Shown here: piece after piece, positions 1 to 47,540 of the stretch | Layout: every line of letters starts with the position of its first letter | Numbering within the stretch: position 1 is the stretch's first letter | DNA from: Anaerolineae bacterium | Lineage (GTDB): Bacteria > Chloroflexota > Anaerolineae > Aggregatilineales > Phototrophicaceae | DNA length: 47,540 nt | Assembly: GCA_025454525.1 (NCBI GenBank) | Contig: JALOOG010000021.1 | Span: 1 to 47,540 of the forward strand | Direction of reading: 5' to 3' | Position numbers and translations under genes: made by a program | The notes under the pieces: generated by a model | The model's database searches: none | What the model was told of the DNA's origin: nothing | The model's input: the letters and a program-made list of their open reading frames with translations, nothing else

Positions 1-65
1 TTTCTGCCGCCGCACTATTTGATCGATGAAACGTTAAAATTTGCTTAGGTATAAAATCAGAATCG

Positions 66-74
66 TGCTATAAT
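66..74 (+). promoter_or_regulatory. Extended -10 promoter for the reverse transcriptase gene
   Basis: A TGn extension followed by a perfect TATAAT hexamer lies at 66-74, about 30 nt before the ATG at 104. No good -35 is present at 17 nt, as is usual for extended -10 promoters. The predicted transcript would start near 81 and carry the AGAAAGG ribosome binding site at 91-97. This suggests the gene has its own housekeeping-type promoter. Confidence 0.5.
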
Positions 75-103
75 CAGAACTAAAGTTCTAAGAAAGGTCG
101 CCG

Positions 104-2518
104 ATGTTCAGAGAGAATCAGAACTTTATCACCCGTACCAAGTTAGCCGAATTACGCCGTCAACGTAGCCGCTTACGCGAAGAATACAGTGTGCTTCGGG
201 AAAAAGTCACCGAGATCGAAGGCTTGCCCGAACAATTGCAACATCTCTATCAAGGGTTACAGACGATCGCCTTTGCCCGTCAACCCCTCCATCCTGACAT
301 CCAAAATCTGGATTTACTCTTTGGATCAAAAGAATTAGCATCAGAAGAAGTTCTTCGCTTTTGGTTAGATCAATTGCAACGTGAGTTACAACTGGGTCAA
401 CAGCGCGCCGAATATGTGTACATTTTTGGTGCATTATTGGATCAATGGATTTCAGAACCCACCCCCGCGCCGACCGAAAACCCAGAAGTTGCCATGATCC
501 GCGAACAACTTTTGACTCAAGCGCAAACGCCACCCATCGAGACGACTCTGCCCGATTGGGTACAGGCCTTACTCATCCCGTTTGAGCAACGCCCCAAAGA
601 CGCACTCAAAGAACAAGATGAACAAATTCAGACCACTTTATCGCAACCGATCACACCGGAATTGATCTCCGGCACGCTCAAAGCGATCAAAAACGACATT
701 TATCGCCCAGTGAGTTTACGTCGTCAAGCAGCGGAATTTCTTGAAAATGAGATGTGGATGAAGGAATTGGCTGATGCGCTCACCATTTTGATCGATCATC
801 TAGACGAATGGGACTGGGATCAAGCGGGGATCGGATCGCAAATTGTGTGGACGCGCAACAAGTGGCGATTGTTTTTGGATGAAGATCTCGCAACGGCCTG
901 TTTATTGCATGTGTTAGGGGTGCGTTGGCAAGGCGTGATCGATTCGATCTACGATCATCAGAAGTTGATCCGGTTGATGCACGCGCAAACCCTACAACAC
1001 TATGGCGCGCCACAACTGATCGTGGATCATGAAGGCAAATTGAAAAAAACGAGCCTGATGTGGTTGCCTTTGGTTAACGTCTGGGAGAAATTTGATCTCC
1101 TGACTCCTGAAGATCAACTTGATCCCAAAAAGCTTCAACGTCCGATTGATTACCATTCGATCGCTTATCAACGCAATCAACATCAAAAAGAATTGCGGGA
1201 TATGTCCCATTGGGAGATGTACACCGGCGCACAAAACGACGCGGGCAGCATGGAAAAATTAGTGACCTTTGTCAATGCAGAAGTCCAAACCATGCGCGGC
1301 GCACTCCCAGACCAACCGTTGTATGTGGTCAAGTTGGATCTGAAAGATTTTTATCCGTCGATCCCGCATCACTTGATCCTCGTGATCCTCAAAAGCATCG
1401 GATTGCCACAAGAACATCTCACCTTTTTTGAGCGTTACTTGCGTGTACCGTTGTTATTGAAACGTGATCAGGCCCCGGTTATCACCCAACGCGGGATCTC
1501 AAACGATCATCTCTTGTCGCATGTCTTGGGGGAAATGGTCTTACGTTTAATGGATCAGCATGTGCGAAATCAAGCACAAGTACAGATCATCCGCTTGGTA
1601 GACGATATTTGTCTGATTGGTGACTCCCCAGAAGCGATCGTCAAGGCATGGCAAGCGGCGTTAGCGTTTTGCGACGGGTGTGGACTAGCGATCAACTTAG
1701 AAAAATCCGGTGCAGTGTGTATCGGCGGGGACTTGCCCTCGCAATTGCCTCAAACAGCGCCCACATGGATGTTATTACAGCTTAACCCAGATGCGACTTG
1801 GACAGTCAACACCGAACGTTTTAACGCGCATCTAGAGCAGACCCGCGCCGCACTTCAACGCGCCCCTTCGATCATCTCACGGGTGACGATCTACAATGCG
1901 AATCTCAATTATCTCTTACGGGCGATCGGCGTGGTAGCGCCTTTAGGCGATCAACATCGTGTCAGTGTCAATCAAGCGGTCATCCAATTTCATACGCGCT
2001 TTGACGGGCAAGCGATTACCGAACAATTACGCGCACTGATTCGGCGCGAATTTGACTCAACGGTGGAGATCCCCGAAGCGTGGTTATATTGGCCGATCAC
2101 CGCCGGAGGCTTGGGTTTGATCCAACCCTTGATCGATGAAGGCATGAGTGCCAAAAGCTATCGTGAACGTTTGATTCTCGAAGTCCCCAATGAACGCACA
2201 GATGATTGGCTCTATCGGAATAACCTTTGGTCAGCCTATTACGCAAATTTTTTCAACTTAGTCACCTTACACAAACCGGAAAAAACCCAAGTAATGGAGA
2301 CCTTGGTAGATGATTTTATCCAACGTGGTTCGACAATCACTGCCGGCCGTCAAAAAGACTTAGGGGCCTATTGGCGGTGGATTTTGTATTTGTATGGGCC
2401 GAAGATCTTGGATTACTTTGGCACTTTCCGCTTTTTGATCACAGAGTTAGTGCCTGTGCAGTTGATCAGTGAGCGCCGTATGGGTGACACTTCGCTCACG
2501 GGTGAGACCGGATTTTAA
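104..2518 (+). CDS. Reverse transcriptase, rvt-like cellular type
   Basis: This 804-residue protein has a polymerase palm in its second half. Motif A is LDLKDFYPSI with D412, motif B is QRGISND near 462-468, motif C is RLVDD with D500 and D501, and motif D is GLAINLEKSG near 527-536. All three catalytic aspartates are present. The N-terminal 50 residues are charged and heptad-like, consistent with a coiled coil, and 50-400 is a long region resembling no intron maturase, retron or DGR domain. The R-L-x-D-D context of motif C, the following W...F...GL.lN..K.G pattern and a C-terminal GGLGL motif (in AGGLGLIQP) match, from memory, the rvt family: single-copy cellular RTs of fungi and a few bacteria, including the chloroflexote Herpetosiphon. 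There is no maturase or endonuclease domain. The gene stands alone, with an ATG preceded by AGAAAGG. It shows the same GATC enrichment as the chromosome, so it is probably long resident. RT: high confidence; rvt assignment: moderate. Confidence 0.85.
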   Translation: MFRENQNFITRTKLAELRRQRSRLREEYSVLREKVTEIEGLPEQLQHLYQGLQTIAFARQPLHPDIQNLDLLFGSKELASEEVLRFWLDQLQRELQLGQQRAEYVYIFGALLDQWISEPTPAPTENPEVAMIREQLLTQAQTPPIETTLPDWVQALLIPFEQRPKDALKEQDEQIQTTLSQPITPELISGTLKAIKNDIYRPVSLRRQAAEFLENEMWMKELADALTILIDHLDEWDWDQAGIGSQIVWTRNKWRLFLDEDLATACLLHVLGVRWQGVIDSIYDHQKLIRLMHAQTLQHYGAPQLIVDHEGKLKKTSLMWLPLVNVWEKFDLLTPEDQLDPKKLQRPIDYHSIAYQRNQHQKELRDMSHWEMYTGAQNDAGSMEKLVTFVNAEVQTMRGALPDQPLYVVKLDLKDFYPSIPHHLILVILKSIGLPQEHLTFFERYLRVPLLLKRDQAPVITQRGISNDHLLSHVLGEMVLRLMDQHVRNQAQVQIIRLVDDICLIGDSPEAIVKAWQAALAFCDGCGLAINLEKSGAVCIGGDLPSQLPQTAPTWMLLQLNPDATWTVNTERFNAHLEQTRAALQRAPSIISRVTIYNANLNYLLRAIGVVAPLGDQHRVSVNQAVIQFHTRFDGQAITEQLRALIRREFDSTVEIPEAWLYWPITAGGLGLIQPLIDEGMSAKSYRERLILEVPNERTDDWLYRNNLWSAYYANFFNLVTLHKPEKTQVMETLVDDFIQRGSTITAGRQKDLGAYWRWILYLYGPKILDYFGTFRFLITELVPVQLISERRMGDTSLTGETGF

Positions 2519-2524
2519 CTAAGA

Positions 2525-2550
2525 GGGGCGCATCACGCGCCCCACGTTTT
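2525..2550 (+). terminator. Hairpin terminator after the reverse transcriptase
   Basis: The arms GGGGCGC (2525-2531) and GCGCCCC (2537-2543) enclose a 5-nt loop and are followed by ACGTTTT. It starts 7 nt after the stop codon at 2518. It lies between convergent genes, so it may also stop minus-strand transcription. Confidence 0.65.
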
Positions 2551-2610
2551 AACGCTGATATGGAGAATGTGATTGCCAACGTTCACCGGCCGCGATCACC
2601 CGTTCGCGGA

Positions 2611-3609
2611 TCACCGATCCGTGGCCGAGATGTCGCAGGGCAAGGTGACACCCGGTAGCGAGGCAAACGCTAGGTTCGCCGCTCGCCCGATTCCGGTTTC
2701 CAACAATCCACCGATCCATAAAGGGACTTGATGTTGGACACAGACCTGATAGATCTTGAGGCTTTCGGTGTATCCACCGACCCGTGCGGGTTTGAGATTG
2801 ATGATCCGACAAGCCCCTAATTCGATCGCCATGCGGGTATCATTCGCGGTGTGAATGCTCTCATCCAGACAAATCGCGGTGGTCAATTGCGGTTGCAATT
2901 TGCTATGTTCATAGATGTCATCCGCCCCTAGCGGTTGTTCCAACATCAACAGGTTAAATTGATCCAATTGACGCAAGTGATCACTATCATGCAGACGATA
3001 GGCGCTATTCGCATCTAACATCAATTGGATCTCCGGGTAAACTGCGCGCACCCGTCGTGCCAATTCGACATCCCAACCGGGTTCGATCTTCAACTTGATC
3101 CGCCCATATCCTTGTTCTAAGCGTTTAGTGATGATCTCTAAAGTCGCTTCGATCGTGTCTTGCATCCCGATGCTGACCCCCACTAACGCGCTCCCTTTAG
3201 GGGTATTGCCTTCTGGCAGATGTAAAGCGAACGCTTCGGCCAAGGGCAGATCATTAGCTTTAGCCAATGCGTCCCATACGGCAGCTTCAACCGCGTATTT
3301 GGCCATCGGATGACCGCGATACGCTTTGAGTAACACCGGAATTTCGGTGGGCGTGGTGATCGTCTTACCGATCAATTTAGGGATAAAAAATTCGTTGAGT
3401 ACATGAAGCGCGGTTCCCATCGTCTCATAGGTGTAACTGGGTTTCATCTTGGTGGGGCATTCTCCCCAACCGATCACACCATGCGAGGTGATCAATTCGA
3501 CGATCACAGCAGATTTAAAGGGTTCTGCACCATAGGAGGTACGGAGTTTTTCGGCCAATTCAAGCCCGATCGGATGAAGGTGAATTGCTTCAATGGTAAT
3601 AGGCTGCAT
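2611..3609 (-). CDS. menC: o-Succinylbenzoate synthase / N-acylamino acid racemase (enolase superfamily), C-terminally short
   Basis: The protein belongs to the MenC/N-succinylamino acid racemase group of the enolase superfamily. The barrel residues are visible: the KLKIEPGWD motif (acid/base Lys pair), LMLDANSAY and MLEQPL (metal ligands), CLDESI (third ligand) and NLKPARVGG (second catalytic Lys), then GGLLETGIGRAANLA. Family members run about 365-375 residues and continue after the D-[IT]-S-A-[ST]-x-R motif for 40 or so residues that pack against the capping domain. Here translation stops directly after DISATDR, at residue 332, so that tail is missing. The start has an AAAGGATC ribosome binding site and lies 10 nt after the UV endonuclease gene, so the two are probably co-transcribed. 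Sequence alone cannot separate menaquinone synthesis from amino acid racemisation. No other men gene is in the window, and a GNAT acyltransferase lies nearby, which favours the racemase role. Confidence 0.8.
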   Translation of the reverse strand: MQPITIEAIHLHPIGLELAEKLRTSYGAEPFKSAVIVELITSHGVIGWGECPTKMKPSYTYETMGTALHVLNEFFIPKLIGKTITTPTEIPVLLKAYRGHPMAKYAVEAAVWDALAKANDLPLAEAFALHLPEGNTPKGSALVGVSIGMQDTIEATLEIITKRLEQGYGRIKLKIEPGWDVELARRVRAVYPEIQLMLDANSAYRLHDSDHLRQLDQFNLLMLEQPLGADDIYEHSKLQPQLTTAICLDESIHTANDTRMAIELGACRIINLKPARVGGYTESLKIYQVCVQHQVPLWIGGLLETGIGRAANLAFASLPGVTLPCDISATDR

Positions 3610-3619
3610 GAAAGATCCT

Positions 3620-4513
3620 TTAAGTTTTGGGTTGTTCCTGTAAGTAAGCTAACGCGGGTAAGACACTTTGTTCTTTGTCTTTGATCTCAATCATGATGTC
3701 AATATCATACCCATACCCGTCCACTTGGTTCAGAAAATCGACAAAATGGGCGAGATCGATCGTTTCGCGATGCGTGCCGATGCGTTTACCGGGTGCTTGA
3801 CTACTATAATCGACCATGGGGAGACCGTCCGTGCTTGACCAAGTTTTACAAGCGCGTTCAAATCCCTCTCCTAACGATTCCCCGTTATTTAACAGCTCAT
3901 GATGTAAGTTATCAAATACAATCGGAATGCCGATCGCCTCATGAATCCGAACACAATCCCCCACACTATACAAGCGATCATCATTTTCGATCACCAACCG
4001 GCGTTGAACAGCGGCCGGCAAATCGCGATAGCGCTGTATAAAGCGGGTGATACTCGCATCTTTATCATTATAGACCCCACCGACATGGATCTGCACCTTA
4101 TGGGTTGCATCTATGCCCATGAGATCCAGCAATTCGGTTTGATAGATCAATTCGGCGATCGTATTTTGAAGAACGCGCTCATCAGGGGAGTTGATCAGGG
4201 TGTATTGACCCGGATGAAGCGCGAATCGCATCCCATATTGACGGGCAAACGCGCCGATCTTGGCAAATTGATCGTGAAAACGGTTTTGCCAAGGCAATTG
4301 ACACACCGGATGAGAGGCAAATGGCACGATCTCCGAGGCCAAACGGAAATACAAGATCCGATGTTGCTGATTGTAGGCTAAGGTATTCAGCAAACAGATC
4401 AAATTATTGCCAAGGGTATCATAGAACCGTTCTTCGCTAAACGATGCTAAACGAAAGGTCTTGGCACTGGTGCAACCAAGACCGTTATTGACTGTGGGAT
4501 AACCGATACGCAT
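3620..4513 (-). CDS. uvsE: UV damage endonuclease UvsE/UVDE
   Basis: This TIM-barrel endonuclease nicks DNA 5' of UV photoproducts and some other lesions, starting an excision pathway independent of UvrABC. The sequence begins MRIGYPTVNNGLGC, the family N-terminus. It contains RLASEIVPFASHP, ALHPGQYTLINSP, HVGGVYNDK, RLVIENDD, PIVFDNLHH and GTHRETID, which supply the His/Glu/Asp metal ligands. The ATG at 4513 is chosen over an upstream ATG at 4543 because AAGGA sits 9 nt before it and homology begins there. That gives 297 residues, the usual length. It lies 10 nt before menC, downstream of the acyltransferase gene on the same strand. Confidence 0.9.
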   Translation of the reverse strand: MRIGYPTVNNGLGCTSAKTFRLASFSEERFYDTLGNNLICLLNTLAYNQQHRILYFRLASEIVPFASHPVCQLPWQNRFHDQFAKIGAFARQYGMRFALHPGQYTLINSPDERVLQNTIAELIYQTELLDLMGIDATHKVQIHVGGVYNDKDASITRFIQRYRDLPAAVQRRLVIENDDRLYSVGDCVRIHEAIGIPIVFDNLHHELLNNGESLGEGFERACKTWSSTDGLPMVDYSSQAPGKRIGTHRETIDLAHFVDFLNQVDGYGYDIDIMIEIKDKEQSVLPALAYLQEQPKT

Positions 4514-4611
4514 GAGTGTGTCCTTTTTTATCATTTTTATCATGAATGCTTAGCCCACACTGAATTAGAGCTAAAAAGGACAGCAAAATCGGGCATTTTA
4601 TCCCGATGAGA

Positions 4612-5511
4612 TCAGTTCAAGCTAAAGTCAAAACCCATGTTGTAACTAAGCAGATAGAAGGCGCGACTCCGCCCCTCATATTCTTCATGTAAAAAGTCCG
4701 TGATCAAGAACCCCTCACGCATCAATTTACGGAGCGTCTCACGCATGTGACCTTGCCACACTTGCGCTAAGGCCGGCGTAACTTGCAAGATCAGATCATA
4801 ATTGGTTGGGATTTCGACAAGGGCAAATGCGCCTTGTGGCTCTTGAATGTCCGCCATAGGTGAGATAAAACGTTCATCTTCGGTGATCTTGACCGGATTC
4901 ACTAAGGTCGCATTTCCTTCCAGATATTGACGGAGGGTGAGATCTGGACGACTACCGCTGATACGTTCTTCAACCCGACGATTCGTGACCCACCAATCGA
5001 CATGGAGGCGATCCGACCATCCAAATTGCGCCAATCCGCTACGATCGTGTGTGCCATACAGGTTATTATGATAGCGTTGGCACACCCCGCCCAATTTGCG
5101 AAGGTTGAGATGAGCGTTATTGGAGCGCAACGGATCGAATGTCCATGTTACCAAGCGCACCCCTTGTTGGATCGCTTTTTCGCGTTGTGCCAATTTGAGT
5201 CGATACCCGATCCCGGTGCCGCGATGACTGGGGGCAACCACCATCCGCTTAGAGGCGATCAACAGATTGGCCATAGCGGGGCGTTGTTTTTCTTCAATGT
5301 TGGTGCCAAGCAAGCCGATCAAAACCCCGACCATTTGATCCCCGTCTTTTGCAGCCAAGACATGCCCGCCGGATGAGGCGATCGTAAATAGCATGTGCGC
5401 GGGGACGACCGACTCAAGGTCATTGCCCCAATAAGTGCGCTGTAATTCAACGGCCTCATACATCGCATCCAGCGTTTCTAGCGGATGAATTTCAATTGTT
5501 GAATTTGTCAT
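4612..5511 (-). CDS. GNAT-family acyltransferase (COG3375-like)
   Basis: A GNAT fold is indicated by residues 1-150, with the acetyl-CoA loop in MVVAPSHRGTGIGYRLKLAQRE (R/Q-x-x-G-x-G/A type, about residues 90-111) and a following TFDPLRSNNAHLNLRKLGG segment. The remainder, including the DRLHVDWWV motif, is typical of the COG3375 group. I recall members of this group beside N-succinylamino acid racemase genes, where a GNAT enzyme succinylates D-amino acids. That role is inferred from the racemase two genes downstream and is not proven. The start has AAAGGA upstream. The gene begins 27 nt after the SDR gene, suggesting one transcript for SDR, GNAT, uvsE and menC. Confidence 0.75.
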   Translation of the reverse strand: MTNSTIEIHPLETLDAMYEAVELQRTYWGNDLESVVPAHMLFTIASSGGHVLAAKDGDQMVGVLIGLLGTNIEEKQRPAMANLLIASKRMVVAPSHRGTGIGYRLKLAQREKAIQQGVRLVTWTFDPLRSNNAHLNLRKLGGVCQRYHNNLYGTHDRSGLAQFGWSDRLHVDWWVTNRRVEERISGSRPDLTLRQYLEGNATLVNPVKITEDERFISPMADIQEPQGAFALVEIPTNYDLILQVTPALAQVWQGHMRETLRKLMREGFLITDFLHEEYEGRSRAFYLLSYNMGFDFSLN

Positions 5512-5538
5512 TTTATCGATCCTTTCGTGTGTTTTAGG

Positions 5539-6492
5539 CTAATCCTCGCGAGGTTTGCGGCGCAAAACATACCCCAACGAGGAGAGTAAAAAGCGCTTCT
5601 TTGGTAAATAGGTGAGCAGGGTATCCTCAAAGCGCTTGGGTTGCACACCAAAATACTCATAGATGTTACCGATTCGGGCGGTACGATTTTCTGCTAACAG
5701 ATCTAACCATTGGGGAGTCATCAACGAGCGCGGCAAGATCCGACTATAGATCGCGGTTGACCAACGCATCAGGTAGGGGGGTACCGAGAGTAAAAATCGA
5801 TGCTTACCCGTAACACGCATGATCGTGCGGAGCATATCCTCAAATGAGGTATATTCCGCGCCACCAATTTCGAGCGTTTGATCGATCGTATCTAAGCGAT
5901 CAAGCGTTGCTATGGCCGCGGTGATCAAATCATCGATATAGATCGGATGCAAGAGAATCTCACCTTGTCCGGGGACAAGAAAAAACAGCGGATTGAGCGA
6001 GAGCATCATACCGATATGATTCACAAATGCATCTTCCGGCCCGAAAACGATACCAGACCGAATAATCGTATAAGCAAGCCCCCCCGCCCGCACATTTTCT
6101 TCCACCATACCCTTGATCCGTAACAGGGGATATGCAGATGAAGGTGATGCGCCCAAGTGACTTAGGGTGATGATCCGCCCGACTCGCGCTGATCGGGCTG
6201 CGGCGATCAAGGTGCGTGTCCCGACTACTTCTACCCGCTCTAAGTTACGGGGACGGCCCCACCATTGTGCGCTATGCAGGTGATAGATCACATGAACACC
6301 ACTGGCAGCTTTGAACAGGGTTTCATCATCTAAGATCGAACCGATCGCCACTTCAGGTAGATTATCTGTCCAAGGTAGCGGACGTTGTGCTTGTTTGGGT
6401 GATAAGAGGACTCGAACGCGGCGATTTTGGCTGAGCAGATGCGCTACCAAATGGCGACCGATGAATCCCGTTGCTCCGGTTACTAGAATCAT
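5539..6492 (-). CDS. Atypical SDR, NAD(P)-dependent epimerase/NDUFA9-like
   Basis: The Rossmann glycine motif VTGATGFIGRH (residues 4-14) is intact. The catalytic YxxxK of classical SDRs is replaced (YPLLRIKGMVEENV), as in atypical SDRs of the NmrA/NDUFA9 type that bind NAD(P)H with or without catalysis. Other features are IIRSGIVFGPED and HPIYIDDLITA, conserved in the extended group. Residues 225-260 are hydrophobic and may contact the membrane. An upstream TTG (6525) extends the frame, but it lies inside the predicted promoter, so the ATG at 6492, where the Rossmann strand begins, is used. It is the first gene of the minus-strand SDR-GNAT-uvsE-menC series. Confidence 0.8.
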   Translation of the reverse strand: MILVTGATGFIGRHLVAHLLSQNRRVRVLLSPKQAQRPLPWTDNLPEVAIGSILDDETLFKAASGVHVIYHLHSAQWWGRPRNLERVEVVGTRTLIAAARSARVGRIITLSHLGASPSSAYPLLRIKGMVEENVRAGGLAYTIIRSGIVFGPEDAFVNHIGMMLSLNPLFFLVPGQGEILLHPIYIDDLITAAIATLDRLDTIDQTLEIGGAEYTSFEDMLRTIMRVTGKHRFLLSVPPYLMRWSTAIYSRILPRSLMTPQWLDLLAENRTARIGNIYEYFGVQPKRFEDTLLTYLPKKRFLLSSLGYVLRRKPRED

Positions 6493-6524
6493 AATCAAAT
6501 CAGATGGATAGATCGTAAATGTCA

Positions 6525-6533
6525 ATTATAACA
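6525..6533 (-). promoter_or_regulatory. Extended -10 promoter for the SDR operon
   Basis: On the minus strand a TGn extension and a perfect TATAAT lie at 6533-6525, about 33 nt before the ATG at 6492. This mirrors the promoter at 66-74. Confidence 0.5.
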
Positions 6534-6555
6534 CGGGGAAGGGGTGATTCGGTGG

Positions 6556-6615
6556 AAAAGAGCGGGGAATTTCAGTAGTCTGCTTGAATCTTGCTTGAAG
6601 ATCTGCCGCTCTTTT
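6556..6615 (-). terminator. Long-loop inverted repeat after the UBP zinc-finger gene
   Basis: AAAAGAGCGG (6556-6565) and CCGCTCTTTT (6606-6615) are perfect 10-nt arms with a 40-nt spacer. They lie between the zinc-finger gene stop and the SDR promoter. On the minus strand the second arm ends in TTTT, so this could terminate the zinc-finger transcript. The long loop makes that uncertain. Confidence 0.4.
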
Positions 6616-6630
6616 AATCAAACGTCAAGC

Positions 6631-6906
6631 TTAGAACTGCCCAACAATTTGTTGATCCACATAACACCAAACCCACGACTCGCCCGGTTCATTCGATCGC
6701 ACTAACGGATGTTGGGTGGTGCGGTAATGTTGGGTCGCATGTTTGTTTTTAGAACTATCACAACAACCGACATGACCGCACAACAGACATTGACGGAGAT
6801 GAACCCAAGTGTCACCTGTTTTTATACAATCCTCACAAACATGCGTGCGTGGTTCGACATAAATGAGTTGATCTGCGGTGATGTGTGTACAGGGTGGATT
6901 AGCCAT
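6631..6906 (-). CDS. UBP-type zinc finger protein
   Basis: This 91-residue protein is almost entirely a ZnF-UBP domain. It has a Cys/His near the N-terminus (PPCTHI), CEDC, CLLCGHVGCCD, then HATQH, HYRTTQHPLV and a terminal WCYVD. The spacing of Cys and His pairs matches the fold that in eukaryotes binds the C-terminal GG of ubiquitin. Stand-alone bacterial copies have no established function. No ubiquitin-like, E1-like or JAB gene is in the window. It is divergent from the esterase at 7031 and appears monocistronic. Confidence 0.85.
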   Translation of the reverse strand: MANPPCTHITADQLIYVEPRTHVCEDCIKTGDTWVHLRQCLLCGHVGCCDSSKNKHATQHYRTTQHPLVRSNEPGESWVWCYVDQQIVGQF

Positions 6907-6927
6907 AGTTTATCCAATCGTTAAGTA

Positions 6928-6957
6928 AAATTAGGTTATGGATGAGAGATCTCACAA
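6928..6957 (-). promoter_or_regulatory. Possible promoter for the zinc-finger gene
   Basis: On the minus strand TTGTGA (6957-6952) and TAATTT (6933-6928) are separated by 18 nt, 22 nt before the gene start. Each matches four of six consensus bases. Confidence 0.3.
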
Positions 6958-7030
6958 CTTATTGATCGCTAAAGAACACCGACATCTTTTCCCCTATACA
7001 CTAAGTTTATCAGGGAGGCGAAGGTGAACT

Positions 7031-7933
7031 ATGGCGAGTGTACAAGGGTATTTAGCACGACAAGTCATTCATCGGATGTTTGCAAACGTCGATTTTAAAT
7101 CACCTGTCGAGATTCAACGGCAACAGGCCGCACAAAGCTGGAAAAATTATACTGTTCCCAAAGGTGTCCAGATCACACCGATCCACATCGGTTCAATCGC
7201 TGCGGAATGGGTGCGTCCCGTTCATGCCACGCAAAAATGCGCGATCTTGTATCTGCATGGAGGCGGTTTTTATATGGGTTTGTATAACTCACACCGTCAA
7301 ATGGTGACGCGGATCGCACAAAACGTCAATGTCCCGATTTTGATGATCGATTATCGTTTAGCGCCAGAACACCCATTTCCCGCAGCGCTAGAGGACACGA
7401 TCACCGCTTACCATTATCTACTCGATCAAGGTTATGCGCCGCATCAAATCATGATTATGGGTGACTCCGCAGGCGGTAACTTGACGCTTAGCGCCTTGCT
7501 AAAATTGAAGGATCAAGGCGATCCCTTGCCCGCAGCGGCCGCAGCCCTTTCCGGTGTGTTTGAACTTTCCGGTAATCTAGACGGTTGGTTGCCGTTAGCA
7601 CGACTTGATCCGATCTTACGCGGCTCATTGTTGGAATTTATCCATGAGTCATATATCGGCGACCACGATCCGCTCTCACCGTTGATCTCACCCTTGTATG
7701 GAGATTTACGGGGATTACCGCCGCTCTTGCTTCATGCTGGGACGCACGAAGTATTGTTGTATGACGCGCAAGAATTGGCACGACGCGCCGATGCAGCCGG
7801 AGTCAACGTGCAATTAGAGATCTGGAAAGGCATGTGGCATGTTTTCCAGATATGCGTCGGTTATGTGCCGGAAGCCACCCGCGCCATTCACAAGATCGGC
7901 ATGTTTGCACGCCAGCATCTTGGCCACGCTTAA
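7031..7933 (+). CDS. Alpha/beta hydrolase, hormone-sensitive lipase family
   Basis: This is a 300-residue carboxylesterase-type hydrolase. The oxyanion motif HGGGF lies near residues 76-80, the nucleophile elbow GDSAGGN near 148-154, and the catalytic His in GMWHVFQ near 280. The acidic residue is probably in HAGTHEVLLYDA. MIDYRLAPEHPFPAALED is a family hallmark. There is no signal peptide, so it is likely cytoplasmic, acting on short acyl esters. A strong GGGAGG-containing ribosome binding site (about 7013-7024) precedes the ATG. Its TAA interlocks with the stop of the convergent VOC gene (shared TTAA at 7930-7933). Confidence 0.88.
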   Translation: MASVQGYLARQVIHRMFANVDFKSPVEIQRQQAAQSWKNYTVPKGVQITPIHIGSIAAEWVRPVHATQKCAILYLHGGGFYMGLYNSHRQMVTRIAQNVNVPILMIDYRLAPEHPFPAALEDTITAYHYLLDQGYAPHQIMIMGDSAGGNLTLSALLKLKDQGDPLPAAAAALSGVFELSGNLDGWLPLARLDPILRGSLLEFIHESYIGDHDPLSPLISPLYGDLRGLPPLLLHAGTHEVLLYDAQELARRADAAGVNVQLEIWKGMWHVFQICVGYVPEATRAIHKIGMFARQHLGHA

Positions 7934-8397
7934 GTCCTTAAGGCAGCCTCCAATTGATCCGCCGTGATCCGACGATTTTCACCATTCCATGTAGGCGTAC
8001 CATGGGGTTCACGGCGCGTATCCCAATAGATCTCTAGACCATTGCCATCAGGATCGTTAAAGTACATCGCCCAACTAATCTGATGATCCACCGCGCCCAC
8101 CTCGATCCCGTCTTGTTGAAGTTGCTGATAGGCTAAGGCAAACGATCGCGCATCCGGCACTTCAAACGCGATATGATACAAACCAACGCTATACGGATGC
8201 GGTTGTGGCGCATTCAGCCCCCGCGCCTGTAGGGCGATCTCATGATGAAACGCACCGCCGGACAAAAACGCATATTGATCGCCGATTTGTTCGATCACCC
8301 GTAGGTTAAAGTAGCGGGTATAAAAAGCGATCGAACGTGCTAGATCACGCACTTTCAGATGTGCGTGTCCAAGCTTGGTATGATAATCAGGCATCAT
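7930..8397 (-). CDS. VOC family protein (glyoxalase/extradiol dioxygenase-like)
   Basis: The 155-residue protein has the paired beta-alpha-beta-beta-beta units of the vicinal oxygen chelate fold. Likely metal ligands are the His in GHAHLKV, the His in LYHIAFEV and the Glu in GNGLEIYWD. It resembles the single-domain form of extradiol dioxygenases such as catechol 2,3-dioxygenase. The substrate is unknown. Two adjacent ATG codons occur at 8397 and 8394; AGGGG lies 2 nt before the first and 5 nt before the second, so the second may be used. The stop interlocks with that of the esterase. Confidence 0.82.
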   Translation of the reverse strand: MMPDYHTKLGHAHLKVRDLARSIAFYTRYFNLRVIEQIGDQYAFLSGGAFHHEIALQARGLNAPQPHPYSVGLYHIAFEVPDARSFALAYQQLQQDGIEVGAVDHQISWAMYFNDPDGNGLEIYWDTRREPHGTPTWNGENRRITADQLEAALRT

Positions 8398-8473
8398 GAC
8401 CCCTAAGTGGATAATCGTAGCACCTGAAGATAGCGTAATAGTCTCTCTGTCAAAAAAGAATTAGAGTTAGATT

Positions 8474-8497
8474 AAAAACGGACTATAGTCCGTTTTT
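8474..8497 (-). terminator. Intrinsic terminator containing the stop codon of the MutS-like gene
   Basis: A perfect 24-nt palindrome has arms AAAAACGGAC and GTCCGTTTTT around a TATA loop. The TAG stop codon of the upstream gene (8485-8483) lies within the loop and arm. The final five T residues give the U-tract on the minus strand. Confidence 0.75.
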
Positions 8498-10126
8498 GAG
8501 ATAAAGATCCCGAATCTGATCTAAGCTAATCCCGCACCGTTTAGCGATCTCCTCCGCATAACTTTTACCCAACGGATCGCGGCGGGTGATCTGATAAGTG
8601 GGGGTGATACTCCCATCTGAGTTCAGATTGACTCCCGCCACAAGGCTGATAAATCGACTTTCGCCTTCGACTCGCCGTTCCATGTCACCGATCCGATCGA
8701 TCAACTCTGCGAGATGTGTCGCATAAATCGCACGCACTCCGATCAAGCGCATCCCGCACAACATATCTTGTGCCAGATAAAGCGCCTCTCCGCTAGACGT
8801 GCTGGCAAACGTTTCATTGAGCAGAATCAAGCTATGCTGGGTGACTTGCTCAAAGATCAGCCGAATCCGTGCGCCTTCTTCTGCTAACCTCCCTTGTTGA
8901 CCGGTCTCCAATTTAGGAAAATGGGTGAAGATCCGATCTACCGGACTCATCCGCGCCTGTTGTGCTGGAATCCATAACCCCGCCTGAAACAAGATTTGAG
9001 CAAGTCCAACACTTTGTAAATACGTCGTTTTCCCGCCGCTATTGATTCCAGTGAGCAATGCGATCCGCCCGTGATCACCCAAACTAACCTGACTTTCGAC
9101 GGGACGTGATTTTAGGCGTAACGCGAGAGGTAAATTAACCAACTGTTCAATCTGCGTTTGACGATTTTCGCTGATCTCCGGTTGACAGAAGGTGATGCCC
9201 TGCGCTTGTAATTGTGTGATCAAGTTGGCAGCACAAAGGTAAAATGCGATCTCATATTCCAACCCGACTAACCCTCGTGTGTTCAATCGCACATAACGAT
9301 CGAGTGCTTTGGCCACTGGTTGTGCCACTTGCGTCAACAACCGATCTAGATCGCTGAACAAGGGATCAAATGGGCGTAAATCAGCTTCTTTGGCAAATTG
9401 ATGTAAAGGGGCAATTCCGCTATCAGTTTGCTCCGATGTCCGCGAACCTATCAAACGGTCTAATAACGAAAGCGGCTCACCTAATTGATGTTCGTTCACT
9501 GCCAATAAAACGGCTGACTCTGGACGGAGTTGAATGTCGAGATTGATCCCAACGGTGACGCTGTTGATATTTTCAAAAGGTGCGCGTAACAGCGGTAGAT
9601 CTTCGCGCAATGCCTGATAGTTGGGATCGCCTAACAACGTTTGCAGGTGATCTCGTAGCACGATCAACGCCTCCGATCGCAATTCGATCGATTGTAGGGC
9701 TGATGAAAACGCCTCAACCGCGGTGATATACAGGTCTAACTCAGCTAATCGATCAGATGTTTCTAGCAACAAACCGCGCCGATGTTGACCTAACTGTACA
9801 CTGCCTTGACGTAGACTCGCTAGGCGAGGTAACAGAATTTGCGCGGCCTGAATCAGCGTCGGATTGCGGATAAAATCGCCTAAGATTGCTTGTCGCCACC
9901 GGATCACTTGTGGATCAGTAACCAGATTCATCAACACTTGACGGATAAAACCGCTATAGCGCCGTTGATCGGTGAAGGCGGCGATCACTTCGCTCAAACC
10001 GAGATCGATCTCCCACGTTTGCGGTAACGGATCAATCAACGGATCGGCAAGCCCTAATAGGCTAATGGGTGGGAGACGCAATTCACTGCGGATTTTCGGA
10101 CGATTGGGGAGTGTCGGTCGTTTCAT
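8483..10126 (-). CDS. MutS-like ATPase (MutS domain III/V only)
   Basis: The C-terminal half is a MutS-type ABC ATPase. Walker A is TGINSGGKTTYLQ, the signature region reads GQQGRLAEEGARI, Walker B reads LILLNETFAST, and the H-loop is AIYATHLAEL. Walker B has Asn where canonical MutS has Asp (LLNE instead of LLDE), a change I recall in several MutS-related subfamilies. The N-terminal mismatch-recognition domain I with its Phe-x-Glu motif is absent; residues 60-300 are helical, like the MutS lever. At 547 residues it lacks the Smr nuclease tail of MutS2. It is best described as an uncharacterised MutS-related protein and may act in recombination or branched DNA metabolism. It is divergent from the YchJ-like gene, and its stop codon lies in its own terminator. 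Confidence 0.8.
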   Translation of the reverse strand: MKRPTLPNRPKIRSELRLPPISLLGLADPLIDPLPQTWEIDLGLSEVIAAFTDQRRYSGFIRQVLMNLVTDPQVIRWRQAILGDFIRNPTLIQAAQILLPRLASLRQGSVQLGQHRRGLLLETSDRLAELDLYITAVEAFSSALQSIELRSEALIVLRDHLQTLLGDPNYQALREDLPLLRAPFENINSVTVGINLDIQLRPESAVLLAVNEHQLGEPLSLLDRLIGSRTSEQTDSGIAPLHQFAKEADLRPFDPLFSDLDRLLTQVAQPVAKALDRYVRLNTRGLVGLEYEIAFYLCAANLITQLQAQGITFCQPEISENRQTQIEQLVNLPLALRLKSRPVESQVSLGDHGRIALLTGINSGGKTTYLQSVGLAQILFQAGLWIPAQQARMSPVDRIFTHFPKLETGQQGRLAEEGARIRLIFEQVTQHSLILLNETFASTSSGEALYLAQDMLCGMRLIGVRAIYATHLAELIDRIGDMERRVEGESRFISLVAGVNLNSDGSITPTYQITRRDPLGKSYAEEIAKRCGISLDQIRDLYLKNGL

Positions 10127-10184
10127 GGTGTGCCGATGTTAAAATAGGGACAATCGCATTACCATAACCAAAATGAGAGGTTTT

Positions 10185-10595
10185 GTGAACACAAAAATCA
10201 ACCCAAAATCAAAATGCCTGTGTCATAGTGGTGATGAATATCAAGCCTGTTGTCGTCCGTATCATCGGGGTGAGGCATTACCTCCAACACCGGAAAAATT
10301 GATGCGATCGCGTTATGCGGCCTATGCGCTCAATTTAGCCGATTATTTGATCCTCACGACGCATCCTGATAGCCCCTATCAGCAAGATCCCAAGACATGG
10401 CGCGAGTCGATCCGCAAATTTTATCAAAAGACGCGCTTTGCTGACTTACAGATTCTTGATGCAGAGGCAAACACCGTGACATTTTACGCGATCTTATTTG
10501 AGGAGGATCAAGACGTGTCATATATCGAACAAAGCCTCTTTCGACAACATGAAGGCCGTTGGAAGTATGTTTCTGGCAAGCGGTTAGGAGGTTAA
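10185..10595 (+). CDS. YchJ/UPF0225-like SEC-C motif protein
   Basis: A small SEC-C-like zinc-binding motif at the N-terminus (CLCHSG then CC) is followed by an NTF2-like domain with the family pattern EKLMRSRYAAYAL and W..YV.GK at the end. It is about 136 residues, close to YchJ family length. An ATG at 10173 is in frame but has no ribosome binding site; AGAGG at 10176-10180 precedes the GTG at 10185, so GTG is preferred. The function is unknown; SEC-C motifs often bind zinc and partner proteins. Its TAA interlocks with the stop of the HEPN gene in a shared GTTAAC. Confidence 0.8.
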   Translation: MNTKINPKSKCLCHSGDEYQACCRPYHRGEALPPTPEKLMRSRYAAYALNLADYLILTTHPDSPYQQDPKTWRESIRKFYQKTRFADLQILDAEANTVTFYAILFEEDQDVSYIEQSLFRQHEGRWKYVSGKRLGG

Positions 10596-11071
10596 CGAGT
10601 GCATTGATCATCGATGAAGGTGATCAATGTTTTAATGGTTTGGTAATTGTTCTTAAGTGTGCCATAAGTTACATTATCCAGCTCACCATGCGCGATCTTG
10701 TTGCGTTTATCAATCACATAGTCTAATGCAATTTTGAACTGCTCAAAATTTGATGCTTTTTCAATTTCTTCACGCCATTGCGCGCTAAAACTGCCCGCAA
10801 GGGTTAAGACTTTTTGCATTTTAGGGTTTTGAAACCCTTCCAATTGTTGGCTAACGTAATTGGCAACTTTAGATGTTGATCGTCTAATGGCGTAATCGGT
10901 GTAAATTTCAATCAGGGCAAATTCGACAAACCCAGAGACTAAAACACATAAATACCGAGACCAATGCGCCTTGATTTCCTCCGCTTCAGGAGATTTTAGC
11001 TGATTGAATACCTCAAATTTTTTAAACAAATTATCAAGGCGATTTTGATGGCTGCGAACATTGGTATTCAT
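10592..11071 (-). CDS. HEPN domain protein (MAE_28990/MAE_18760-like), putative RNase
   Basis: This 159-residue all-helical protein carries the HEPN catalytic signature R-x4-H in DKRNKIAHG (R123 and H128). HEPN proteins with this motif are typically metal-independent RNases of toxin and defence systems. Length and context match the MAE_28990/MAE_18760-like group, which I recall as frequent partners of DUF262 proteins. It starts 5 nt after the DUF262 stop, so the two are one operon. The DNA is visibly more AT-rich than its neighbours and poor in GATC, suggesting acquisition. RNase activity and toxicity are inferred. Confidence 0.75.
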   Translation of the reverse strand: MNTNVRSHQNRLDNLFKKFEVFNQLKSPEAEEIKAHWSRYLCVLVSGFVEFALIEIYTDYAIRRSTSKVANYVSQQLEGFQNPKMQKVLTLAGSFSAQWREEIEKASNFEQFKIALDYVIDKRNKIAHGELDNVTYGTLKNNYQTIKTLITFIDDQCTR

Positions 11072-11076
11072 TTTGT

Positions 11077-12144
11077 TTAATCAATATTTTCAAATGCCGC
11101 AGTAGCAAGCCTTAAACGTGTGCTTAAGGTATCTTGACGAGAAGTAGCGCCGCCAGTTGCTTTTAAGAAAGTGTCATTTTTCAAGAGTTCATGGTAATTG
11201 GCTTTAAGTTGATCACAATCTTGAATTGGGCCTTTCTCTAAACGCCGCGCTATTCCCACCATAATACTGTCGAATACAGCGACATTAAACGTCGTAGACC
11301 GCTTAAAAGCCCTTTCACCCAAACAATCATGAATCGTTTGAATCGTCGTGGTAAATCGTTCGGTTAATTCTTGTTCAGATTGTAAGGTTAAACGGCGATT
11401 TTGAGACATATAGCGGTTAAGGAAGGTCTCTATTGGATAGGTATAATCCTTTGAGTAGTAATATAAAGCAAAAAAGCGTAAAATGGCCTCTTCATCATTT
11501 TTCCTAGGATGTTCCTCTTGATTCTTGATATAAAGCTTACGCCAAAGCGCAAATTTGTTTAACCGACCGAGTAAATCATTAAACTCCCCGCGATAAATGG
11601 CAGAGCGAATTTCTTGAGGGCGCAGCGCTACCGCACCAGTATTCAAGCGTCTAAACACAAAATAAATCCCACTATCATCATCGGTAGGACTTTCTTGTTT
11701 GATGACCGTGGCCGGCATAAACGCATTGTCTAACCGCCGCCGATCGTTCGGGTTTAATTGAGAGTAAGTTTTACCCTCAAATTGGGATTGTACATGCGAT
11801 AGAGGGAGTTCATCCTTGTAAAATCTGGCTAGGCTTTGAATACGTTGTAATCCGTCAACGACCAATAAAACTTCATCTGAGTCCGATTTTGAGAGAAAAA
11901 CTCCCGGTACCGGTAATCCTAACAGCAGGGTTTCCACAAATTGAGAGGCACGACGATCATCCCACACATAGTTACGTTGAAAATCTGGGATAATAATATC
12001 GCCATTTTTGTAGCGACGCACTAGCCCGGCGACATCAAAATCAATGGTATAGCTGGAAACATCATATTGAAAAGTTAATGTTTCTTCATCACCAAGCTGA
12101 TCGATTTCAGCGGTATTGTTGTCTTCAAGCATTTCTTGACTCAT
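11077..12144 (-). CDS. DUF262 (ParB/Srx-fold, GmrS-like) domain protein
   Basis: DUF262 is a ParB/sulfiredoxin-fold domain found in modification-dependent defence proteins such as GmrSD and SspE, where it binds or hydrolyses nucleotides. The motifs are clear: IPDFQRNYVWDD (Q56, R57 from the chosen start) and VVDGLQRIQSL (D97, G98, Q100, R101). No C-terminal HNH domain (DUF1524) follows; the last 150 residues are helical and unrecognised, so any nuclease activity would come from the adjacent HEPN protein. The ATG at 12144 has AGGAA upstream, unlike the GTG at 12180. It lies directly after the terminator of the response regulator operon. The pair at 10592-12144 looks like a self-contained defence or toxin-antitoxin-like unit. 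Confidence 0.8.
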   Translation of the reverse strand: MSQEMLEDNNTAEIDQLGDEETLTFQYDVSSYTIDFDVAGLVRRYKNGDIIIPDFQRNYVWDDRRASQFVETLLLGLPVPGVFLSKSDSDEVLLVVDGLQRIQSLARFYKDELPLSHVQSQFEGKTYSQLNPNDRRRLDNAFMPATVIKQESPTDDDSGIYFVFRRLNTGAVALRPQEIRSAIYRGEFNDLLGRLNKFALWRKLYIKNQEEHPRKNDEEAILRFFALYYYSKDYTYPIETFLNRYMSQNRRLTLQSEQELTERFTTTIQTIHDCLGERAFKRSTTFNVAVFDSIMVGIARRLEKGPIQDCDQLKANYHELLKNDTFLKATGGATSRQDTLSTRLRLATAAFENID

Positions 12145-12163
12145 GGGAATCGTTCCTACTTTA

Positions 12164-12196
12164 GACAAAATTAGGCGCACACCTCGCGCCTAATTT
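12164..12196 (-). terminator. Intrinsic terminator of the roadblock/V4R/response regulator operon
   Basis: Perfect 11-nt arms AAATTAGGCGC (12168-12178) and GCGCCTAATTT (12186-12196) enclose a 7-nt loop. On the minus strand the hairpin runs into TTTTGTC. It sits 29 nt after the response regulator stop and just before the DUF262 gene, so it insulates the two. Confidence 0.7.
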
Positions 12197-12225
12197 CATT
12201 AAATCATGCCAACTTAAAGCGGAGG

Positions 12226-13092
12226 TTAATTTTTCTCCACCATCACCTTGTGCAAGGCCTCTTTGAGCGCTTCCACCGAGTTAAAGGGGCCCGCAGTCGA
12301 CTCCAGAATTCCGCTGCTTAACCGGAGGTGATTTTCTTCCATCGCTTTTTTCGCTTTATCTCGATCCCGCAACGGATAGAAATACTCACGGGATTGATAG
12401 ATCCGCGACTCTAACCGTTCGCGCACCCGTTGCACATTGTCGGAACGGGTGACGATCAAAAAGTCTTCTTGTCCCAAGTGACCGATAAAGTCGGACTCGT
12501 TGCCAAATTCACGCACGGCATTTTTCACCATCAGCGCTACGGCACGCAACACATCATCCGCCGCCACAAACCCATATAGTTCACGGAATTGACCCAAGCT
12601 GCTAATCGACAACAGCAGCATGGCCCATTTTTCGTCGCTAAACAACAGGGTATTGAGTTTTTCATCCACCATCGGGCCTTCCGGCAGATCGGTCACTGGG
12701 TTAGTGAGATTCTCGCGTTTCGCACGACTGATCGCATTCCGAACCCGTAAGCGCAATTCCTGAATATCAAATGGTTTGGTGATGTAATCAACCACACCCA
12801 GCTCAAGCCCAGTGAGTTTATCCACCCGATCGCGCTTTTCAGTCAAAAAGATGATCGGAACATCTTGGGTGCGGCGTTGTAAGCGCATTTGCCGACACAC
12901 CTCAAACCCATCAATATCGGGCAAGCGAATGTCCAAGATCACCAAATCTACCGCGTGTTCTTGACTTAAGCGCAACGCATCTTGGCCCCACATGGCGGTG
13001 ATCACATCGTAACTCTGCACTCGGAAATAAGCGTTGAGCATCTCCGAGAGATCTGAATCGTCTTCAACGATTAAAATTTGCGGTTTATCCAC
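12226..13092 (-). CDS. Response regulator with degenerate GGDEF domain
   Basis: Residues 5-120 form a receiver domain with D11/D12 for Mg, phospho-acceptor D54, T84 and K106 (TKPFD). The second half has the length and order of a GGDEF domain, but the active-site loop reads GHLGQEDF in place of GG[DE]EF, so diguanylate cyclase activity is unlikely; it may bind nucleotide or act as an interaction module. The start is GTG with a strong AGGAGG 10 nt upstream. It is the last gene of an operon with the V4R and roadblock genes and is followed by the terminator at 12164-12196. No cognate histidine kinase is in the window. Confidence 0.85.
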   Translation of the reverse strand: MDKPQILIVEDDSDLSEMLNAYFRVQSYDVITAMWGQDALRLSQEHAVDLVILDIRLPDIDGFEVCRQMRLQRRTQDVPIIFLTEKRDRVDKLTGLELGVVDYITKPFDIQELRLRVRNAISRAKRENLTNPVTDLPEGPMVDEKLNTLLFSDEKWAMLLLSISSLGQFRELYGFVAADDVLRAVALMVKNAVREFGNESDFIGHLGQEDFLIVTRSDNVQRVRERLESRIYQSREYFYPLRDRDKAKKAMEENHLRLSSGILESTAGPFNSVEALKEALHKVMVEKN

Positions 13093-13125
13093 GCTTACCT
13101 AACCTCCTGATACACGCCGACACGG

Positions 13126-13758
13126 TTATGATTGACCGATCGGCTTTTTATTCACTCGAAAGATGCAGGCATCATCGCCAGCGGCGCGACAGGCGATCTC
13201 TTGGACATGGTATTCATAACCGTCAGATGCCCACCGTAAACTCTCTTGGATAATCCCCACCAACGCATGACACACGGGTTTATCGGTTGTGCGTCCCCAG
13301 GCCATCGGGCTAATTTCAGTGATTAATTGGTAAAACTCACCATGATCTTCCAATAGCATTTGTTGATCGCTAAAGTTGGTAAAGATCGCGGTGAGGGCAT
13401 CGAGTCCTAATTTCAACCGGGTATTCAAAGGCAAGACCAAAAAGGCCGGATCGGACATGCCGGCCATGGCACCAAATGATTTTAACCCGCGTGAAAAGCA
13501 CGCCCGTCCAATCCGTAAGGCCATCCCGCGGCCGCCACGCGCCCCAAACAAGTCTTCAAGTGCTTGGTTTAACGCCGCCAGATGAGCAAAATCAAACTGA
13601 CGCGCCAAGTTATTCGGCGGGAGTTGTTCGATATACTGCTCTAACCCGGCCAGTGTCAGCACTGCTTGTAAACCGCTTTTGCCCATCACATCTTCCATTG
13701 CGAGTAAAAATAACAAGGCAATTCGGTTTGGGTAGTAAAGACCGCTTGGCTCTAGCAC
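13126..13758 (-). CDS. V4R (4-vinyl reductase) domain protein
   Basis: The 210-residue protein ends in a V4R-type region: PVCHALVGIIQESLRWASDG..Y.V.EIACRAAGDDACIFRV, the Cys-containing pattern of small-molecule sensing V4R domains. V4R domains bind aromatic or other small ligands and are often found in signalling proteins. The start is GTG with only a weak ribosome binding site, 15 nt after the roadblock gene, implying coupling. Together with the roadblock and receiver proteins it forms a likely signal-sensing unit. Confidence 0.7.
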   Translation of the reverse strand: MLEPSGLYYPNRIALLFLLAMEDVMGKSGLQAVLTLAGLEQYIEQLPPNNLARQFDFAHLAALNQALEDLFGARGGRGMALRIGRACFSRGLKSFGAMAGMSDPAFLVLPLNTRLKLGLDALTAIFTNFSDQQMLLEDHGEFYQLITEISPMAWGRTTDKPVCHALVGIIQESLRWASDGYEYHVQEIACRAAGDDACIFRVNKKPIGQS

Positions 13759-13773
13759 GGGACAGCCGCTTTC

Positions 13774-14145
13774 TTAGAGGATTTGCGAAAGCGTATTCAC
13801 CGTGCGCGAAACATCCAGCAGAATTAACCCTAATTTGGCCTCTTTACGCGCCAACACCGTGAGAACGGCTTCTTCTCCGACCGCGGTGAGGATCACATAG
13901 CCGTTTTCGCCTTTCACTTGCACTTGCTCAAGTTCTCCACGCCCCAATTCACTGGAGATCCGTTCCCCCAGCGAGAGCATCGCCGCGGACATCGCGCTTA
14001 CACGATCTTCTTCAATCCCGCCTGCCAGCGAGGAAGCCATACTCAGGCCGTCTACGCTGACAATGGCCGCGCCTTCGATTTCACCGGAACTTGCCTGTAA
14101 ATCGCGCAAGCGTTCGAGCAGTTGTTCTGTACGTGACTTGGACAA
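13774..14145 (-). CDS. Roadblock/LC7 domain protein
   Basis: The 123-residue protein is a single roadblock/LC7 fold: helix, then IEGAAIVSVDGLSMAS, a helical SAAMLSLGERISSELG segment, and the GYVILTAVGEEAVLTVLARKEAKLGLILLDVSRT strands. Bacterial members regulate small Ras-like GTPases (MglB type) or form scaffolds. No MglA-like GTPase is encoded nearby. The start is TTG at 14145, supported by AGGAG 8 nt upstream. It is the first gene of an operon in which all three starts are non-ATG. Confidence 0.85.
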   Translation of the reverse strand: MSKSRTEQLLERLRDLQASSGEIEGAAIVSVDGLSMASSLAGGIEEDRVSAMSAAMLSLGERISSELGRGELEQVQVKGENGYVILTAVGEEAVLTVLARKEAKLGLILLDVSRTVNTLSQIL

Positions 14146-14285
14146 GGGGTCATCTCCTGTCGTTAGGTCGATTCAATATGCGGATAAGGACATGCCGCCT
14201 CGTTAGCGGCCGATTGCGATACTGGCAGATTTTACACGATCTTTCAGCAAAACGCACGAAAGTAATATTCAAGATTCAACATGCT

Positions 14286-15602
14286 TTACGGGATGACCTC
14301 TACCGTTAAGGTAAAGTTCAAATCGCTTGCTTGATAAGCAATGTTTTGCAGGTCAAACCGATACAATCCGGTTAAGGGAAGGGTGACTTCAAACGTTGCG
14401 CTGCCACGACTCCGCGACCCATAATCCAACAACAGATCTTCGGGTGAATAGACGGTCATGCGGGGCAACCCTTGACTGGTTTCCACGGTGATCAAGGTAA
14501 TTCGCACCGTTTGATCCACTTGCCCACGATATAAATAGGTGATGATACCATCATCACTATTGATATTGCCTTCTACTGGAGTCCCACTTTGCAAGATCAC
14601 CAATTGAGATGGACTCAGCGTGATCGTGTAATCATATTCATCGATCGTATCATCGCCATTATCCGCCGTTAAGACGATTAAATATTCGCCCGACTCCGGT
14701 GCAGCAAACGGATCGATACGGGGAACGCCATTAAAGCTTCCGGTATCCCGGTCAATGGCGTTATTCACATCGCTCACACGGTAAATCGAGAGCGCAACAT
14801 CATAATCGGCATTCGGGATCTCGGTGGCAATGCGCCACAACGTGTCCGCATTTGCCCGAAAACGGAATACTTTCGGTTGATCTTCGCTAAATGTGCCGGA
14901 TAACGTCTTGTTTTCTTCTAGCAGTTCCGCGCTCACTGGCAATAAACGTAATTCGTAGTCTGTGCCTTCGGCTGCTGTTTGCAAAAAGACCGTAAAATCA
15001 CCACTCCTAGGCAATTGCGCTAAGGGCCGCACAAAAAAGCTCTCATCGGTATCACGGATAAAGTTATTTCCGGTTTCATCCGTGATCGAAAGTAACAGAT
15101 CAGACCCACGCACGCTATAGCCAAACAATTGATCTGATTGTCCCGAAAATTGGAAGAAAGCAGCTGCTCCGGCGCGGGATAAACTTCCCGTGTAAAGGCC
15201 ATCTACTTTGACTGGATTGATCACTGCCAGATCGACAAATAAACTGACGACACCCGTCTCGCTGGCCCAATCCGGCCGCTGGAGTTCGATCAAGTAATTT
15301 CCTGTGTTGGTCAAAGTGTAGGGACCTAAAACAACCCCAAAACCGTTGTTATCCGACTCCGCCAATAGCGTACCATTAACTCCGAACAACCGCATCATGA
15401 GCGGAATATAGGACGAACTGAACGCTGAAAGGTAAATTTGATCATCGGCGTTGCCAGCAAAGTCAAAGCGATAGATCGTGCTATCGTTGAGGTCAATGGT
15501 GAGGCTTTCACCATAAGTTAACGTCTGACTTTGCGCGCTCACGAAGCTTAACGAGAACAATATCAGCAGGAACAATCCTAAGACAAAACGGATCACGCGC
15601 AT
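14286..15602 (-). CDS. Secreted protein with pre-peptidase C-terminal-like beta domains
   Basis: A clear signal peptide (MRVIRFVLGLFLLILFSLSF then VSAQ) is followed by about 415 residues of repeated beta-sandwich units. At least three share the order (G)xxYRFDFxGxADDQIYLS...G.YLIEL, resembling bacterial pre-peptidase C-terminal (PPC) domains. There is no catalytic domain and no lipobox Cys. It is likely exported and involved in binding or the cell surface. AAAGGAG lies before the ATG. It is on the same strand as the roadblock operon, 140 nt upstream of it, but the two need not be co-transcribed. Confidence 0.7.
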   Translation of the reverse strand: MRVIRFVLGLFLLILFSLSFVSAQSQTLTYGESLTIDLNDSTIYRFDFAGNADDQIYLSAFSSSYIPLMMRLFGVNGTLLAESDNNGFGVVLGPYTLTNTGNYLIELQRPDWASETGVVSLFVDLAVINPVKVDGLYTGSLSRAGAAAFFQFSGQSDQLFGYSVRGSDLLLSITDETGNNFIRDTDESFFVRPLAQLPRSGDFTVFLQTAAEGTDYELRLLPVSAELLEENKTLSGTFSEDQPKVFRFRANADTLWRIATEIPNADYDVALSIYRVSDVNNAIDRDTGSFNGVPRIDPFAAPESGEYLIVLTADNGDDTIDEYDYTITLSPSQLVILQSGTPVEGNINSDDGIITYLYRGQVDQTVRITLITVETSQGLPRMTVYSPEDLLLDYGSRSRGSATFEVTLPLTGLYRFDLQNIAYQASDLNFTLTVEVIP

Positions 15603-15919
15603 ATAACCGCTCCTTTGTAATGTGTCTATATAGGCTAACTATAGCAAAATTATCGCCTGACACCTACAATCGCTTCAAACGGCGGTAAGTGCGGCGGCAG
15701 AAAGAAAAAAACTTTTTGTGGCAGCAGCATCTTAAGCTTGAGTGTAAGATCAAGCTTGAGAATGCGAAAAAATCAAATGGAATCGCGATTCATCGGTCAT
15801 CAGATCGGATGCTCCTTAAAGGCAATTTGAGTCGCGTTAAATCAAGCATAGCACAGATGAGCGAAAAAGTCGTAACATTTGTTACAACTTTTAGCCGATA
15901 AAACAAGATAATCAGAGGC
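15603..15919. other. Divergent intergenic region
   Basis: These 317 nt separate the divergent secreted protein and glycosyltransferase genes. They hold a direct repeat of AAGCTTGAG, and an operator-like inverted repeat GTAACA-TT-TGTTAC at 15872-15885, about 35 nt before the + strand gene. A 17-nt stretch covering it (15866-15882) recurs inverted at 32021-32037. No convincing coding sequence was seen. Confidence 0.4.
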
Positions 15920-15922
15920 ATG

Positions 15923-18900
15923 ATGTTTAAAAATCGTTGGGGATCGGTCGGTTTAATTGCGATCGCATTAATGATGATCGCCTTACCCGCGATCCAACCC
16001 TTATTACGTGGACAATTGCCCCTATCAGCGGACGGGGTGTTACATCTGTATCGCTTAGTCAGTTTAGATCACACCTTATCCGACGGCACATTATGGGCGC
16101 GTTACGCCGCGGGCATGGCTTACGGCTATGGCGCACCCTTTTTTAACTTCTATTCTCCATCGTCGTTATATCTCATGTTAGGCTTTCACACAGTGGGCGC
16201 GTCTTTTGTACAAGCGTGGTTATGGGGCATGATCGTCTATACGCTGATTGCGGCGATCGGGGCTTATCTTTTGGGGAGCGCGTGGTTTTATCCCATTTCC
16301 CCTAAATTTGCGCCGATCGTGGGTTTGATCACCGCGGCCGGTTATCTCTACGCGCCGTATACGCTCTACGATCTTATCTGGCGCGGCACGGTGTCAGAAA
16401 TGGCCTCGTTGGCTTTATTTCCGTGGGTGTTATGGGCATTGTACCGCTTGACTGAACACGGACGGCGTAGCGACTGGATTATCGCGATCGCGCTTTACGC
16501 CGCGTTTATCCCGATGCACAATGTGATCACCCTGCACGGATCAGCCCTCATCGGGATCTATGCCTTGTTTCTGTTGACCCGAAAAAAATGGGCGCTTGGG
16601 GTGTTATTACAGTTGGGATCGGCTTTAGTTTTGCCGTTGTTGATCACTGCGTTTTTCACTTTGCCCGCCTTGACCGAAACCCGTTACGTGAAACTAGACG
16701 CGATCACCGCCGATCTGCCCGAAATTGATGTAACGCGCAATCTCACCCCCTTGAGCGCACTGTTGACTTGGCCCACCACCGCCGATCCACAACGCTTACA
16801 ACCCCCGATCCCGATTGCCTTGAGTTGGGCGCAACTTTTGATCGCGATCCTAGCGTTAGGGGTGCGTCGTTTGCGCGGGTTGGTCTTAATCAGCATTGGG
16901 TTGATCGCGCTTTTGATCTGGATGAACACCCCATCATCCGCGATCGTTTGGGAGACGATCCCCTTGATCCGCTACAGTCAATTTCCATGGCGCTTAGTGG
17001 GATTAGCGAGTCTCTTATTGGCTTTGTTGGCGGGGATCGGGGTAGGGACTTTACTCATCCGCATACCCCGCTTGGCCGCACCGATCGCTATTTTGAGCTT
17101 GATTGCGATCTTGATCTATGCGTTTCCGTTGTTGTATCCGATCTATGTGGACGATATAAATCCCATATCGATCCGCGATGCTCAACGCTTTGAGCGTGAG
17201 TCCGGTTTTGTGGTGACATCCTCATTCGGCGAATATCTACCGATCTGGAATTTTGAACCCGTGGATCCCAACGCTTTAACCACTGTCTTTGAAGAATCGC
17301 TCACGATCAATCGCCTTGTCACCCCTTCATCAATCACCGTGATCAACGAAAGTTGGGGACAAACGTGGGGTGATCTTACCCTCACCGCGCTTGAAGCAAC
17401 CGATCTCACCTTCAATTGGTTCTATTTTCCCGGTTGGCAAGCGACACTTAACGATCAAACTTTGGACTTGCGGCCAAGTGAACGCTTTGGCCTGATTCAA
17501 GCGACGATCCCCGCCGGAACACATCACCTGACCATTGCCTTACAAAATACCGATCGTCAAAATCTCGCTTGGTTGATCAGCGCGATCGGGGTAATCAGCA
17601 CGATCATCGGCTTGTTACGTCCACATGGTAAGCGCATAATGACCGATCATCATGCGACTCCAGTTCAATTGATCACCGTGATCGTGATCGCGATGATCGC
17701 CTTGTTTCTGGTGAAAGTTTTGATCATCGATCGCATCGACTCGCCGATCCGTGCCGATCGATTCGCACATGGCAATCCGCTCCCATACCCGTTAGAGGCC
17801 AATTTTGACAACTTGATCACCTTACGCGGTTATGATCGCTCACAAGCGACGCTCACAAGCGACGGAGAACTTCAATTGGATCTCTTTTGGCAAGCGCAAC
17901 AACCGCTATTCACCGATTATTCCACCGTGATCACCTTACGCGATCCCCAAGGGGATCCGATCGCCACCGCGATCGATTGGCAACCAGCTGGCCTAACGAC
18001 CCGTCATTGGCTGCCGGGCTATTACCTGCAACAACCGATCCGACTTAAGTTACCTAGAGGCAGCGCACCGGGCGATTACACGATCGATCTCGCTTTATAT
18101 GACCCGATCGGTCAAACCAGCTTACAGGTAATCGATTCAGCGGGCAATCCGATCGACGTGCGCTTACACTTAGGATCAACTTGGACGGTGATCCGACCTG
18201 ACCAACCCGATCAAGCACCGTTTGAAGGACAAGCCCTCGGCGCGGATCTCGCGGTCAAATGGCAAAGCAACTTACCTTCTAGCGCCGAAGTCGGAGATCC
18301 GGTCACGATCAATTGGCTCTGGAAAATCACCGATAGGCTTGATCCGACTTTACCGATCCGCTTGATTTGGCAACAAGCCGAACAAATTGTCGCGGAGATA
18401 CCGATCACACCCGTCACCCATTACCCGATCACCGAATGGGGGGTAGGGGATGTTTGGGGCGATCTAAAACAGGTTTATGTACCGGCCATGTTGCCACAAG
18501 GGGATTATGAAGTGGCCCTTCAACGGGGAGCAGCGGTGATTCCATGGGGGATAATGACGATCACCACCCCTGAACGCCTCTTTAATCCACCGATCCTCCC
18601 GTATACATCGGATGTGCGTTGGGAGAACGGCATGAGGTTGTTAGGATATACCATTGAACCAACGATCACCTTGTATTGGACGACGGATCAATCGATCCCC
18701 GCTGATTTACATCTGTTTGTACAAGTTCTGAATGAACAGGGACAATTGGTGCGCCAATTTGCGGGGAGCATCCCGCGTCGTACCACCAGTTGGATCACGG
18801 ATGAAGTGATTCAAGTAGACAGTGGGATCGCTTTTCCGACAGAGGCGGGTTATCAAGTGATCGTCGGTTGGTATGATCAGATGAGTGGGACGCGGGTTAC

Positions 18901-18940
18901 AATCGGTAATGAGGTCGATTTTATGGTGATTGAGCGGTAA
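15923..18940 (+). CDS. PTPS-related integral membrane protein, GT-C-like
   Basis: This is a 1005-residue membrane protein. Residues 1-420 contain about ten to twelve hydrophobic segments. An early loop, LSADGVLHLYRLVSLD, and YGYGAPFFNFYSPSSLYL match the 6-pyruvoyl-tetrahydropterin synthase-related membrane family common in Chloroflexota, whose architecture resembles GT-C glycosyltransferases using lipid-phosphate sugars. A soluble domain, two more membrane helices near 550-600 and about 400 residues of beta-rich, probably extracytoplasmic sequence follow. Two ATGs are adjacent (15920, 15923); AGAGG at 15914-15918 fits the second better. A GT4 gene starts 19 nt downstream, placing it in a glycan assembly operon. 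No acceptor can be inferred. Confidence 0.7.
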   Translation: MFKNRWGSVGLIAIALMMIALPAIQPLLRGQLPLSADGVLHLYRLVSLDHTLSDGTLWARYAAGMAYGYGAPFFNFYSPSSLYLMLGFHTVGASFVQAWLWGMIVYTLIAAIGAYLLGSAWFYPISPKFAPIVGLITAAGYLYAPYTLYDLIWRGTVSEMASLALFPWVLWALYRLTEHGRRSDWIIAIALYAAFIPMHNVITLHGSALIGIYALFLLTRKKWALGVLLQLGSALVLPLLITAFFTLPALTETRYVKLDAITADLPEIDVTRNLTPLSALLTWPTTADPQRLQPPIPIALSWAQLLIAILALGVRRLRGLVLISIGLIALLIWMNTPSSAIVWETIPLIRYSQFPWRLVGLASLLLALLAGIGVGTLLIRIPRLAAPIAILSLIAILIYAFPLLYPIYVDDINPISIRDAQRFERESGFVVTSSFGEYLPIWNFEPVDPNALTTVFEESLTINRLVTPSSITVINESWGQTWGDLTLTALEATDLTFNWFYFPGWQATLNDQTLDLRPSERFGLIQATIPAGTHHLTIALQNTDRQNLAWLISAIGVISTIIGLLRPHGKRIMTDHHATPVQLITVIVIAMIALFLVKVLIIDRIDSPIRADRFAHGNPLPYPLEANFDNLITLRGYDRSQATLTSDGELQLDLFWQAQQPLFTDYSTVITLRDPQGDPIATAIDWQPAGLTTRHWLPGYYLQQPIRLKLPRGSAPGDYTIDLALYDPIGQTSLQVIDSAGNPIDVRLHLGSTWTVIRPDQPDQAPFEGQALGADLAVKWQSNLPSSAEVGDPVTINWLWKITDRLDPTLPIRLIWQQAEQIVAEIPITPVTHYPITEWGVGDVWGDLKQVYVPAMLPQGDYEVALQRGAAVIPWGIMTITTPERLFNPPILPYTSDVRWENGMRLLGYTIEPTITLYWTTDQSIPADLHLFVQVLNEQGQLVRQFAGSIPRRTTSWITDEVIQVDSGIAFPTEAGYQVIVGWYDQMSGTRVTIGNEVDFMVIER

Positions 18941-18959
18941 ATGGCTTAAAGGAGATACG

Positions 18960-20366
18960 ATGCGAATTGTGATGTTTTCTGTTAACCCCTTGTTTCCGGG
19001 CTATGTAATGGGAGGTGCGCCGAAACACCTGCAAAACATCGCACTATACTTAGGGGCCTTAGGACATGAGGTGACGATCCTCTGTACCCAAAGTCCAAAA
19101 TCAAAAGACCCGTTTACATGGGCGGATCGGGTGCAAGTGTTACCGATCTTACGCTTTCGCCAACCTTTTCCCGCACCGTATGCCGTGCCGGCTTATGATC
19201 TTGCCGCCATTGTGCAGACAATGGGCGAATATCTGGCACAGGCCGATCGCTTTTACATGCACGACGGTGAATTGTTGTTCCCGTATCTTTATCAGGACAT
19301 TCCGACGGTGGTCTCGTTACGCGATAACGTTTATCCAGAGACGATCCACGGAGGATTTTTATTTGCGGGACATCGATTGATCTTAATTTCAGAGTATTCA
19401 CGCCACTATTATGCGGCCACTGTAGGGCGCTTTTTCCCAGAATTGCATGAACGCACGATCGTGATCCATAACGGCCTAGATTGGGAACGTTTTAAACCGA
19501 CTCCACCATCGGAAGAATTGTTGAATTTGCTCTCATTTGACCCGTCTGAACATAGGGTGATCTTGCATCCACATCGCCCCGAAGCGACCAAAGGCATCCG
19601 ACAAACCTTAGCGGTGATCGATCTCTTGGTGCATCAATACGGCATGACCACGATCAAAACCTTGATCCCCAAGTGGTTAGATGTGCAGGAATCGCCGGAT
19701 CTATTGGCTTTTTATCAGCAGATCGAACAGGAGATCGAAGCGCGTCAATTAGGCGATCATATCGTGTTTCATGAATGGATTCCCCAACGCCTCATGCCTG
19801 AATATTACAGCCTTGGAGACGTTACCTTCTCATTAGGGTCATTTCCAGAATCGTTCGGGAACGCGGTCTATGAGTCATTAGGATGTGGCACGCCGTCCAT
19901 CGCGGCTAGGATCTCAACCCATCGCGAGTTATTGCCGGATGGATTGTTGGACAAAGTAGATTTTGATGATGCTGAAGCCGCCGCCGCTATTGCTGCGTCG
20001 ATCATTCAAAGCAGTCGGCGCACCTCACCCGAAACGCTTGCTTATCTAAAAACCTATTATTCCATTGAGCGTCAATTACAAGCATACGCCGATGTCATTC
20101 TGAACGCGGAGATCGCCTCTCCGATGCAATATCGCCACGCGCCGATTGACGAGTCCACCCGCTTTAAACTTGCGCCATGGTGTTATGCAAATGCGTTAGG
20201 GCGCGTGTATCACGATTTTCGGGCGGATTATGCGTCCTTAGGCGTATTAGGGACGTTACTAGATCAACATCAAGACGGCATTACCTTTACCGATGCCCGT
20301 CAAGCCGATCTGCGTGATGAGGATATTTTGCGGTGGTATCGAGAAGGGTACTTAGTGCCGATGTGA
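18960..20366 (+). CDS. Glycosyltransferase family 4 with extra C-terminal domain
   Basis: The GT-B fold is evident: an N-terminal donor-side glycine region (NPLFPGYVMGGAPKHLQNIALYLGALGHEV) and a C-terminal catalytic motif FSLGSFPESFGNAVYESLGCGTPSIA, where the first Glu of ESFG...YE is the family E-x7-E. About 80 residues after the GT-B core (from TRFKLAPWCYANALGRVY to the end) are not part of a standard GT4 and resemble a small winged-helix or PqqD-like module. The start at 18960 is chosen for AAAGGAG (18948-18954), rather than an ATG at 18930 inside the upstream gene. Confidence 0.85.
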   Translation: MRIVMFSVNPLFPGYVMGGAPKHLQNIALYLGALGHEVTILCTQSPKSKDPFTWADRVQVLPILRFRQPFPAPYAVPAYDLAAIVQTMGEYLAQADRFYMHDGELLFPYLYQDIPTVVSLRDNVYPETIHGGFLFAGHRLILISEYSRHYYAATVGRFFPELHERTIVIHNGLDWERFKPTPPSEELLNLLSFDPSEHRVILHPHRPEATKGIRQTLAVIDLLVHQYGMTTIKTLIPKWLDVQESPDLLAFYQQIEQEIEARQLGDHIVFHEWIPQRLMPEYYSLGDVTFSLGSFPESFGNAVYESLGCGTPSIAARISTHRELLPDGLLDKVDFDDAEAAAAIAASIIQSSRRTSPETLAYLKTYYSIERQLQAYADVILNAEIASPMQYRHAPIDESTRFKLAPWCYANALGRVYHDFRADYASLGVLGTLLDQHQDGITFTDARQADLRDEDILRWYREGYLVPM

Positions 20367-20372
20367 ACGTAA

Positions 20373-20425
20373 GGCGGATATTTCCAATGAATTGCAAGTC
20401 AGGATCGACAAGGAAAAAATCCGCC
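20373..20425. terminator. Inverted repeat between convergent genes
   Basis: GGCGGAT (20373-20379) and ATCCGCC (20419-20425) pair across a 39-nt spacer, extended by partial TTTCC/GGAAA pairing. It lies between the GT4 stop and the convergent AhpD-like gene and could act in both directions. The long loop keeps confidence low. Confidence 0.35.
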
Positions 20426-20433
20426 CATTCAAG

Positions 20434-20979
20434 TTACGAATCGGATGTCAAGAAAGGGACAATCGGGTGTTCCGGTTCGGTTTCGGCAAGAATGTTAAAG
20501 TAGTTGGTAAAGATATTCAGTACCACTATCCCAACGACTTCAACGATCTCTTTTTCGGTTAATCCGGCAGCACGAGCCGCCGCCAATTCTTGATCGGTCA
20601 CATGCCCACGTTGAGTCACGATCAGTCGGGCTAAGGTGAGGATTGCGGCGGACCGGGGTTCACTGCTTCTAAATTGTCGTGCTTCAAAGATGACATCATC
20701 GGGGACTCCGGCGCGTTGTGCGCCCACCACATGGGATGCAAGGCAATAGGGGCAGCGGTTATATTCTGCAACCGCCACCGCGATCAACTCGCGTAAATGA
20801 CGCGGTAAAGTGCCAACCATCGCGGAACTAAAATCAATATACCCGTCCAATAGGCTAGGCGAATTGACCATTATGTTCATCATAGGGGGGACGTTACCGT
20901 ATTTGCTTTGGGCTTTAGCGATGACCTCGTGGGTTCTTTTGTTCCCATCTTCAACGTTGACGGGGATGATCCTGCTCAC
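20434..20979 (-). CDS. Carboxymuconolactone decarboxylase/AhpD-like protein
   Basis: The 181-residue helical protein carries the AhpD-type redox motif C-P-Y-C-x-x-x-H (NRCPYCLASHV), with a preceding Glu in ELIAVAVAEYN. This is the peroxidase-related branch of the carboxymuconolactone decarboxylase family. Such proteins reduce peroxides using the Cys pair; the electron donor is unknown. The start is GTG at 20979 with AGGAG about 10 nt upstream. It is in the same orientation as the DUF1028 gene, 69 nt away, and opposes the flanking glycosyltransferase genes. Confidence 0.85.
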   Translation of the reverse strand: MSRIIPVNVEDGNKRTHEVIAKAQSKYGNVPPMMNIMVNSPSLLDGYIDFSSAMVGTLPRHLRELIAVAVAEYNRCPYCLASHVVGAQRAGVPDDVIFEARQFRSSEPRSAAILTLARLIVTQRGHVTDQELAAARAAGLTEKEIVEVVGIVVLNIFTNYFNILAETEPEHPIVPFLTSDS

Positions 20980-21048
20980 AGTCTTAAACTCCTGCTTACT
21001 GAAAGTAAAATAAAATGATGTTTCTTAGACGTTTTTCGCCTCTGCTCC

Positions 21049-21951
21049 TTACACTTGTGCTAATGCGGTGATCCGTTTGAGTAATCCTTCTGTCTTGAGC
21101 GGATTTGACTCAGCATACCGGATCGCACATTCTACCCACATCGGCTGTAAGGTGAATAGTTCTCGGAAAATCGGTTCTGCATGATCAAAATGCCCTTCAT
21201 CCGCCAGATTCAGCGCATACCAGAAACGAATTTGTGAGTCGTTCGGGTCAAGTTTCATCGCTTCTTCATAACGTTTGATCGCGCCATTCAGATCGCCTTT
21301 GCTTACCAATTCTTCGGCTTCGCCCGTGATCTTGTAGGCATATTCACGGTTAAAAATCCGTTCTAATTCTAAAACGGGTTCAGGGTGATCGTCTACCCGC
21401 ACATCAAAAATCACACCCTCCCAATCCGCGGTGGGCAACGTACCAGAGACGATCTTTAATGCGGCCGATTGTTGACCCCGAAAATCACCGCCGACCTCTT
21501 GGGCCGCTTTCAACGCCGCGATGATCCGTTGCGCCAAATTCCCAGAAGCCGACTCAAATGCTGCCGCCATCACCGACGGTACAGTGTCATTTAACATCAT
21601 GTTCGCCTGTACCGCGAATCCTTCACCCACCCGGTGTCCAGCATAGCGAATGGTGTGTGTTCCGGTGTGTGCGGCCGCGTGACCTTTTGCGTCTACCATG
21701 CCGATCTGACGGACATTCGCATGAGCATCCGCCGACACCGCCGCCGCTAGGGCTTCTGGGGCGGTATGACCGTTTCGCATCAAAGTTAATCCGCTTGATC
21801 CGTGTGACTTGCGCGAAAGTGCTTGGGTCGCCACCGCTCCGACTCCTGCCTCTGCCCACGGACAGGTACGGCCAACACCCGGAAGGGCGGTTTCCACCGC
21901 AACGCCGATCTCACCTGTGGCCGCATCTCGGGCGACAATTGAATAGGTCAT
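21049..21951 (-). CDS. DUF1028 protein with C-terminal TPR
   Basis: Residues 1-210 match DUF1028, an Ntn-hydrolase-like family: MTYSIVARDAATGEIGVAVET, GVGAVATQA, NGHTAPEALAA, GFAVQANMML and GGDFRGQQSAAL are the conserved blocks. Residues 215-290 form at least one clear TPR (GDLNGAIKRYEEAMKLDPND) and probably a second, DEGHFDHAEPIFRELFTLQP. DUF1028 proteins are found beside peptidase genes in many bacteria, but their reaction is not established. AAAGG precedes the ATG. Confidence 0.85.
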   Translation of the reverse strand: MTYSIVARDAATGEIGVAVETALPGVGRTCPWAEAGVGAVATQALSRKSHGSSGLTLMRNGHTAPEALAAAVSADAHANVRQIGMVDAKGHAAAHTGTHTIRYAGHRVGEGFAVQANMMLNDTVPSVMAAAFESASGNLAQRIIAALKAAQEVGGDFRGQQSAALKIVSGTLPTADWEGVIFDVRVDDHPEPVLELERIFNREYAYKITGEAEELVSKGDLNGAIKRYEEAMKLDPNDSQIRFWYALNLADEGHFDHAEPIFRELFTLQPMWVECAIRYAESNPLKTEGLLKRITALAQV

Positions 21952-22152
21952 AAATCGCTACCTTTCTTTTAGATACGATCTGTAATAGAAGTGTAAACGT
22001 CTGTGATGCAGTCCCTGTGAGAACTTGGTTAGAGTTTTCCCTAATTTTGGCATAAAGTGGGTAAGAAAGGTGAGATCTAAGTTTTCTAACCTAAGTCACC
22101 CTCATCTTACATTGATGTAGACACGTCATACTCAAATTAGGATAATCACCAG

Positions 22153-23187
22153 ATGTTAAAGACGGATCTAATCGTGAATTTATCTTTACACACCACCCCA
22201 ACCGTATTTGAAACGTTTCAGGCGGAATGGAACGACTTACTTCGCCGGAGTCCGAATGACAGTGTATTTAGTACCCTGCAATGGCAATCGCAATGGTGGG
22301 CCGCCTATCAACCGGGCGAGTTGATGGTCTTTAGCGCACACGATGAAAACAACCGCTTGATCGGGATTGCACCTTGGTTTATTGAGACTCGCGCTGATGG
22401 TGAACGGGTAGTACGCGGGATCGGGTGTGTGGATGTCACCGATTATGTGGATGTGATCATCGATCAGGCTTGTTATAGTCAAGTCTTAAGTCATTTTGCC
22501 GCCTCACTCTATGAACAACGTGCCAAGTATGACCGGATCAACCTATGTAATGTCCCACACCAATCCCCTACGCTAACCCACTTTCCTCAATGGTTAGAAC
22601 AACACCAATTTACCGTCACCCTTGAACAACAAGAGGTTTGTCCCGTGATCGAATTACCCGATGACTGGGAAGGCTATATGAACCTCTTAGACAAAAAAGA
22701 ACGCCATGAATTGCGCCGTAAGATGCGTCGGACAGGTGGGGATGAAGTTGAATGGTATATCGTGGATGATCGTCATAACCTTGAGGATCACCTAGAGTTG
22801 TTCCTGAAGTTAATGGCCGAAAGCGCGCCCTATAAAGCCGAGTTTTTAGCAGATCAGAAAAACACCGCTTTTTTTAAGCGTGTGATGCCAGAAATGTACG
22901 CACAAGGGTGGTTACAACTGGCTTTTTTGACGATCAACGGTGAAGCAGCGGCAACTTATCTCAACTTTGACTATCAAAATCATATTCAAGTCTATAATTC
23001 AGGGCTATCCAAGAAACATCTCAATGCCAGTCCGGGTGTGTTGCTGTTGGCACATTTGATCCGTAATGCGATCGATCATCAGTATCATATTTTCGATTTC
23101 CTACGGGGTAATGAAGAATATAAGTATCGGATGGGGGGTAAAGATCACCCCGTCTATATGGTGAAGGCTCAATTGAGTAGAGAGTGA
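22153..23187 (+). CDS. BioF2-like GNAT acyltransferase (FemAB/CelD-like)
   Basis: The 344-residue protein fits the GNAT_6/BioF2-like family: an N-terminal W..L......VFSTLQWQSQWW segment, then a second GNAT half with KERHELRRKMRR, LAFLTINGEAAATYLNFDY and FDFLRGNEEYKYRMG. These enzymes N-acylate sugars or amino groups during exopolysaccharide or cell envelope synthesis. The context supports this: a GT4 gene follows 6 nt later and a GT2 gene after that. AGGA lies 10 nt before the ATG. The acyl donor and acceptor are unknown. Confidence 0.8.
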   Translation: MLKTDLIVNLSLHTTPTVFETFQAEWNDLLRRSPNDSVFSTLQWQSQWWAAYQPGELMVFSAHDENNRLIGIAPWFIETRADGERVVRGIGCVDVTDYVDVIIDQACYSQVLSHFAASLYEQRAKYDRINLCNVPHQSPTLTHFPQWLEQHQFTVTLEQQEVCPVIELPDDWEGYMNLLDKKERHELRRKMRRTGGDEVEWYIVDDRHNLEDHLELFLKLMAESAPYKAEFLADQKNTAFFKRVMPEMYAQGWLQLAFLTINGEAAATYLNFDYQNHIQVYNSGLSKKHLNASPGVLLLAHLIRNAIDHQYHIFDFLRGNEEYKYRMGGKDHPVYMVKAQLSRE

Positions 23188-23193
23188 TCGCTT

Positions 23194-24456
23194 GTGGGCA
23201 GAATCAAGCACCTTGCAATTTTGAGTGTGCATACCAGTCCCTTGGCCGCGTTAGGGGGGAAAAAAACCGGTGGTATGAACGTTTACGTTCGCGAACTTGC
23301 CAAAGCGATCGCCCACCATGGCCTCGCTGTGGACATTTTTACCCGTCGTGAATCGCTTGATCAACCGGAGATCGATTATTCTTTAGGGCAAGGAGTGCGC
23401 GTCGTGCATGTTTATGCAGGCGCGCCGATCCCACTTGATCCGACCGATGTTTATCCCCATGTGCAGCAATTTTCGGCCGGCGTGATTGCCTTTGCCACCA
23501 AGCAAAATGTGATCTACGATTTTGTGTATGCCAATTACTGGTTAAGTGGGTGGGTGGGCCACAAACTCAAAGAGGTCTGGGGGACTCCCTTTGCCCAGAT
23601 GTTTCATACCCTTGGCCACATGAAAAACCGGATTGACACCAGTTACAACGGAATGTCATTACCCGATGTGCGGATTCGCGTTGAGACGCAAATCGTTGGC
23701 TGGGCCGATCGTTTGATCGCCGCCACACCCGCCGAACAAACTCAATTGCTCTGGTTATACCGTGCCGATCCCCGTAAGATCGCGATCGTACCCCCCGGCG
23801 TAGATTCGGAACGCTTTCATCCCGTGGATCGCTTAGAGGCCCGCGCCACGTTAGGGATCGGGTCAGATGAGCCGTTTTTGCTGTTTGTGGGGCGGATTGA
23901 ACCCCTCAAAGCCGTCGATTCGATTCTTGAGGCGATCTGTCTCTTGCGAATGCGTGATCCGCAATCATTGATCAAGGCGCGTGTTGCAATCATCGGCGGC
24001 AATGCTGGCAACCCCGAATTAGAGCGTTTGATCGCGTTATCGCATCAAATGGGGCTTAATGATCTGGTGCAATTTTTGGGGGCAAAATCTCAAACCGAAT
24101 TGCCGATTTATTATGCGGCGGCGACAGCCGTGATCATGCCGTCCGATTACGAGTCATTCGGCATGGTTGCATTAGAAGCAATGGCATCTGGCACGCCTGT
24201 GATTGCGACTGAAGTCGGTGGGTTAGCGTATTTGGTGCGTGATAACCAGACCGGGTATCTTGTCCCAGTGCGTGAGCCAGAGGTATTATCGCAACGCATT
24301 CAAACCTTGCTCACCGATCCGATCACTCAAGCACGTTTAGGTCACAATGCCGCTGAATACGCCCGTTCTTATGCGTGGGATCACATCGCTGAACAATTGA
24401 TCGGGGTGTTTGAAGGCTATTTTACCGGACGTAAACAGAATCGTCGTACAGAGTAG
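23194..24456 (+). CDS. Glycosyltransferase family 4, MshA/sucrose synthase-like
   Basis: A retaining GT-B transferase of 420 residues. The N-terminus HTSPLAALGGKKTGGMNVYV is close to that of MshA, the UDP-GlcNAc:inositol-3-phosphate transferase, and sucrose-phosphate synthases. The phosphate-binding part reads FVGRIEPLKAVDSIL, and the catalytic E-x7-E lies in PSDYESFGMVALEAMASGTPVIATEVGG. The start is GTG at 23194, 6 nt after the acyltransferase stop. The adjacent envelope genes point to polysaccharide or glycolipid synthesis rather than mycothiol; no mshB, mshC or mshD homologue is present. Confidence 0.88.
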   Translation: MGRIKHLAILSVHTSPLAALGGKKTGGMNVYVRELAKAIAHHGLAVDIFTRRESLDQPEIDYSLGQGVRVVHVYAGAPIPLDPTDVYPHVQQFSAGVIAFATKQNVIYDFVYANYWLSGWVGHKLKEVWGTPFAQMFHTLGHMKNRIDTSYNGMSLPDVRIRVETQIVGWADRLIAATPAEQTQLLWLYRADPRKIAIVPPGVDSERFHPVDRLEARATLGIGSDEPFLLFVGRIEPLKAVDSILEAICLLRMRDPQSLIKARVAIIGGNAGNPELERLIALSHQMGLNDLVQFLGAKSQTELPIYYAAATAVIMPSDYESFGMVALEAMASGTPVIATEVGGLAYLVRDNQTGYLVPVREPEVLSQRIQTLLTDPITQARLGHNAAEYARSYAWDHIAEQLIGVFEGYFTGRKQNRRTE

Positions 24457-24461
24457 GCAAC

Positions 24462-25388
24462 GTGAGCGATCATCCTTTGGTGAGTGTGATCATTCCGGTT
24501 TACAACGCCGCGGCTTATATCAAACGGGCGATCGATAGCGCTTTAGGGCAGACCTATCCCAACCTTGAGATCATCTTGATTGATGATGGTTCCACCGATC
24601 AAAGTGCCGCTTTGATTCAACAGCATTACGGGCAGGATCGGCGCGTGCGCTATGGGTATCAGGTCAATCAAGGCGTGTCTGCTGCGCGTAATCGTGGAGT
24701 GCAATCGGCACAAGGGGAATTTGTCCATTTTTTAGACTCTGATGATTGGCTTGATCCGACCAAAATCGAAAAAAGTTATCGTTTGTTCGAGTCTAATCCA
24801 GCGATCGCCGTCGTTTATGGACATGGGATCGCAATGCACCCAGACGGAATGACTCCGATCCCCTTAGATCAACCGCCGCTCCCATCGGGAGATGTTTTTT
24901 GCGAATGGTTAACCGGGACAATGGCCGGCGGCAAGCATGGAGTCACGCCGTCGTTTATGGTAAAACGTGCGGCGATCTTAGAAGTCGGCGGTTTTGATCC
25001 GACGATTACCCTCGCTGAAGATTGGGATTTATGGTTACGCTTAGCCGAACGTTACCCCTTTGCCGCTTTATCCGAGAAACTGGTCTATTACACCACTCGC
25101 CCCGACGGATTACACGCACAAGCCTTAAAAATGGCGATCGGACGGTTAGAGATCTATCAAAAGACCCGATCCTCTCCGCGTGTCCATGAGTGTTTAAGTG
25201 ATGCCGAATATGATCGATTGTTAGCCGGCCGTTGGCATGTGGTGGCGATGCGCCACTGGGAGCAGCATCAACGCGCACAGGCCCGCAAAGCGTTTCAGAC
25301 CGCGAATCGTTATGATCCGTCTAATCGTTGGAAACGACGGCTCTTTAGCCTACTCACTTATCTATTTCCCGCATCTATTCTGGAATGA
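24462..25388 (+). CDS. Glycosyltransferase family 2
   Basis: An inverting GT-A transferase. The N-terminal VSVIIPVYNAAAYIKRAIDSAL, the DDGSTD nucleotide-binding motif, the DSDDW metal motif and a later AEDWDLWLRLA (catalytic E-D region) are all visible. It has no membrane helices. The start is GTG at 24462, 5 nt after the preceding GT4 stop. It ends the BioF2-GT4-GT2 operon and is followed by the hairpin at 25397-25427. Confidence 0.88.
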   Translation: MSDHPLVSVIIPVYNAAAYIKRAIDSALGQTYPNLEIILIDDGSTDQSAALIQQHYGQDRRVRYGYQVNQGVSAARNRGVQSAQGEFVHFLDSDDWLDPTKIEKSYRLFESNPAIAVVYGHGIAMHPDGMTPIPLDQPPLPSGDVFCEWLTGTMAGGKHGVTPSFMVKRAAILEVGGFDPTITLAEDWDLWLRLAERYPFAALSEKLVYYTTRPDGLHAQALKMAIGRLEIYQKTRSSPRVHECLSDAEYDRLLAGRWHVVAMRHWEQHQRAQARKAFQTANRYDPSNRWKRRLFSLLTYLFPASILE

Positions 25389-25396
25389 GAGAAGGA

Positions 25397-25427
25397 CAAG
25401 AGCGGAGTCATTGCGACTCCGCTCTTG
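25397..25427. terminator. Strong symmetric hairpin between convergent genes
   Basis: Perfect 13-nt arms CAAGAGCGGAGTC (25397-25409) and GACTCCGCTCTTG (25415-25427) surround ATTGC. It lies between the GT2 stop and the kinase stop. Neither strand has a real U-tract after the stem (GTATATG on plus), so any termination may be hairpin- or factor-driven. Confidence 0.6.
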
Positions 25428-25439
25428 TATATGTTGTGG

Positions 25440-28400
25440 TTAATTGGTGGTGCATTCCGCCGCTAACGGGATACGGTATTGCACCTGTTCATTACAGCTC
25501 AATGGGCGAATATAACGATTCCCGTCCAACCATTCTAACAAGGTGTCTGGTGTTAAATCGATTCGCCACACCTTCAATAAACGATCTTGCGCGCTAGACA
25601 CTGCAAACGTGCCATCCGGTGAAAACTTTAGACTAGATACCCAGTTGGTATGTTCAGTAAAGCGCCGTAATTCCACTCCAGTTTGCAGATCCCACATGCG
25701 GATCGTGGTATCTGAACCCCCGCTTAACAAGATCATGCCGTTCGGGTGGAATGCCAACGAAATTGAGCGGCCTTGATGTCCCATCAATTGTTGTAGTTGT
25801 TGACCGTTGCTTGCATCCCAAATACGGACAGAGGAGTCATTTGAGGCCGATACGATCCACGCCCCATCCGGGCTAAAAATGGCGTTATTCACCGGGCCGG
25901 TATGACCTTGCAAGCGCAGGACTTCATCCCCTGTTTCGACATTGATCAACCGCACCGTGTTATCCGCCAATGCCGCTAGGAACGTTGTCCCGTCCGCACT
26001 GAAATTGACGTTGTTGATCTCTTTTGAACTGCCTTCAGCCACATCAACGGTATAACGCCGAATTTCCGCGCCTGTTTCGACATTCCAGAGGATCAATGCA
26101 CCATCGCGGGCTGCTGAAAGCACGGTTTGACCATCCGGACTGAATTTCACGCTGATCACCCGATCGGCGTTGCCTTCAAAGCGGCGGATCTCTTGTCCAG
26201 TGTCCACATCCCACAGAATCACCAAGTTATCCCACCCACCAGAGACCACCCGCGTTCCATCAGGGCTAAAGGCCACGCCGTCTACCGTGTTAGTATGGCC
26301 TTCCATGATGTGAAGGGCTTCTCCGGTTTGAACATCCCAGATCCGAACAGTGGTATCGGTGGATTCAGAGAGTAAACCCGAACCAGAAACGGCATAGCGC
26401 CCATCAGGGCTTAGATCGACATCCCAGACCCAGTTGGTATGACCTGCCAAGTTCCGTTGTACCACCCGATTCTGTAGGTCGATCACCCACACACTTTGAT
26501 CCACAGACCGCTCATTATCGCGCAAAATGTCGTTATTGCCGATATTGCCGCTGACTGCAACGACATATTCACCATTTGGACTTAAGGCAAGGTTAAGAAT
26601 ACGTTCTCCAAAACCGGTAAAGCGCTCAATTTCGATCCCGGTTGTCACATCCCACACCCGTACCGAACGATCCCAACTACTGGTGATCAGGCGGTTGCCA
26701 TCGCGAGAGAACACGACCGCGGCCGTAATGTCGCTATGGGTATAGATGCGTTTGACCTCGCTTGCAGTCGCAATATCGTAGATCCGCAATGTCCCGCTGT
26801 TTGTGCCGTCCCAAACGCCGATCACCACTTGAGACGAGTCTTGATTAAAAGTCGCAGCGCGTACAAATCCCGAATTGGGTTGTAAGCGGGCGATCTCGCG
26901 CCCAGAGCTGATCTCCCAGACGCGCACGGTACGATCAACAGCATCCGTTGCACTTGCGCCAAGGGTTTCATCACCTGTGGCTGCCAAAATGTATTCACCA
27001 TTTGGGCTAAATTGGATCAGGGTGATTGCTCCGATCGGAAATTCTTCATTAGAAGTTTGATCGAAGCGTTGGATCAAGTTTCCGGTCTCAACATCCCACA
27101 AGATCGCGGTACGATCCAACGATCCGCTTAAGGCAATGCTTCCATCCGGCGAGAACTGTACATCAGAGACCGCATCAGTATGTTCAAGTGAAAATTCGCG
27201 GATCAAGGAGCCGTCGTCCACATTCCACAAGCGGACTTGACGGTCAGCACTCCCCGATAACAATTGCGTGCCGTCGGGTGAAAAATCAATCGAGGTGATC
27301 AACGCATCTAAAGTGATCACATTGGACTCTGTGCCGGCGTTGAGATCCCACAACCGGATCGTACCATCTACCCCGCCCGTAGCGACCATTTGCCCATCAG
27401 GACTATAGGCCACTCCTAACACCGAGGCCTCATGTCCCATCAACCGATAGCGGACATTCGGCGCATAGACCGAATTAGCCAAAGTGCGAAACACCTCAAC
27501 TGTAGGGGGTTGGAAAGCCTCGTTTGATGCTAAGGCTAACGCAAGCGAGAGCATCGGATCGGACTCGGTGAGTGCGGTACGGGCATTCGCGGCAAAAGCC
27601 AAAGAACGCGCTTCATCGGCGCTAATTTGCGCGGCATCGCGGGCGTTTTCAGCCTCAAGTTGTGCCGCTTGTGCCGATAACCATTGTGTCACCGCGACTC
27701 CACTGAAAAACAGGGAGACCACCGCCGCGATCGTCATCACAGCCAATAACATCCGCAAGCGGTTACGGGAACGTTGTTCCAATTCTTGTTCCCGTGCCTG
27801 ACGTTCTAACTCTAGGCGTTGTTCTTTTTCGCGGAAGGCCAAACTAGCGGTTAGATATTCGCGTTCGGTGACATTTAACGCTAAATCTGTGGTTTTAAAC
27901 CACGTTTCCAACTGATCCAGACGACTCCCACGCGCCAGATAACTAGCATCTTTGTCTTTTTCCAACCAATCGGCGGCCGCGGAAGTAACACGCCGTTGTA
28001 AGCGCAAATCCTCGCGACTGTGATTCAGCCATTCTTTTAAGCGCCCCCATTGACGGATTAACGCTTCATGTGCGACTTCAACCGTAGAAGCGCGGGTTTG
28101 TGGATCATTGTCAAAGGTGAGCAAGCGATAACGTCCGAACGCATCGATCACCAATTCCATCGTGCTACGTTCTTGTCCGATCGAAAGCAGTTCAGATTGT
28201 AAAACACGCCGACGGGTATCTTCTGCACCTTCACCCAAGGTCACCAAGCGTAAGAACATTTGACGGGCGGCCTCTTGGCCGTCTTTGCCAAGTCCGGCGT
28301 ACAATTCATCAGCGCGTCGGGCCAACGCACCAAATGTCCCACCGATCGCATTATAAGCCACCAAGGTGAGAGAGCGGGCATCGCGGCGTTCAAACAGTTC

Positions 28401-30044
28401 GGTGAGCGCATATTGTAATAAGGGCAATGCGCCGGGTTGTTCCTTTACATCTGCCACCATCGCAGTGACAAGGCCACGCTCCAGATACAGCCCCGCCCGT
28501 TCTGCTGGACGGGTGATCGCCCGTTCGATCTCTTCTGCTGCAAGCGGTAACACGATCTCGGTGCGCTTTTGCATCAGTTCACCGAAACGTGGGTAATTTA
28601 ACGGACGATCATAAAAATCGGCGCGCAAGGTGATGATCACCCGGATGCGACTCCGCGGATCATTGACCGCCGCGATCAAGCTATTCATAAAATGGGTGCG
28701 TTTGTCCTCTTCATCAACTAAGGTAAATAGTTCCTCAAATTGATCGACAAACAACAACAATTCGCTTTCATCCCCCGGCAACACACGCTTGACCGCTCTC
28801 AAGAAACCGCGTTCATCTTCGTTAAGTTGCGCCAACAAGCTGTCAGGTGGATTGACCGCGACTCGTAAGAGGGTGGCCTCTAATTCTTCCATCGGATCGA
28901 TCCCGGGAACCATCTCCACCATGAACCACTCTTCCGAACCTTTGAGCTTGCCTTTTTGCAGGGCTGGCAACAAGCCCGCTTTCACCACGCTAGATTTACC
29001 GCTCCCGCTTGGCCCAACCACTGCTAAAAAGCGTTGATAAGGCACATTTTCTTCTAAGCGCTCAAGGAGTTTATCGGTCAGCGCTTCACGTCCAAAAAAG
29101 TCCGCTGCATCCGCTTGTTGGAAGGCGCGTAACCCCTTGTAGGGATTTTCCGGTTCTGGCATGGTGAGCGTGCCACTGGTGATCACCCGTTCATCTTTGT
29201 CAGAAATCACGACACCCGGCCGTAACGCCTTACGGAAATCAGACGCAAGATCCAAGACATCGCGATAACGGGTAGACGGGTCTTTAGCAGTGGCGCGCTG
29301 AATCACGACATTGATCGCGGGCGGCGTTTCGGGTTTACGTTCTTTGACATCCGGCAAGGCTTCACTTAAATGTTTGTAGAGCAGTGCGGCCGAAGTGGCC
29401 CCTTCAAAAGGATGTTCTCCGGTGAGCATCTCATAGATCAGCGTGCCGAACATATAAATATCAGATTGTGGTGTAGGGGTTTCGCCGCGAATCTGTTCCG
29501 GTGAGATGTAGGCGGGTGAGCCAACGATCGCGTTATTTTGGGTGATGCTTTCATGGCCGGCAAGGTCTTTAGCGATGCCAAAGTCGCTCAAGTAAGCGTT
29601 GCCATTTTCATCCATCAGGATGTTTTCGGGTTTGAGATCGCGATGCACCACCCCTTGACGATGAGCAACAGCTAAAGCGGCGGCGATTTGAGTCAGCATT
29701 TCGCTGACACGCTCCACTGACCAAGCGCCTTCTTTTTGTAGCGAGTCTTGTAAACTACCGCCGCGCAAGTAACGCATCACCAAATATGCCCCACTCGGTT
29801 CGCGCCAATAATCATATAACGGCACGATGTGAGGATGTTCAAGGCGTGCGACCAATTGGGCTTCAGTCTCAAAACGACGAATAAAGTCCGGTTGATTTGC
29901 ATATTGTGGCAGAATGATCTTAACGGCCACTTCGCGCCCAATTAAGCGTTGATGCGCGAGGTACACCGCACCAAAACCCCCTTCACCGATTAATTGGCGC
30001 AGTTCATAGCCCTTGATCACCCGTCCAGCCAGATTTCCTATCAT
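25440..30044 (-). CDS. Ser/Thr protein kinase - STAND ATPase - WD40 repeat protein
   Basis: This 1534-residue signalling protein has four parts. (1) A Hanks-type kinase, about 10-270: GEGGFGAVY, catalytic K42, HRDLKPEN with D136, and DFG at D154, all intact. (2) A novel STAND (nSTAND1-like) ATPase, about 300-700: NPYKGLRAFQ, FFGRE, P-loop GPSGSGKSS near 346 and a LLLFVDQFEELF Walker B. (3) A coiled segment and a single membrane helix near 760-785. (4) Fourteen WD40 repeats from about 865 to 1515, enough for two seven-bladed propellers. With one membrane helix, the kinase/STAND part and the propellers should lie on opposite sides of the membrane, if the helix spans it. STAND proteins act as switch-like sensors. 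No partner is obvious, and phosphorylation targets are unknown. Confidence 0.92.
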   Translation of the reverse strand: MIGNLAGRVIKGYELRQLIGEGGFGAVYLAHQRLIGREVAVKIILPQYANQPDFIRRFETEAQLVARLEHPHIVPLYDYWREPSGAYLVMRYLRGGSLQDSLQKEGAWSVERVSEMLTQIAAALAVAHRQGVVHRDLKPENILMDENGNAYLSDFGIAKDLAGHESITQNNAIVGSPAYISPEQIRGETPTPQSDIYMFGTLIYEMLTGEHPFEGATSAALLYKHLSEALPDVKERKPETPPAINVVIQRATAKDPSTRYRDVLDLASDFRKALRPGVVISDKDERVITSGTLTMPEPENPYKGLRAFQQADAADFFGREALTDKLLERLEENVPYQRFLAVVGPSGSGKSSVVKAGLLPALQKGKLKGSEEWFMVEMVPGIDPMEELEATLLRVAVNPPDSLLAQLNEDERGFLRAVKRVLPGDESELLLFVDQFEELFTLVDEEDKRTHFMNSLIAAVNDPRSRIRVIITLRADFYDRPLNYPRFGELMQKRTEIVLPLAAEEIERAITRPAERAGLYLERGLVTAMVADVKEQPGALPLLQYALTELFERRDARSLTLVAYNAIGGTFGALARRADELYAGLGKDGQEAARQMFLRLVTLGEGAEDTRRRVLQSELLSIGQERSTMELVIDAFGRYRLLTFDNDPQTRASTVEVAHEALIRQWGRLKEWLNHSREDLRLQRRVTSAAADWLEKDKDASYLARGSRLDQLETWFKTTDLALNVTEREYLTASLAFREKEQRLELERQAREQELEQRSRNRLRMLLAVMTIAAVVSLFFSGVAVTQWLSAQAAQLEAENARDAAQISADEARSLAFAANARTALTESDPMLSLALALASNEAFQPPTVEVFRTLANSVYAPNVRYRLMGHEASVLGVAYSPDGQMVATGGVDGTIRLWDLNAGTESNVITLDALITSIDFSPDGTQLLSGSADRQVRLWNVDDGSLIREFSLEHTDAVSDVQFSPDGSIALSGSLDRTAILWDVETGNLIQRFDQTSNEEFPIGAITLIQFSPNGEYILAATGDETLGASATDAVDRTVRVWEISSGREIARLQPNSGFVRAATFNQDSSQVVIGVWDGTNSGTLRIYDIATASEVKRIYTHSDITAAVVFSRDGNRLITSSWDRSVRVWDVTTGIEIERFTGFGERILNLALSPNGEYVVAVSGNIGNNDILRDNERSVDQSVWVIDLQNRVVQRNLAGHTNWVWDVDLSPDGRYAVSGSGLLSESTDTTVRIWDVQTGEALHIMEGHTNTVDGVAFSPDGTRVVSGGWDNLVILWDVDTGQEIRRFEGNADRVISVKFSPDGQTVLSAARDGALILWNVETGAEIRRYTVDVAEGSSKEINNVNFSADGTTFLAALADNTVRLINVETGDEVLRLQGHTGPVNNAIFSPDGAWIVSASNDSSVRIWDASNGQQLQQLMGHQGRSISLAFHPNGMILLSGGSDTTIRMWDLQTGVELRRFTEHTNWVSSLKFSPDGTFAVSSAQDRLLKVWRIDLTPDTLLEWLDGNRYIRPLSCNEQVQYRIPLAAECTTN

Positions 30045-30181
30045 ACGGTTGAGCTTTCCTAAAGTGTTGGTTGGGTGGTATCCCTTAAGATTAGCGCAAA
30101 ATTTGAAATTTTTAAAGTTCCTCTAAAGATACGAATTTGAAACGATTACAATTCCCTGTTTGTGATATGTTGTCAAAGAAT

Positions 30182-30253
30182 TTCACTCGTTCGTCATTCG
30201 TGATCTTCACTCGTTCGTTATTCGTGATCTTCACTCGTTTGTCATTTGTGATC
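30182..30253. repeat. Three tandem 24-bp repeats in the GT2 leader
   Basis: Three contiguous 24-nt units start at 30182, 30206 and 30230. The consensus begins TTCACTCGTTCGT and ends TTCGTGATC; units differ at one to three positions. They end 11 nt before the GT2 start codon and lie 138 nt upstream of the divergent kinase gene. GTGA-TCT-TCAC is formed at each unit junction, giving small potential hairpins. Confidence 0.85.
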
Positions 30254-30264
30254 AAGGAACTTCA

Positions 30265-31203
30265 ATGTCTGTTTCGATTATCACCTCATTATATCGCTCT
30301 GAAAAGCACTTGCCTAGTTATACCGAGCGCGTTTTAAAATTCGTCGCTACCTTAAACGCTGTCACGCTCCCGATCGAAATCCTGATCATCGCCAATGATC
30401 CGACTCCGATTGAACGGAACTTATTCACACCCTTAGCAGATCATCCTAACATTCAGATCTTAACAGTCTCGCGTGAATCGCTCTATGCGTCTTGGAATCG
30501 CGGGGTGCGTGCTTCACAAGGCACGGTGATCGGCTTTTGGAATGTTGACGATGATCGCCGCGCTGATGCGTTGATCGCCGGGTATCGACAAATGGATCAA
30601 GGATGTCGTCTGGTCTATTTTGCTTATGAGGTGATTCGTCCTACCGGGACGCGACGTTACCCCGCGATCCCATTTGACCCGATCGCCCACCGTCAACGGA
30701 TGAAATGTGGCCCATTTTTCCTGTTTGATCGTGCCTTGTTTGATCAGATCGGGCCATTTGATGAGCGGTTTCGGATCGCGGGCGATTTTGAATGGTGTGC
30801 GCGGGCGACCGATCACATCCCCTTCTGCCCGATCGATCAATTAGGCGGGGCGTTTTATCTACATGGCGAAAACCTAAGCGACTCCGGCAATCCGCTACAA
30901 ATGGCAGAGGATAACGTGATCCACCTATTGCGCGGGCAGTATCAATGGCTCACACCCACCGATCCCGATCTTATGCGTCAAACATGGACGAAATGGGATC
31001 GATCCTTACCCCTAGAGGTCGAAACGCAATTATGGGGGGAGGGATCCAGAGAACGATGGTTTGCTTACCAGCAAAATCAACAACGTTTGCGTCAATGTCA
31101 GCGCCTTGAAGGCGCGATCCGGTGGTTGCCCAAGCGGATCATCGATCAAACCGGATTGCGTGCGATTTTGGCCAAATGGGGGATTGTCAAAGCGCGTAAA
31201 TAA
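30265..31203 (+). CDS. Glycosyltransferase family 2-like protein
   Basis: The 312-residue protein has a GT-A fold: SVSIITSLYRSEKHL at the N-terminus, a nucleotide-binding region IANDPTPIE, SWNRGVRASQG, and NVDDDRR where GT2 enzymes have the DxD metal motif. A later GDFEWCARA corresponds to the acceptor/catalytic E-W region. It has no membrane helices. AAGGA lies directly before the ATG, at the end of the triple 24-bp repeat. It is not in an operon and is divergent from the kinase gene. Donor and acceptor are unknown. Confidence 0.82.
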   Translation: MSVSIITSLYRSEKHLPSYTERVLKFVATLNAVTLPIEILIIANDPTPIERNLFTPLADHPNIQILTVSRESLYASWNRGVRASQGTVIGFWNVDDDRRADALIAGYRQMDQGCRLVYFAYEVIRPTGTRRYPAIPFDPIAHRQRMKCGPFFLFDRALFDQIGPFDERFRIAGDFEWCARATDHIPFCPIDQLGGAFYLHGENLSDSGNPLQMAEDNVIHLLRGQYQWLTPTDPDLMRQTWTKWDRSLPLEVETQLWGEGSRERWFAYQQNQQRLRQCQRLEGAIRWLPKRIIDQTGLRAILAKWGIVKARK

Positions 31204-31204
31204 A

Positions 31205-31230
31205 ACAGGAATAGGGGTGCCTATTCCTGT
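31205..31230. terminator. Bidirectional terminator between GT2 and a small membrane protein gene
   Basis: The arms ACAGGAATAG (31205-31214) and CTATTCCTGT (31221-31230) have a 6-nt loop. On the minus strand the stem is followed by TTTATTTA, a good U-tract for the gene ending at 31251. On the plus strand it lies 2 nt after the GT2 stop. Confidence 0.6.
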
Positions 31231-31250
31231 CTATCTGTCTATGGTGTGTG

Positions 31251-31487
31251 TTAGATGATCTCAACTTCACGTTCAAACAGATCACTGTGTTTACGTTTTT
31301 CGGAGGGATCATTTTTGCGTTTTCCCATTTCATCGCTATGGCACTTCCACCCCCAAAAGAGCGCGGGCAGGACAAAAAACATTAACGGAAAGATCACCCA
31401 TTTGAACGATGAGAACACGAACAACAAGATCAAGCCGAACACCAGAAATTTCGGAAACCGATGATCACCGTAATGCCACTTGTTCAT
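31251..31487 (-). CDS. Small membrane protein of unknown function
   Basis: From the ATG at 31487 the protein has 78 residues. Two hydrophobic stretches (FLVFGLILLFVFSSF and VIFPLMFFVLPALFWGW) form a probable helical hairpin, followed by a highly charged tail (MGKRKNDPSEKRKH). AGGAG and GGG lie just upstream of this ATG, which supports it over an in-frame extension to 31553. I do not recognise a family. The frame is closed by a bidirectional hairpin. Confidence 0.5.
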   Translation of the reverse strand: MNKWHYGDHRFPKFLVFGLILLFVFSSFKWVIFPLMFFVLPALFWGWKCHSDEMGKRKNDPSEKRKHSDLFEREVEII

Positions 31488-31587
31488 TTTACCCTGCTCC
31501 TCACTTGCGACTGATGATCTAAAATACGCAAAAGGAGCGCGGTAACGTTGCAAGTGGCCAGTTTTTCTTATCTAACGCTGATGTTCA

Positions 31588-31908
31588 TCAACCGCCGTAA
31601 GCGTTGGGAATATCCGAAACGGTGACGTTCACATACGGTTCTTTATCTCCGATTTGCGCGATCGCGTCTTCTTCCAACATTTGGGTTTGACCCTTGTGAT
31701 ATAACGTGTCGTTAAAACCGTCGTAACGATAACGGCGTTTCACCCAACCGTAGAGGTTATGTTGAAACACGACATCAAATTGAATCGCGTCATCTATTTC
31801 GATAAATTTTTCTTCCACGATCCACACAGGCGCATACTGTGTGATATGCGGTTTCACTTTTTCATCGCGGTGTTTGATCAATTGGGGTTTTGGGAGATGT
31901 TGAAGCAT
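31588..31908 (-). CDS. Uncharacterised small protein
   Basis: About 106 residues from the ATG at 31908; an in-frame TTG extends it to 31944 without a better ribosome binding site. The composition is that of a soluble beta-rich protein: VWIVEEKFIEIDDAIQFDVVFQ, then NLYGWVKRRYRYDGFND. There is no signal peptide, helix bundle or metal motif. I do not recognise a family. It is on the same strand as the small membrane protein gene, 100 nt upstream of it. Confidence 0.5.
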   Translation of the reverse strand: MLQHLPKPQLIKHRDEKVKPHITQYAPVWIVEEKFIEIDDAIQFDVVFQHNLYGWVKRRYRYDGFNDTLYHKGQTQMLEEDAIAQIGDKEPYVNVTVSDIPNAYGG

Positions 31909-32263
31909 CGTCTTTTTCTCATATCCTGAAGTTGAACGAATCAAGGGCTATTGTAACGAGAAATGAACCCAATCGACAAGAGTTTGACGATCATTTTAGG
32001 CCAACCCAATCAAATATCGGACAAATGTTACGACTTTGCCTTTAAGATGATGTTAAAATGATCCTAACGGACATCGTTCGGAGAAAGCGAGATGATCATC
32101 AATACTATTTTTTGCGAAAAATTGGTTTTCTTACGATCTGCCTTTCATGATCACCATCTTATATCATCCGTTGTCGTCGTTATCATTACGATAACCTATT
32201 AAAGTTCAGTTGCGCGATCGTTCACCTCGTTTACAATACATTCTTAAAAAATCGGAGAAGATC
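31909..32263. other. Intergenic region upstream of the FW/M23 operon
   Basis: These 355 nt hold no convincing gene. Present are the inverted copy (32021-32037) of the 17-nt stretch at 15866-15882, a TGn-TAAAAT extended -10 element at 32051-32059, and the promoter at 32210-32237. GATC is frequent here (seven copies), so its enrichment is not confined to coding DNA. Confidence 0.4.
32210..32237 (+). promoter_or_regulatory. Promoter for the FW/M23-decarboxylase-TIR operon
   Basis: TTGCGC (32210-32215) and TACAAT (32232-32237) are separated by 16 nt, 26 nt before the ATG at 32264. The ribosome binding site GGAGAAG lies in between. A second possible start site uses the extended -10 at 32051-32059. 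Confidence 0.4.
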
Positions 32264-34258
32264 ATGAACGCATCACCGTTCCACCTGATTCGACCGCTTA
32301 ACGGGGCCTATAATTTGAAAGTGCGTTTTGATGATCCCGCCAATTACGCCGGCCAATCGCACCGTGTCCAACGCCGAGAAGGGCAGTTATACGTACCCTT
32401 AAGCGCAAATGGTGATATTCATGCCGTGCAACGGGGCGTTGTGGAAGAAGTCGGATTTTACGCACAAGGTTATGGGCAATTTATCCGCCTAAGCCATGAT
32501 TGGTACGGTGAGCGTTACAGCACTTGGTATGGACACCTGGCGACCGTGAAAGTCCAAACGGGAGATTACATCAATGCTGGACAAGCGATCGCCATGGCGG
32601 GACGTAGCGGTAGTGCGACCGAGATCTGTTTATTTTTCACCTTGCAACATCACGATAAGGGGCGGAAAAATTACGTGGTGGATGATGTGATCGATCCCGA
32701 ACCGCTGTTTGTCAATGCGCTTCCCTTGAGGGATGAAGCTTGGTGGATCGCTGATGAGACCATTTTAGACGGCACACTGATGCCTCCGAATGCCCAGTTT
32801 ACCAAAGTCTGGCGGGTTCGCAATGCAGGCACAACCTCTTGGCGCAATTATCGCTTGGTGTTTCATGGGGATCATCCTATGGGTGAGATCCGTACTGTCA
32901 CCTTACCAAGCGCTGCCCCCGGTGAGGTCATTCCGGTTTCGGTGGACTTGATCGCCCCGGCAACGTTAGGTTTACATCGTAGCACTTGGATGCTGTCAAA
33001 TGTGAAAGGCGAAACCTTCCCACATGAGTTATACGCCGAGATCCAAGTCCGACAAACAGAGCAGATCATCGGCGTGAGTAATGCGAAGTTTGTCGATGAT
33101 CTCACGATCCCAGACGGAGAACGGATCAATGCGGGTGAGCGGTTTATCAAGACATGGCGCATCGCTAACCATGGTCAAACGGCTTGGGGCCCGGGATTTA
33201 GCCTGTATTTTATCCGTGATCAACGCATGGATGCACCGCTTGAAGTCCCGTTGCCACCCTTGCTCCCCGGACAAACGGGTGAGGTTTCGGTAGCCTTAAT
33301 CGCGCCGAGTCAACCCGGCCTGCATCGTTCCACTTGGCGGCCGCGTGACGCACAAGGGCGCTTGTTCGGTCATGAATTTTATGCGGAGATCAACGTGATC
33401 GCATCGACTCCGATGGATGAAGGGGGTTGTAATGCGACAGTACGCCGTGATGTGAGCGCTAAGCTACGTTCTCATCCTTCATTGACCAGTTCCCAAATCG
33501 CGGTTTTAGAACCGTCCACCGCTGTTCGGGTGCATGGAGTCAGCCAAAGAGATCACAGTGGCTTACGGTGGTGTGAGATCACTGGAAACCAAGTGCGCGG
33601 TTTTATCCGAGAAGACCTCTTAAGTTATTCATCAGATTGCGCCACGTTGGGTTTAAGCAATCGGGATGATCGTGACGAAAACGGAGGTTCAGGTGGTCAA
33701 TTAAACCCCTTAGTGCGCTTTGGATCACCGATCGCCGGAAGGTATAGCGTAACTCAAGAATTTGGAGTCGGGGAACGCGCTCATAAAGGCGCGGATCTCG
33801 CGGGTGCGATCGAATTGCCGATTATCGCGGGTGGGGTGGGGCTTGTGCAGTACATCATCGCTTGTTCGCATTGCACTGATGATCGCCCTAATTTTGCCAG
33901 TCATGGAATTGCCATGTGGGATCGTAATGCGATCAGCGACATCAAATGGGGTTACGGATTCGGAAATTATGTTGTGGTACGCTATCGTTGGGACGATCTA
34001 CCGGGGCAAATGCGGGCCGCCATGACTGCTGAAGGGTATAGCGGTGCCTATGCCTATGTGATTTATGCTCACTTACACCGGATTCACGTTAACGCCGACG
34101 ATCCGGTGAGTGCCGGTACGGTGATCGGCACATTAGGCAATACAGGCAATTCGTCCGGGCCACATTTGCACCTTGAGATCCGCCTTGATTTTAAATCCAA
34201 CCTCACCTCAATTTACAACCGCCGGGTGATCAACCCACGAGAGATGTTTGAATTTTAG
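32264..34258 (+). CDS. M23 peptidase-like protein with two FW (NBR1-like) domains and SH3
   Basis: The 664-residue protein has, in order: an M23/LytM domain lacking zinc ligands (about 15-145; WYGHL is kept but the HxxxD and HLH motifs are not); two Ig-like FW domains (about 150-265 and 270-380), each with a W..RN.G...W core and a GLHRSTW...G..F.HE.YAEI ending; an SH3-like domain (about 390-460); and a second M23 domain (about 480-660) with HKGAD and GPHLHLEI intact, so a likely active metallopeptidase. FW domains are best known from the autophagy receptor NBR1 and occur in some bacteria. No signal peptide or membrane helix is seen, which is unusual for a cell-wall peptidase. The ATG at 32264 follows GGAGAAG. 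It is the first gene of a three-gene operon, 9 nt before the decarboxylase. Confidence 0.8.
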   Translation: MNASPFHLIRPLNGAYNLKVRFDDPANYAGQSHRVQRREGQLYVPLSANGDIHAVQRGVVEEVGFYAQGYGQFIRLSHDWYGERYSTWYGHLATVKVQTGDYINAGQAIAMAGRSGSATEICLFFTLQHHDKGRKNYVVDDVIDPEPLFVNALPLRDEAWWIADETILDGTLMPPNAQFTKVWRVRNAGTTSWRNYRLVFHGDHPMGEIRTVTLPSAAPGEVIPVSVDLIAPATLGLHRSTWMLSNVKGETFPHELYAEIQVRQTEQIIGVSNAKFVDDLTIPDGERINAGERFIKTWRIANHGQTAWGPGFSLYFIRDQRMDAPLEVPLPPLLPGQTGEVSVALIAPSQPGLHRSTWRPRDAQGRLFGHEFYAEINVIASTPMDEGGCNATVRRDVSAKLRSHPSLTSSQIAVLEPSTAVRVHGVSQRDHSGLRWCEITGNQVRGFIREDLLSYSSDCATLGLSNRDDRDENGGSGGQLNPLVRFGSPIAGRYSVTQEFGVGERAHKGADLAGAIELPIIAGGVGLVQYIIACSHCTDDRPNFASHGIAMWDRNAISDIKWGYGFGNYVVVRYRWDDLPGQMRAAMTAEGYSGAYAYVIYAHLHRIHVNADDPVSAGTVIGTLGNTGNSSGPHLHLEIRLDFKSNLTSIYNRRVINPREMFEF

Positions 34259-34267
34259 GATACGTTT

Positions 34268-35680
34268 ATGATTGAACTCACACCAGAAGAATTTCGTCTC
34301 TTGGCTCATCGTGCCGTTGATCAGATCGCCGATCAACTCGCACACATCCGGGATCTGCCCACCCGTCAACCGACTCCCGTGGATCTACGTGAGCGTTTGA
34401 TCCATGCACCCCTCCCAGAGACTCCGATCGATCCCGAAGTGTTGCTTCAACGGGTGTTTGATGAGATCTTGCCTTATCCAATGGGCAATAATAGCCCGCG
34501 TTTTTTTGCGTGGGTCAATTCACCGGCCGCACCCTTAGGAATCATTGCAGAATTGTTAGCGGCCGCGCATAACCCTAGTGTCGCAGGCGGTGAACACAGC
34601 GCAACCTATGTCGAACACGGCGTTTTGAATTGGTTTAAGGCGATTTTTGGCTATGATCCTCAAAGCGCCGGATTACTCACCAGTGGCGGAAGTGTGGCCA
34701 ACTTGATTCCCTTGACCGTCATGCGCCATGTCAAAACAGGAGGCGTGGTTCGTACACAAGGCATGAGCGGCACGCGCTTGATCGTCTACACCTCCACGCA
34801 AGCACACAGCAGCATCCAAAAAGCGATCGAATTACTGGGAATTGGCACAGAGTCACTCCGTAAAGTGCCGACTCACCCAGATTACACAATCGACTTAGAC
34901 GCATTGCGCGTTCAAATTGCCCAAGATCGGGTGGACGGACTTTCCCCCGCTTGTATCGTAGCAAATGCTGGCACGGTCAACACGGGGGCCATTGATCCGT
35001 TAGATGCACTTGCCGATCTCTGTCAGCAAGAGGATCTATGGTTACATATTGATGGGGCGTATGGTGGAATTGCGATCTTGTCACAACCGGACTTGTATCG
35101 CGGCATTCACCGCGCCGATAGCATCGCGGTTGACCCGCATAAATGGATGTATGTGCCGATCGAATGCGGTTGCGCCTTAGTGCGTGACGGAGAAGCGATG
35201 CGTGCCGCCTTTAGTGTGTTACCGCCTTACTTGCGTGATGATCGCGCCTTGCCGTGGTTTTCAGAATTTGGCATTCAGCAAACGCGCACCTTTCGCGCTT
35301 TAAAATTGTGGATGGTGATGCAACAGATCGGCTTAGACGGGTATCGCACCTTGATTCAGCGAGATATTGACCTAAGCCAAAGCTTACAGGTAAAAATTCG
35401 TGCGCGCTCCGATTTTGAGCTATGTGCAGCGGGCCCCTTAAGCATCTGTTGTTTCCTCTATCATCCCACAGGAGTGAGCGATGTCAGCGGGTTAAATCGT
35501 GCGCTGCTCACACGGGTACAAGCAGATGGGCGGATGTTCCTCACCGGGACAGAGTTAGACGGGCGTTATGTGTTGCGTGTATGTATTGTCAATTTTCGTA
35601 CTACCGAGGATGATCTCACACTTCTGTTAGATGTAATCGCTGAAAAAGGCCAAGAGGTGCTACATAATGAACCCCATTGA
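34268..35680 (+). CDS. PLP-dependent group II decarboxylase (aromatic-L-amino-acid decarboxylase family)
   Basis: A 470-residue fold-type I PLP enzyme. The substrate/cofactor region HNPSVAGGEHSATYVEHGVLNW, LLTSGGSVANL, an Asp in HIDGAYGG and the Schiff-base Lys in VDPHKWMYVP match the DOPA/tryptophan/tyrosine decarboxylase family. Length is as expected for bacterial members. The substrate is not predictable. It lies 9 nt after the FW/M23 gene and overlaps the GAF-TIR gene by 14 nt, so all three are translationally coupled. A link between amine formation and TIR signalling is conceivable but speculative. Confidence 0.9.
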   Translation: MIELTPEEFRLLAHRAVDQIADQLAHIRDLPTRQPTPVDLRERLIHAPLPETPIDPEVLLQRVFDEILPYPMGNNSPRFFAWVNSPAAPLGIIAELLAAAHNPSVAGGEHSATYVEHGVLNWFKAIFGYDPQSAGLLTSGGSVANLIPLTVMRHVKTGGVVRTQGMSGTRLIVYTSTQAHSSIQKAIELLGIGTESLRKVPTHPDYTIDLDALRVQIAQDRVDGLSPACIVANAGTVNTGAIDPLDALADLCQQEDLWLHIDGAYGGIAILSQPDLYRGIHRADSIAVDPHKWMYVPIECGCALVRDGEAMRAAFSVLPPYLRDDRALPWFSEFGIQQTRTFRALKLWMVMQQIGLDGYRTLIQRDIDLSQSLQVKIRARSDFELCAAGPLSICCFLYHPTGVSDVSGLNRALLTRVQADGRMFLTGTELDGRYVLRVCIVNFRTTEDDLTLLLDVIAEKGQEVLHNEPH

Positions 35681-37361
35681 TAAAATCTATGAACTCAAAC
35701 AACAGTTAGAGGATCTGCTTAAACTGTTAAAGCTTCAATCTGTGGATCTGAAAAATCAGCATAGCCTCGTGACTCCGCGTAATGAGGACATGGAGCAAAC
35801 GATCACCAACATGCAGCAGCAGTTAGACGAATTAGAGGCCGTGACAAGCGAGATTAACTTAGCATTACGTCGCTTGCAATTACAAGAGATCTTAGCGGCG
35901 ATCGCCGATCCAACACCGGCCAAGTTATTAAAGGCATTCACCGAATTTATCGGCGCGGAGCGGGGGATGTTGTGGTTAGGCGATCTCAATAGCCAATATG
36001 ATACTTACGCGCAAGGCACTTTTGCCTTACCGGAACAAAATTTAGCCACCGAAATCGCCCAAAAAGCCATTGAAACACAAGATACGATCCTGACAGACAA
36101 TGCCCAACATAATGCGAAATTTAGGGAACAACAATCCATAATCGCACAAGCCTTACGTTGGCTTACCGTCACACCGATCCTCGTTAATCATCAGTTGGTG
36201 GGCGCAATTTACAACGATAAACCCATACGGCAAGGGATTTTACCAAAAGACGATTTAAACGCTTTAGCCGAAACCTTAGGCGATTTTCTGACTTCCACCT
36301 TTGATCATCCCCTATCCGATCAAGAAGCGTTTTTTGCGGGTGGGGTCGCAGAAGAGGTGATCGCACCGGAATTAATCGATGATCTATTGGAAGATCAACT
36401 TAAGGAAAACAAGGCCGATGAGCGTGATTCAGAATCACTGCGCTCCAGAGGAGCGCCTCAGGCCGCCCCGGCAATACCAGCACCGACAATGCCGGGCGCA
36501 TCAGTACCGGCACCGCCTCAACCTGCTAAAAAATCTGCCCCAAACCGCGATGAATCAACGGATGTAACCACCCGTTTTTCCGCTTATTACCCACCAGAGA
36601 TCAAGTTAGATGTGTGGGAGACGATGTACGCCTATATTTTCCGCCCCAAGGCCGCGTCCTTAGTAGAAGCGGATGCGAATCGGGCGCTTGAACACAAGAT
36701 CACGGCTTATCGTCGTGTAGATGATGAAACGATGACTCAAGTCGTCGAAGAAGGCACTTTGATCACCGCGACTCCATATCTCCCCGGTGTACAGTTTAAC
36801 CCACCGCAACTCATGGTCGGCTTTTACGATGATTGGCAACGCTTTGAGTTCAAATTACGCGCTAAAGAGGCTTCTTTGGAACAGGCCGCTAACGGCTATA
36901 TCACCTTTACCACCGCGGGCATCATTATCGCGGAGATCCCGATCTCAATCTTTGTCACGGCTCATATCCGTCAAACGCAACCGATCATCGCGGCGCAAAA
37001 GATCTACAACGCGATCTTTTGCAGTTATAGCCATGCCGATACCGCGATTGTGGAGCGAGTCGAATTAGCCTGCAAAACCTTAGGCTTAGATTACTTGCGC
37101 GATGTGCATACACTTAAAAGCGGGCAGGATTGGAACGATCAACTTTACCGTTTGATCGAACAAGCGGATATTTTTCAGCTGTTTTGGTCAGAAAAAGCTT
37201 CAAAATCGATTTATGTGGAGCAGGAATGGCGACATGCCTTGGCTTTAGCGGATCGCTCTCATTTTATCCGTCCGGTGTATTGGAGTCAACCGATGCCGCG
37301 TGTCCCAGAGGAATTAGGCCACATCCATTTCACTTATCAACCGGATCTGGCTATCGGTTAA
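35667..37361 (+). CDS. GAF-TIR domain protein
   Basis: The 564-residue protein starts with a coiled coil (about 1-70), then a GAF domain (about 75-215: ILAAIADPTPAKLLKAFTEFIGAERGMLW...), a Pro/Ala-rich linker (about 260-300), a beta-rich domain (about 305-440) of a type I recall preceding TIR domains in bacterial signalling proteins, and a TIR domain (about 447-560). The TIR has IFCSYSHAD, a LKSGQDW loop and FWSEKASKS followed by IYVEQEW; E520 fits the catalytic Glu of NAD-cleaving TIRs (S-x-[WY]-V-x-x-E). NADase activity is plausible but not shown. AGAGGTG lies upstream of the ATG. The gene overlaps the decarboxylase gene by 14 nt. Confidence 0.85.
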   Translation: MNPIDKIYELKQQLEDLLKLLKLQSVDLKNQHSLVTPRNEDMEQTITNMQQQLDELEAVTSEINLALRRLQLQEILAAIADPTPAKLLKAFTEFIGAERGMLWLGDLNSQYDTYAQGTFALPEQNLATEIAQKAIETQDTILTDNAQHNAKFREQQSIIAQALRWLTVTPILVNHQLVGAIYNDKPIRQGILPKDDLNALAETLGDFLTSTFDHPLSDQEAFFAGGVAEEVIAPELIDDLLEDQLKENKADERDSESLRSRGAPQAAPAIPAPTMPGASVPAPPQPAKKSAPNRDESTDVTTRFSAYYPPEIKLDVWETMYAYIFRPKAASLVEADANRALEHKITAYRRVDDETMTQVVEEGTLITATPYLPGVQFNPPQLMVGFYDDWQRFEFKLRAKEASLEQAANGYITFTTAGIIIAEIPISIFVTAHIRQTQPIIAAQKIYNAIFCSYSHADTAIVERVELACKTLGLDYLRDVHTLKSGQDWNDQLYRLIEQADIFQLFWSEKASKSIYVEQEWRHALALADRSHFIRPVYWSQPMPRVPEELGHIHFTYQPDLAIG

Positions 37362-37368
37362 ATTTACA

Positions 37369-37394
37369 GAGGCGATCCAATTTTGGATCGCCTC
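37369..37394. terminator. Symmetric hairpin between TIR and pyrophosphatase genes
   Basis: The arms GAGGCGATCC (37369-37378) and GGATCGCCTC (37385-37394) flank AATTTT, which can pair further. It lies between two convergent stops 49 nt apart. Neither strand has a strong U-tract directly after the stem. Confidence 0.55.
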
Positions 37395-37410
37395 CATATC
37401 AAACGTTATT

Positions 37411-39891
37411 TTATTTCCCGCTCTTGGCCACAGCATCCACCATTTGACGGGTTTCTTCGTCTTCGGCCTTGCTACGGAGAATCGCAAAAATGATCAATGC
37501 GCCCAAGATCACCATGCCGATTGTGACTAAGGGGCGACTCGGCGCGTCTGGGGTATTGGCAAATGTCACCGCCAACGGAGCAGAGATCAACGCCACTAAG
37601 TTCACCACTTTCAGCATCGGGTTCAACGCGGGGCCGGCGGTATCTTTGAAGGGATCGCCGATCGTATCGCCGACCACCGCCGCTTTATGCGGTTCAGAGC
37701 GTTTGCCGCCATAGTGGCCTTCTTCAATGTACTTTTTGGCGTTATCCCACGCGCCACCCGCGTTACTCATGAACACGGCCATCAATTGACCCGTGAGGAT
37801 CGTCCCCGCTAAGAATCCACCCAACGCGGGCGCGCCGAGTAAGAAACCGACCACGACCGGGGTTAAAATCGCCACAAAGCCGATCGGTAACAGTTCCCGT
37901 TGTGCGGCGCGAGTCGAAAGGTCAACCGCTTCGGCATAATCAGGAGTCTTAGTGCCTTCCATGATGCCGGGGATCTTCAATTGACGGCGCACCACGTTGA
38001 TCATCTTAAACGCGGCCCGATTCACCGACCGGATCAGCAGCGAACTCACGATGAAGATCAACGCGCCGCCCACCAGAAAGCCGATGAAGATCGTCGGATT
38101 AGCGATGTTGATCCCAGTAGCGGCGATCGTTTGATCAGGTGGGACTTGTAACCCCAATTCCACCACACGGGTATCGGTGAAGAACGCGCCGAACAACGCA
38201 ACCGACGCGATCACCGCAGACGCGATCGCAACCCCTTTGGTGATCGCTTTGGTGGTATTGCCCACCGCGTCTAATTGTTCAAGGATCTTGCCGCCGGGGC
38301 CGCCGCTTTCGCCGGCCAATTCGGCCACACCTTGCGCGTTATCGCTGATCGGGCCAAACGCATCCATCGATACGTTATTACCCGTCAAGGTCAACAACCC
38401 GACCCCGATGATTGCCACACCGTATAACACGGCGGTAAACGTATCGACCATTGGGTTTCCGGCCGCGTCCACAATCGGGAACAAGGTGAAGATCGCCACG
38501 CTAGAAGCAATGCTGCCCGCGATCACCAAAATCGCCCAGACGCTGCTCTCCATACCCGATGATAGACCACTTAAGATCGTGGTCGCGGGGCCGGTTTGTG
38601 TGTTACGGGCGATCTCTTTCACCGGGTTATGTTCGGTGCTGGTGAAAAAGGCGGTGAGTCGATCGATCACGATCGCGAGTCCGATCCCGATGATCAATAA
38701 GACCAACGGTTGCCAGATCACCGCTCCGCCGGCCACCACATCATCCCGCATATACAGCAAGGTGAACACCGCGAACATCGCGATCCCCATCACCGCCGCG
38801 CTATAGAAACCGCGAGTGATCGCGCTCAACGCATCTTTGCCAGAGGATGAGCGCACCATGTAGGTACTGATGATCGAAGAGACCACACCCAAGCCACGCA
38901 CAAACAACGGGAAGATGAAGAAGATCGGGCTTCCGGTTAAGGTCGCCAATGCCAGGCCAAGGATTAACGCCGCGATAATCGCCACTTCATAGCTCTCGAA
39001 AATGTCCGCAGCCATACCCGCGCAATCCCCGACATTATCCCCGACCAGATCCGCGATCACCGCCGCATTACGCGGATCATCTTCCGGTAATCCGGCCTCT
39101 ACTTTACCGACCAGATCCGCACCGACATCCGCCGCTTTGGTGTAGATCCCGCCGCCCACGCGCATGAACAACGCCAAGAGCGTCGCACCGAAGCCGTATC
39201 CGAGTAACACATCCGGGCTGGCAATCCCGAAGATCAAGAAGATGATCGTACCACCCAATAACCCTAAACCATCGGTGAGCATCCCGGTGATCGTGCCGGA
39301 ACGATACGCAATTCGCATCGCATCCGCGTAACCGCGTTTTGGATCAAGCGCGGCCGCCGCGACGCGCACGTTACCTTGAACGGCCATGTTCATTCCAACA
39401 AAACCGACCAATGCGCTGAATAACGCACCCATCAAGAACGCACCCGCTCGCCCAAACGCCGTGACGGTGCGAGCCGTATCGCATTGAGTGAGGCCGCGTT
39501 GTACGATCTCCGCTTCACGCGCATAGATCACATCGTTACGTTGCTCTAAAGTGGCATTTGCTGGGATCGCGAAAGACGGTTCTTCCTTGATCGCTTCAGC
39601 GATCTCCGGACAGAAGCGTTCGATCGCATACGGTGTTGGGTTGACGATATACACGCTAAAGAACAGCACGATCATCAACACGCCAACCAAAACCGCGATG
39701 ATCCGAAACTGGGAGCGGAGATAAGCATTTGCGCCGGCGCGAATATATCCCCACACTTCTTGCATCTTGGGCGATCCTTTCGGTTCGCTCAAAATTTGGC
39801 GTGCCAAGAACGCGGCATAGGCTAACCCTGCCAACGCGATCCCTAACACGATAAAAATTAAAAGGTTTTCCACGGTAGTGAGTGAACGCAT
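37411..39891 (-). CDS. hppA: K+-independent H+-translocating membrane pyrophosphatase
   Basis: This integral membrane pump hydrolyses PPi and exports protons. About 16 hydrophobic segments are visible. The PPi-binding signature DVGADLVGKVEAGLPEDDPRN is followed by GDNVGDCAGMAADIFESYE, and the C-terminal block GGAWDNAKKYIEEG...GDTIGDPFKDTAGPALN is intact. The motif GNTTKA (Lys near residue 549, where K+-dependent enzymes have Ala) indicates the K+-independent, proton-pumping class. At 826 residues it is longer than most; a hydrophilic stretch near 80-140 in the first loop accounts for part of this. AAAGGAA precedes the ATG. Confidence 0.95.
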   Translation of the reverse strand: MRSLTTVENLLIFIVLGIALAGLAYAAFLARQILSEPKGSPKMQEVWGYIRAGANAYLRSQFRIIAVLVGVLMIVLFFSVYIVNPTPYAIERFCPEIAEAIKEEPSFAIPANATLEQRNDVIYAREAEIVQRGLTQCDTARTVTAFGRAGAFLMGALFSALVGFVGMNMAVQGNVRVAAAALDPKRGYADAMRIAYRSGTITGMLTDGLGLLGGTIIFLIFGIASPDVLLGYGFGATLLALFMRVGGGIYTKAADVGADLVGKVEAGLPEDDPRNAAVIADLVGDNVGDCAGMAADIFESYEVAIIAALILGLALATLTGSPIFFIFPLFVRGLGVVSSIISTYMVRSSSGKDALSAITRGFYSAAVMGIAMFAVFTLLYMRDDVVAGGAVIWQPLVLLIIGIGLAIVIDRLTAFFTSTEHNPVKEIARNTQTGPATTILSGLSSGMESSVWAILVIAGSIASSVAIFTLFPIVDAAGNPMVDTFTAVLYGVAIIGVGLLTLTGNNVSMDAFGPISDNAQGVAELAGESGGPGGKILEQLDAVGNTTKAITKGVAIASAVIASVALFGAFFTDTRVVELGLQVPPDQTIAATGINIANPTIFIGFLVGGALIFIVSSLLIRSVNRAAFKMINVVRRQLKIPGIMEGTKTPDYAEAVDLSTRAAQRELLPIGFVAILTPVVVGFLLGAPALGGFLAGTILTGQLMAVFMSNAGGAWDNAKKYIEEGHYGGKRSEPHKAAVVGDTIGDPFKDTAGPALNPMLKVVNLVALISAPLAVTFANTPDAPSRPLVTIGMVILGALIIFAILRSKAEDEETRQMVDAVAKSGK

Positions 39892-39942
39892 AACTTTTCC
39901 TTTAAAGAGTTGGGTAAAATAGACTCCATACTTTGCCGCGTG

Positions 39943-39948
39943 ATTATA
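39943..39948 (-). promoter_or_regulatory. -10 element for hppA
   Basis: TATAAT is present on the minus strand at 39948-39943, about 52 nt before the hppA ATG. A weak -35 (TTTCGA) lies 17 nt upstream. Confidence 0.45.
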
Positions 39949-40000
39949 CTCGCATTAGCGGCATATCGAAACCTATTATTTGGGTATTTGGGATGTCAGC

Positions 40001-40348
40001 ATGGACATTTATCATGATTTAACGGTGATTGTTGACGAAAAAACCACCGTTCTACAAGTTTTAGAAGGATCAAACCTCCGCCGTGTGTTATTGGATCACG
40101 GCTTTAGCCCTTACGCCGCGTTCACCACCCGTTTGAATTGTGGGGGAAGGGGATTATGTGCCACTTGTGGCGTATGGATCGAACAAGGCACGCCTGCACC
40201 GGAACACTGGCATGATCAAATCGGCGCGTATTTTGGCTATCCGCGCCTCTCTTGTCAGATTGTGGTGAACGGCCCGATGACGGTGCGCCTGTTAACCGAT
40301 AAACGCATTTGGGGTGGCCCACAACGTGATCGGCGTTGGCGGTCTTAG
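40001..40348 (+). CDS. 2Fe-2S ferredoxin
   Basis: A plant-type ferredoxin fold of 115 residues. The cluster Cys pattern is C-x5-C-x2-C (LNCGGRGLCATCG) plus a distal Cys in RLSCQI, as in [2Fe-2S] proteins. The start is taken as ATG 40001; a TTG at 39980 is also in frame. The redox partner is unknown. The TAG stop interlocks with the stop of the convergent MFS gene (TTAG at 40345-40348). Confidence 0.85.
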   Translation: MDIYHDLTVIVDEKTTVLQVLEGSNLRRVLLDHGFSPYAAFTTRLNCGGRGLCATCGVWIEQGTPAPEHWHDQIGAYFGYPRLSCQIVVNGPMTVRLLTDKRIWGGPQRDRRWRS

Positions 40349-41556
40349 ATCTCGGAAGGTTGCGTTCGCTCTTGCGTGAGTGGTAACATCAAACCGATTG
40401 CAATCCCGATCAACAGCACGCAAAAGAGATACGGAGTCAAATAGCCGATACTCACATAGGTGACACCTGCCCACAATGGCGCAAGAATGCGGGCTAAGGC
40501 TTGCATCGCTTGACTCGCGCCTTGTAATCGCCCTTGTTCACCAGAAGGCGCGCTTTCCGCGAGTAATTCGTTAAAGGTGGGGATCACCAATCCTAACCCG
40601 ATTGCGATAATCACCGTAGAGACAAACACCAACGGCACGAGTAGACTAATACTTGTCACCACGATCAGCAAAAACCCAGCGCCGATCATCATCAATCCCA
40701 ACAGATGAATCCGTATGACATTGAAAGCACTTACCAACTGTGGCATGAGTCCACCTTGGGTAATGATCACGGCAATCCCAAACAATGCAAACACCAAACC
40801 AATCGTATCTGATTGCCACCCAAACCGATCTTGAGTTAAAAAATTGAGATTGGCCTGTAGCACGGTATAGACACTCATCCACAAAAAATTGTTGAGCATT
40901 AAAACGCGTAGATGCGGAATTTTCATCACTTGGCGCAATTGTGCGAAAGGGTGAAATTTTGCCCAATAGATCTTTCCGATCAAAATTGGCTTTAAGAGGC
41001 TTTCCGGCATCCAATAATAACAAGCGATCACGTTGATCAAGGTCAAGCCGGCCACCAAATACAGCGGCAGATCATAACGACCGGATAAACCATAGATCGC
41101 GCTTCCCAACAAGGGGCCAAATGTGAAACCGATCCCACAAGCGGCCCCCAACCAGCCATAATAGCGCACCCGCTTTTCAAAGGGGGCGGCATCCGCCACA
41201 TACGCATATAAAGTAGAGATATTACCGCCAGTGAACCCGTCGATCATACGACTCACAAACAAGACCATGAGTGACCCGCCGATCCCAAACATCATATAGC
41301 CGATCATCGATCCAGCTAGACTGATCAACAGCACCGGCCGCCGTCCATAACGATCACTCAACACACCTAAGATCGGTGCAGCGATCAGCTGACAAACTGA
41401 AAAGACCGTTAACAGCAAGGCTCCGACGAATGCAGAATACGCATCGGAAACAAAAGGTTTAAGCAACTGAGGTAAAATCGGCGTGATGATCCCGATTCCG
41501 ACAAAATTAATAAAAGCGGTGAATAAGATCACCCGAAACGCTTTTTTGAAATTCAT
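40345..41556 (-). CDS. MFS transporter, tetracycline-exporter-like
   Basis: A twelve-helix major facilitator protein of 403 residues. The motif-A loop GVLSDRYGRRPVLL between helices 2 and 3 is canonical for drug:H+ antiporters, and RMIDGFTGGNISTLYAYVADA in helix 4/5 matches the TetA-like group. The substrate cannot be predicted. No ribosome binding site is obvious before the ATG. It is convergent with the ferredoxin gene. Confidence 0.88.
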   Translation of the reverse strand: MNFKKAFRVILFTAFINFVGIGIITPILPQLLKPFVSDAYSAFVGALLLTVFSVCQLIAAPILGVLSDRYGRRPVLLISLAGSMIGYMMFGIGGSLMVLFVSRMIDGFTGGNISTLYAYVADAAPFEKRVRYYGWLGAACGIGFTFGPLLGSAIYGLSGRYDLPLYLVAGLTLINVIACYYWMPESLLKPILIGKIYWAKFHPFAQLRQVMKIPHLRVLMLNNFLWMSVYTVLQANLNFLTQDRFGWQSDTIGLVFALFGIAVIITQGGLMPQLVSAFNVIRIHLLGLMMIGAGFLLIVVTSISLLVPLVFVSTVIIAIGLGLVIPTFNELLAESAPSGEQGRLQGASQAMQALARILAPLWAGVTYVSIGYLTPYLFCVLLIGIAIGLMLPLTQERTQPSEI

Positions 41557-41800
41557 AAAGGATGCGATTTCGCTTCAATGACTAAACAGGATTAACTATG
41601 CCATGTTCTTTACGAATTTGAAACCTTTTTCTAACCAAAATCAGGGGGTACTTTTGGGTCATTTTTTACAAGCATCCAACAGCATCGCCACACCTCGCAA
41701 CAAAATGATTTTTCGTTTTAGGGCAATTACCCGTTGTTTTTTGCTGATCTTTGCGTTTTAATCATTCAAACCAATTCCAAAATTTGAAAGTTGTTAAACG

Positions 41801-42856
41801 ATGACTCTAACATTCTTAAAAAACTTGTTGACCACTCCCGGCCCTTCCACCCAAGAGACTCGCCCGGCCAAAGTCTGGCGCGAAGAAGCCGCCACTTTTG
41901 CAGATGAAATTCGCACCGATCTTCGCGGGAATACCTTTGCGATCCTCAATGGTGGTGCCCCCCGTGTGTTATTAGCCGGTCACATTGATGAAATCGGCGT
42001 GATCATCACCCACATCGATGATCAAGGCATTCTCTGGTTAACCAATATCGGCGGTTGGGATCCCCAAGTCTTAGTCGGTCAACGGATTCGCTTGCTAGGC
42101 AAAACGGGTGAATTGATCGGTGTAATCGGGAAAAAAGCGATCCACTTGATGAAACCAGATGAACGCGAAAAAGCGAGTAAGTTAGAGGATCTGTGGATCG
42201 ACATCGGGGTCAAGAGCAAAGCCGAGGCCCTTGAATATGTCCGTGTTGGTACGGTGGGGGTGATCGATGCACCGCTTTATGAACTTCCTCATGGGCGGAT
42301 CGTCTCCCGTAGCCTTGACAATCGGATCGGCGCATATACCGTATTAGAGGCCTTGCGTTTGCTCTCGGTCGATCGTCCGGTGGCAACGGTAGCTGCGGTT
42401 GCCACTACCCAAGAGGAGATCACCTTAGCAGGCGCGGAAACCTCCGCTTTCAGCTTTGATCCACAAATCGCGATCGCGGTGGATGTCACCCATGCCACTG
42501 ATTATCCAACTTCGGATAAAAAGTTACGTGGTGAGGCCGGACTCGGCACTGGCCCGGCGATCGGCACGGGTTCAGTGAACAGCCCCGTGATTCATGAGAT
42601 GATCTTGCAAGTGGCCGAACAGCATCAGATCCCGTATACGGTGAAGGTGAATCCGTCTGCTTCTGGCACAGATGCCGATGTGATCTACAAATCGCGTGGC
42701 GGGGTAGCAACGGCCGTGATTTCGATCCCGAATCGTTATATGCACTCCCCGAACGAAATGATCGAAATGTCGGATGTTGAAAACGCGGCCAAGTTGATCG
42801 CCACCTTTATTCGCACGCTCAATTCCGAAACAAAATTGATCCCGTTTTTGGCCTAA
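41801..42856 (+). CDS. M42 family aminopeptidase
   Basis: This dinuclear metallo-aminopeptidase forms large tetrahedral assemblies in known members. Ligand and catalytic motifs are present: GHIDEIG (H61), SRSLDNRIGAY (bridging Asp near 173), TTQEEI (general base and ligand Glu near 205), VDVTHATDYP and RYMHSPNEM (final His). The residues WDPQVLVGQRI are typical of the PDZ-like insert. Length (351) is normal. The preceding 244 nt (41557-41800) are AT-rich and hold nothing recognisable. It is followed by the hairpin at 42860-42890. Confidence 0.9.
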   Translation: MTLTFLKNLLTTPGPSTQETRPAKVWREEAATFADEIRTDLRGNTFAILNGGAPRVLLAGHIDEIGVIITHIDDQGILWLTNIGGWDPQVLVGQRIRLLGKTGELIGVIGKKAIHLMKPDEREKASKLEDLWIDIGVKSKAEALEYVRVGTVGVIDAPLYELPHGRIVSRSLDNRIGAYTVLEALRLLSVDRPVATVAAVATTQEEITLAGAETSAFSFDPQIAIAVDVTHATDYPTSDKKLRGEAGLGTGPAIGTGSVNSPVIHEMILQVAEQHQIPYTVKVNPSASGTDADVIYKSRGGVATAVISIPNRYMHSPNEMIEMSDVENAAKLIATFIRTLNSETKLIPFLA

Positions 42857-42859
42857 TGA

Positions 42860-42890
42860 TTTTGGGTGAGGGGATCGCGCTCACCCAAAA
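42860..42890. terminator. Symmetric hairpin after the M42 peptidase gene
   Basis: The arms TTTTGGGTGAG (42860-42870) and CTCACCCAAAA (42880-42890) are perfect, with a 9-nt loop. It begins 4 nt after the M42 stop. No U-tract follows on the plus strand, so classical intrinsic termination is doubtful. Confidence 0.5.
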
Positions 42891-42905
42891 GTCCGCTATC
42901 GGTGA

Positions 42906-42922
42906 GTATGATTTCCTCATAC
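42906..42922. promoter_or_regulatory. Short inverted repeat upstream of GH44
   Basis: GTATGA and TCATAC are separated by TTTCC, 47 nt before the GH44 start codon. A TATGAT hexamer overlaps it, so it could be an operator at a promoter. This is tentative. Confidence 0.25.
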
Positions 42923-42968
42923 ACTAAAGATGAGAGACTTTCTCATGTTAGTGGGAGGAAAATTGAAA

Positions 42969-45167
42969 ATGTCCAAACGTTTATATTTTGGCGTGTTGGT
43001 TGTGCTAGGGTTGGTTGTACCCATGATAACTGCACAACCAACCCCACCGATACTCACGATTGATCTCACCGCACCAACTCGCCTCATCAGTCCTTATATT
43101 TATGGCATCAATTTTGCGTCTGAAGCCTTTGCAAATGAGATCGATCTCCCAATCAATCGTTGGGGGGGCAATTCGACCACCCGTTACAATTGGCAAACCG
43201 ACACCGCGAATCACGCCATGGATTGGTACTTTGAAAACATCCAAAAAGACAACCCGAATCGCCCTAATTTACCGCATGGTTCAGAGAGTGATCGGTTTGT
43301 GGAGCAGAATATCCGCACCGGAACACAAACTTTACTCACCATTCCAATGATCGGTTGGACACCCCGCCCCGATCAAAATACGCGGATTATGTGTGGGTTT
43401 AGCGTTGCCAAGTATGGCGCGCAACAAAGCACCGATCCATGGCAATCGGATTGCGGAAATGGCATTTATCCTAACGGCACACGCATCACTGGGAACGATC
43501 CCTTAGATACCAGCGTAGCGATCACGCCGCAATTTGTCACCCAATGGATGACTCACCTCAACAAATATGGGACAGCGGCAAGCGGCGGGGTGCGTTTCTA
43601 TAACCTTGATAATGAGCCTTCACTTTGGAATGATACGCATCGCGATGTCTATCCGAATCCATTGAGTTATGATCAACTTCGGGATCGGACTTATCAGTAT
43701 GCCCGCGCCATTAAAGATGCTGATCCAAATGCACAAACTTTAGGCCCCGTAGAATATGGTTGGACGGCCTATTTTTATTCGGCCTTGGATTGGCACGCGG
43801 GCGGCAGTTGGTGGGAAAATCCGATCGATCGGAACGCGCATGGGGGTATACCGTTAGTCCCTTGGTATCTCCAGCAGATGCAAACCTATCAAAACACACA
43901 CGGTATCCGCATTTTAGATTACTTAGATCTGCATTACTATCCGTCGCAACCGGGAGTCGCCCTCCAACCCGCCGGTGATGCAGCCACACAGGCCTTACGC
44001 CTTCGTGCGACTCGTTCACTCTGGGATCCCACTTATATCGATGAAAGTTGGATCGGAACAGATGTCGGTGAGGCAGTGCGGTTAATTCCGCGGATGCGTG
44101 AATGGGTAAATGCGAATTATGCGGGGACAAAATTGGCCATCAGCGAATACAATTTCGGTGGGCTTGAACATATCAATGGTGCGCTCACACAAGCGGATGT
44201 TTTGGGCATTTTTGGGCGTGAAGGTTTGGATCTCGCGACCATTTGGGCTTTACCCGAAACCAATGGGCCGGGTCATTTTGCTTTCCGTATGTATCGCAAT
44301 TACGACGGCGCAGGCGCAAAATTCGGCGATCTAGGGGTAGCTGCCGCTAGTAGCAATCAAGGTCAGCTCTCGATCTACGCGGCACGACGCAATACCGATA
44401 ACCGCCTCACCGTGATTGTGATCAACAAAACCCAAAGTAGCTTAACCAGTCCGGTGAATATCACGGGGTTAACCGCCGCTGCGATCGCGAAAGTCTATCG
44501 TTACAGCGCGGTCAATCTGAATGCGATTCAATCGTTACCCGATCAAAGCGTGAGCATTAGTGGATTTACAGCGACTTTCCCGGCCGCATCAATGACCGTG
44601 TTTGAAATTCCGTTGAATACACCGACTCCCAATGGTGTGGAGATGTTGCGTAACATCAGTTTTGAGGATGATTTGAATCCAGCAGACGGATTAGCCGACT
44701 TTTGGGGAATTCGCAATGGGACGGGTGAACAGCGAGTCTGTACGGGGGTGATTGCCCGGACTGGGAATTGTGTCTTTCAATTCAATGGCGCGGGTGCATC
44801 TGAAGATAGCATCTTACAACAACGTGCCGATCTTAGTGTCGGTACATTAGATCTAGGGGATACCTTGACTTTTCGGGGATATGCCACAGCCACAGGTGCG
44901 CCTAACTTTCGGATTCGCATCATTGTGAATTACCAAAACGGGACATTACAGCGGGTTCAAGCCCGCTTTAATACCCCCAGTTCTAGCTATGTTGCGTTAC
45001 TGGATCCCTTGACCGGTCAACCGCTTTCGGTGACGTTAAACGGTCAGAATGTAATTCAGGTGCGCGTAGTGCTTTGGAGTCGCAACACCACCGGACAAAC
45101 CGATTTTGATGATCTAAGCCTCCAATTAACTGAACCGAGTGCGGCTGCTTTGATCCCGATGCCTTAA
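42969..45167 (+). CDS. Secreted GH44 endoglucanase/xyloglucanase
   Basis: From the ATG at 42969 a signal peptide (MSKRLYFGVLVVLGLVVP then MITAQP) is followed by a GH44 catalytic module. Family marks are ISPYIYGINFA, LPINRWGGNSTTRYNWQ, the acid/base Glu in YNLDNEPSLW (about residue 214) and the nucleophile Glu in AISEYNFGG (about 392). The C-terminal 190 residues are beta-rich and resemble a carbohydrate-binding jelly roll (from ISFEDDLNPADG). GH44 enzymes cut beta-1,4-glucans such as xyloglucan and carboxymethylcellulose. GGGAGG lies 10 nt before this ATG; an upstream ATG at 42930 would bury the signal peptide. Confidence 0.9.
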   Translation: MSKRLYFGVLVVLGLVVPMITAQPTPPILTIDLTAPTRLISPYIYGINFASEAFANEIDLPINRWGGNSTTRYNWQTDTANHAMDWYFENIQKDNPNRPNLPHGSESDRFVEQNIRTGTQTLLTIPMIGWTPRPDQNTRIMCGFSVAKYGAQQSTDPWQSDCGNGIYPNGTRITGNDPLDTSVAITPQFVTQWMTHLNKYGTAASGGVRFYNLDNEPSLWNDTHRDVYPNPLSYDQLRDRTYQYARAIKDADPNAQTLGPVEYGWTAYFYSALDWHAGGSWWENPIDRNAHGGIPLVPWYLQQMQTYQNTHGIRILDYLDLHYYPSQPGVALQPAGDAATQALRLRATRSLWDPTYIDESWIGTDVGEAVRLIPRMREWVNANYAGTKLAISEYNFGGLEHINGALTQADVLGIFGREGLDLATIWALPETNGPGHFAFRMYRNYDGAGAKFGDLGVAAASSNQGQLSIYAARRNTDNRLTVIVINKTQSSLTSPVNITGLTAAAIAKVYRYSAVNLNAIQSLPDQSVSISGFTATFPAASMTVFEIPLNTPTPNGVEMLRNISFEDDLNPADGLADFWGIRNGTGEQRVCTGVIARTGNCVFQFNGAGASEDSILQQRADLSVGTLDLGDTLTFRGYATATGAPNFRIRIIVNYQNGTLQRVQARFNTPSSSYVALLDPLTGQPLSVTLNGQNVIQVRVVLWSRNTTGQTDFDDLSLQLTEPSAAALIPMP

Positions 45168-45169
45168 AG

Positions 45170-45201
45170 CTAAGCGTCTCCGAGCATTCGGAGGCGCTTA
45201 G
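45170..45201. terminator. Long hairpin between convergent GH44 and LON-domain genes
   Basis: A 14-bp stem with one G-T pair has arms CTAAGCGTCTCCGA (45170-45183) and TCGGAGGCGCTTAG (45188-45201) and a GCAT loop. It fills nearly all of the 35 nt between the two stop codons and could serve both genes. Confidence 0.65.
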
Positions 45202-45202
45202 G

Positions 45203-45871
45203 CTAATTAAGCGAAAATGGGTTGAGGTCATGTTGTACTGGAGGGGATAACATCGCCTCTAATAGCACCACCTCTCGCCGATACAAAGTGATCAAGTCTT
45301 GGGTCATTTCCGAGAGAGATTGGGTGGCTAACAATTTTTGCTTTTGTGCCATTGAAATCCCTTGGAGCAGTACCGCCCCTAAATAGATCAGTGAGGTGAC
45401 ATCCCCGGGGAGTTGCTTAGGATCAAACTGAATTTGTCCGGCACTTTCTAAGATCTGCAAATAACGTTCAATCCATTTCATGAGGACGTTTTTGCCATTG
45501 AACAAGGCCATTAAATCGCCTTTTTCGATCGGTATCACATCGATCATGCCGACCAAATACGGTTTTTCGTAGCTTAAGGAACGGATCACAAATCGCTCTT
45601 TTCCGACCACCGTGATATTCATCCGCCCTTGGGGAAGGGGACGTACTTGGGTGATATGCGCGGTACATCCAATCAAAAACGGACGTATTTCAGCGCTCCC
45701 ATCTAGAGGTAATTCAGCTTGACCGCTTTCTAATAATACGATCCCAAATGGCAAGCGCTTTTCAATACACATGCCGATCATCTCTTTGTAGCGTTCTTCA
45801 AAAATATGAAGTTCAAGCGGCATACCGGGAAATAACACTGTATTTAACGGAAACAACGGCAATTCGATCAT
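45203..45871 (-). CDS. LON substrate-binding (PUA-like) domain protein
   Basis: The 222-residue protein matches the N-terminal LON domain: LPLFPLNTVLFPGMPLELHIFEERYKEM is the hallmark start, followed by FGIVLL and a GR.NI.V.G..RF pattern. It lacks the ATPase and peptidase domains of Lon. Stand-alone LON proteins are common; a role in substrate recognition or RNA binding is proposed but unproven. The ATG at 45871 is chosen over a GTG at 45880; neither has a clear ribosome binding site. Confidence 0.85.
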   Translation of the reverse strand: MIELPLFPLNTVLFPGMPLELHIFEERYKEMIGMCIEKRLPFGIVLLESGQAELPLDGSAEIRPFLIGCTAHITQVRPLPQGRMNITVVGKERFVIRSLSYEKPYLVGMIDVIPIEKGDLMALFNGKNVLMKWIERYLQILESAGQIQFDPKQLPGDVTSLIYLGAVLLQGISMAQKQKLLATQSLSEMTQDLITLYRREVVLLEAMLSPPVQHDLNPFSLN

Positions 45872-46332
45872 ATCAGTCACAGGTCAATATTGTTGAAGTT
45901 TGCGATCATTATAACCTGTCTTAGCGATTTTCAAGCACGTTTTCTCATTTTGGGGCTTGGTGAGTTTGACAGAAGCCATCTCCGAAAAGTAAACCACCTA
46001 TGGAAACCCATCACCCCATCCCACGCACACCAGTTCCCTTCCCATATATGAGAGGGCTAGAGTGGGGGTCTCATATAAGCTCACAAAGTGCCAATAATCT
46101 ACTTTAACGGCTTACAATAGTTCTTTCTCTATGTTCTTCCTCTGTGGGTCAATGCTTTTCACAAGAAATTTTCCTGTACCCACAGAGACAGCGATTGACT
46201 TTGTGACTTCACCTCCGCCAGATGCAACAGCCCTTCATTTTGCTTCATCTCCCCCACAAAATGAGATTTTTTGCCGTGTCTTTCTATGTTATCCTTGTGA
46301 AAAAAAGTGCAAATAGTGGAGGTTGGGTTGTC
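45872..46332. other. Intergenic region with two inverted repeats
   Basis: These 461 nt lie between divergent genes. Two perfect inverted repeats are present: TATATGAGA/TCTCATATA (46045-46053 and 46069-46077, 15-nt spacer) and CTCTGTGGGT/ACCCACAGAG (46140-46149 and 46178-46187, 28-nt spacer). The region is low in GATC. An open frame from 46222 continues into the desaturase gene but lacks the family N-terminus and a ribosome binding site. Confidence 0.5.
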
Positions 46333-47094
46333 ATGTTTGAGTCGTTAGCCAATGCGATCACACACTTTAAAACGATGCCGATCGATCAAGTCATTTTTTG
46401 GGCATTGGTGCTTAATGTCGGGATCTTTATCACCGCGTTGATCGGTGGAGAAATTCTCATTCGTTTGTTTCATACTAAAGCAGTCTCTGAACCCCCGCCC
46501 CCGATCACTCGTCAAGAGATTCTACTCGCGATCTGCACCGTGATCCTCAACAGTGGTGTATTGGTGATCGGGGCGATCTTCTGGCGGATCGGGTGGATCA
46601 ATGTGCGTTACACCTTGGATCTGACCGTGATCATCGATGCCTTGGTGCTATTTTTTGCGATGGATTTTGCGATGTATGTCTCACATCGGATCGCACATCA
46701 TCCGATCCTCTATCCCGTGTTGCATCGCACCCACCATCAATATGAAAATCCGCGCCCGTTGACGTTATTTGTCCTAAATCCGTTTGAAACATTGGGGTTT
46801 GGTGGGTTATGGGTGGTCTTATTGTTGATCTACTCATCCTCATGGTTAGGCATCGTGATCTACTTAACCCTTAACGTCATTTTCGGTTTGATCGGTCATC
46901 TAGGGGTTGAACCTTTCCCGAAAGCATGGGTAAAACTTCCTGTGATCCGTTATATCTCCACCAGTACGTTCCATGCAGAGCATCATGATGATCGGTTTCA
47001 CAATTTTGGATTTTACACATTGATCTGGGATCGCCTGTTCGGGACAATTTCACCGGATTATCTAGACGATTTTAACCGCGCTAATCAGACCTAA
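46333..47094 (+). CDS. Sterol desaturase/fatty acid hydroxylase family protein
   Basis: A membrane di-iron hydroxylase of 253 residues from the ATG at 46333. The histidine boxes are present: SHRIAHHP, LHRTHHQYENP and STFHAEHHDDRFHNFG. Four or more membrane helices surround them. The family includes C-4 sterol methyl oxidase, carotenoid and fatty-acid hydroxylases; the substrate here is unknown. GGAGG (46317-46321) supports the chosen start. The TAA interlocks with the stop of the convergent VOC pseudogene (CTAA at 47091-47094). Confidence 0.88.
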   Translation: MFESLANAITHFKTMPIDQVIFWALVLNVGIFITALIGGEILIRLFHTKAVSEPPPPITRQEILLAICTVILNSGVLVIGAIFWRIGWINVRYTLDLTVIIDALVLFFAMDFAMYVSHRIAHHPILYPVLHRTHHQYENPRPLTLFVLNPFETLGFGGLWVVLLLIYSSSWLGIVIYLTLNVIFGLIGHLGVEPFPKAWVKLPVIRYISTSTFHAEHHDDRFHNFGFYTLIWDRLFGTISPDYLDDFNRANQT

Positions 47095-47436
47095 TCTATG
47101 TCTAAAAAGCGCTGAATCTCGATCAAATAGCCATTCGGATCGCGAAATAAACAATTGTAGATCCGATATTTTTCATTGACGGCGGGGGTTTTCTCAAAAA
47201 TCACACCATGAGCGCTTAGGTACTGATACCATGCGTCTACCTCCGCCGTGACCAAGGTGACGATCAAATTCCCTTGCACCAAGCGGGGCATCACCTTGTA
47301 CCCGATAAATCCGGCATGTCCCTTGATCAAGGAACAGGGGGAAACCTAATAGATGTTCATAAAATTGGATCGAGCTGTCAAAGTCATCGGTATACAAAAA
47401 GGTGATAAGGCTATCGATTGGAGGGCGTGTGGTCAT
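47091..47436 (-). pseudogene. VOC family protein, frameshifted
   Basis: Two overlapping frames together make a VOC protein. The first (from the ATG at 47436) gives the N-terminal half up to LFLDQGTCRIYRV. The second, entered near 47325, gives GHAGFIGYKVMPRLVQGNLIVTLVT through FRDPNGYLIEIQRF to the stop at 47091. Homologues I recall have both the GTCRIYRV and the following G(F/Y)IG segments in one frame; here both are encoded by the same nucleotides in different frames. A small out-of-frame deletion or a sequencing error explains this. The C-terminal Glu ligand (YLIEI) is intact. Confidence 0.7.
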
Positions 47437-47489
47437 CTGATCACCTAGCCTACGAGGTGTTTATAGAAAAATACAGTTGCGGCAAGGGT

Positions 47490-47540
47490 ATGCTCATCGA
47501 TCAAGGCGAATTTTGGGATTACGCCCAACTCTGTCCAACC
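47490..47540 (+). CDS. Possible start of a truncated ORF at the window end
   Basis: An open frame begins MLIDQGEFWDYAQLCP and runs off the window. The E-F-W-x-x-x-Q-L pattern is faintly like the N-terminus of Uma2-type proteins, but 17 residues are too few to decide. AAGG lies only 2 nt before the ATG. Confidence 0.2.
   Translation, partial: MLIDQGEFWDYAQLCPT

Follow-up and report, generated by a model that had tools for sequence, protein, structure and literature searches.

The rvt genes are described as the only group of reverse transcriptases (RTs) found in both bacteria and eukaryotes, and their products are described as having loop 2a, a large insertion that separates RT motifs 2 and 3 (PMC5718144). 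The statements that we draw from two meeting reports concern what these proteins do. In one, rvt is reported to benefit bacteria, fungi and rotifers exposed to antibiotics or starved of amino acids, with polymerization that is non-templated and with catalytic residues that are needed for stress relief (PMC10680173). In the other, the RVT of N. crassa is reported to be induced by inhibition of protein synthesis, to be non-essential and to have terminal transferase activity (PMC3520738). Priming on tyrosine has been reported for rvt as well, in a source that cites, under tyrosine-primed RTs, a 2018 paper on the products of bacterial rvt (PMC12632851). The earlier note on the DNA studied here held the role of rvt proteins to be unknown, which is not wholly the case given the help under stress and the template-free polymerization in the two meeting reports (PMC10680173; PMC3520738).

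The window analysed here is a stretch of 47,540 nucleotides from the draft genome of an Anaerolineae bacterium (assembly GCA_025454525.1, contig JALOOG010000021.1), and the coordinates given below for the rvt gene, the parts of its protein and the hairpin behind it refer to the plus strand. An open reading frame at 104-2518, called from the ORF list and from Pfam and PADLOC matches, starts with ATG and encodes a protein of 804 amino acids with all 804 codons intact. It is the sole such gene found in its own 5.24-Mb draft genome, where there are three other RVT_1 genes. The Pfam RVT_1 match is confined to the palm (residues 403-539, E 3.8e-13), and the PADLOC profile RT_UG37, labelled 'DRT', runs over residues 1-793 of 804 and profile positions 1-773 of 778 (829 bits, E 6.8e-250). 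Weaker PADLOC matches to the RT domain were obtained at 37-50 bits with UG17/DRT10 (second best, 50 bits), UG36, Drt3a, UG19 and Drt9, and group II RTs were matched at least as well as Class 2 UG enzymes and telomerase (the latter at E 0.015 or more). As had been claimed, the protein has no maturase or endonuclease domain, nor a Cas domain, in the domain scan; there is no Rfam match in window 1-6000 and no DGR-type repeat in 1-8500, where three direct-repeat pairs (20-29 nt, 72-85% identity) are unlike TR/VR and the scan reported none in inverted orientation. Judged by its sequence, the gene is a chromosomal, single-gene, catalytically intact member of the bacterial rvt family (PADLOC RT_UG37). 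The description of it as a free-standing, rvt-like cellular RT is borne out by a full-length Herpetosiphon relative, by an RT-tree clade of its own (99/99), by the insertion between motifs 2 and A and the invariant C-terminal tyrosines and, for 'free-standing', by the lack of any adjacent partner common to different lineages.

The AlphaFold2 model of the protein (pLDDT 73.4, pTM 0.75) runs from a long N-terminal helix through a helical extension, a fingers hairpin, an insertion and the palm to a helical thumb and C-terminal region, and an alignment was made of the window protein and 10 relatives (11 proteins). An N-terminal coiled coil is a feature of the rvt family, and the one proposed for this protein is supported by a predicted helix over residues 4-36 and by a heptad pattern at residues 11-38 (134-217), with a score of 0.78 starting at residue 11 that was reached in the first 75 residues by one of 300 shuffles. 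The pattern is weaker in most relatives (14-23 of 300 shuffles for Herpetosiphon, 42 of 300 for locus L043) and the best heptad stretch is positioned elsewhere in several of them. The helical N-terminal extension predicted by the model, residues 64-231 (293-796), aligns with R2 RT structures from about residue 120. Alignment and model then place a fingers hairpin with an invariant W254-R255 at residues 243-258 (830-877), which on our reading of model and sequence is a putative equivalent of motif 1/2. The next segment, from the motif 2 helix to motif A (residues 284-405, 953-1318; alignment and model), occupies the position of the rvt '2a' loop and contains an insertion of about 90-120 residues. 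The distance from the motif-2 Arg (R255) to the motif-A Asp (D412) is 157 residues in the window protein and 150-166 in 10 of the 11 proteins (94 in Virgisporangium), against 63 in group II-type RTs (six measurable of 22 tried), and the rvt-type insertion between motifs 2 and 3 that the earlier note wanted compared is thus present in both the predicted structure and the alignment.

Sequence, alignment and model agree on motif A (1319-1363), with the catalytic D412 at 1337-1339, and on the RLVDD hairpin of motif C (1583-1621), with D500-D501 at 1601-1606; all three aspartates, correctly described as intact, are invariant in 11 of 11 aligned proteins. The motif B region comprises residues 464-490 (1493-1573; alignment and model). 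Motif D was located by alignment at 1682-1711, and its G527-L528, N531, K534 and G536, like G668, G669 and G671 of the late GGLGL motif, are invariant in all 11 proteins, in keeping with the weight that had been placed on both motifs. The thumb and C-terminal helical region (1811-2515; alignment and model) holds W660/W663, the GG.G motif and three tyrosines that are invariant throughout the alignment, Tyr713 (2240-2242), Tyr756 (2369-2371) and Tyr764 (2393-2395), each of which is a candidate protein-priming residue in the light of published rvt work. The last 90 or so residues are modelled with low confidence. Folded alone, the C-terminal part reached a pLDDT of 61.5 and gave no usable structural match (best Z 6.7).

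One protein of Herpetosiphon aurantiacus DSM 785 (CP000875.1) aligns with the window protein over the full length at 34-35% identity. It is the single UG37 match in that genome at E 0.001 (1,234 bits) and the sole RT there with a frame of about 800 amino acids; the other RTs are five distinct proteins, three of group II type with maturase/HNH, one of 608 amino acids with an uninterrupted RVT_1 and one of 431 amino acids. Because none of these five has such a make-up, we take the UG37 protein of CP000875.1 to be, probably, the published HaRVT, the bacterial rvt of H. aurantiacus that was reportedly described by Yushenova & Arkhipova in 2018. The RT_UG37 profile matches 11 of 11 relatives. On these profile matches 'rvt' and 'UG37' are two names for one bacterial family, with HaRVT identified by elimination. 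Searches by title found no literature on bacterial RTs under the name UG37 and no relevant paper under the name HaRVT. The earlier note had counted clustering with UG RTs against its rvt assignment; the protein does match UG37, but because the UG37 profile is this rvt family itself, the opposition turns on names.

An RT tree, as had been called for, separates the family of the window protein from the other RTs: among 33 RTs compared over the palm, all 11 UG37 rows fall into a single clade (99/99), which stands on a long stem. This tree joins UG37 to UG19 at 39/65 only, with a long-branch warning, and it cannot place UG37 among the other RTs because the deep forks have a bootstrap of 20-39 and long branches meet. 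The label 'GIIlike' in it covers 17 rows, eight of which were scanned with PADLOC; four group with a DGR RT. A second tree, built from 14 rvt proteins over their full length and rooted by hand on two actinobacterial rows, groups the window protein with the rows from Chloroflexota (100/100), where its neighbours are two copies from Ktedonobacteria (85/85). An origin from a group II, retron or DGR RT was considered and rejected, as the UG37 clade is separate (99/99) and no such domains, RNA families or repeats were found.

Relatives were sought by a non-exhaustive scan of species genomes with two peptide patterns. This gave 44 stretches, of which 13 were confirmed, and 11 distinct loci, hosted by four Herpetosiphon species, a Herpetosiphonaceae MAG, two Ktedonobacteria plus a fragment, a Chloroflexi MAG (on a contig of genome G196, in the same class as Dictyobacter in the taxonomy used) and two Micromonosporaceae. 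A phylum-wide draw found full-length rvt in 10 of 301 genomes, the window's own included (any match in 14). Within the window's class its own genome was the only one of 298 with a full-length gene; any match was found in 37, and in the other 36 it was to the RT domain and scored no higher than 48 bits. The class of genome G124 had full-length rvt in four of 47 genomes (any match in 15), and the Herpetosiphon family in seven of nine, the two misses being 75-76% complete. For the phylum of Catellatospora, one of 396 genomes matched at E 1e-20, which was the query genome, and for its family two of 250. Among the genomes scanned, bacterial rvt was therefore seen only in some Chloroflexota and two Micromonosporaceae. 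It is single-copy and present in all six Herpetosiphon genomes; in the class of G124, the copy in G569 is broken by four stop codons and those in G265 and G228 are fragments. As nearly all relatives lack the gene and some Ktedonobacteria have broken copies, rvt is dispensable. It was also absent from the viral contigs and phages searched, and a phage, viral or plasmid origin was rejected: there was no viral or phage match and four plasmid matches were weak and represent group II introns (25% identity).

In Herpetosiphon, hisG lies 28-29 bp upstream of rvt in six of six genomes, and rvt is followed by genes for an APH-type kinase and a HAD hydrolase. Over 15 pairs from these genomes dN/dS is 0.07-0.15 for rvt and 0-0.03 for hisG, on which selection is tighter. 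The Herpetosiphon copies of rvt are, by these estimates, syntenic and under purifying selection, both statements applying to Herpetosiphon genomes only. For the window gene, the host-like GATC density that had been pointed out proved stronger than stated, with 19.5 sites per kb in the gene and 16.7 in the window, where base composition predicts 3.9; for 10 relatives the genes have 2.8-9.0. On three other contigs of the same genome the stretches counted have 12-18 per kb, and stretches from two relatives have 0.2-5.7. Because rvt fully shares the GATC excess of its genome, unlike the genes of relatives, the data suggest that it is a long resident there and that the contig was assigned to the correct bin. 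Outside this genome, a neighbouring protein finds its best matches within the family and order of the host (41-45% identity, 4 of 25 relatives).

The window starts at a contig edge, and its first 53 bases are exactly the last 53 of contig C113. Given this overlap, divergent fabF- and fabH-like genes, so named on our own reading, would lie upstream of rvt with 512 bases between. Downstream are ordinary genes (enolase-superfamily, UvdE, GNAT and epimerase). Neighbours were compared between loci as ORFs of at least 90 amino acids, for the window over its first 20 kb, with the upstream contig included at a recheck only. This comparison found no adjoining gene common to different lineages outside Herpetosiphon. 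Three families, which we take as common ones, recur at distances of at least 3.8 kb from rvt. One is an alpha/beta-hydrolase-type gene that occurs near the window and near L040 and L086; the other two are each shared by a single pair of loci, L038/L090 and L086/L090. Defence-type genes are near two of the five non-Herpetosiphon loci scanned (10 proteins). At L038 there is a TIR gene 83 bp upstream of rvt on the same strand, and at L039 a type IIG RM gene and a PLD/SNF2 helicase gene 4.5-10 kb upstream; we note that both sets suit a defence role.

Flanking signals were less clear than had been supposed. The native promoter of the earlier note did not emerge from a scan of window 1-2700 (2.7 expected in shuffles), nor from the region upstream. 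There is a TATAAT at 69-74, lacking a well-spaced -35. For the proposed terminator, hairpin scan and folding identify a GC hairpin after the stop (2525-2543), between convergent genes, but the scan lists it for the minus strand only and the T-tail on the plus strand is short, so it is a possible terminator. The 92 bases behind rvt are more stably folded than shuffled sequences (z -2.98, 2 of 200). A 40-amino-acid leader ORF with a Shine-Dalgarno sequence upstream of the gene had a comparable ORF in 57 of 1000 shuffled regions, and no leader ORF was found upstream of seven relatives (upstream stretches of 28-491 bases). A sub-threshold Rfam match to RNase MRP at L041 lies inside the rvt gene and was taken as chance.

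We propose that the window gene is a member of the rvt family that acts as a stress-linked, oligomeric, protein-primed and largely non-templated polymerase, which taken jointly is the best explanation and a probable one. The protein would oligomerize through its N-terminal helix and would be produced or activated when stress, such as amino-acid starvation or ribosome-acting antibiotics, stalls protein synthesis. A tyrosine in its own C-terminal region, or another 3' end, would then prime DNA synthesis, nucleotides would be added without a nucleic-acid template, and this polymerase activity would allow the cell to survive the stress. That the window protein does the same as the reported rvt proteins is our extrapolation. 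The linkage to hisG fits a stress reading but is confined to one genus.

Another possibility is that UG37 serves in defence as a DRT (defence-associated RT): it would be an antiphage polymerase, either Abi-like or templated by an ncRNA, and the stress phenotypes would be side effects. This would account for the PADLOC filing (RT_UG37, 829 bits), the RT-domain matches at 37-50 bits to UG17/DRT10, UG36, Drt3a, UG19 and Drt9, the patchy distribution, and the TIR gene at L038 and the type IIG RM and PLD/SNF2 helicase genes at L039; Class 1 Abi RTs, moreover, are reported to carry out untemplated, protein-primed synthesis (PMC12632851). The surroundings of the gene argue otherwise, as the first eight of the 10 window neighbours that were scanned have no PADLOC match and an NsnA/PD-T4-2_A-like gene follows at 8.6 kb, four proteins scanned from L040, L043 and L044 matched no defence model, and the three nearest Herpetosiphon neighbours are HisG, APH and HAD by Pfam. 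The same place and presence in six of six Herpetosiphon genomes make rvt unlike a defence-island gene, and the join of UG37 to UG19 is at 39/65 only with a long-branch warning, so that we consider a dedicated defence RT unlikely. A broader hypothesis would combine both roles: bacterial rvt would be a translation-arrest-triggered polymerase that joins stress survival to antiphage abortive infection, rvt and the UG37 DRT being one system with starvation, antibiotics and phage shut-off as triggers, protein-primed untemplated DNA synthesis as its activity and eukaryotic rvt as a relative or descendant. We regard this combination as speculative and quite unlikely.

A further reading is an RNA-templated RT with an adjacent or distant ncRNA of its own (Class 2 DRT-like), the RNA being the 512-bp upstream region or a conserved 190-bp block that lies behind rvt in Herpetosiphon. 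This block is almost unchanged while the synonymous sites of rvt differ by 0.25-0.81, and a 10-bp stem in it is kept in six of six genomes. However, the stem shows no covariation, a LacI-like palindrome in the block would fit a promoter of the next gene, the block is missing from G070 and from the window's genome, and its profile had no match outside Herpetosiphon loci among the matches listed, down to about E 0.05. The 309 bases of the upstream region that were folded behave like shuffles (z -0.46), and Rfam has no match in its 512 bp or at the window. These tests bear on an adjacent, structured RNA; on the whole we hold an RNA-templated RT to be highly improbable. That the gene is a relic or a recent import with no function in this genome, or that the contig is misbinned, we find scarcely credible: it is the only full-length copy among 298 genomes of its class and other copies, in Ktedonobacteria, are broken, but its 804 codons are intact, it fully shares the GATC excess of the genome, the contig start overlaps the end of C113 by 53 exact bases and the neighbouring protein has its best outside matches in the same family and order (41-45%, 4 of 25 relatives). 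The stress-linked polymerase thus remains our preferred reading.

The rvt family, its presence in bacteria and a role in stress had been reported already; what is new here is the bridge between rvt and UG37, which was not found in the literature searched, and a new host lineage, as the window copy adds a further Chloroflexota class to rvt. The tie between the two names links the stress literature to a defence-database entry and makes the predictions of both camps testable on the same gene. Herpetosiphon can be cultured, and rvt stands beside hisG in each of the six genomes of this genus that were examined.

Compared with known systems, the best match of the model among solved structures is the R2 RT 8gh6 (Z 22.8, 462 residues, 5.5 A), followed by LINE-1 8c8j (Z 17.8), group II (16.9), DRT9 (15.9), DGR (15.3) and DRT2 (14.8) structures. 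Viral RNA polymerases (Z 14.7) and the spliceosome chain 6ff4_A, which we read as Prp8 (Z 14.4), score close behind, and for this reason only R2 and LINE-1 appear to stand out, in a comparison where long targets favour high Z. Seven RVT genes had earlier been aligned with LINE and Prp8 proteins (PMC5678591). The window rvt resembles the R2/LINE-1 RTs and Prp8 as its best structural matches and differs from them in that no endonuclease domain was found, it is not mobile and identity is 11-14%. With the Abi polymerases (AbiK, AbiA and AbiP2; Class 1 UG) it would share the untemplated, protein-primed mode, which is reported for rvt and described for Abi RTs (PMC12632851), whereas the RT sequence is distantly related and AbiP2 (7r08) ranks 39th in Foldseek with a TM of 0.16 of the query. 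The PADLOC-DB entry RT_UG37 is matched over its full length by the window protein (829 bits) and is matched by the H. aurantiacus protein at 1,234 bits, the difference being that its name implies defence, no test of which turned up in the literature searched. The closest counterpart is HaRVT, which is of 786 rather than 804 amino acids, belongs to another Chloroflexota class than the window's host and is encoded behind hisG, whereas the window gene has a divergent fabF-like gene upstream; the two proteins nevertheless align over their full length at 34-35% identity and have the same domain order, catalytic residues and tyrosines.

The end of hisG (8947–9972 of the Herpetosiphon stretch L041, and its equivalents) lies 28–29 bp upstream of the reverse transcriptase gene rvt (RT_UG37 in PADLOC) in six of six Herpetosiphon genomes examined, which suggests that rvt is co-transcribed there with this histidine biosynthesis gene. 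A non-coding block of about 190 bp is located 3′ of rvt (L041, 12445–12631) and occupies the same position in five further Herpetosiphon genomes, with an almost identical sequence. A 10-bp stem (AGGTGATTAA...TTAATCACCT) lies within the block, as does a LacI-like palindrome, TGTAAACGTTTACA. The block is present as a single copy in H. aurantiacus and was not found when searched for in the window's own genome and in another genome compared, G070. Upstream of the window rvt, a perfect palindrome, CGTAACATTTGTTACG, lies between the gene and the divergent fabF-like gene (7714–7729 of stretch L104), and its sequence is operator-like.

Beyond Herpetosiphon, an ORF fusing a TIR domain to a right-handed beta helix (L038, 8385–9917, plus strand) is found 83 bp upstream of rvt on the same strand. 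The Virgisporangium protein (L047, 9989–12241) has a motif 2–A insertion that is short by about 60 residues. In the Ktedonobacterial genome G569, rvt is broken, with stops and an internal part absent (L090, 8854–9726).

GATC occurs at 16.7 per kb across the whole window, 4.3 times the expectation from base composition. Sampled stretches from three further contigs of this genome show the same excess, which is absent from the sampled stretches of two relatives in the same family. PADLOC identified an NsnA/PD-T4-2_A-like gene at 11077–12180, together with 10592–11071, both on the minus strand (232 and 203 bits), with a low GC content (0.41) and a low GATC density (3.6 per kb). This is probably a defence gene newly gained by a GATC-rich host.

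The window's genome encodes further reverse transcriptases in addition to rvt, on contigs C32, C13 and C207 (stretches L020, L024 and L027). One reverse transcriptase in this genome is retron type XIII-like (450 bits), and two cluster with the BPP-1 DGR reverse transcriptase in the palm tree (support 99/99).
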